Shown one piece after another: positions 1 to 64,000 of a stretch of 64,000 nt of DNA. This DNA is from Sycon ciliatum (Eukaryota; Porifera; Calcarea; Leucosolenida; Sycettidae). The translations under genes and the position numbers were made by a program. Numbering within the stretch: the first letter of the stretch is position 1; the number at the start of each line of letters is the position of its first letter. Below the pieces are notes generated by a model. It did not search any database and had not been told where the DNA came from. It worked only from the letters and a program-made list of their open reading frames with translations. The stretch is taken from contig NC_088643.1 of NCBI RefSeq assembly GCF_964019385.1, positions 48,044,193 through 48,108,192 on the forward strand. Direction: 5' to 3'.

Positions 1-221
1 GCGCATTCATTTGAAAAATGAGATAACAAGTAAGTAAAAGTTGATGTCTTGGTCTTCTAGACTTTTGTTTGGTTTGGCTGGTTTGCCGAGAAGACTGAAG
101 ACTGTGACTGTGACTGTGTTGGTAATTCCTGTGCGAGCAACAAGAAAATAGCCCGTGCAGTTTTGTTATTTCCACCAGCTGAGGTGTCGTCAGATCAGGT
201 CCTTTCCAGATACTGTTGACA

Positions 222-14577
<14,356 letters not shown>

Positions 14578-15398
14578 TACACGCACTCTCTGTGCTGCAT
14601 GTTAACATCCTAGCATGCTAGCATGTATGCCAGCAGCAGCTCTGGTTTGACAGGATTATAATGTACCTAGGTGCACCTACAAGTCGGCAGTCCCGTGCAA
14701 ATACAGGGAGCTGCGGCCTCCACCGGTTATCTGCTGTGCACTGTGAAGCATTGTGTATAGTTATCAGAGTGCTGGTTTCTCACGTCGCTTTGCTTGAAAT
14801 ACTCCGACATCAGAATGCCACTACGAACTCCAAGTTGCACGGCTCTAACCGAATTGCCGGTATTCAAACTGCTTGTTGCTTGCAGGTCAAGTCCTGTGCA
14901 GACAGCTCATATAGCAACACCAGCACTATAATTCTTCACTGATATACGCCAGCTCATCACTGGCTCTCTTTTATACACCTCTATTTCAGCTCCCATTAAT
15001 CTTATTTGCGTTTCAATTTTTGTTTTCCTCTTCCACCCTAGCAGCTGCACCTTTTTTTATTATTTGTAAGCGACAGTTTCTTACTTACATTTCTTAGCCT
15101 AGTTTTATTGTGCCTAGCCTACAGTTTCACCATTTGACTAGTAGCCCTGTAGCTGGTTTCAGCTGGTATCTGCAAGCATGCTCTGGGCACCATCCATATT
15201 GAGGATTCATATTTTAGAACGATTGCTGTAAGGTGAACGCCCGCATTCGTTTGTCTCTCTTATCAGCAAATTTCTATTACGCCGGCCATTTGTGTACACA
15301 ATATTGTAACATTTCCATAGGGTACTAGTAACGACGACTCTACCACACATAACTGCCCTATTGCAGTAGGAAAAAGCTGGCTGCTATATTAAAATATA
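14578..15398. other. 3' flank of the NRF-like gene, no further gene seen
   Basis: Downstream of the stop codon this stretch probably holds the 3' UTR. I see no AATAAA within the first kilobase, no long open frame and no repeat shared with the rest of the window. Confidence 0.4.
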
Positions 15399-15589
15399 CA
15401 GTCAATTTCGCTAATAAGTTATACCGACTGCGGATATAACAACAGAATTTCCATGCCCAGAGCAAAGTCCCATCTACTTCGAAGTAACTGTAATGCATAT
15501 ACATGTAATGAGACTTCGGGTATGACACTTCGCAAATAAGGACACTTTTCTAATGCCCCGCCGAGTGTCGTTATACGCAAAGTTGACTG
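15399..15589. mobile_element. MITE with CAGTCAA termini, 191 bp
   Basis: TA flanks at 15397-15398 and 15590-15591. The left end is CAGTCAATTTCGCTAATAAG and the right end, reverse-complemented, is CAGTCAACTTTGCGTATAAC. The CAGT start and TA target are Tc1/mariner-like. Non-coding. Confidence 0.83.
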
Positions 15590-15690
15590 TAGTAACGTTC
15601 AAACTAGCGCTTTTCCATAGCCAACTCGCCAACGTCGTATGCAGGCACTAATCGAATGAGCGGTGCAAGCCAATAGATATGCCAAATAAT

Positions 15691-16041
15691 CTGTCCCCGG
15701 GGAAAATCGTGGAAAAAATCCCGGAATTTGCGGGTAAAAATGGCATATGCGGTGAATTTGCCGTAAATATGCGGTGAATATTATTGATATACGGCAAGTT
15801 TGCAGTTGATATGAGGCAATTTTCAGTGAGTATGTAGTGAAATCAATCAGTTACAAGTCTCTGGTGTAAGCATTCGTCATATTTGAGTACAAAGCCGCCA
15901 CGATGAGACGTTGCTTACGAACAGTGCACTGTGTGTACGCGTAGTGCAACAAAAAATTGCGGAAAAATTGTGGAAAACGCGGTCTTTAAAAAAATCGCGG
16001 AAAAAACACGGCCTCGAAATCGCGATTTTCCCCGGGGACAG
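15691..16041. mobile_element. TIR element with CTGTCCCCGGGGAAAATCG termini, 351 bp
   Basis: The termini CTGTCCCCGGGGAAAATCG are inverted and near perfect. The trinucleotide AAT flanks both sides (15688-15690 and 16042-16044), a possible 3 bp target duplication. The interior has repeated GCGGTGAAT/ATATGCGG and GGAAAAA words. No coding sequence. The superfamily is not clear; a 3 bp duplication would suit PIF/Harbinger, but AAT is not the usual target. Confidence 0.75.
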
Positions 16042-16291
16042 AATGTTATGTGCAACTATATATACTAGACTTGGGAGGGCATTGCAGAGTACACTGTAGT
16101 TGCTAACAAAGTTCAAAGTCGTATGGTTGCCTATGACTTGTGCTCCTGAGCTGCGGGCCTACCATACCATGCACACATTGTACTGTGTGTGTGCAGTAGT
16201 GCAACTGGTGTGCAATGCCCTCCCATGTCTAGTTGCCCGTTATTTGGCATTATGACAGGTTGTGTCACCCGTGACCGTTCTGCTCCCTGCT

Positions 16292-16297
<6 letters not shown>

Positions 16298-16351
<54 letters not shown>

Positions 16352-16880
16352 ATGTACCACACGCACGCAAGCACACGCACAGACACACACACACACACAC
16401 ACACACACACAACCAGCAGAGGAGGAAACTACATGTACTGGCGAGTGTTGATGGACATTGACTGCTAGTGGAGTCTGGATGTACGCGGTGTGCAAGAAGA
16501 CTAGGAGGCAGCCGCGTTAGATGAGAAGTAGTTGTAGAAGTAGCAAGAGTCCATGATCCCCAGCGGGATTATGGGCTCTTGCCTTGGTAGTAGTATTAGT
16601 AGAGTTGAAGGAGAAGAGCAGATTGAAAACAGGATAAGAGATGTCACAGGCATAGCTACATGTATAATAGATTAACACAGCGAAATACAGGCCAGATGAA
16701 CATGCGCAGCTAGGATGATGATGAAACACAAAGCAAAGACGGAGGAGAATGATTCTAAGATGTCCTGTAGGTAGAGTCTCCACTGATGGATACAAGCGAC
16801 TACAAGCAGAGTTGCAGGGAGCGGATGAGATAGGGTTAAGTACGACAAAAGAAGAAAGGACATGCTCACACGCAAGCATG

Positions 16881-16932
<52 letters not shown>

Positions 16933-17328
16933 ACACACACACACACACACGACTGCAAGAGACTGTATACACTATTATTGATACGTCGATCTGCACCAGT
17001 AAAGCAGACACGGTGCGCAGGACACAGGCAATGGGAGCGCGGCGGTGGAGACTAGTGCCTACTGGCCACAGGAGTAAATGAAGAAGAAGAGTGTACATAG
17101 TCACATCAGGTCATTGCTAACCACCCGCTTAGCTGCAGGCCAAGCAGGTGAGCACAAGTAAATTAACGGAATGCATGGCATGGGCGTGTGTGTCCACCTG
17201 ACCAAGCCAAAGAAATACGGAGAAATGAACACCAAAGGAGAGTGGGGATAAAGCAACACAAAGGCAGCCACCAGTAAAACGCCACTGCAAGTGTCTACAG
17301 AAAGCACAAAAAGCACAAAAGCGTGCAT

Positions 17329-17393
<65 letters not shown>

Positions 17394-17446
17394 TGCAAGA
17401 GTAAGGCAAGATGCTATGTACATACTTTCTGTCATGTACCCCGTCC

Positions 17447-17492
<46 letters not shown>

Positions 17493-17498
17493 TGTGTG
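16298..17498. repeat. Cluster of (CA)n and (GT)n microsatellites
   Basis: CA runs at about 16298-16350, 16380-16409, 16884-16950 and 17331-17391, and a GT run at 17449-17498 leading into SINE copy C. Between them I see no exon; the open frames are Cys/Val or His/Thr artefacts. Confidence 0.88.
16543..16582. mobile_element. AAGAGT micro-hairpin element, member 2
   Basis: A 40-nt imperfect palindrome: GCAAGAGTCCATGATCCC, loop CAGC, GGGATTATGGGCTCTTGC. The core matches the copies at 29743 and 35632. No clean flanking duplication was found. Confidence 0.6.
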
Positions 17499-17499
17499 T

Positions 17500-17905
17500 C
17501 CCATATGGTGCAGTGGTATGTGCAGCGATTTCAATCGATAGATTGCGGGTTCGATTCCCGACGATTATGGTCACACACGTCTTTCTTCTCTTTCTCAGAC
17601 TCTTCCTGACTTTTTCTTTCATTCTCCTGGGTGGTTACCAACAGCCAGTGCATGCCGGAGTATGTGGTGTGATGTGTGTGCGGGAAAAAATAAATAAAAT
17701 AAAATGAAAAGACCAAAAATAGGGATTCACTGGCCAGAAAATGTCACTCCAAATAGCTGTATGTGGAGACCAGGCTGAATAGTGACGGTCAATTCTTCAG
17801 CCTTGCAAACTGGTTGAATGGTGTAATCCCAGCACAAGTTGCTATGGCTTCTGCCGTAGCATTGCTATCATCGCCTCTGGCGATGGGCGTCAAAGGTCAA
17901 AAGGT
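17500..17905 (+). mobile_element. tRNA-derived SINE, full-length copy C
   Basis: A box TGGTGCAGTGG at 17506-17516 and B box GGTTCGATTCC at 17548-17558. Body, A-rich linker (AAATAAATAAAATAAAATG-like) and GACCAAAAATAGGG 3' module are in the same order as copy A at 2868. It ends GTCAAAGGTCAAAAGG followed by GT then GA repeats. Preceded by (GT)n. Confidence 0.88.
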
Positions 17906-17938
17906 GTGTGTGTGTGTGTGTGTGTGAGTGTGGGTGTG

Positions 17939-18417
<479 letters not shown>

Positions 18418-18770
18418 TTATGCCGTGCTATCAGGAGTAGAGAGGTCGACAACAAAAGTTCGTACTTTGAAGTGAGATTTGACCGTTACGGCCTGGAGTA
18501 ACGAAAATTCGTACAACATTCGTCAACTTTCGACGGAAAAGAGCTCAACAGCATCTATGTTCCTTGCAATTACCGTATTGTCACGAGGTCATAGATGACC
18601 CTACATACCGTCACACACTTGGAGGGTGCATGTCTGACTGTCAACAATTATTTCCTGCAGTCGAGGAAAAACTTCAAGTTCCCACTGTTGTGCAAGCTCT
18701 GAATCAACTCGGACTTGCGTAGATTCTTTCGTTGCCGCCTGATACGTCGAACGCTACGGAATTTAGTATC

Positions 18771-18806
18771 AAGAGTACATAACCTCCCAAGAGTGTGTTA
18801 CTCAGG
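18771..18806. mobile_element. AAGAGT micro-hairpin element, member 3
   Basis: CAAGAGTACATAACCTCCC followed by AAGAGTGTGTTACTC aligns closely with the 10881 copy. A half-site in reverse orientation (GAGTTACACACTCTTG) lies at 19380-19395. The surrounding 18415-19064 holds no gene that I can see. Confidence 0.5.
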
Positions 18807-19064
18807 ATACCCCTTCTATAGGGTCTACCAACGGCGAAAACTCACATCACATGGTGCAGTGTTGTGCGTTCCCAGCCAGTTTTTAGCCAGCAGTGGAGTA
18901 GTAAATAGCACTCCCTGACAGAAACCCATCCAGCTACATGTCTATGTGAGTCATCAGCTTGATCATGGCAGATATTTGGATTGCGCGCACGCCGGCCGTC
19001 GTTGTACATAGTGCGAAATGTCTTGGATCACGTCATGTGAGTTTTCACCGCCGGAGACCTCATA

Positions 19065-19373
19065 CCGTATGTCCGCACCTATAAAGCCATGGAAGGATAT
19101 TCGATTACAAAGCCAGTCTCAGTAATAAAGCCAGGGGCTTCATAAATGAAATGACATTTGAAGTATCTTTTGTAAAAAATGAAGGAATAAGTATTATACT
19201 AACAAACTTACAGCCCAGCAGGAAGGGTGGACAAGTGGATCTAGATTGAAATTTCTGTGTGGACTTTGACTTTTATGGCATGGTGTAGTGGGCGAGTCAT
19301 TTTGCATCAAATAGCTAGGAAAGCAGCGGTGTTTCGAATATAAAGTCATGGCTTTACAGGCGCTGACATACGG
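19065..19373. mobile_element. CCGTA-type MITE, 309 bp, AAAGCC motifs
   Basis: TA flanks at 19063-19064 and 19374-19375. The left end is CCGTATGTCCGCACCTATAA and the right end, reverse-complemented, is CCGTATGTCAGCGCCTGTAA; both continue into AGCCATG. The interior has ACAAAGCCAG and ATAAAGCCAGG. Architecture is as at 12701 and 13604. Confidence 0.83.
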
Positions 19374-19375
19374 TA

Positions 19376-20379
19376 TGCAGAGTTACACACTCTTGAGAGC
19401 TTATTTACTTTTGGTAGTACATGTGTGCGCAACCTCTCTAGTTTTAAGCCTGCCGTTTAAGCGACATTACGGTCAGAGAGATACAAGAAGAGACGTCCAG
19501 TATGGATTCACTAACCATCATGGTGCTAGGCTGTCATCGTCATCATTCATCAATGCACGTCTTGACGCTGCTCACTATTTCTGAAACAGCATCCTGCATG
19601 GACAGCCAAGAGAGAAGGGAATTGTTAAACTCACACACTCACAATATGCGCACAGTTATTTAAAGCAATAGGTATATCCTGGCGTGTGAATACAGTGTCC
19701 AGAAGTCAGAGCACAGCAGATCTGCACAGGGTAGCGGTGAAAACTGCACTGCACGTCCAAGGAATCTGATGCTATTGATGACATCAATTCGCAGCACCAG
19801 GTCATCTGTTATAGCGCAGTGAAACTTCAGAACCACCAAAGGACACGTAAATCAGGAATGAACATTAATATTTGTTAACTCCACGGTTCGCGCGAGACTC
19901 GGTTCAACCAAATTTTCCGCATCCGTAGGAACGCCACCACCCTCAAGGATCAAGGTGCAGACGCAGCTCCTAAAGCGGTGGATGGAACAGTATCCGACGA
20001 AAAGAACACGTTTGTTTAGAATCACAAAATCCGCTTTTAAGTTCGTGTACCTTCTCCGTTCGCGAACAGGAAAGCAAACTTTTGCATTTCTCGTCCCAAA
20101 AAAGGAGTCAGCACACAAAGCATGGATTCGTCCCAGGACAGTCATAAATTTACTACGTTGTACTGTCGATACATGTGCACAACCTGTCAACACCATGGGA
20201 GTGCAAATTCTGTTTGCTGGCCCTCTACGAAATGGAAAATTCGTCACCGAGCTCAACTTTCCTTGGTGTGCGAACCAGAACACGAAATTCGCCTTGCTAA
20301 ACCTCCAAGTCCGAGGTATCGAGTATACAGAACTAGCATCGCACAACAAGCTCACCTATCTTGATAAACTACAACTTAC
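19376..20379. other. No supported gene; overlapping open frames on both strands
   Basis: Open frames of about 167 codons occur on both strands between 19852 and 20455. I recognise neither product, and an antisense pair of similar length is more like a repeat than a gene. Composition is unremarkable. Confidence 0.35.
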
Positions 20380-20543
20380 AATTGGCTTGTCTTCGACTAT
20401 GGTGTTGATGATCTTTGAAGCAGCAGGACACAGGCTGCTCAGCGGGCACGAGTAGAGGGAGAGTAGTTCAGCACGACTGTAGGCTACGCGTGTCCTGGTG
20501 GACAGCACATTTGCCGAGCTTGCCATGGAGCGCGCGTTACAGT
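20380..20543 (-). CDS. Internal exon with eIF4E-binding-like motif YSRAELL
   Basis: On the minus strand an acceptor (TTGGTGACAG) precedes 164 nt of open frame that ends at a strong donor (GTAAGT). Phase in is 1 and phase out is 0. The peptide reads CNARSMASSANVLSTRTR, VAYSRAELLSLYSCPLSS, then LCPAASKIINTIVEDKPI. YSRAELL fits the YxxxxL-hydrophobic eIF4E-binding consensus, preceded by basic residues as in 4E-BP-type and 4E-T-type proteins (family knowledge); the assignment is inference. It could be a downstream exon of the minus-strand gene at 22524-29019, but the phases do not join directly, so an intervening exon would be needed. It could also belong to a separate gene. Confidence 0.5.
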
Positions 20544-21856
20544 CTGTCACCAACAGGTATGCACACACACATACGAGACACACAGCTATAAGCTATTGGC
20601 AACAACCCCCTCCCCTCTGAAAGATTCACTTCTAAATGGCAAATCCCTGTAGGATATGCAGCCTATGTGCTAGTCAGATGTTCCAAGAAAGAAAGCAAAC
20701 ATGCCACATGCACACACAGAAGACACTAACAAGAACTACATGTAACTACAGCTATAAGAACTACTTCAAAGTAATAGCAATTTGAGCTATCTAAGCTATC
20801 TCAGCTATTCATCATGGCCAATACTGCCACACCAGCACGATAGAAGTACTTCAGTAAGTGAATATCATAGAGTACTGTTGACCCCCTCCCTCCAACGCCA
20901 TGCTGCTTCCCAGCTGGTTTTTGGCAGGGGGCAGGAAATAGATCAAGGCTTCTCAGGTGCAGTACTATTTCCAACTACACGAAAGATCAAACTTGCCGTG
21001 CTCGATTGTGCACATCTTTTTGTCCACAGGCATACCCGCACTGCACTGGATAGCGTACAGTCGTGCATGCGTCGGTTAAACACCGTATTTTGATGCATGC
21101 GCTGAAGTCTTTTCACGGGTAGAAATTCGACAGGGGGCGGACCAACGGCCCATTGAGCATTTTATGTCACCGTACACAGGATCTACGGGTATTTCAGGCT
21201 GCGTTTACATGAGAAGTTTCAACCAGTGTTGAAAGTCTGTGCGGTGGAAAATAAAGGTGGGTATTTACATCAAGATTGTTGACCCAGCCGAAGTACTGAT
21301 ATGCCAACAAAAGTCCATTTCTCTAGACTGGTATGGTCGCGCGACTACTTTCGCGGGGAAATTCGGATCTGCAATGCCATTCAGTCCTAACGCGAAGTAC
21401 GCATATGTATGGCAGTACGATATCTCAACGATTTCAAACCCCTCCTAGGGGGAGGGTTGGAATCAACCCGGGCCAAGCGCAATGCGTCATGTAAACAATC
21501 CAGCCAATTTGTGTTCATGGCAGGTTGAAACTTGACACGGGGGCTGAAAAACCGCAAGCGCAGACTCAATGCCTGCGATAGAATAATGAGCATCACTTTC
21601 CATCTCACTCACACACCAATTAATCTGCCTGGACAATTGAATTAGAACGCTTTGTTAGCCCAGGACAACATTCACTGCAGCTCTAGTATTAAACGTTATA
21701 ATACAATGCAAACTACTCTAACCGGCGGCGTTTGTAGAACAGTTCAGTTCAGTATTCTTTTCTGAAAGGCGATCTTCAATCTGAACATGACCATATATGT
21801 ACACACACGCACACACACGCACACACATGCACACACATGCACACACACACACACAT

Positions 21857-21913
<57 letters not shown>

Positions 21914-22012
21914 CACACACATATGTACACACATGCACACAAGCGGGCATGTAGTGGAAAGACGGGAAGAAAAAAAAGCAAGTCGAGGGCGGAATGGCCG
22001 GGTATCAAACTA
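20544..22012. other. No gene recognised; (CA)n at 21797-21944
   Basis: Contains a mixed CA microsatellite with TGCACACACA interruptions (21797-21944) and single-copy DNA without a convincing exon. Confidence 0.4.
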
Positions 22013-22265
22013 CAGTCCATTTCAAAACTATAGACGCGTAGGGTTTTTGAAATATTTCAAATTTGGCTGGAACTTTTTGAGAATAGTTTTCGGAATATTG
22101 CTCAGGACCGCTCCACAATTACTCTCATATAGTTTCTAAACGATTGGATAACAGACGCCCAATTTGGAAAAATGTATGCACAAAGTGATCACAGATTTTA
22201 TGTGGTATAGATGCTGGTATAACGGTTTTTGCCTAGGTACGCGTCTATAGTTTTGAAATGAACTG
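22013..22265. mobile_element. MITE with CAGTYCATTTCAAAAC termini, 253 bp
   Basis: TA flanks at 22011-22012 and 22266-22267. The left end is CAGTCCATTTCAAAACTATA and the right end, reverse-complemented, is CAGTTCATTTCAAAACTATA; both extend to GACGCGTA. That is about 28 bp of terminal inverted repeat with one mismatch. Tc1/mariner-like CAGT ends and TA target. Non-coding. Confidence 0.88.
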
Positions 22266-22523
22266 TACAAAGTCCAATGCCAGACTGCAACAACAAAGAC
22301 AAGTACCAAATTGTAAGAAAGAGAAAGACGTCCACACAGAGTACAATACAACAGATAGCACACAACACTACACATGACCGGAGGAAGGAGACTACATGTA
22401 CTTCGATTGGTGTCAGATGTACCTACAGAAGCTTGGAACATATTGCAATATAACTAGACGGCATGCAATGCTGCTACATGTGCACGAGTAAGCATGCACA
22501 CAAGCAGCTCTCATCACACAAAC

Positions 22524-22654
22524 CGTTAACAGAATGTTCCGAATTCTGGAGTGCACGTCGTCAAGCAGCGCTTGGCTGCCAGCCGTGACATTTTGGATAA
22601 GAGCATAAAGATTCCCCGTTTGAATGTCTAAATCGAAGCACAAACAATGCCGCA

Positions 22655-22704
<50 letters not shown>

Positions 22705-24250
22705 CCCACACACACAAGCATACATGCAGAAAGAGTAAGCACATGAAAGTAGATAAAAAAATTCATTTCTTCATTACTTCAAGACGATACTTGACCCACA
22801 TGTAGTGCATTGGAACTCGTGCCAGATGGGTCTATCCAGTGCCTTCGGAGCAAGCGCTTGCAGGTCGGGGCTCTACACGGTCAGTACACGAAAAGTACAA
22901 ATCTGCCTGCATTTTGCAAATGCACAAATACAAGCAAGACTGCATAGTGCATACTGAACAAGACACGGCGTACACACGACTTTACTCTTACCCTGCAGCA
23001 CACTGGTCGGCAAAGCAAACTTGACTTTTTGGCCTTCATCCATGAGCATAGCACCAGCTATGGCATTGCACTTGCCAAGGTTCACCAGCCGGTAATCGTC
23101 AACCTGCACTTACAAATATCAATACAATGGAATAGCAGCAGCAGCAACAGCAGCAGCAACCACTACTGATCAGCAACTAAATTGCTTCCTAAAATCCCAA
23201 GTCTCTTCTTTCTTTTGATGAAAATACCAAAAGGCGAGTACAACAAAGCTCTCTCCCTCTCCTCCTCACCCCCCCCCCCCTCTCTTTATAGGAAAGGGGA
23301 CTAAAGCCAGTTGACAACGCAATTGCCATTGTTCGCCAAGAAAACATACTGGGACTGGTTAGCAGAACACAGGAACACGCACTGCACCGGCACTTACTAC
23401 TTACCGAGGGCGACCGGACAAGTGCACTTTTCGACGGCGGCTGTTGCTTTTGCTCTTGCTGTTGCACCGACTGCACTGGCCTGGCTGGCTCTGGTGGTGA
23501 TGCTGCAGAAGCCACTGCTGCCATTGCTGCAGGGGCAATATCTGCTGATTGCCGACGAACTGACACGGGTCTGCCAGCAGGCACAGTGGCATGAGAACTG
23601 AAAGTCGAGCTTCTATTGGATGACAATGGAACTGGTGTCACGGTAGTGACTGCTGCAGCTGCTGAAGTTGTGGCCACGACAGGTGTTGCGGTGGTGTTGA
23701 GAGGTACCTGGCTACTGCTGGCCTCTGTTAGAGCAGCAGCAACAGGAGCGGCAACAGGAGCGGCAGCGGCAGCAGCAGTCCCAGTATCAAAAGAGAGACT
23801 AGTGAATCGGAGGTTTGTTTCGGAAATTTCGGAAGTTGAAAATGTGGGCAAGGAGCCACGGACCACAACTCGTCCCCTGCCACGGCCAGATTGGTGGGAG
23901 GCATTAGGAGACTGAGAGACACGACCATTCGACGCAAACACAGAACGGGATAGTTCGTTCAGCGAGATCGTGTGGGTAGTGGTACCGGTAGCATTGATAA
24001 TCGTGGTGCTATGTGCACCGTTGTTGTTGGTAGTAGTGGTAGTGTTTGCAGTGCTGTTGCTGCTGCCATTGATAGTGTTTGTGCTATCAGTGTAGCTGCT
24101 GGCATCTGGACTGCTGCTAGCAGGAGTGTTGGAGCTAGCATTACTGACGAGGGGTAGACCGCCTGGTAGAGAAGAGGATGCTGCACGTGATCGGATACCA
24201 CGCCCGATTCCTGGAACTACATGTACACACACACACACACACGCACACAA

Positions 24251-24284
<34 letters not shown>

Positions 24285-27200
24285 ACACGTGCGCACACAC
24301 ACGGATGCAAATGCGCACGTGTACACACAACACATGCGAGAGACACACCATGAGAGTCCGAGATACGCTCACAGAAAAATGGCACACAAGAGAATCTGCG
24401 AAATCATTCAGCCCTGGGTTGGCTCAATCTAATGCCCGGTATAGCATGCACAGGTAACTGTGATCAGTAAGCTTTTTACTAAGTTTTCAGTAGTGTACAT
24501 TCCCACTCACGGGCACATGGTTTCCACTGATCAGTCGGCAACATGGTCTACAAAGTACAAGTGATCTACTTCAAACTTGCAACTTGACTTCAGCTTGCAA
24601 GCGAGGCATATGCCGGTCATGGATTACAAGAACTGTCATCAGCAGCAAATGTGACTGGCAGGTAGTCAAGTCAAATGTGTTGAACTCCATAGTGCTACTT
24701 ACAACACGGTCCATTGCGCAAAGAGATACAGCAATGCTTTGCACCGACACAGGAATTACGCAAGGTGCAACAACGACACCCAACGTGTGCAAAGCAAGCT
24801 CACGCGTAACAGGACTATAGGATAGTTGCAAAAAGCAACGTTTCACGCTGCTCGCACCATGAGTCCAGCACAATAACGTACGGTCTATCTCATTGTTCTG
24901 AACTTTGCACAGCTGCATGGCATGTTAAAAGTTTGACCACTGCACTTGGTGCAATTCACAAATTTCTGCTAGTGCGACAATCAACACACTTTCCCGCCAG
25001 GAAGCTGGAAAACACTGACAGGCAACTAAGAGTGATGCTTCGTATGCTTGAGCGCGTACTAATAATTGCCGGCACGCATATCTCACATAACTAGTTCATA
25101 ATATGCCTCAGGGTGGCCAACAAGACTCTTTCACTGTTTCTCTCACCCCCCCCCCCCCCCCCCCCCCTCTCTCTCCATACGAGTATACCCCAGAAACATT
25201 CTATTCAGACATACCAATGCTGACTGTGTGAGTGTGCGGTGCACTAATCAGAAACATTCTATTCAGACATACCAATGCTGACTGTGTGAGTGTGCGGTGC
25301 ACTAATCAGAAACATTCTATTCAGACATACCAACGCTGACTGTGTGCGTGTGCGGTGCACTAATAGAGCCGGCAGGGGAGCTCAGACGCTTTCCAAGCAC
25401 ATTACAGCTTGTAGTCGCTGCAAAGTGATAAAGGCAAGCACACCAGCAGCCAAATATTTATCACGGACACATAAACAATAAACATTGAAGTCCCTGGGAC
25501 CATTACTAGCATGCCAATTTACGTGTCAGTTTTGAAGGGGGGGGGGGGGGGGGGGGGAGTGTGTCAGTCCTCTATGTATTATTTTGCTTGGGCATCGCAT
25601 AGAATGAAACTTGAGTTGCAAGCGAAACCTGGTTCAGCATTCTTTGTAAGGAAGTTCTATCCATTGTGGTGTTGAGCTCCATGGGGACAGATGGATAATT
25701 CCACTATGTGTCTCTTGTTCTTAACTGGCTAGTAAGAACACGTCATAAACTGTGAGTAGACTTGCACATATATGCACTGGGTCCTTCATGCCCAACTACT
25801 GTAGAAGTGAATGCTTTGAGAGCTGTAGAGGTGATCGGTGGTATCAGTACATGGACAAACAGACTTCGCCCTATCCTACGACTACATTAGATGCATTGAC
25901 CTTGCCAAATACATCAGGCACTAAACTGTCATTAACCGACTAACTCAAAAGATGCACATGCACGTGCACGTGCACACACACACACTTCAGTACACACTTC
26001 ACAGGGGCGTAGCACCCGCTACGACTGGTACGACCATGGCCGTACCACTTTTCGAAAAGTGCGGTCCGTCCGGAACGTGCAAAACCGTAATAAAAAAAAT
26101 CAGGATCCATCAATGCATATGCGCAGACTTTGACCTTTTTCTAGACTCGTACTCGTAGATCTGTTGTGCATCTGCAGTCGTACTGAGTACTGTATACATG
26201 TACTCGACTGCGCACTGCGCCAGAAGTAACCCAGAACGCAGGATTTTGTGTCTTTTTTACAAAAATTTCCCGGGGGCGGACCCCCTCCAACACGGCCTTC
26301 GGTCGTACCACTTCCAAAACCCCTCCTACGCCCCTGCTTCAGTACACACACACACACACACACACACAATCGGGACCCACTCGTTTACCTTACCTGAGCT
26401 ACTGACTTGGACATGGTGGGTGTGCGGAGCAGTTTGCTGTTTTAGAATTCTTCTGCTGACACCGTTGACAGAATCAGCGCATGCTGAAATGGTACCGGAA
26501 ATGACACAATGACAAAAAAGAGCGAGCAGATTGTACATGTGCAATTGGACAGTGGCTACTGTTCCTACACCGCCTAATATGTCTCCCCTGGAAACCGGAT
26601 TGTGGGAACGCGGGGGGTCAACGATATTAAGAGAGTTACTACATGCACCGTAACATGTTTACGGTGCATGTAGTAACTCTCCAGATGGTCCAACTCCACA
26701 TAAACCCCTGCCATGCTATCATTCTCTGAATAGCATTATACATTTTCGTGATGTAATGACTGTGCACAAAGCCTCATGGCGTATGGCCCACCTCGCATCT
26801 CCAAGGCCTGCTTAGAGTAGGTTAACATTAGGCATTTGTACACTCTCTGGGCCAGGGAGTAGTAAAATACATAAACACCGTTTAGTAGTAAAAATGCAGT
26901 ATGTACTTTACGCCTTAAAAACCTATTACTGTAAAGCGACAAACTTTCGCGGCGAACAAATTTAGCATTTTCATAAATTGGGCTGGTTTACGATGAGAAA
27001 CTTTTGCGATTCTATCTCTTCAGTCGGATCTTGTACTGTCTACAATCAATGTACAGAGGGGTTTGCGGCGATTTATATTCGCGAATGTGTGATGGTCGTG
27101 AAAATAGCGAAATTTAATCTCTAGCGAAAGTTTCTCGCTTTACAGTATATAAATATTGAAAGAAAATAGTGAGCGCACTCATACCACGACACCCATTGAA

Positions 27201-29019
27201 CCATATTGACGTTCAAATCCTTCAATATTGTTCCATTGGTGCCGTTACATTTATATTTCTTTCGATATTTTACTACTCTCTGCTTTGGACTGATGCAATC
27301 TTCACTCTACCAAGAGTACATGACGAATGTGCGAAGCAAAATTCTTGGATTACATCATTTTAGCAATGCAGTGCGTACATGTACAAGCAGTATTTAATTT
27401 AAGCAGCTCTCCTGGTACACAACTGCGTTCACTTGTTAGGTACAATGTACACGTACATATGGATGCAGCTAATGGGGTCGTTCTCGGCACTTGTGCCAGT
27501 GGTTGTGAGACTTATCCACTCACCCCCACCGTTAGGCGCTGCATCTGCCGCTAGGATTTACCGGGTGGTAGCGGCCGTCGTGAGTTCCCTTCGGGAACGG
27601 ACACGATAATTTACTTTTTTTACTTTACACGTACATATTATAATGTATGTCACTTCTTCCACTTACAAAAACAACATGTTTTACAGCATGGCTTAATTCG
27701 AACATGCCGCTTAATTAGAAGTTTCCCCCAGGACCGATTTCTATCAATACGATTTCCACATAACAATTTCAGATAAATCGAACCTCAAACCGGGCATGTG
27801 CAGTCCCACAGAATCCACGTGCATAGAAAATGTGTGGGATTTGTGCTGATAATTCGAAGCTAGCAAAGCCTAATTAGAAGTTAACAGTACACTCTACAAG
27901 GCAGTTCAGTGTTCACAAAATCCCTGCCTTAGATGCATAGCGCAACTCTGCGCAACAATGCGAGCATTTTGAGTTTTCGACATATATGTAACATGACTGT
28001 ACACATGGTACATGTACATGTATAACGTGTCATGAGTACATGTTTGCATAATTAGAATTTCCGGATAATTCCAAGTTTTTCCCTGGCATTATGAGGTTCG
28101 AATTATCAGGATTTCACCTGTGCTATGGTAGGGTGTGGCTGTGCTGCAGGGTACGGGTGTGTTGTGGTGTGTGTGTTGGAGAGAGAGAGAGAGAGGGGGG
28201 GGGGGGGGGAGGGAGAGAGAGAGAGAGTGTGTGTGTGCGCGCGCGCGGCGTGTGTGTGTGTGTGTAACTATTCGTGCACCACTACAGTACAGAGGTGAAG
28301 GACGTGCACAATCAATCCAGCACTGCACTGAGTGTGTGTGCTGTCAAGTGCATCCTGTCATGTCCACAGTCCGGTCTTGGTTGTTTTGACAAGCTGGCAC
28401 TTTACTTATGATGATGTTATGTGCGTGCACACGCACATGTACATGTAAGTAGTACAAGACAAGTACAAGACTGGGTTCAGTAGGGCCATGATTGGCATGA
28501 ATACAAGGCTGGGTTCAGTAGGGCCATGATTGGCATGAATACAAGACTTAGTCCACGCCGACCGCAAAACAAAAACATGTGGAACGTGAGAAATGTGCCA
28601 AAAACGTATAAAAAACCAATTTCCAATTCCGACAGTAGACTTTAGTGCATAATCCTATGTGAGCGTGGTCGAGGCATGAACTAATACTTTTCGTATACCA
28701 TGAAAACACACAAGAGGACGTCAAAGCCATAGTCACATGTGTAACCCGGACAAGTATGATTCTCAGTCGGGAACATGAAAACATAGTCTGTTTGTAAAAC
28801 AACTTGCGCAGCCATTCAAAACTATTGCTATTGGACAGCAATATAATTATGTTATAATAATAATCTAATAATCTGGATACACTGTACATTCAAAAGCGAA
28901 TACTAGTAACGGCCGATAGGCTGAAAAACAACTAGCAGTCCACAATGAATCAACTCACTTGCACTTGATGCCGCCACGGGTCGCCGCAGACTGATATTGG
29001 GTTGTTGAACAGTTGTCAT
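22524..29019 (-). CDS. Unrecognised Ser/Thr/Asn/Ala-rich protein, five exons, 3' end unresolved
   Basis: Exons on the minus strand: 29019-28959 (start; MTTVQQPNISLRRPVAASSA), 26483-26394 (CADSVNGVSRRILKQQ...), 24216-23405 (270 residues), 23103-22992 and 22627-22524. All junctions are GT/AG and the phases 1,1,0,1 agree, giving 393 codons without a stop. The third exon is low complexity (Ser, Thr, Asn, Ala runs) with GRGRGRVVVRG and a Gln-rich QQQEQKQQ tract. The last two exons look folded: VDDYRLVNLGKCNAIAGAML and MDEGQKVKFALPTSVLQ, then DIQTGNLYALIQNVT and a helical DDVHSRIRNILL. The final donor (GTTTGTG) is weak; reading through would add about 37 codons to a TGA at 22413-22415. No family is recognised. 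Disordered N-terminus plus small C-terminal fold suggests a regulatory or scaffold protein (inference). Confidence 0.68.
24217..25190. other. Intron of the minus-strand gene: (CA)n and single-copy DNA
   Basis: CA microsatellite at 24221-24300, a weak minus-strand open frame of 115 codons at 24571-24918 without good splice sites, and a C homopolymer at 25146-25167. Confidence 0.45.
25191..25364. repeat. 58-bp minisatellite, exactly three units
   Basis: Units start CAGAAACATTCTATTCAGAC at 25191, 25249 and 25307 and end GGTGCACTAAT. Copies differ at one or two positions. Intronic in the minus-strand gene. Confidence 0.93.
26002..26336. mobile_element. hAT-like MITE with CAGGGGCGTAG termini, 335 bp
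   Basis: Inverted ends CAGGGGCGTAGCACC and CAGGGGCGTAGGAGG. The interior has GTACGACC...GGTCGTACCACTT inverted words. CTTCAGTACACAC occurs on both sides (25987-25999 and 26337-26349), although the left copy is 4 bp away from the end. CAGGGGCGTAG is a typical hAT terminus. No coding sequence. Intronic in the minus-strand gene. Confidence 0.75.
26631..26681. repeat. Perfect 23-bp-arm palindrome
   Basis: Arms GAGAGTTACTACATGCACCG plus TAA, loop CATGT, then the exact complement. No flanking duplication recognised. Confidence 0.9.
26929..27145. mobile_element. CTGTA-type MITE, 217 bp
   Basis: TA flanks at 26927-26928 and 27146-27147. The left end is CTGTAAAGCGACAAACTTTC and the right end, reverse-complemented, is CTGTAAAGCGAGAAACTTTC. 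Subterminal GCGAAA and CGCGAA words recur. Related in form to the CCGTA elements. Confidence 0.85.
27148..28956. other. Intron of the minus-strand gene, diverged repeats
   Basis: Contains AT-rich DNA with scattered TAATTCGAA and TAATTAGAA words (27690-28110) that look like a decayed TIR element, a GA/GT microsatellite (28178-28262), and a 38 bp duplicated unit (CTGGGTTCAGTAGGGCCATG) at 28471 and 28509. No exon supported. Confidence 0.45.
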
Positions 29020-29742
29020 TGCAAGAAAATAATATTTTTGAAAGGTCAGGAGATGAACGTGGCCTCACTCGCCGAATGCTGCTTGGCAACGTGGCCCTCT
29101 ACAGTATAGTAAAGATGGAGTGTTGCATCTGCATTCCGATTGTGGAAACAGGCAGTCAACTCGGGAGGCTCTCACATCAAAACATCCTGAACTGCCCAGC
29201 TATGCCCTTTCCTCCCGCAGGCCGGCCTGAACTGAAGCAAGACAGGGTACTAGTATTTACAAGGAAGGTTCTTTTTGCTTTCAGGTGCACTCTAGACTCT
29301 TGTGCCACTGTACTACATGTGTAGACGTCTCACGACCGACCGTGAACCATCGACCATGTGCACATGTGAGATGACAAATCAGTTTTTTTTGTCACAGTGT
29401 GTACACGTTGACGGGATTGCATATATCGGGCGACTGCAGAGCAGAGATCACGCATGCACGCAGGGATCTAGGGCCAAGGCTACAGCTCAGGGCCAGGGTA
29501 CTAGGGTGTACTCTGACCTCTGAACTTTGTGAGCCCTGTATATACGGCTATATGCTTATACGGCCATACATGTATTACAGTGTATTATAATTATTTTGAA
29601 ATTAATTTGAAATTTCTCACTTTTACTTATTATTATTATTATTAAAAAGCTTCCGTGGAGATAAAAATGTAATCAACGCAATAAATAGAGTAAGCTTTAG
29701 ATCAGATCAGATCAGATCATTTACATTTGTAGATCAGTAGTT

Positions 29743-29768
29743 CCAAGAGTCCATAACCCCCCTCTTGG
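29743..29768. mobile_element. AAGAGT micro-hairpin element with 5-bp duplication
   Basis: A 26-bp unit beginning CCAAGAGTCCATAACC and ending CCCTCTTGG. It is flanked by a perfect direct repeat TAGTT (29738-29742 and 29769-29773). Same core as 35632-35670. Confidence 0.68.
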
Positions 29769-30230
29769 TAGTTCTCGTTTGTGGTTGCATGGTAACTTTC
29801 TAGTGGTGAATTTATCGCATCTGTTGTCACCTGATATCGTTGAATGGTGTAATGTTTCTTCAGCTCTCATTTTATCGCGCTAGTTAGGGTCTAAATTATT
29901 ACTTGCATTGTGCGTATATATATTGAGTTAAGAGCTTTTGTTGATTTGCCAGTAATCCTCTGATGAGATGGCGACGAAAAAGTTTAGGAACAAGCTTCTT
30001 TATTTACATGAAAACAAGTTTTGCTTATGGTGTTTGTACTGAGTGCGCAGCTTACTCTATTTATAGCGTTGATTATTATTATTATTTAAATTTTGAATAA
30101 ATAGAAAAGGCCGTTATTACCATGGCAACCTAACTAGAATTTCTCCTATAATATAGCCTATATCCATTTCTACTGACACGTACGTACATGTATATGGCCA
30201 AGTAGCACCTCATTTTGCAACATACTAGTA

Positions 30231-30616
30231 CCGTATTTCCGCAAATAAAAGGCCGTCCTCGTATACAACGCCTTCCTCGTTTACAAGGCCGGGGCAGGGC
30301 CCCAGGGCGCGATTGAAAAAATAAAAGACCGTCTCCGATTAGAAGACCGGGCCTACTAAATGAGTCTTTGTTCTTGTGTTAAAAATGGAAGACCGTGCTC
30401 AAACTGTGGAAAAAATAGAAGACCGTGCTCAAACTGTGTAGAAGAAAATGGAAGAACGGGGGTAAAACTGTGTGGCGAGAAATAGAAGACCGGGGTCAAA
30501 CTGGGTTGAAAGAATAAAAGACCGTCCTCGAATACAAGACCGTCCTCGATTATAAGGCCGGGTTAAGGGCGAGGTTGAAAAAATAGTAGACCGGCCTACT
30601 ATTTGTGGAAATACGG
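30231..30616. mobile_element. CCGTA-type MITE, 386 bp, AGACCG motifs
   Basis: TA flanks at 30229-30230 and 30617-30618. The left end is CCGTATTTCCGCAAATAAAA and the right end, reverse-complemented, is CCGTATTTCCACAAATAGTA; both continue to GGCCG. The interior has about ten AAGACCG/AAGGCCG words, mostly 20-40 bp apart, preceded by AT-rich bases. Same architecture as 12701-13082. Confidence 0.87.
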
Positions 30617-30633
30617 TACTCCCCTTCCACCCA

Positions 30634-31168
30634 GTGCACAATCAGAGGCCCAAACGCGGGATGCCAAGGAAAAATCCATTACATGTACCTACACGGCAGG
30701 ATAGTTCCCTGCCGCTGTCTGCCGTTCCGCCTCTGACATCGGTGTTGGACGGGCTTGAGCTTAGCAGCTCTTTAGAGGTGCGTGCGGAACCGCCATTGGT
30801 GCAGCCCTCGGGTGTGCCTAAGTCTGTGCCGCTGGGTGCTTTGCCTGGGGCTGTGCCTCGAGTGGTGACAGCACCTCTGCCTCCCCCTGACCCTCCTCCT
30901 TCGAGGTCTGTGCTGATGGGGAGCACCCGTGGCGCCGGAACCAGAGCTGGATTCAACAGAAAGACCAACAACCATGGCTGCAACAACAACACCAGCTTCA
31001 CATCCAACAACAACACCAGCTTCACATCTAACAACAACAGCAACTAATCCACAAAACAAAGCAGCAAATGACAGACCACGCAGATCTACAGCAGATTACA
31101 ACCGGACCTATGAATTCACGGCAAACATACAAAGGTTGGTTGGTTGGTTCGGAGAGGACGACGACTAA
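30634..31168 (+). pseudogene. Possible retroelement-like remnant, frame-shifted, Pro/Thr/Asn-rich
   Basis: An open frame runs 30634-31047. A second, overlapping frame (30929-31168) ends RPRRSTADYNRTYEFTANIQ and a Trp-containing acidic tail. Basic-plus-tyrosine tails of this sort occur at the end of some LTR-element polyproteins, but I see no catalytic motif and no LTR. The split between frames suggests decay. It could equally be unrelated single-copy DNA. Confidence 0.22.
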
Positions 31169-31355
31169 CACGAAGGCAACGGCATTTACGGCTGGCGTTG
31201 ATGGTGAAGGTGAGACGCAGGACGATGCAAGTGAGGAGGAGAGTCAGACCGGTGTGGAGGATGGAGCAGGTTCTGGTTTGAGCAGTGAGGGAGAAGGTGA
31301 GATGAGTGAGGGTGATAGTGAGTGTGTGCGCGTGAGTCGAGATTATTATTATTAA

Positions 31356-31386
<31 letters not shown>

Positions 31387-31767
31387 TTTGCTTATTTTGC
31401 TTATTATTTTTTTATTTTTTTATTGGGAACACAGCCCTACAAAGAGACATGTGGAGACAAACACAAGACAAGACACAGGGGATGTAGGGACGACGTGCCG
31501 ATGTACAGGGAGCAACTCGACCGACCAGGGGTCTCGGCGAGTCGGCGTTAGCGTTGCAACCTGGCATCGAAAAAAAGGGGGGGGGGGGTTGCATGGTCAG
31601 GTAGCAAAAATAATAATTTGGTGCGAGAAAGGGGCGCTAGTATTGCACCAAATAATATAAATACGTGTAATGACTAAACCAGAAGGGAAAATGAAGAAAG
31701 AGAACAATAATCATAACAAGCAAGTACTAGTAGAGAGGTAAATACTAAATGGGTCTCAATATCATCG

Positions 31768-32830
31768 TCACAGGTACTGTGTGGACCACAGCCATCTCTT
31801 TCGGATTAGATCCTTACATACGTTGACCTTGAAGGTTTGGAGGCGTCTTGAATGAGGCTCGTGAAGCAGGAGGTCCGCAGGCAGGTTGTTCCAGGGTGTG
31901 ATGGCGAAGAAGGGGAAGGATCGCAGGAGGTAGTCAGGGGCTGTGCGAGGGGGTGTCCACTTCAGCTGAAAGGCATGGTGCGTCTGACGTTTTTGCCGTG
32001 TGCACATGCTAGCTACGGTAGGGGCTTGGTTGGTGGCAGCATGGCCTTTACCTGGGGAGGCCCTGGAATGTAGTGCAGCTTGAACAAGTATGACAGGGCT
32101 GCCACCATCCGACGAAGCTGAAGACTTTGGAGGATGGTTCCAGGTCCCAGGAAATGCAGGGCACGTTGCTGAACCTTGTCCAGCTAGGCCATGTTAGTTG
32201 CGGCTGCGCTCGACCAGGCCAGTGGGGCATATTCAAGTAGGGGTCGCACGAATCCCTTGTAGACCGTCACTCGACCATGGTCGTCCAGGATGGGTGCTGC
32301 CTTTCGTAGGAAACCCAGCCTTTGGGAGGCGCGCAGTGCAACACTGCGAGTGTGCGCTCTGTAGGAGAGAGTAGGGTCGAGCATGACTCCCAGCAGCTTC
32401 AGGGTATCTGTCTCCTGGAGTGCTTCACCTCCAAAGGTGACTGGTGGAGTGCAGGGGGAACGTGCTTGCGATGTAGAGTCATGCGCTGTGTCTTGGCTGG
32501 CTCGAAACAGATACGCCACTTGCGGCCCCACTCCTCAAGACTGTTGAGGGACCCTTGGAGGGAGGCGGTGGACTGTTGGAGATCGTCAGTTGGCTGTACT
32601 AAGCTGTAGAGTGTGGTGTCGTCTGCAAAGCTGCTCAGCTGCGTTCCTGGAGTTAAACATTGTTCAATGTCACAGGTGTATAGAAGGAAGAGGCTGGGTC
32701 CTAGGATGCTGCCTTGGGGGACACCAGCCTGGATGGGTTGAGCATCTGACGTCTGGCCTCCAACCACAACGCGGATGTTTCGGTTGGTGATTATAATAGT
32801 GTTACCCAACAGGGCGTTGCCTTTTTGCTG
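31768..32830 (-). mobile_element. 5'-truncated LINE reverse transcriptase (Jockey/CR1-like), broken
   Basis: Read on the minus strand, the upstream frame (32809-32399) encodes AGVPQGSILGPSLFLLYTCD and the polymerase box SFADDTTLYS. The frame then shifts into 32531-32184 (LKLLGVMLDPTLSYRAHTRS, EYAPLAW). After a further disruption it ends with the usual LINE C-terminal tail, AITPWNNLPADLL, at 31768-32007. The endonuclease and the first half of the polymerase are missing and the frame is interrupted at least twice, so the copy is dead. Confidence 0.9.
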
Positions 32831-32937
32831 GGAACCCTAAATCATAAGTAAATGTGACTTTGTGAGAGCGCGAAACAAAGCAGGCTTGGAATCCCTGCAA
32901 TTTCGCCGTATCTTCATTTCTCTGGTTGTTTTATTTA

Positions 32938-33949
32938 AGGTGGCAGCCTGGTAGTAAAATCACTGAAAAATCGAATTTGTAAATTCATATCGAGTGCTAC
33001 ATCAGTTGAAAGAGCATGAACAGCTGCAAAATCTCTGAAAATTTGGTCTCGATCGGACCAGCCGTTCAAGAGTTATGGCCTAAAATGTGCCCTTGCAAGG
33101 ACAGATTTTTTTGTTGCACGCTGTCATTTGTTGGCAGCACTGTATTTGAATGTGAGCAGACCGTGCGCAACTTGTCGTATCATGGAAATACGCGAAAGTG
33201 TGCAGAATTTTGCTCCAAGTCCAAAAAATCACGTTTTTAGCCACGAATTGGGCTGCACGAGTTTTGCCAGCACCCTCGTGACGTTGCAGATATGTGGCTT
33301 GATTCTTGTAGTTGACGTTGATTGAGTGACTTTGGCAAATTTGAGTCGTGTCAAGAAATCAGGTAGGATTCAGTACTAGGCAGTAGTGGAACGAGAGTGG
33401 TAGTCTTTGCCGATTTTGGAGGGTATCCTAGATTCGGTTTGAAGCGCTGTGGAAATGGCTTGCAGTGGAGGTCCCGGCACTGGATGTTGTATCAAAGGTA
33501 CGACCTCGTAGCACGCCCTGAACCTAAACAAATTCAAAAATTGACTTGGGTCTGTGGGAGTCTGTGACAGAACGCCCCCTCCTGCCGTTGTGACAGATTC
33601 CAGGGCCACGTTGAAGGGCCCTATCCCACCAGTGACCACCCATGGCTGCTTCTGGACGTTTTTTAGGTTTGGATCCTGCGCACGGACAGAATTGGCTAGA
33701 AAATGTGAAAAAATTGTAAATGTATTTGTTTGGCTTCTGGGTGGCTCGCCAACCGTGGCACTATGCCGGAATTTTGAGTTTTTCCGGCCTGTAAAGCCTG
33801 TCAGTGAGGCGCAAGAACTTTTAAATCATGTCCAGAGGGCCAGCATAGTGGCAGGAGTGTGTGGTGCAATTTTCACTAAAATCCATTGAGAGACACCAAA
33901 GCTACGGTCAATTGAATGCCATATGAAATTTAGGACCAGGCTGCTACCT
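32938..33949. mobile_element. TIR transposon-like element, 1012 bp (AGGTRGCAGCCTGGT ends)
   Basis: TA on both sides (32936-32937 and 33950-33951). The left end is AGGTGGCAGCCTGGTAGTAA and the right end, reverse-complemented, is AGGTAGCAGCCTGGTCCTAA. Interior open frames reach about 110 codons but show no transposase signature I can identify, so it is probably non-autonomous. It sits between two LINE fragments that point in opposite directions. Confidence 0.75.
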
Positions 33950-33989
33950 TAGTACATCAACTTCCACCACCCAGACTATCTCTCTTGCT

Positions 33990-34225
33990 TTGCGATTACC
34001 ATCTCACGTAGTGCCCGTAGGCCCCAAAAGCTCATTTTTAACTCACATGGCCGCATTTTCTCATGTCTCTTCCTACAGAAAACTGGTGCACTTTGGAATT
34101 GTCTCCCAGCCCGATTGACAACTTTAGATTCCCTAACAGAATTCAAGCGTCATTTACGTATTTACATTGCAAAGTATCAGTTCGACTGCACTGGTAGTGG
34201 TATCCCTTTGATGTGCAATCATTGA
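33990..34225 (+). mobile_element. LINE reverse transcriptase C-terminal fragment
   Basis: One frame reads ISRSARRPQKLIFNSHGRIF then ALWNCLPARLTTLDSLTEFK and stops at TGA 34223-34225. The WNxLPxxL...LxxFKxxL tail is characteristic of Jockey/CR1-type LINE ends. It is opposite in orientation to 31768-32830, so it is a separate insertion. Confidence 0.75.
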
Positions 34226-34506
34226 TTTACATGTACACTGCTTGTTCTTTCACTGTATCTTTTGTACAGCATCTCTCTGTTTCCGAACTCATTTTGCACA
34301 TTTTCTCTTTGTCCCAACTCCAATGTTCATTGTATATACACAAATAGAAGATCCCCCCGATAGGCGTCAGCCAGGCGACAAGATGGAGGCATCGCATTCC
34401 ACCTACCTGTCGGCACCAAGATACGCAATGGAATGGAAACCATACCGGGAGTAAATACTTGCCCTATCAAAATTTTGTAGTTGAAGACACCACTGCAGCT
34501 GTACTT

Positions 34507-34830
34507 ATGGTTGATAAATATGGTGGTAAAGACACACCTGGCAATATGGCGGTAAACACACGCCTGCCCACACACGCTCTCTAGGCTGCAAAGTTCTGGC
34601 ACAGAGCTCTCCTTCTCACCACCACCACCATCAGTTCGCGCCTGGCGCCTGGTCGATGCATGGCTACCGCCAGCCATGCATCGACCAGGCGCCAGGCGCG
34701 AACTGATGGTGGTGGTGGTGAGAAGGAGAGCTCTGTGCCAGAACTTTGCAGCCTAGAGAGCGTGTGTGGGCAGGCGTGTGCTTACCGCCATATTGCCAGG
34801 TGTGTCTTTACCACCATATTCATCAACTAT
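34507..34830. repeat. Near-perfect 159-bp-arm inverted repeat (hairpin)
   Basis: Arms 34507-34665 and 34672-34830 are complementary apart from a few mismatches near the outer ends, with a 6-nt loop (34666-34671, ACCGCC). The arms include CACCACCACCACCATCAG and its complement. A transcript would fold into a long double-stranded hairpin. It may be a fold-back transposon or an inverted duplication. Confidence 0.92.
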
Positions 34831-34906
34831 CAAAATTTTGATAATAATAATAATAAAATTAATACAATAGTACGAAATAGAGGTTGCGACTTCGGCGATG
34901 ATTTTG

Positions 34907-35062
34907 TTTAGAAATGGGTTTGCTCCCACACTGGTGTTCTCACCGTCCAGGAGCGATAACTGACTCACGCTGCTATCTGGTGTTCACGAGGTGTTTGTCG
35001 CGTTGGAAACGGATTGTCTCTGTAAGTTTGTATCCCTGGTGATGTTTGTGCCTGGACAGTGG
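34907..35062. repeat. Inverted half-site of a 35.3-kb sequence
   Basis: GAAATGGGTTTGCTCCCACA at 34911-34930 recurs in reverse complement at about 35275-35300, so the first copy of the following repeat family is bracketed by an inverted pair. Confidence 0.7.
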
Positions 35063-35865
35063 TGCTCTTCAGGCACAATCTTCCTCAGCCTACTCAAGCT
35101 CAACTGATGAGGGGTGAATTCCCCGAAACACTGTGCATTGAGCAGGGCCCAGGAGTGGCGCTTTCTTGCAGGTTTGCCGAGTCGAAGGTTCGATGGACTT
35201 CTCGTGTTCTCTGGATGGCAGTCATGAGTCTAGTCAGTCAAGTGTCAAGTCGTCGGCGGAATAGCGCGAGCTCCAGTGTGGGAGCAAACCCATTCCTAAA
35301 TAATATATACAATGTTACACACGTAACATGTCCATTCGTGCAAAACTCCTTCTGCAAGTAACGTTAGACTGTTGTCATTTTGTGGCACAGCTATTGTAGC
35401 TGCACGTAGAACTAGAAAAAGGTGGCCGCTCCAAACGTTTGAGCTCGCGCTTCCTAGATCCTGCCGACTGACCGACAGACACTCGACTGACTCGCGACTG
35501 CGTCTGGAGCACACGAGAAGAAGGCCGAGCCGCCCACTCGGCAAACCTGCAAGAAAGCACGACTCCCTGCTCAAACGATGCTCTTCAGGCACAATCTTCC
35601 TCAGCCTACTCGAGTCAAGTAATTAGTTCAACCAAGAGTACATAACGGCCCGGTGGGTTATGACTCTTGGTTCAACTGATGAGGGGTGAATTCCCCGAAA
35701 CACTGTGTGTAGAGCAGAGCAGAGAGCAGTACTTTCTTGCAGATTTGCCAAGTACTAGTAGACGGATCAGCCTTCTCGTGTGTTCCAGACGGCAGTCAAG
35801 TGTGTCAGTCAGTCAGTCGGCAGGAAGCGCGAGCCCCAATGTTTGGAGCGGCCACCTCCTGGCTC
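35063..35865. repeat. Three copies of a 165-290-bp repeat, one inverted
   Basis: Copy 1 (35063-35280, plus) and copy 3 (35577-35865, plus) both begin TGCTCTTCAGGCACAATCTT and share GAGGGGTGAATTCCCCGAAA. Copy 2 (35412-35576) is the reverse complement of the later part (CTTTCTTGCAGGTTTGCCGA to GGAGCGGCCACCT) and abuts copy 3 head to head. Copy 3 is interrupted by the micro-hairpin at 35632-35670. The Ser/Arg-rich frames here show no known domain. Confidence 0.82.
35632..35670. mobile_element. AAGAGT micro-hairpin inserted in a repeat, 5-bp duplication
   Basis: Thirty-nine bp: CCAAGAGTACATAAC, spacer, GTTATGACTCTTGG. It is flanked by TTCAA direct repeats (35627-35631 and 35671-35675). The sister repeat at 35063 has continuous sequence (CCTACTCAAGCTCAACTGATGA) without the hairpin, close to an empty site. 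Confidence 0.75.
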
Positions 35866-37803
35866 CTTCTACCGCCGAACTCATGACATCTCAGTTCGTA
35901 CACTGAGCTGCACGTACAATACGGTACATACGAAATGGGATTCATTCGAATCATTGACGATCACTCATTGTGTGATCAGTGGGACTCGCCACTGGGCTAT
36001 TCTAGAGGCAAGGAGTCAGGTGTCTACACAACTCCCAGCCCGTGGGCCATGACCGATCCTTTGCCACATTCACAAGTACATGTAGTTGCAACTCGGGACG
36101 TAATGTACTCGTACTTGCGACTGGGGAAGGTTCTGAGGTGTACGTGTAAGCACACACGACATGGCAACACGTGTAACGGGCTTGGATAATTGATAAGTGG
36201 ACCATGGTGAACGGTCAGACTACAGAAAGTTGTGACTATTATACTCTAGATTGCGAGACGCTAAAGAAGGAAAGACAGAGGCTTTGAAGGTTGAAAGCAG
36301 GCATGCTTGTCCATGTTCTACAGGTACGGGTGGAGTACAATGGAGAATGTTATAATAGAAGCCTTGCTTGATAGTTCAACATGTTTTCGATTTCGACAGC
36401 ATGTTACAAGGCGAGGACGCACAATGGAGAAGAAGAGAAGAGTAGGCGTGCGGATAGAGTCGTGGGTGCATGGCTACACTTCCTAAGGCATCGCTAGAAT
36501 AGTGGGAAGCAATAGCTGTTATGCGTGAGATGGTGAAGAAAAGAAGGTCACGCGGTGACAGCTATGCAGAGGAAGCCGGGAAGGCAGTGGAAGCCGGGAA
36601 GGCAGTGGAAGCCGGGAAGGCAGTGGAAGCGAGATATGAGAATGGTTGAGGCTGCGACTTTCGCTCCCTCTCCGATGATAACGAAGTCGTGTTCAGCGAA
36701 TATAAATCAAACTAACAACAGCTCTAGTAATCTAGCTCTCCACGACGAAGCGAGTCGACTGTATGCGGTCTATCGGACCGACGAAGCTCCACTGCGCATG
36801 CGCCAGATCGGAGCATAGCGTGGCATGCATGCGCCTTTTCATGCACCAGCCACCCAACGGATGAAGAGGCATAATGACTAATGTTATACTGATAGTGATA
36901 CTCTCCAAGGACCACAGTCACGAAGCTTTCAGGAATCCTCGAGCCTCAGTACAACGGATGGCAATGAACATTCGACTTGTGCTCGATCGTCTCCTACTAA
37001 CTTTATTACTTGAGAACGGTTGAGAACTTTGAGAACTTTATTACTACAATCATGATGTCAATGTACCCATGGTAACCGGTGGTATTAGATTTAGATACAC
37101 TCGCACTTGTATGGAATCGCGAAAGGAGGTGTCAGCAGCTACATGTAGCTCGCTTGTTGCTTTTGCGCTTTTGATGTGAGCATATTATCTACACAATGTG
37201 ATACTTATTGTCATGACAATAATTATTAGATCTACATGTCCACGGCCGGACGGTAACATCAGGGAGTCGTTTATACGACTCCCTAGCCTAGGCCCTGATC
37301 TACACGGACGGAGCTCAGCACAAGTAACAGTTACAAATTGCAAGTGTAAGCTGAGATCTACATGACTGTATCGCGCTACCCCACGGAAAACAACTGTGCT
37401 GAACATGGCGCGGAAAAGGTAACAAGTCCCGACTCCCGTCTTCGCACCTCGAATGCTGCGCGTGCGAGCAACCAGCTTTCAAAACGCAACACGAAACTTC
37501 GAAAGTCTCGTTTGTGAAAAGAACCCAGCGCTCAGCCAGAAGCGATACGAAGATCACTCAAATTATTAATTTTTATTTCGACGGAGGTATCGAGTTTCGT
37601 ACCGTGCCATAGCCTAGGCTGCATGCTAGCAAGACTGGACGTAGCATGCTTGACGCTGCAGGCTAGTGCTCTTCCGGAACTCAAACTCAAAACAACCGAC
37701 TAGCCGGCGGTATTATTGTGTTCCCTGCCGCCGTGGTATACTAGTTGCTACTACATTTTGTAGTATTATTGCGCCAATTATTTCAGTGGAACAGGTATGT
37801 GCA
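35866..37803. other. No gene recognised
   Basis: Holds an 18 bp tandem unit (GAAGCCGGGAAGGCAGTG, three copies, about 36571-36630) and a small hairpin AGGGAGTCGT-TTAT-ACGACTCCCT (37260-37283); a matching half-site CAGGGAGTCGT lies at 62958. Otherwise single-copy DNA with no supported exon. Confidence 0.4.
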
Positions 37804-38020
37804 ATGGCCGGCCGCCGGCCATGCGCTGCAGGGTTCATGGCTTTCCGCTTACAAATGCAGAAAATAGCGGAAGCAGAAACAAATCAGGACTTTTGGCAGG
37901 AGATAGATGGCCAGCTAACTAGGGCGAGGTGCGTAAAGCCACTTGGACTTGGTCTTTGTTTCCGGTGGCAGGCATGGAGTCAGTGCTGAGTGGAGGACGG
38001 ACAGGCATACGAAACACCAG
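37804..38020 (+). CDS. Candidate start exon(s) of a small unrecognised gene
   Basis: ATG at 37804 opens MAGRRPCAAGFMAFRLQMQK and QKIAEAETNQDFWQEIDGQ to LTRA, ending at a donor-like GTGCGT (37929). A 43-bp gap ends in TTTCCGGTGGCAG, after which 37972-38020 continues in phase (RHGVSAEWRTDRHTKHQ) to a strong donor GTAAGC. Phases match (2 then 0). The amphipathic QKIAEAETNQDFWQEI looks protein-like. Against this, the intron would be unusually short, the unspliced frame also stays open to a TGA at 37987-37989, and no later exon was found. Confidence 0.35.
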
Positions 38021-38461
38021 GTAAGCAGATTTCTAGTAAAGAAGCCTAGAAGATATTATTTTTTTTGTACTTGGAAGTACAGGGTAGCTCCAGAGCAGTG
38101 ATATGCCAAACTCTGTGAATGACTCTTGAACTCCTCATGCTTCATGCCCGGCCATCCTTGAAAACAATGTCAACAATGCAAGTACATGGCTAGAAATCCG
38201 ACCTGAAACTAAAAAATAGCGCCTCACTCAACCTCAAGTGAGCAGAGTGGTGTGTGTGTGTGGTACAAGTCTCCCCCCCCCCCCCCCCGCTATTCATGAG
38301 ATTGGATTTCCGTGGCCTGGATTTTATGTTCCCCCAGTGTATAGCGAAGTCAGGGGCTCTTTCAGCACCTCGTACATGTATGTGCCCTGCTCGATGCTTG
38401 GATGCAATTTGCACCACAAGGTAAAACCGGGCCTGTCAAGCTGCACCTGGTCTCTAACCAA

Positions 38462-38811
38462 GACACACACACACACACACACCTTTGACCTTTGACCTTT
38501 GACGCCCATCGCCGGAGGCGATGATAGCAATGCTACGGCAGAAGCCATAGCAACTTGTGCTGGGATTGCACCATTCAACAGCTTGCAAGGCTGAAGAATT
38601 GACCGTCACTATTCAGCCTGGTCTACACCATACAGCTATTTGAAGTGACTTTTTCTGGCCAGTGAATCCCTATTTTTGGTCTTTTTTGGTCTTTTTTTGG
38701 TCTTTTTTTTCCGCACACACATCACACCACATACTCCGGCATGCACTGGCTGTTGGTAACCACCCAGGAGAATGAAAGAAAAGTCAGGAAGAGTCTGAGA
38801 AAGAGAAGAAA

Positions 38812-38813
<2 letters not shown>
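38462..38813 (-). mobile_element. tRNA-SINE copy D, minus strand, head lost
   Basis: The reverse complement carries the body (TTTCATTCTCCTGGGTGG, CAGTGCATGCCGGAGTATG), the A-rich linker, and the GACCAAAAATAGGG module ending GTCAAAGGTCAAAGG with (GT)n. The tRNA-like head is absent; where it should be, a (CA)n expansion begins. Confidence 0.87.
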
Positions 38814-39108
<295 letters not shown>

Positions 39109-39110
39109 AC

Positions 39111-39249
39111 GGTGACAGCTGGCGGCGAAAAAAGTCACACCAGCATTCGACATGAGTCAGTGGGTTGCTATGCACCCACACACTGTAGGCAATAGCAAAA
39201 TCACACCTTAGTGGATCCAAAAGTAGAAATCTGACATGAACTTACTAAT
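39111..39249. repeat. Dispersed repeat E, copy 1
   Basis: About 135 bp shared with 43491-43620. Common words are TGGCGGCGAA/TGGTGGCGAA, GGTTGCTATGCACCCACA, AATCACACCTTAGTGGATCC and GAAATCTGA. Non-coding. Boundaries are approximate. Confidence 0.8.
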
Positions 39250-42200
39250 ACTTCAACACCTTTAAATTAATAGTAGCAATACGAAGATACATGTAGTTTT
39301 GCAGCATGGTTTGAATCGGCCTCATACAATCTGACTCCCTGGTTTGAATCACAATCGTTCTACAAAACAGCATTATTAGTCCTACAGGACTGAAGATAAC
39401 ATACATGTACATGTACATGCAAGGGAAGGCTTACCATGGCCAGCACGGTCATGATGCATACATGAACGTGCCCGAGTCCTCCAGCCTGAGTGGTCTCTGT
39501 ACTGGAAACGGAGCCCATGGTTCTGAGTAGGAAAACACTCGGTCTGTGGGCTAGCAATATTCCAATTGAACACGGTGACCTCTGTCTTGAATGGAAGGAC
39601 TTCCTTGATTGCTAGGCGAGACCGAGTATTTAGCTTCACGTCACATACTCTTATAGTACAGTACATTGTACTGGGAAGTTAAATAGATATGGTGGAGGTG
39701 GAATTGCTCTACTTGGAAGCACCATTTGAATCCAATCTGGGCACTAAACCCTGCGATTGCCAGTTACCCTGCACTTACCCTGCACTTACCCTCAGGCTGC
39801 TCATTCTCTGCTCATTCTGGTGAAGTTTTGAAGTGGGTGTGATGTTGTTTAGAGGAAAGAGGGCTTTTGCGGTCACCCATCTTGCATTCCAAAGGCGAGT
39901 TGTTTGCCAGTGAGTTTTGGAGAACCCACTAGTAGACTAGCAGCAGCAAGGCTCAGGCGGTAGCATGTTTGGCTGTGAGCAGGTACATGTACATGTAGTC
40001 ATGTAGTCATGTAGCTGTATAGGTCCTGTGTACAACTTCCTCGGGCTATGGGCGAGCACCACAGTGACAGCCTGGGACTCTACCCGTACATTGCATGCCA
40101 CCCTCATGTAATGTGGAAAAGTGATTGGAATACCCGGTCTGACTGAACTCGATCTACAACATGTCATGGTCATGCATGTCTTTGTGAAGCATTTGGATGC
40201 ATTGCAATTTACATGTATATCTTTTAAAATGCATGCACCGGTATACATGTACACCCTAGTCAATGCAGCACTTAACGTAAGGATCGACGGGAAGCGACGG
40301 GACAGTCTGACGGCGTCCAATGTGAGCACCAGGAACGGGAACGCAACCGTACTGCCGTACGGATTGGGAAGCGACGGGAAGAGTAGGATCGATTCAACTC
40401 TTCATACCGTAGACGGGCGTAGACGTGGACGCAAGCGTATAAAACAGCTGCATTTTGAGTGTGAACAGGAGACGGCGTCATGTGCCGACTACTCCCGATT
40501 CGTACTTGGAGCACTGTGCTTCCCATGGTAACTCGCAGAATGGCTAACACGACTTGAGTTGAAGTTTAGCAAGATAAGGTCTGATGTCACATATGGTATT
40601 TAGGGATCAGGAGCGTGACAGACGAACTGTTTTATCATTTCCTGGAGCTATTATTTGAATGGCACACCTTTCGAAGCTACTTTTTCGGTCTTCATGAAAA
40701 ACTGGTATTGTGAACTTGATTCCGCTTCATTCAAGGAGAAATAATTGAAAAGAAGTCCATAAAAACAGGGAATTAGGTCCAAAAGTCACCCCCGTCATAG
40801 ACCGTGATATGACTCGCGCCGTTCGCTGTTGAACGACGCAACGACTGCAGCATGTCGTGTCGTACGAATCGTACAAGATTTTAAAGCTCACCCCGGCCTT
40901 CCCGACAGGCCCTTACGTCCCGTACCGTCAGCGTTCCATCGAATGTGAACTAGGCTTTACTAGTACATACTTTCTGCCCTTGTAGGCTGCCACAGTAGTC
41001 GCACATGGTCGTTTGATCCATGATCCATGATCCACACACACACAAAACCCCAACGGTTCCTGCTAAATACCTGGTTTTCAACTTCAGAATTTCTTCTTCA
41101 CAAGACACTGCCTGTCACGGTGGCAAACCATTTCAATGGTGCCGTTACACAATTACCATGCCTTGCTCTGTCAGTGATAGGCATGGTGGAGACACGTTCG
41201 TATACTTTTGGAAAGGTGTTGACTTGCTGGTCCCAGTGGCGTTCAGTGAATGTGTATTCCAGAATGCAGGGAGGGCGGTACATGTATATGGGCTGTTGTG
41301 GTTAAATCCACCATACGGTCAGGGCATTGCCTTCCCATACACACTGAAATTCACCATATGGTCAGGGCATTGCCTTCCTATACACCAACCTACTCCACAT
41401 TGGGTGGGTGGCATTCCATACAGTGCGAATATTTGACGAAGCCAATTACGAATCAAAACTACAAGTAGTATACTATATTACTTGTAGTTTTGATTCCTAA
41501 TTGGCTTCGTCAAAGCACGCCTTTCACCGGGCCAGTGACAATCAGTGCAGCCGCATGATTGCCGACCACGTGGCCACAGCATTGTATGCACGTTCTGTTT
41601 CTCTCTGTGTTGTTTCTCCAGCAGGTGTTGGATACACGGGAGGTGGAGAATTGAGCCTGCACTACTGCTGAGGTCAGCTACACGGAACACTGGTGCACAT
41701 GCCGCACTCAATGACAAGCAGTAAGTCCACACATTCTTTATGCTGGTCCAGACACGGGCAATTATGTTATTAACTTACATGTACATGTAGATGGAGAGCA
41801 GTTCAGCACCCATGTGACATGTACATGTATGCCCGAAGGCCCAGCTGCCCAATGGTACGTCGATGGGTGAGCTGTTTTATTGCCGCGAGTCCCAACTCCA
41901 GTTTCCGTACATGTACAGAATGTTAGGGTAGGGGCTGCATCTGCCGCTGTGGGCTGTGTCTGGGATATTCCGGGTGTTGGTGACCGTCGTCGTGAGTTCC
42001 CTCCAGGCCGGACCGGGGACGAAATCTAAAGTCGAATGGGAACTGTTAGGGATGCAACGGAGATTTGATCATTCGAATCATTCCATTTGATCCAACAGTA
42101 CTCCAAGAATACTTGAATGCAAAATTCAAGAAATGTCCAATGGCAGAAAATTTCCCCTAGATCGGGTACACGAAAAGACAAAGTCAGACTGTGACAACGA

Positions 42201-43490
42201 GGCATTAGCACTGCTGTGATGGTGGTCTCAGCTTGTTGCGACCAGCAATGTACATGTATACGCGATAGCAGGTTAATGCTCTGATAAGTTGGAAATAAGG
42301 ATAGAAAAGTACCTTCCTTTTTTTAACGCTCCTCTGATTGTTGTAGGGAATAGGAAATAGAAGATTATTCATTTGTTCGTTAAAAATACTGCTAAAATAG
42401 AAGTGATGTTCACTGGAGCTACCACTATCCGTGTCATAGTCATTTAAAAAAAAATTGAACTTGCTTTGTAATAGCAGGCAATTGTCATAAAGACGTTTGG
42501 CATTTGGAGCCACTTGGATCTACATGATGGCATACACTTGCACCGTACATGATCCATAACAGCGTGCGAAGGGTTTCCTTCAGGACACGGAAACACATCT
42601 GCTGGTAATGACTGGATTAAACACTGGGAGGGGGGGGGGGGGGAGGGAATACTGATGGTGCCCAAGAAGTCACGCGACATAACTGTATGTGCCAGGAGGG
42701 GTCTAGCACCATGTACCCACCATGTACCCACCATCTGCAACACAACATCTTTCTTTGAAAAAGCGGATTCAGAAATAGCCACAGACATGCATGTTTTCGG
42801 TACTACCTGGCTTAGGCTGGCTATGGTTGACATCATTTTCAAGCGCATCATATGTGGCCAGTCCACACTCCACACCATAATAACCAATACACATACACAC
42901 ACATGCTTCAGAAGTCATTGTACGTGTACATGTGCACATGCATGTATACAATACAATGTACAATGGAATGTCATGGCATTCTAACAGTTATTTGTATATG
43001 TAAATGCTAGTAGCCACGTTCACCTATTGCCGACAGTAGTGGCACCATGGCATGGATATGCATGCACATACAGGAGGTGTAGGATTGCCTGTTTGCGGAA
43101 TGGAGAGGACACCCTGTGCCTGAACAATTCTGCAACTAACTACTTTCTTGTCACATACTAGTATTCAGGAAAATACATGCAGCGCAGCAGAGAACTAGTA
43201 GTAGTGTTAGAACCCATTCCAGTGCACAGTAGGTACATGTTCGCGAGCATTATACTGTATACTTATAGCTTCCACTTGGGATGAGGCAAAGACTTACAGG
43301 TATCAGTTGTGCCAGTGGTATAGGGCTTGAAAGTGCTACGTCACAGCATAGCAACAATTTCAAAAATTCAAAAATTGGATCCACTTGGATCCAGTTTTTG
43401 TATGGATCCAAGCACATTTCAAGCCGTCTTACTCACAGCAAGGTGATGTAGCCAGTGAAACTGACTGATTTGGCTACTGGGGGCGGGGTT
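39250..43490. other. No confident gene; possible minus-strand exons near 42.5-42.9 kb
   Basis: Contains scattered TACATGTACATG palindromes and the inverted repeat at 41432. A minus-strand open frame at 42902-42444 (…SLPADVFPCPEGNPSHAVMD then HVRCKCMPSCRSKWLQMPN) has acceptor-like CCCAG and looks somewhat protein-like, but I cannot close it with a consensus donor. GGGGCTGCATCTGCCGCT with CGTCGTGAGTTCCCT at 41934-42005 is also present, diverged, at 27535-27590. Confidence 0.3.
41432..41514. repeat. 36-bp-arm palindrome
   Basis: TTTGACGAAGCCAATTACGA through AAAACTACAAGTA is matched in inverted form by TACTTGTAGTTTT through CTAATTGGCTTCGTCAAA, with one mismatch and an 11-nt centre. It may be a fold-back MITE. 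Confidence 0.88.
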
Positions 43491-43620
43491 ACAACTGGTG
43501 GCGAAGTAAAAGTCACCCCTGCATATGACATGAGTGGATTGCTATGCACCCACATACTGAGGCAATAGCAAAGTCACACCTTAGTGGATCCAAAATAGAA
43601 ATCTGATGTCAACTTACTAC
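43491..43620. repeat. Dispersed repeat E, copy 2
   Basis: Same family as 39111-39249; (A/T)CACACCTTAGTGGATCCAAAA is common to both. Not adjacent to a SINE here, so it is an independent family. Confidence 0.8.
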
Positions 43621-46600
43621 TCCCTGGCCGTTTTGACGTCATCACTTTCAAGCCCTATTGTTCCTACTATGGCTGGATGTGATTCAATGGCTTGGCCCAT
43701 CATGTGACTGTACTAACAGCTCATTCTAGCTACTACTGTACTAGTACTGTAGTATGGTACTGAACTGAACTGTTCAGTACTGTTCAGTACTGTTCAGTTC
43801 ATGTACTGTACAGTACAGGCCAGCCTTGAGCCACTCTGCAATCAGCTACCATGGCTACGGCGGCTTCATCCAATTATACGCTCCAGTAGTGAAGCAGGGT
43901 GAGCTTTCACCTGCATGAGTGGCATAGCCCGGGCCGCAATCTCAAGAATGGAGTACTTGGCAAAAGCACCTGTACATGACATTGTATTAGTCAATTGCTT
44001 GTACACACATTTGAAAAGTGGGAAGAAGTGGTCAGTGAAGAGGAAACCTCAATCAGAGTGGTCTGGGTGACTCATCAAAGTACAACTCGTTGTGATTGGG
44101 CTGCGGCAAGGATTCAGGCCTCCATTGAACTGTGGTGCTGTTGCTGTGTTTTTTGAGTAGTAGACCGCTTTCAAATACCATTCCTAATGGTTTCAAATAT
44201 TTAAATTTGACACCTACTTAAGTACATGTAGCTCATCCACAGGGTTCAAGAAGACCGGGATGGCAGTTGCACAGTCAATGCCCGTGTGATATGATGTAAA
44301 CTACCCAGTTTGCTCCACAATAACCCAAGCCTAGTATCTGGCTGTAGCATAGGCATTTGCGGGCCTTTCAGGGCCTTTCACTGCACTGCCGGGAGCTTGT
44401 ATGGATGCGGCCCCTACGTTGCTCATTGGAATGGGTGGTTGTTCTGTATCGTGTATCACCATTCCTTGCACTGAACTGAGAAGAATCAGCTGTTATTATT
44501 GTGAGAAGCAGGTGCTGAAATATGGCACCTGAAGTATGCATGGTCAGTGGAACCTGTCTAGGGCCAGTTTGCAGAAGCATTTTCCTGGGACTCTAGTATG
44601 GTGTGATGCCGCACTGTTACCTACAGTAGGTGGTTATAATATAGAGTTGTGCCGGTGTGCATAGGGTATCATGGTATATACTTGAGTGCAAACGCGAAGG
44701 GAAGATAGACTTGACTATATGATGGTCTCAGTCATGCAGGACTGATGATGCTGTTTGCTGCTTGAATAGGCCAATGACTGAACGAGTGTACATCTGCAAT
44801 GTACAAAAGTCAATGTCACAGTAGTGATGCACTCCCTGAGGAACTCGGCCCCAAGGGTGAGCATATGAACTGATGCTTTCGAGTTGCAGCGGCTTAGACC
44901 ATGGTGGTAATGGTGATGGTGTTGGAGATGTGCATACATGTGCATGTGCATGTGCATGTGTATGTGCATGTGTATGTGCATGTGTATGTGTAATGTGTAT
45001 GTGCATGTGCTTATAGTAAAGCAACACCTACATGTACATACACATTGTACATACGGCTGACCGCAACAACGGTATAGCTGCAATGCTTGGGTGCTTTAAA
45101 CAATTCAATGGTTGTATCCTGTGCTAAGAATGCTGAGAATTTCTGGCTAGAAAATGGCACATTGGTGTGCAATTGTCCAGTTACTGTTTACATCCGATTT
45201 GGCGGCATTTAGTCCTTTGTATTTTCATGGGCATCCCTGTCAGATGGCATGGGGCTGGCCTCCAGCAAAGACTGCAGCATCCATATGGCACCATCAGATA
45301 ATGACTTGGTAATTTCTCCATCAGTGTTGTATCATGATGCCTAGGTGTACGGTAACTTTACTCCAGTTCACAGGCAGGTTGGTGTTGTTATGACTGCCAT
45401 TGGTGTCAAGGTGGTGTCGGATGGCCTGACCCCCAGGGTCATTTTAGGCATCATCAAGTCAGGGGAGGGACTCAAGCCAGCGATCTAACCCATAACTGTA
45501 GGAGCCAATATGTACATGTACATGTATATCCATTCATTCAGTTTTCCTGGATTGGGTCAATACTCTCAAGGTGCAGTTAATACTGCATAGGGCTAGTCCG
45601 GCGGCATGGTATGTAGCAAGGCTGTGAGAAGCTGTTATATCAGGCACAGGTACTTGTAGCATCTGCTGGGGGTAATGAGAACTCTGCTCCCGGCACACAC
45701 CCCGCTGATACCAGTCCATGACTTATCACTAATGTTTACTCCTCAGTGGACATTTGCATCTCTACGGGGTGGTCTGGGCATGATCCACGGCCCTCAGCTC
45801 CAGATCAGGTCGCAAATTGATCGTGATCAGCTAGGCCAAGTAATGCCTAATGGTCGAGAGTGTGGGTTGAACTGCATCTATTCTTAACATGTATGCCTGG
45901 GATCCCAAGTAGCTGGTGCCACAGCTAGACCATAAGTGGCGGTTGAACCACTACAGCCTACAGTTGCCTTTGGAGCGGAGGCTTGGTCTTCACTACACTG
46001 TATATACCCTTCTGTATGCAATGGAAGAGTTCACACAGTGTACGCCTATGTTCATATTCTGTCTTCCAGGCTTCTGCCTGGATCTCCTCACCAGTGGCAG
46101 TCTGGCTGGTACTCAGTTATACCAGGTCCACATGTGTTGTTAGGACTGTTTGGGACATACCTTGTTGTACTAGTACTCGGCACACCTTGGCGGTTTTCCG
46201 TCATTTGTTGTGCTGGCTCTAGTGTGTTGGTCGGCCATTCATTGTGCATTGTGCATTCTGCATTCTGCATGTACGTGTACCTTGTAGCTGTAGTAACAGT
46301 ACAGAGCATGGTCATTGGCATTGTTGTACAGAGCATGGTCATTGGCATTGTTTTTACAGGGCATGGCCATGCATGATGCGGTGGGACTAAGTCACACTCT
46401 GATATCTATTTCAGTGCATGTTCATTGTACATACATGTACGTATCATGTACAATGGTTGTATACTTTGTATACTTTGTAAGACATCTGCAATGTGCCGGC
46501 ATGGCAAATGTGTGACATCAGACCATGCAGTGGATGACTCTCACTCTAAGTCTAACTGTGAGCACAGTGCAGTTTGAAGGGATATGACTTTATTCAGTCA

Positions 46601-48668
46601 GTGGCCCGGGGCAGATCATGTAGAGTCGCCACTATTCAGCAAAATCTGGTTTAGGGATTCACTGACCCACTGTTCATTGCATGGGTCACTGATAAAGGTT
46701 AGCACAGCATTGCTGGGAGGCCATCAACAGATTAGCCATGGAGCCATGGCTGACAGTCACACACAGTGTGAAGTGTAGACGTCATGGGCACTGTATGCAT
46801 GGTATGGTTGGCCTGTCAAAAGCACAAGAAAAGAGTCAAAGGGGATGGAGGAGGTTGCCATCACCCTGACTAATACGGTACTAACCTCATTTACAAGCAG
46901 TGGCTCTACAACATGCCCACACGTATGGTGCAGTGCCCCACACTGAATGGTGAACAGGCTCTATCCACACTGTCTAAATAATTCTAAAATCACAGGGCCA
47001 GTGGCAGTGGCTTGGCATGTGATGCAAGCATGACACAGTGTGTGGCTTACATAGATTCAGCATTGAGTGTCATGGGACCAGGGCCATGAGTAATCTATCC
47101 TCCCTGGTGAGTGGTGGTACTATGACCTTCCCCTGGTAGAGCTAGAGCCTTGTATCCTCACACTTGTAGTAGTACAATGTAGTTATGTAGTTGTAGAGTG
47201 TTTGCCCATCGCATTAATTTTAAAGGAGACTTTGCTTGCCATGATGTAATGTCAGTTCACCCGCACTGGTGACTACATAGTGGCATTACCAGTGCTTGTA
47301 CATGTACTTGGTTTGATGCCTCCACTGGACCATCCTCCACTCAAGTCTTTACTGACCCATCCTCCACAAGGACCACATATCCATATGCCATGACTCAGTC
47401 AGCAGACCTCTCTCACTAACCACAGTGTGTCACATAGCCTGACACACTTGTTGAACATGTCACATTCCTTCTGCTCATCCCATTGCTGGAGGCAATGCCA
47501 GAGCGTGAGAACAACTCCTGCAGACTGGCTGCTGGCTGTCCTGGACAGAGCTGGAGACACTTGAAACCTTTTCAGCTGGCCCGAAATGGTCTCATATTAC
47601 GATTCCACTGTTGCAGTCAGGTGCATGTATATAGAGACTCGCTGGTTCATTTACATTCTCCAAGCTGATAGCATTCCCCACTGTAGGTAGTTCCACCTTA
47701 ACTTTCCTTGGTTGGGATAAGCTGGATAAGCGGGATAGGTGGAATGCTTGTGCCTGCTCTGAACATGTTGAAATGCTCCACAACTGGCCAGTCAAGTGAG
47801 CCTACAGGAAAATTTCATCCCCAGTTAATGACCTCCTCCTTGCAACAAATTAGAGACAAACCTCCGGCAGCTCTCCCTGAAGTACCAGTGTCAAGCACAT
47901 GCACTGAGACCGAGGGTGTAACGTTAGAAAACGTGCCAGCGGCTAGCTGATAGCAGCAGGTGGAAAGGCATAAATTAGGTGTTGGATATGGGCTAGCAAC
48001 TACTGTGCACTGCCGCCAGGCCAGTTAGGTGTCCACTGTGCAGCCAACTACTAACTGGACGAAAGGAGGAAGTCCACCAGGAATGCAGCCTTGCAGGCCG
48101 AAAAAAGGACTCAGAAGTGTCGCTGGGCACACCTCGCACAGGGAAAAGAGAGGAAGTGCTTGTGAAGAGTGCCAACATACACGGACACACCTGCCTTACA
48201 CAGGCCAATGCAATGCAAAGCAATGCTGGTCGGTGAAGATAACCTAGGCTGGAGCGGCAGGAGGGCAGACACTAGACAATGATCAAAGGGGTGTGCGACT
48301 AGATATACACCTCTTGCTCTCCAGTTGAAAACATTTGAAACAATCATCACTGGCTACTCAACACTACCCCACAACTCAGCAACACCTGGTCTCTGGAAAG
48401 CTATGCATATCACCCAAATCTGTACCTGGCGAACACGATTACTTTTTATGTATTTGTATAATCTCCTGTACAATCTATTCAAAGATTTAACATCCATTTT
48501 GATTGATTTCAACCAACCATAGAGGGCCATTTACAACTCACTTGAAGCTGCCAAATGCAACCAGCAGGCATGGAAATACCTTGCAGCACCAAAAGAAACC
48601 CATGTCTGTAGAGGCATGCAAGTCATACCCTAAATCCAGTACTTCCACTTCATGTGGCCAAGCCTGAC
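43621..48668. other. No confident gene in 5 kb
   Basis: Holds a CAGTACTGTT palindromic cluster (43735-43815) and (GTGCAT/GTATGT)n near 44932-45012. A few Ser/Thr-rich frames occur (for example plus 47770-47950 and minus 47795-47592), but overlapping coding-like frames on opposite strands and missing splice sites stop me calling them. Later exons of the minus-strand gene at 48669-50283 could lie here. Confidence 0.3.
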
Positions 48669-50283
48669 CTGGCACCATGCACCCAACTTCAAAAGGAGTT
48701 CGTTTTCGATTTTCCGAAACTGATTTGTTAAATCATGGTGGAACTGTAATAAGAAAAAAGCAGCTTTTATGGCTAGGTCAGTGATGCTCCTAGCCAGAAA
48801 GAGTTGTTCTGGAAGGACAACGATGAGATAAGAATACTGTCCCGGAACCGCACATGGAGCCGTAATTGCACGTACATGTAGCTTGGGATGGAAGATGAAA
48901 GCGGAAAAGGAAATATCCGTGGTAGCCGAGTCATATAAACCGGTTTGGGAGATTAAAGCTGAATACATCAGGATAATTGGCTCAATGCGAATGGCATAAG
49001 CACCATATTGGTGAGTTGGGAGCTGGTGTTAAACTTAAAATCTTCAAGTCCAGGACTGATCCATGGTGTTACACGTGTAAGGATTGAGTTAGGAATCCAG
49101 TTACACATGCAAAAAAACAGGGAAAATACTGGTAAGGTAAATACTGCTGGAATATCAACAAACCAAAAGGCTTTCATGATCTCGAAGGACTACACTGTCC
49201 TCCCATGAACTAGCCAGGTTATAAATAAGAATCGTGTAATAATACCGTCTGAATGGCACACATTGGAAAACTAACCAGATTTGACGAGCAATAGAAGAAC
49301 GAATGAAGCCATGATTTGTGGGAGACAACGTGTTGGCACTCCCAAACCAGGTTCCAAGCAAATGACCACAGCAACTGGAGCTGTCATACGCTATGCTCCC
49401 CAAACTGTTGCATCTCCTCCGCCGCTTTTGCCTGGCGTCTCGCCGTACGATAGTCTTTATGGAAGGATTCCTGCAGCTTGGCTAGGTCAACAGAGAGAAT
49501 GTCTTCGGAGCTCAGTTGAAACGTCCTCTGCACCAGTGGCAGGATATCCAGACAGCTGAAATGGCCTCGTTTGTCCAGCAACACTTCCTCTACCACGTCT
49601 CGATAGCAGCGACCCTGGTCTACCCTAGTGGACATGATCTCCTCTCGATCTGTTCTGTTGAAGTACTCAGCAGGCAATAGCACTGGGTCATCGTGAAAAC
49701 TCGTCCGCACGTCTCGAGAAGATTGCATACTCGTGAACAAGTCCCTGGCATACATCAGCAGCCTGACATGCAGCGTGTAGGACTTGTACAAATTTTCCAT
49801 TGCGTTTGCGCCTGACGGGCAGCTGCAAACTGGTTGGTCTGTCGAATCCACACTGCTGGTCGTGCTCACACTGCTCAGTCGGGACGCACGACGAAAACTA
49901 CTGGTGCTGGTAGAACCGCCACCGGATCCGTTCGTAATGCTTGTACTGCAGCTCCCACTAGAGTGGCTGGACCGAGACGATTTTATGCTCAGTTCTCTTA
50001 CAGTTACATCGTGCTGCTGCTGCATGGTGATGGGCCCCATGACGGTGTCACTATCCAGCGACGTTGCTTGAAAGGAGTGCAAACGACACAACACCACCGT
50101 GCTCCTCTCAGCTGCAACTGACCAGTCACCTTCCAATTCCACCGGGTCAACAGTGCAACTGGTCTCATCCCTACTGTTGCTCGCACTAGTAGTAGTAGTT
50201 CTGCAAGTCCGTGGGACGCAGGCACGTACGAGCATCAGCGGTCGAAACTTGCTTCTGGGTATCGGCATGCAGCCAGCCAACAT
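48669..50283 (-). CDS. Unrecognised gene: Ser-rich N-terminus then helical domain
   Basis: Exon 1 is 50283-49390. The ATG at 50283 is preceded in frame by TAG and gives MLAGCMPIPRSKFRPLMLVR. A Ser/Thr-rich linker (residues about 100-155, RRASRLSSVSTTSS) leads to a probably folded helical part from about residue 160 (ENLYKSYTLHVRLLMYARDL; YFNRTDREEIMS; DVVEEVLLDKRGHFSCLDIL). It ends with a charged helix, RTARRQAKAAEEMQQ. Two endings are possible: a stop at 49384-49386 (299 aa), or splicing at GTATGA. In the spliced model exon 48743-48669 (FHHDLTNQFRKIENELLLKL) follows a strong acceptor (TTTTCTTATTACAG) in matching phase 0. I know no family with this pattern. It is head-to-head with the exon at 51158, separated by about 0.9 kb that may hold a shared promoter. 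Confidence 0.65.
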
Positions 50284-51157
50284 GGTATCGCCAGGTAGTA
50301 GCTAGCCCGATAGCTGTGAAGATCCTCAAGTACTTTGAAGTAGTTGGGTAGGACTGGTGTGGTGAAGCGGCTGCAACCCAGAATGAGCGGCCGTGGAGTT
50401 GACAGGCGAGATGTGACAACGCTGACTACCTGCTAGCAAATCAGCTGCTACTAGAGGCGGTATACTAATCGTGCCACTACGGCAATGGCCAACGACCTGC
50501 TCACCAGCAGCAGATGCAAGACAACCAGTAGGCAGAAAATGAACCCAACACGATTATCAACGTCTGCAAAGGCACTGAAGCCAAACTGATTCTAGCCAAC
50601 TCCACGAAAAGCAAGCGAGCAACGACGCAGCGAGAGTTTCGTGTAACTGATGTGCTAGGATGTCGACGGCTGTGTGGGCAGTAAAAGGGGCACGCCGCAG
50701 CCTCGGCGTTTGTGAATGGAGCAAGTGTAGGTCGACGATGCGCAGCAGCTGACAGCTAGGTCCCAGTTACTTCCAAGCAGTTAGTTGCCTACGCAATAGA
50801 ACTAATCAGGGGAAGGCCGTTGCAGGTAAGACTACCGGACCGTGTCGTCGTCAACCAACGTAACACGTTACTACTTGACCAAGAATGGCAAGATGCCTCC
50901 TAAACCCCATTGGTCTACTTCTAGGTCAGATCTGGTCACCGTCAGCAGTGCGTTCAGGCACTTCGCTTGCCCGGCGAGAGGTCAAGAGATCACGAGAGAG
51001 AGAGAGAGGGAGCCGACAAAACACTATTCTTCTTCTTCACACAGGCGTAATTACTCTCTTCATCAACGCAGGAGCGAGGGTATTATAATTATTGTCTCAA
51101 GTCGAATCGACGATGTCGCTATAGCTTCGGACGGATGTTGATATTTCCTTGTTTGCT
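50284..51157. promoter_or_regulatory. Head-to-head intergenic region, possible bidirectional promoter
   Basis: About 875 bp separates two divergent start codons. No TATA box was recognised. It contains a GA-rich stretch (AGAGAGAGAGAGGGAG near 50995). The role is inferred from gene orientation only. Confidence 0.35.
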
Positions 51158-51265
51158 ATGGCCGAATTACAAGAGGTCTTCTCACTGCTGGGGGGAGAAA
51201 CGTCCGACGAAGAAATTTACTACCAACACCAAGAATCGAGTTCCTCGGGAGGCAGATCTAGACAA
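51158..51265 (+). CDS. Start exon of an unrecognised plus-strand gene
   Basis: ATG at 51158 opens MAELQEVFSLLGGETSDEEI and YYQHQESSSSGGRSRQ, 36 codons ending in phase 0 at GTAATT. The acidic, Ser-rich start looks like a disordered N-terminus. The next exon in phase 0 that I can support is 59367-59480, so a long first intron (8 kb) or missed exons are implied. Function unknown. Confidence 0.5.
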
Positions 51266-54200
51266 GTAATTGAAGTATCTGTCACGATCCGAAGGGAAAT
51301 GGACCAGTGAAACTGACCAGGCTCTGCTCCTCGTGTAGTAGCTCTGTCCGTATACCGTCCAGAACTGCACGTATCAGACAATACTTCGCACTTGCACTGA
51401 ACCTTCGCAGCAACAAACTGAACGCACCTTGCGCCTGAGCAGTGGTGTTACTGCTGTATTTTCTAGTGATACTGATTCTTCCTTGGCAGCAGCGTCCTGC
51501 TAATATCCACTAAACGCTCGAAATCGGCCCAGAGCTGCATCTAGCCAACGCAATTGACAGCAGCGCGTTGTGCAATGGAACAAGATCACTCCTGTGTTCT
51601 GCAGTTAGCGGCGCCCCTTCCGAAGGCTTTCGCTTCTTTCTCCTTGTTATTCCTTTTCGGGACACGGGTGAGGCTGAAGCAATCGGTGGCGTAGGTATTC
51701 TACACGAATGCACCGCCAAGCTCAGTAGCCAGCTCATGTAATTATTTTAGACTCGAAGCTGCACATACTCAGTACTAGTAGTAGTAGCCATTATACATGC
51801 AGAAGCAGTCACATCTTCTCGTGCTGACTAGTCTGTACTGGAAAGAAATTCAAAAAATCGGTGAAGCGCGTGAGTGGGTGCAGTGACAGTACTCTGTCAG
51901 TGTACAATGTACATGTACGAGCCAGTGCAGCACGTGCATGCATGCAGTCAGTGTTAGTCCGTAAATCGTCAGACTTGACACAGTGTCATTATGTTGGCAC
52001 TTGTCAGGAGTTTGTAGAATCTTCGGTAGCATTGGCATACTGACTACTGTATACAATCATGTACACTCAATCTGCGGACAGCATGCTGTTTCGTTCTTTT
52101 TGAACTCATCAGCGCAGCACAGAGGAAATGAGGCCGAACCTGATAGCAATGGAAATAGAAATTTCCTATCAGGCCCGAACGTACCTTGCCAGAGTGCCCG
52201 AACGTACCTTGCCAGAGTGCTCAAACTGACAAGTCAGTGAGCTCTGCATAACGCAAACAGCAAAGGCACTACCCCACGCAAGAGTGCTCAACTGCTACAA
52301 GAGCAGGAGCGAAATACTCAATCTGCGGACAGCATGCTGTTTCGTTCTTTGTACATGTATGTGGAAATCTAGAAAGAACTGATGATTCGCGGCATGGGTC
52401 TGTGATTGTGCCACCGATCCTCGTGGTCCGTCAACAGGTACGTTCCGCTGCTTGTCTTTGTAAAGCGGAATTACTTGTAAGTAAGTAACTAGTTGTAGTG
52501 TGTCCACACCACGCTGCCGACAGTTGCAGTGTTTGTCGACCCGCGGTGTACATGGTGTATGCCGACTGACTGCACTACGCTGCACATAATGACAGTAGTC
52601 CGTCTCATACTGGTCCTGTCATGTTGAAATAACATTACTCGTTAGCTTCGCAATCAGCAATTTACAGTCTTTCGTTGTCAGCCGCGATGGAGAGGTTTCT
52701 GGTCACTGTGACTGCTACATCAGTATGATAGACAGAAGAACGAACAGTTCCTGTTTCGTAATAAACTCTGATCTGAGTTTCACGAACTGAATCGATCATC
52801 AGACGAACATTGATCAGTATTTTATTATGTGCCAGTCGTTCAATCACTCGGGTCTTGCAAACACGGCTACTGCAGTACCAGGTGAACAGTAAATGAGTGT
52901 GTGTGTGTGTGTGTGTGACTGACAGCTGCTGTTCTATTGCGGAGTGTTGGCGTGTAGTGTTTAGTGTCGTTCTGTCACAAACATGCAGTGTCAGTTGAGT
53001 TAGCAGGAAGAGATATGCAACACGGCAACAGTGACTGTTAGGGTTATGATCATCTCGGCATTCTATTGATTTTGCATCTTTTAGTTTTAGGTGAACTGAC
53101 ACTTGCAGTGCGATAGGTCTCTCGTGTGCATGTGCATCTACATGTACATACATCTACACAAAACATAGCGACTTCGGAAAAAGTAGAAACGTTACCGGTA
53201 GTTCAGTTGTGGTCACAGGGCCTAGGGACCTGTGTTGGACAAAATAATTATTATGTTAGAGTACAATAGTCCTGTCCATGATTGTACAATGAAAATCCAT
53301 CGAAGAGTTCAAGATAACACTCACTGTCTGTGACCATGGTGACTCCGGTAGTCAGCTCAGGACTACACGGTCACGGTTTGTTGCATGCATGCAATCGCTA
53401 CGAATACTAGTACCCAACGAAAATTAATACTGCTCTGCAGTGCTACTGCCAGCACTGGCTTTTTCTGCGTGCTTTATATTAGTGTAGCTCTGGTGTCTTC
53501 TTACGCGTTGTAAACAAATAAAAAGTCTTCACTGAACTCGCTACCCTGGAATACGGCTGAATCACACACACATTATGTACATGAGCCGAGCTAGGTAACC
53601 TCACTCGGCAAAGATCCAAGATTGGTAAGAATGCTACAAAATACAATGTCAATGTTTTTCACGACGGACGGCGACGGCACTGCACTGCGTGCATACTGCA
53701 TGCAAGCGACTACATGACACATGTATGTGAAGTGTTACACCTAACCAGCCAGTACGAGCTGCCCTGTCCCGTGGGCCCACACCCTGTCACCTGTGCCCAG
53801 GTAGATTCTAGGTGACTCGGTCGTCACACGACAAGAATCACGGGGGGGACTGTCGATTGTCGTTCCAGAGATTATGAGTCTTGAAGTGACTGAACACACT
53901 ACACGGGTCGACAAGGATTTCGGCACTTTCTTGATCTTGTAGTCACTAGTCTAGTACTAGTAGTAGTAGGTCTGTCTGGTCTACGCACATGACTGCATAT
54001 TTTTTGTCATGACTGGAGAACGTCGTTCCAGAGATGATGACTCTGAACTGAAATCAGTGAAGACTTGGGTACTGGCCCTGGGTCAACAAGGATTTTTGCC
54101 ACTTTTGGCAGCCAGTCTGAGTCCCACGCTTCTTGTGTGAAAGCATTGTTATGTTCAGATGTTCGTGGCTGCTAGCTCCTCACACGTGCCAAACGCCGTG

Positions 54201-54407
54201 TTGATCTGACAGAAAAAGACGAAGTACATGTACAGAGACGAGCTACAACTGTAGAATCCCCGCTCTCAGGCCGAGGTCCGGGTGTGAGACGGGAGTTACG
54301 ACTTTGACTGGGTACGCGTGCACGAGGCGGGAAGGGCTCTGGCCTCTGGTACAAAGGCCCAAATCCAAGGACCGTTGTACCAGTAAGACCTTTTGTTGCT
54401 GGTGACT
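51266..54407. other. Intronic/intergenic DNA with small direct repeats
   Basis: Contains a 37-bp direct repeat (ACTCAATCTGCGGACAGCAT...) at 52068 and 52316, a tandem CCGAACGTACCTTGCCAGAG pair at 52175-52222, and a short GT run at 52896. No exon supported. Confidence 0.4.
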
Positions 54408-54619
54408 CAGCTAGTAAACCCTGTCAAGGTGACCACTCGGATAAGGCAACCACCTGTCCCGATGACCACTGCAACCAGGATCGATAGGGCCAAGGCAAGG
54501 GCCAGGGATGCTTTTTCCAGTCAAACGACCCTGGATAAGGAGACCACCTGGTAACAGAGTCCACATGTTTTCAAGGTCCCTTCACTTGAACGAACGGTCG
54601 TCTGAGACAGGTTTCACTG
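54408..54619. mobile_element. Degenerate CAGTGAAACCTG MITE
   Basis: The right end (TTTCACTG, then TA at 54620-54621) reads CAGTGAAACCTGTCTCAGAC in reverse complement. The left end, CAGCTAGTAAACCCTGTCAA, is a diverged match. The interior repeats AAGGTGACCAC-like words. Related to 4271-4455. Confidence 0.5.
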
Positions 54620-54660
54620 TACACTCCCTATAGTTCTTACTAATCTTAGTACTGACTGTA

Positions 54661-55302
54661 GAGGGGACGGCTCGATACCGGGACGCTTTGACAGCCAAAT
54701 TTGTATAGACCCAAACCGATCATCAGCGTTGATTTTTCACTCGAAATATGTTTGTGGAAGGAAACTGGCATGTTGAAGTTTGCTCTGAGGCCAGAGTCAA
54801 TCGAACTGAGCCACTCCTTTGTGTTGACCCATTGCCTCCAAGTTGCCCAATTTTTCGCTTCAAAAAAGTTCAAATCAGAGGTGGCTCCAAACCGGACACG
54901 TTTTAGAGTGCACGTCAAATTCACTCTGGGTCTGAAATTAGGTAATTGCTATCGCTCCACGACGGCCAGTACAGAATAACAATAAGCCTTGTGTGTGCTT
55001 CCATTAGTTTTGATTGGTATGCTGTGCTTTATTGGCGAGAGGCGAGCCGCTGTTTACCTGCGACAAGAAGTTGATTTTTCGAAAGTCGTAAAACTCAAGT
55101 CGCAGTGCGAAGCAACACGTCAAAAACTCACCTGCTTGGTATGGCGCTTCTGGTCATCGCAGAGCCATGAAATTTTGGCTCGGAGTATAACACATCGTAG
55201 TCTCACTGTGACATATGTTTTCTAATCAAAATACCAAGAGAGAAAGTGAATATTGAGTCCGTTCCGGTTTGCAACCTATGTCCTATTTGAAACCGTCCCC
55301 TC
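54661..55302. mobile_element. 642-bp MITE, copy 2
   Basis: TA flanks at 54659-54660 and 55303-55304. The left end is GAGGGGACGGCTCGATACCG and the right end, reverse-complemented, is GAGGGGACGGTTTCAAATAG. It is the same length as copy 1 (1312-1953), same orientation, and nearly identical along its whole length. Its inverted repeat is better preserved than that of copy 1. Confidence 0.88.
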
Positions 55303-57250
55303 TACATGATACAGTCATGTACATGACTGTATGGGGTTCTTCTGGAGCTAAACTAGTAAAACAAAAGTCCCCTGCTCGAGCTGCCCTCACATTCGCACCT
55401 TTTATGGCTAGTGAGTGGTCTTTGAGGTTTTGTTTTGTGGAGATGGGCGGCGGGTGCGCCCCTGTGACTAGGATTCCGACGAGATTCTGACGTTGTTGTT
55501 GCTAGAGACACGTGTAGAACTACGTACATTCTGTTACAAAGTATTCTAAAAACTCGCAATGAGGCAGATACATGTGCATGTACATGACAAGATCTAATCG
55601 GGGATCTGTGAGTCTGTGACCTGGTGATGGGGACTACGGGGATCTGTGAGTCTGTGACCTGGTGATGCACTGATGGGGACTAGTGCGGTGGGAGTGGGAC
55701 ATGAAGTCGAGGAAGCGTTATGTAGTCGTACTAGTGCGACTGATACTTCTTATGATACAGTATCATACTGGACAAACAGTGATTGTGCCTGCGTATTATG
55801 CAGAATCCGAAGCCAAGTAATCCAGAGCATGGTGTGTTACAGCCATGGTGGCATTGTGACAGTTATACTGTCATTGGCAGGAAGCCCTGAAATGAATAGT
55901 GTGTCTTGACGTGGAAAACCCTAGGTCCTTGCACGTGACGGTAAACAGTCATGTACATGTACAGGCTGCATGTATGTAGAATGGACAAGGATACAGTAGA
56001 CAGGGACACTCAAAGAGTCACAGGGTGAGTTTAAATACTGGGGCAGGGTGAGTTACTGGGGCAGAGTGAGGTACGGTTTGATACATGTAATGTGCGGCGG
56101 TGAGATTGGACAGACAGAGTGAGAAAGTAATTAGTCATCTGTGTCTAGCTGTTGCAAAACTGGTGTATTCCATGTTGGGTTGCTACACTACCTTGAAATG
56201 AGCTGATGATCATCTTCTATTCCTGATCTCCCTGTGCATACATTGTGTGTGAATTGTAATTGTACAATCATGTACATGTACATGTACATGTACATGTTCC
56301 CTGACAGACTCACTGCCTACAATCTACATGTACATTTTTAAATTTTTATCATTTGAATAGCGACAGCATTGGAAAGGGCTCCATGTTTGTTTATGAGATT
56401 GTTGCCATGCGCTGATGAGATGCAATGATAGTGACAGTACTGTCCACAGCCTACAGTACAGGTGTCCACAGACCCCTGTCATGTTCTTCATTAACACTAT
56501 CTAAAACTACAATGTTCATGTACATGTAGTGTGTATCGCACCCACGGCAACTACAAAGCTGGGAACTACCAGTATCAAGCCGTGGTATGGGATGATAATC
56601 ATTATGTACATGTAATGATATTGATAAAATACTGTATGATTTCCCATGTGCACAATACCAGATGGTGTCCACATAGCTAGGTGACAATAGCCTGTAGGAG
56701 ACAGATTCCAGATTCAGCTGGCAGATGTTGTCATGTGACAAGTGAGAAGCGTAGAAAAGGCGGTGGATCTGATTGGCCTCATCTATTTGTATAATTATGA
56801 CAGTCTGTGTGCACATCACTCCTAACCGCACTGGAGGGGGGGGGGGGGGGGGGAAGGGGACAACAATGACTATGTACATGATTGTACATGACAAAAGGTG
56901 ATCATTGGGATTCACTGGTTTTGCTTCGGTGCTGCAAGAATGATTGTTGTCTCCCAGTCTCAGACGACTCTCTCTCTTCATACCGTGATACGTCAGTGGT
57001 GGCCTTCCCGCAAACAAGGCAGTACACAGTCATATTCATGTACATGACTGATGTACAGCTTTGGGTAACCTTCCCCATACATTCATGTTATTGTAACATG
57101 TTACTGGTGTATACAAATCAGCGCACAAGAGTGACAAGACCCCTCCCCGCCCTGGATTCTGTCACCTAACATAGAAATGTTCTGATATCAGTCGTGGAAG
57201 AAAACTTGCAATTCTACTATTTGCACATGCACGTCATGTACATGTACAGT
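55303..57250. other. No gene recognised; TACATGTA-rich
   Basis: Contains a 28-bp direct repeat (GGGGATCTGTGAGTCTGTGA) at 55600 and 55638, a run of TGTACATGTACATGTACA at about 56270-56295, and a G homopolymer at 56834-56853. No supported exon. Confidence 0.4.
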
Positions 57251-57455
57251 GCACTGGCTATGCACAACCACAGATCATCATGGCATGTTCATGTACGTAC
57301 ACTGCACTGGCTATGCACAACCACAGATCATCATGGCATGTTCATGTACGTACACTGCACTGGCTATGCACAACCACAGATCATCATGGCATGTTCATGT
57401 ACGTACACTGCACTGGCTATGCACAACCACAGATCATCATGGCATGTTCATGTAG
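57251..57455. repeat. 53-bp minisatellite, four units
   Basis: Units start GCACTGGCTATGCACAACCA at 57251, 57304, 57357 and 57410 and end CATGTACGTACACT. Because 53 is not a multiple of three, all three plus frames look open and repetitive; these are not genes. Confidence 0.95.
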
Positions 57456-59366
57456 TACAGTGTATAACTAGACCTTACTGTGGCACTATTGACTATTGAC
57501 TATTGTAATTTGAGTACTGTACAAGCAGAAATATTCGTCTGGAATTTAATTTCGTCTTTTTCGTCCAAGGAGCTGTTGGACTAAATTAAATGCCGGACTA
57601 ATATTGATTTGTCCAGCTTTTCCATACACTCTTATGATCCATGGACGAAATTTACAACCGGACGAACTCCCTTTCTTTGGAGTTGGACGAAATTATTGAC
57701 CGACGAAATTTTCTGCTTATACAGTATTATGCCTTTCTTGTGCGTTTCTTGTGTGTGCTGTCGTCTACATGTACACGTACACGTATCAGCAAGAGTATAG
57801 AAGCCCCTTATAATTATACTCTTGGTATTAGTATCAATGACGTACACGTATTGCGTATTGACGGTACATGTACATGACTGAGTGATTGTACTTCAAGTAC
57901 ATGTATCATACTTAACCTGGTCAACTGCACTGGTACACACTACTAAGTACAGTTGTAGTGCAGTAACAATACTGTCTGGTCTACTTTTTAAACTAATAAT
58001 TGTTCAGATGATGCCAATCCATGACAAACACTTTCAAGTACAGGTCTAGCATGATGAGGAGCTAGACCATGTCAGTGGGTTCCTTTGAGTTTGAGTTTGA
58101 TATCATTATGGCCAGTGCCCATGTAGTGTGTGCCGCCTCTCTCCACTGTATACATGTACATGTACATGTATACATGTACATGTACATGTATACGTATACA
58201 TGTACATGTACATGTATACAGTACTAGTAGTAGTAGTAGTAGTAGCACACCAGACTATAAAGGTGGGACCGGCATCCATAACTAGTACTGTGGTAGACTA
58301 ACGGGGACAAAGTAGGTGAACATGCAATACGTCTCCCCCTCCCCCCCCCCCCCTTGGGGAAATTTTCTATTGTCGACAAATTCCATGCAACACTTTTTTG
58401 CACAGAATGGAAGGGATCCTGCATGGACAATTTGCACTGTCAGGTCAGTGGGGGAAAAGCCACTACACCTGCCTGTGAACAAGAACTCGATGCAAAGAGC
58501 TGGACTGGTTCTACTGCTGGCACGAACATTCCTTTGTTGATATGGGGCAGGGCAAGGTGCTCTGGAATGTGCATGTAATAGGTTATCCTGTTTGTGTTTA
58601 TGTATGTACATTTGCTGGATGTTCCCAATATAGAACAATTTGTTTTGTTGACTGTTACAACCCTCAGGATGTTGAGATGTGAAGACTACATGAAAAAAAG
58701 ACAGGTTGATGGATAGAGAGAGAGAGGGGGGGGGGGGGGGGGGTATACATGTGTCATGTACATGTACATGTATATGCGTGTACTGGTATTCATACTCATC
58801 CTAACAAAGATAGTATTAAAGGTGATATGTTTGCAACAGAAATTGGCTAGGTCAATCACTGTGCAATACGTTGAGCAGGGTTTTGATGAATCAATGGGTT
58901 GATTTACATTGTATGTGTATTGAGATGTCATGTACATGTATGGTGGTGATGTTTCCAAATCAACCCTGGGAAATACGGGGGAGAAGGCAACAACACCGTA
59001 CATAATTTGCCAGCATGTTGCATAGTTGTAACACCAGTGTTGTGGCAATACAGTGATAAGTAGTATATATAATTTTAATTCAATCCAGGTAGGGCATCTG
59101 GGGAACAATGTGATTGTGATGCAATTTAAAACTCCCGTTGCCCAAGCCACTGCATTACGCCTCTCGTGACGACTGCATAGAAACTGCTAGCATTGTCCAT
59201 GATACGCAAAAGGCAATGTCTGCTGCGTGTACATGAATACTAGCATTGTCTTCATGAGCGTACTGCTCAGTGCTCTTCTCTTCAGCATGTTGCACACATG
59301 TCACACATGTTGTCTTACCTCTCAATGCATCATTATTGACCCAATGTGCTTTTTTGTGTGCAACAG
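57456..59366. other. No confident gene; TACATG arrays and G/C homopolymers
   Basis: Holds a (TACATG)n cluster at 58148-58218 with internal palindromes, a C homopolymer at 58336-58352, a G homopolymer at 58727-58742, and a diverged unit with GGACGAAATT words (57540-57720). A 38-nt exon-like stretch at 58406-58443 does not fit the phase of its neighbours. Confidence 0.4.
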
Positions 59367-62300
59367 AATGGCCTTTCCACAAGCAACACTTGCATGAATA
59401 TGCCAGTTCAAGAAGGTTGGTCTCATACAGCCAGACAGGACGGTTTCACTGATGTGGACGCTGTGGACACACAGGTACAGGTAAGGACTTGCTGGAGAAC
59501 AGATTTTTGCAATGTTTTAGTCTCATGATGGCTACATGTACAAGCAATTGTGGTGACAACACAATATTACAGTGCGTATCGGTTTTAATGTGGTCGTGTA
59601 AAATAATATACTTCCTCCGCGTCATCGAAATTGTCGCAGTTTGACTAGTGACTTGTCACTTGTTACTGACAACTCCATAAGCTAAACCATCAGAAAAATA
59701 TTACACAGTATGATAGTCTGAAGTCTAGAGTAACGTTCCAGGACAGTTGGACTGAGAGTTTCACGCAGACATGAAGGCCTCGTCGTCGCTGGTGTCAATG
59801 GATGAAAAATATCGTTCCGCAAAATTTCCAGGAATGTTGTAAGTTGGTCGCGCCTCATCTCAAACGCTTTGACTTTCTCCACAGGACAATAGCTGCTATG
59901 TTTGTCGTCTGCTAGCTCTGGATGATTTCTACATCACCACCATCGAAATAAGAATGCACAATCATTGCGAGGTCGGTTGATTACCGTCGGCGGAATCACC
60001 TCGATCTTGAAACGAACTTTTTTTAGCCGCATTCATTTAACTGTGTGGTCACTGCTCATGCAGGTCAGTCTACTATCACGCCGAGCGCGCACCCTTTTTC
60101 AGCATCACTGGCACGGTACCTGCGCGTGCATCACTAGCATTGTACGTAGCTACATGTATAGAGTCTACACGGCTCTTGCAGGTGCACGTACTGAGTGCCT
60201 CAGCATTCTTTGCATGAATGCAAGAGCGACACTTTTTCCGCTCTTGGATGCATTTAGTTTGCTGACCCCTCAATGTTTCTCCAATCGCTGCCCCTTGTTC
60301 CACGAAGTCATTTTCACCCCACCTCGGGTAAAACAGTGATGAGTTTTTGAGTGAATGGCTATAAAAAGCACGAGAAATGTGCAGGCTGCAACGCCTGACT
60401 GATCTCAGCGAGTCGAAGGTACCATCGCAGCGACATCAGCGAAGAAATTGTGTCTAGTTCAAAAATCTTCCAATAACAGAAAATAGAACTTTGCCATCAC
60501 CCTATACTGATGACTATCGCCTATGTCTAGGGTCCAGCGGATAATGCTCCGAAAATGTTCGTATAATGCTAACCATAATGCTCCAAAAACTGCCTTAAAA
60601 CGCTGATTATAATGCTTCAGCAAGGGATATAATGCTCTTGGTTTGGGACAAAATGGAAGAAAGTCTGCACATTGTCAAACTTCCAGGAAATTATGCTTAT
60701 CGTGGATCTGCCTCTGAAGCTGGCACATTATCTCCAACGAGCTCCACCACTTCTTAGCACTATGAATCATGATCACTTCTCCATTGGCTGCTCTCCATTC
60801 CAACTTTGATGCAGGGTTGTGGCAGAATAGTCGGTGTATCAAATCTTCCCCTAATTATCCATGTAGTGAGAGATGAAATCATTTTTGCAGGTAGTCATTC
60901 ATTGTTGGGATGAAGTTTATCCTGGCCAATAGTATTCCTGCCTGCAGACAAGCTGTCACTGCTTCCACTCTGCAAATAGTGTCTTCATCTGAAACACCAG
61001 ACGGGAGGCCAGCTCCTGAGAGCCGATCTCTGATCGACATCATTTGCGGAAATCCTGAAAACACGTGGTCAGAAGTTATTTTGCCATTCTACATCTTTTG
61101 CTTGTGCTCTCATATTCTCCTCGAGATGGTGTGTAGAGGTATTGTTTGCCTCTTCCCAAGTTCTGATAGCTTTTGACTGTAGGCCTGGCATTACAACCGT
61201 CGACCATAACTAACTGTACGTGCTTCATCAGGAAAGTAAGACACGCGCTGCTGAGCGCTCCAATCGACTTGGTACGGAGTCCATGAGTAATTCTAGTTCT
61301 TTTCCAGGCTCTTACATGTAGGTCCTGAGCTGGACTCGGCAAAGGCAGTTGTTTTGGAGCAAGCTCTTTCTCTCTATAGACGCTCCTTTATCCTGGTCCA
61401 AATTTATCAAGGCATCAATGTCTACTTCAGCATCCCTAGAGATGCTATCGCCAGAGCCTATGGCACAACGAGAAAACTCTTCTTCGTTCACTTTGCGTAT
61501 GTCTCCTCCATTGCTCTCCATTATTCTAAAAGAAACCTCATACCGGTAAATCATTTCTCCGGATTTGTGTAACTGCCTCGGTTGGCCATGCTTCATAAAT
61601 GGCTTGTAGCCCTGACCACATCGCTACATAACCAGATAACGTGTTTTATGTAGCAATGACTGATTATGTGGCCAAGTAAATGTACACGACATAGCATTAG
61701 TGCTAAAGGTGTTACGTGTCTACACAATCACAAAGTCATGTGCCCGTAGACCTGCAATGCATAAGGTCTGGTTGCACCTCATGATCATGATTGTAGCCGA
61801 TTGTGGCCAAAAACCTAGGATTTGCCGATGTTATCCACTATGAAACTCGTTATGCCGCTCAAACCTCACACAATGCTCGTTTCGTTCCTTTCTAATGCTC
61901 CATAATGCTCTGATGCTCGGGTAGTCTTATAATGCCGAATATAATGCCGAATATAATGCCGGCATTATCCGCTGGACCCTACCTATGTCCGATTCCTTAC
62001 CTGTGGTACAACTGCTGGTGACTAAATCCCCCGTTTTATATCAAAAGTCAAACTGCGACAATTTCGATGACGCGGAGGAAGTACTGCCTACAAGAATGAA
62101 CTCTCATATTTTCACAATCATAACATGGGCTTCAACTTTCAAGTGAACATGTATTCTTACCAGCAATATTATCGTATAATAGAACATTATCGGCCCTAAG
62201 AATGGACTTTGGGCAGCAAATATGCCACATTAGTGTAAAGTGTATACTCGTCTGTAGTAATAACATCTGCCTGGTGCAGCTCTGAACCGATTTGCATCAC

Positions 62301-63339
62301 ATTGTAGTACTGAAAGTGTATCCATTGAGGTCATAACTAATGTTGCACAGCCACATGGTGAGTCTATGGGACTACGGACAGCCGTATGCATGGTAGCACT
62401 ACGTTGCATGTACGATGACTTTCCTGCCTCTGCGCACATGCATTATGATACGTCACACGTGATCGTGGGTAAGAAATAACGGAAATAAGAATCAAAACTC
62501 TTTTTTCAAACACCCACACTATAACCGATACATGTACGTACTGTACTAATACTTATAGGCATTTAGAATTGGATACTGCAAGTCTGCAAGGGTGGTTACA
62601 GTACACTCATGAAGCATTGGCACCCAAACTCATTCAGCGGTGCACCCAATTTAACGGAAGTGGAGCTTCTAGCCCTTCAAGACAGACCTCTCGGAGTCTC
62701 GGTACATTGTACACGTCTATAGTGATTTCAGGTGTTGCCGGTTGGTTGTGACTAGCTCATTTCTCTCAGATGTGGGTTGGTGAAAAAACCAACAAATCAT
62801 GCCACCTGCATGTACTTACAAAGCCCGCGTGGAAGTGGAAATCCAACAAACTATTTCCCAAAGCTAGAGTTGCGCTCCACTAACTGAAGTATGCATACCC
62901 TAGCTCTTCCGTTTTCATGCAACTTCTGAGTGGATGCATAGGAATACTGTAAGAATCAGGGAGTCGTAAAGGCCCGGGAGAGGACACGGGCACACATTCC
63001 CAGAAACATCTTCGACTCGTGCTTGCCGGGGAATGGAGTGTTGTTGCGGGGTGAACGGCAAAGGTTGCCTGCTATTCTTTATGATCGTCAAAACGCATCA
63101 AAACGCATCATAGGTCAATATTACGTAATCATTCCATGATTCATGACATTGCCCGGATTCTGTTAAAAAAAGTCACTGTGTTTCCTGTCTATATGGTGGC
63201 AGCTAGGTGAGCGCTAGATAATCTTGATACATTTGTCGCCTTTCTTCTCGCACTTTAGGAAACGGAGGGCTGAGTCTCAAGGTCGGCCTGAAAAAAGGTC
63301 TCTGTGAGTTTAACCGAAGCCTCCACAAGTGTAGAAAAG
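59367..63339 (+). CDS. Three internal exons of a plus-strand gene (partial)
   Basis: Exon 59367-59480 follows TTTTTTGTGTGCAACAG, reads NGLSTSNTCMNMPVQEGWSH then ARQDGFTDVDAVDTQVQ, and ends at CAG|GTAAGG (phase 0 in and out). Exon 62559-62701 encodes HLELDTASLQGWLQYTHEAL then PKLIQRCTQFNGSGASSPSR, ending in phase 1. Exon 63259-63339 follows a good acceptor (CTTCTCGCACTTTAG), continues in phase (NGGLSLKVGLKKGLCEFNRS, LHKCRK) and ends at AAAAG|GTAAAT in phase 1, so the gene goes on beyond or near the window end. The join between the first and second exons does not match in phase, so at least one exon is missing. It probably belongs with the start exon at 51158. No family recognised. The intron 59481-62558 carries a nested transposon pair. 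Confidence 0.55.
59611..62081. mobile_element. TA-flanked TIR transposon, 36-bp perfect inverted repeats, split by a hAT-like element
   Basis: The left end CTTCCTCCGCGTCATCGAAA is matched by a perfect inverted copy at the right, 36 bp in all (to GTTTGACT). TA flanks at 59609-59610 and 62082-62083. Without the nested insertion (1454 bp plus 8 bp duplication) the element would be 1009 bp. The terminus resembles the CTCCCTCCGT of Stowaway/mariner elements. No transposase signature was seen, so it is probably non-autonomous. Confidence 0.9.
60528..61981. mobile_element. hAT-like element, 1454 bp, with 8-bp target duplication
   Basis: Ends TAGGGTCCAGCGGATAATGC and its inverted copy. The 8-bp direct repeat CCTATGTC flanks it at 60520-60527 and 61982-61989. 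Subterminal ATAATGCTC words repeat at both ends (at least five on the left, several on the right), as hAT transposase-binding sites often do. Minus-strand open frames of 60-95 codons at 60879-61596 show no DDE or BED signature I can see; they may be captured host exons or chance. Nested inside 59611-62081. Confidence 0.88.
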
Positions 63340-63383
63340 GTAAATAATCTAACAGAAGTGCGCACACAAACATGCACGCGCAT

Positions 63384-63386
<3 letters not shown>

Positions 63387-63452
<66 letters not shown>
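63387..63452. repeat. (CA)n microsatellite
   Basis: CA run of about 65 bp just after the exon ending at 63339. Confidence 0.93.
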
Positions 63453-63454
<2 letters not shown>

Positions 63455-63463
63455 GAATTTCTA

Positions 63464-64000
63464 CCGGAGAAGAAAATCTAAATTCTGTTTAGATTTTCTT
63501 CTCCGGTTTCATTTTCCGGCTTGTTTCTCCTTCCTCATGCAGAAGCAACAAAGAGTTCAGCCATCAGCAGGCCAAGAAGAAAACACTTGCTAAACTCTGA
63601 TTGGCTGAGGGTGGTCGAGGTCAAGAGCAGGATAGGCTATAAAAGTAATCATTCCAGGAGGGAATGGTGGTCGGGGTTTGGGATGGCCAGGATTTTAGAT
63701 TTTCTTCTCCGGTAGAATTTTACAGCTTGTTTCTCCTTCTTCTTCTTCTTGGCCTGCTGATGGCTGAACAGCCATCAGCAGGCGAAGAAGAAAAAACCAG
63801 CCATCTGAGCAGGCGAAGAAGAAAACACTGCTGAACTCTGATTGGCTGAAGGCGGCTGACCAGTCATTTCAGGTGTGAAGTTCAGAGCCAGGATAGGCTA
63901 CAAAAGTAATCATTCCAGGAGGGGATGGTGGTCGGGGTTTGGGATGGCCAGGATTTTAGATTTTCTTCTGTGGTAGAATTTTCCAGCTTGTTTCTCCTTC
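63464..64000. repeat. Tandem/inverted repeat array running off the window
   Basis: A 19-bp-arm hairpin (CCGGAGAAGAAAATCTAAA, loop TTCTG) at 63464-63506 starts an array whose units begin TAGATTTTCTTCT at 63489, 63696 and 63957 (spacings 207 and 261). Units share AACTCTGATTGGCTGA, AGGATAGGCTA(T/C)AAAAGTAA and TGGTGGTCGGGGTTTGGGAT. A second hairpin CCTGCTGATGGCTG-AA-CAGCCATCAGCAGG lies at 63753-63782. The longer unit contains an insertion around that hairpin. The array continues past 64000. Confidence 0.85.

Follow-up and report, generated by a model that had tools for sequence, protein, structure and literature searches.

Probable excision products of P-type transposons

Excision of the Drosophila P element leaves 17-nt 3′ tails, as PMC7776569 and PMC2895639 describe. 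The excision products reported in PMC2895639 combine a duplication of 8 bp with at most 17 nt of either terminal inverted repeat (TIR) and are joined through microhomology or filler. Galileo, another Drosophila member of the P superfamily, is described as making 7-bp duplications with the consensus GTANTAC (PMC4168063). A comparison of DNA transposons between Asian and African rice examines how active transposons are in different genomes and also refers to excision footprints (PMC4423477).

The short hairpins of the calcareous sponge Sycon ciliatum have the same order of parts as the Drosophila P footprints in those accounts, namely a TIR tip and an inverted TIR tip, joined through filler or microhomology, with the duplication on either side (PMC2895639, PMC7776569). 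They differ in that the duplication is 7 bp instead of 8 bp, and in that the arm limit lies at about nt 20 in the one subfamily measured here, compared with 17 nt. The Drosophila scars described are assay products, whereas those in S. ciliatum are natural and lie in the genome. The 7-bp GTANTAC duplication is common to Galileo and the sponge family (PMC4168063). Galileo TIRs are reported to be long and internally repetitive (PMC3573991), whereas here only the outermost tens of end bases are compared. The rice study likewise concerns transposon activity and footprints, but in a comparison of plant species (PMC4423477). A limited literature search found no description of P-type footprints as a genomic repeat class.

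The micro-hairpins are very probably (about 0.94) excision footprints of a P-superfamily cut-and-paste family with a Galileo-like target and of its non-autonomous derivatives, and not mobile elements in their own right. The mechanism is already known; the hairpins represent a large natural archive of scars.

Hairpins and repeat ends in the window

The window is the whole stretch of S. ciliatum DNA that was analysed, 64,000 nucleotides in length. Exact matches to AAGAGTNCATAAC lie at 10886, 18771, 29745, and 35634, and six matches are found when up to one mismatch is allowed, against 0.38 expected. The copy at 16543 is AAGAGTCCATGAT, with two mismatches to the core. A first-pass annotation of the window had listed the core at five places as micro-hairpins. 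Four of these are exact and that at 16543 is approximate. Among the five, short hairpins that end in CTCTTG are found only at 16544-16581, 29744-29767, and 35633-35669. At 10886 and 18771 the core runs on as CAAGAGTWCATAACCYCCCAAGAGTGTG or into AAGAGTGTG, and this sequence suggests that each copy is one TIR end of a longer element.

Short pairs with exact CAAGAG and CTCTTG arms number five in the window, against 0.45 expected (16544-16581, 29744-29767, 35633-35669, 57790-57824, and 60221-60246). A looser scan, with one mismatch per arm and a length of up to 110 bp, yields 11 hairpins against 4 to 17 across 20 shuffles, and exact arms were used instead. Three CAAGA...TCTTG pairs have abutting 7-bp repeats (29744-29767, 35633-35669, and 57790-57824). 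The features are as follows.

35633..35669, no strand: read as an excision footprint of 37 bp, CAAGAGTACATAAC + GGCCCGGTGG + GTTATGACTCTTG; arms are the genome-wide TIR, the 7-bp duplication is perfect, and the paralogous repeats read are without the hairpin
35626..35632, no strand: left target-site duplication GTTCAAC, flanking the 35633-35669 footprint
35670..35676, no strand: right target-site duplication GTTCAAC, flanking the 35633-35669 footprint
29744..29767, no strand: read as an excision footprint of 24 bp; one arm is kept up to the C-run and the other is trimmed to CTCTTG
29737..29743, no strand: left target-site duplication GTAGTTC, flanking the 29744-29767 footprint
29768..29774, no strand: right target-site duplication GTAGTTC, flanking the 29744-29767 footprint
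57790..57824, no strand: probable footprint; its arms (CAAGAGTATA...TATACTCTTG) would belong to a related TIR variant
16544..16581, no strand: probable footprint, then CCTTG; duplication at an offset only
10885..10918, plus strand: apparently one TIR end (CAAGAGTTCATAACCCCCAAGAGTGTGCAACTCC) of a longer element rather than a micro-hairpin; second end not found
18770..19413, no strand: probable non-autonomous element of the CAAGAG TIR family, with ends CAAGAGTACATAACCTCCCAAGAGTGTG and, on the other side, CAAAAGTAAATAAGCTCTCAAGAGTGTG; ends paired by eye

The duplication of the 57790-57824 hairpin consists of GTATCAG (57783-57789) and GTATTAG (57825-57831), a 6/7 match. At 16544-16581, GAAGTAG (16537-16543) and GTAGTAG (16587-16593) also agree at 6/7, with a 5-base offset, by eye and with no control. 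An abutting duplication was not found at 60221-60246, which may be a chance pair. The flanks of the 18770..19413 element, TTAGTAT and GTAGTAC, agree at 5/7. A longer hairpin at 11316-11384 has 22-bp arms that are 86% complementary, CAAGAG-like, and accompanied by a C-run; no 7-bp duplication was seen around it by eye.

The terminal inverted repeat across the genome

The genome searched comprises 538,412,230 bases in 313 contigs. It contains 11,837 copies of AAGAGTNCATAAC (6,393 + 5,444), compared with 41 (13 + 28) of the reversed control. The core CAAGAGTNCATAACCCC represents the TIR of a family of P-superfamily transposons. The TIR end runs on as CAAGAGTNCATAACCCCCAAGAGTGTGCAAC, and the core followed by N0-8 and the inner TIR AGAGTGTG has 4,594 exact matches (2,327 + 2,267) and none in the control. 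Many of the first 100 core matches listed belong to inverted pairs about 240-340 bp apart. Thirty loci taken from the listed core matches include 16 candidate MITE pairs 100-1,200 bp apart, with 7-bp duplications that are exact in five, 6/7 in six, and 3/7 or less in five.

The palindrome was also scanned for outside this genome. The viral_contigs set gave five stretches, which were examined, and none is tied to the CAAGAG family. The genome_contigs set gave 19 stretches against about seven by a rough chance estimate, which may be some excess over chance; judged by title, none is tied to the family.

Parent elements and transposase

PF21787, a TNP-like RNase H domain, is matched 44 times in the genome and is not matched in any of 14 control genomes. 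The element at C1:87400980-87406965 is 5,986 bp long, has 34 identical bases at each end starting CAAGAGTCCATAACCC, and is flanked by the perfect duplication GTAGGAG. It contains an 840-aa ORF with TNP-like_RNaseH_N (PF21787, E=4.1e-11). A second TIR variant, CAAGAGTACATAACTACACAAGAGTGTGCAACTCC (…TACACAAGAGTGTG, TACAC), bounds C1:67740860-67746940 and C10:24936406-24942519, each of about 6.1 kb. Both span a PF21787 match by coordinate and have 7/7 duplications. The longer TACAC pairs show a 7/7 duplication in 4/4 tested, and of the short TACAC end pairs, L179 has 7/7 and L178 only 5/7. Hairpins with the same TACAC ends lie at 28 places (27 + 27 strand-hits, none in the control), and this subfamily of scars matches the elements that span the transposase domain. 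The parent elements are placed in the P superfamily by the P-type RNase H domain of the transposase, which lies between CAAGAG-family TIRs. The 7-bp duplications also fit the 7 or 8 bp, with a palindromic GT...AC target, that are expected of this superfamily.

THAP and GTP-binding domains are features of P transposase. Neither is reported by Pfam at E<=1 among the five ORFs scanned, and RNaseH_C is seen only in L130, a distant paralog for which no ends were found. Against solved proteins (PDB set), the transposase has no sequence match at E<=0.001 as a single sequence or at E<=0.01 as a five-sequence profile. The first fifteen P-transposase loci have no ends within flanks of about 1.5 kb. Besides the 5,986-bp element, six P-domain stretches that were read longer have no end pair with a 7-bp duplication: L130 and L131 have no matching ends, L132+L134 and L136 have one matching end, L137 has none but a nearby hairpin, and L138 has none. 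A PF21787 fragment (E=1.3e-4) lies about 4 kb beyond the window at C1:48112304-48112513, and the 6 kb read around it (L138) contain no CAAGAG-family end pair.

Duplications around the short hairpins

The pattern CAAGAGTNCATAACN{0,30}CTCTTG gives 3,046 strand-hits genome-wide (1,498 + 1,548), and the control gives none. The canonical sample is the first 100 of these, all on contig C1 within its first ~19 Mb, and corresponds to 71 distinct places with 64 distinct sequences. By rough extrapolation from these 71 places to the 3,046 strand-hits, about two thousand natural P-type scars would be present in one genome, beside the 4,594 longer TIR ends.

Flanks were scored at 64 of the 71 places, excluding six that were not fetched and one in L031, where the right-hand repeat is displaced. 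An abutting 7-bp duplication is exact at 30/64 and agrees at 6/7 or better at 45/64. Removal of L106 and L115, which have repeated flanks, leaves 62 flank-distinct sites, for which the expectation is derived from mismatched flank pairs. The exact 7-bp duplication is found at 29/62 of these against 0.34 expected, and a duplication of at least 6/7 at 44/62 against 1.62 expected. Exact repeats of 5, 6, 8, 9, or 10 bp occur at 0/62 sites, and exact 4-bp repeats at 2/62 against 1.02 expected. The target consensus, on both strands of the 44 sites at 6/7 or better, is GTANTAC.

These values change the duplication length given in the first-pass annotation, which had described 5-bp direct repeats, TAGTT and TTCAA, and named a sharp genome-wide 5-bp peak as supporting evidence. 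The duplications are real: GTAGTTC and GTTCAAC contain TAGTT and TTCAA as their five inner bases. Their length is 7 bp once the hairpins are bounded as CAAGAG...CTCTTG; it was read as 5 bp because the last C and the first G of the duplication were counted as element. The sample has a sharp peak at 7 bp, and the lack of a 5-bp excess, which had been named as evidence against the mobile-element reading, is literally what is seen at these bounds. With the earlier bounds, CCAAG...CTTGG, an exact 5-bp repeat is found at 12/62 sites, as expected where a 7-bp duplication starts with G and ends with C.

An abutting duplication of at least 6/7 is absent from 18/62 sites, and this counts against the footprint reading. 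Ten of the 18 have an exact 7-mer at most 21 bases away on each side, a count made with no control. Seven of the ten are judged convincing (L078, L083, L093, L096, L107, L121, and L122); in these the 7-mer is shifted by 4-17 bases, apparently additional remnants of the TIR. Duplications around no more than the outermost ~17-20 nt of the two TIRs, as expected of P-type footprints, are present in the majority, with exceptions.

Arms and junctions

Each arm is identical to the TIR inward from the tip until roughly where the C-run ends, a length of ~17-20 nt that is rarely exceeded. At least two of the 71 canonical hairpins pass the C-run into the inner TIR, C1:13452493 (to AGAG) and C1:17014100 (much further). 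The junctions are diverse. Hairpin centres are empty, trimmed with overlap, or filled with a few bases, and sometimes contain a copy of an arm; the centre at C1:8801874 repeats the 17-nt tip. The variable TIR base 8 is identical between the arms at all 55 places with arms of 9 nt or more on both sides, as expected if both arms derive from one element. Since the two joined tips are inverted copies of each other, the scar forms a hairpin.

The TACAC sample comes from several contigs and was selected for both arms reaching nt 19, and it informs the upper arm limit only. Of its 28 places, 24 were fetched and 22 fitted the pattern; two hairpins with longer centres (L182 and L183) bring the scored set to 24. 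Two fetched places lie outside this set: the double palindrome of L154, which is longer, and L158, where a single end base differs and GTAATAG stands on both sides. The duplication in the 24 scored hairpins is 7/7 in 20, 6/7 in three, and 4/7 in one, and the left 7-mers are distinct at 23/24. Compared with the parental end, 33/48 arms end at nt 20, 15/48 at nt 19, and 0 beyond. The commonest scar is a 39-bp near-perfect palindrome with a 20+19 joint, present at 12/24 sites with different targets.

Empty sites and probable repeated use of targets

A search with the surroundings of 35633-35669 gave 71 matches among the 40 of 142 candidates that were scored. Of these matches, none but that of the window itself extends across the scar, and the others cover one side or the other. 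The eight loci read contain 15 copies of the repeat core, one of which is scarred. None of the other 14 has a hairpin; 13 have a single GCTCAAC at the target and one has unrelated upstream sequence. The first-pass annotation had noted that the copy at 35632 interrupts a repeat whose sister at 35063 is without the hairpin, and the empty paralogous copies bear this out.

A repeat at 35103-35143 and 35675-35715 has the core CTGATGAGGGGTGAATTCCCCGAAAC, which is presumably hammerhead-ribozyme-like. In several other copies this core is surrounded by GCTCAAC...GTTGAGC. The repeat has about 40 genome matches, three of them at 478-bp spacing on C9, and no Rfam match at the gathering threshold.

An equally wide class with gaps of 31-61 gives 437 strand-hits (209 + 228), with none in the control. 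The first 100 of these represent 78 distinct places, and 22/78 are two neighbouring ends facing across 3-25 bp. The spacer between these adjacent scars is exactly 7 bp in 16/22. In L074, L093, and L116, one 7-mer occurs in three copies around two scars. The simplest reading is that a second element inserted into, and was then excised from, one target.

Proposed mechanism and alternative origins

In the proposed mechanism, insertion would duplicate a 7-bp target of the GTANTAC type. At excision, the transposase would cut one strand well inside each TIR, and each flank would retain a long 3′ single-stranded TIR tail. The two identical inverted tails would then be joined end to end, either directly or with trimming or small insertions (templated or filler). 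The product would be duplication, TIR tip, junction, inverted TIR tip, and duplication. The arm lengths suggest a cut stagger of about 20 nt in the TACAC subfamily. The hairpins that pass the C-run, the 5/7 duplication of L178, the five MITE pairs at 3/7 or less, and the missing PDB match count against the footprint reading. Repair is likely to have been by end joining, and excision is likely to have happened in the germline of this lineage. The scar set could show how often elements leave and where the transposase cuts, as well as which targets are reused (neighbours spaced by 7 bp) and how identical inverted 3′ tails are end-joined. Programs that find hairpins or MITEs may miscount such scars as tiny elements.

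It is very improbable that some scars, above all the 39-bp TACAC palindrome, were themselves cut and re-inserted by the transposase. If this were true, they would be, to our knowledge, the smallest mobile DNA elements. The recurrence of the 39-bp palindrome is explained here by its being a simple 20+19 joint.

A broader form of this idea, close to that of the first-pass annotation, is that the hairpins in general are mobile micro-MITEs of 20-45 bp moved in trans by the P-type transposase. The 7-bp duplications and empty paralogous copies agree with it, as does the identical 39-bp palindrome at different TACAC targets, and the hairpins are indeed products of transposition; movement as 26-40 bp elements is what is not supported. 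The centres mostly differ, with 64 distinct sequences at 71 places. Two repeated pairs have common flanks (L105/L106 and L114/L115), and the remaining repeats are simple joints. Many copies of one internal sequence at different targets, as expected of a MITE, are not found, except for the 39-bp TACAC scar. The arms also stop at a fixed TIR depth, and the inner TIR is nearly absent, whereas Drosophila P is described as having internal transposase binding sites (PMC7776569). This origin is very improbable, because the hairpins are the outermost ~17-20 nt of a P-type TIR joined variably, and because longer elements share that TIR and the 7-bp duplications.

It is extremely unlikely that the hairpins are internal-deletion derivatives of longer MITEs, produced by abortive gap repair and grading down to tiny sizes. 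The inner TIR is present at 7/78 of the places with gaps of 31-61 and in L120, as such a series would predict. Over the gaps counted (up to 61), however, numbers fall steeply, from 3,046 at gaps of 0-30 to 437 at 31-61, and 22 of the 78 longer-gap places turn out to be neighbouring hairpins in pairs. Random internal deletions would not be expected to stop at TIR position 19-20. The excision-footprint reading accommodates the limit through the cut inside each TIR.

Functional RNA hairpins, terminators, or chance palindromes would also be inverted repeats, and other palindromes are numerous in the window, but this origin is extremely unlikely given control patterns of 0, 7-bp duplications that it leaves unexplained, and no Rfam family at the gathering threshold in the window.

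Other features of the window

No tRNA genes were found in the window. A near-perfect 324-bp palindrome at 34507-34830 has 159-bp arms that are 98% complementary and a 6-nt loop, and is a candidate foldback element. Long hairpins at 41432-41514 (41-bp arms, 95%) and 26631-26681 (23-bp arms, 100%) have no obvious relation to the CAAGAG family. An ORF at 6880-8181 matches zf-RVT weakly (E=1.1e-5; 26.4 bits, slightly short of the 27.5-bit cut-off) and is perhaps the end of a LINE-type retrotransposon.
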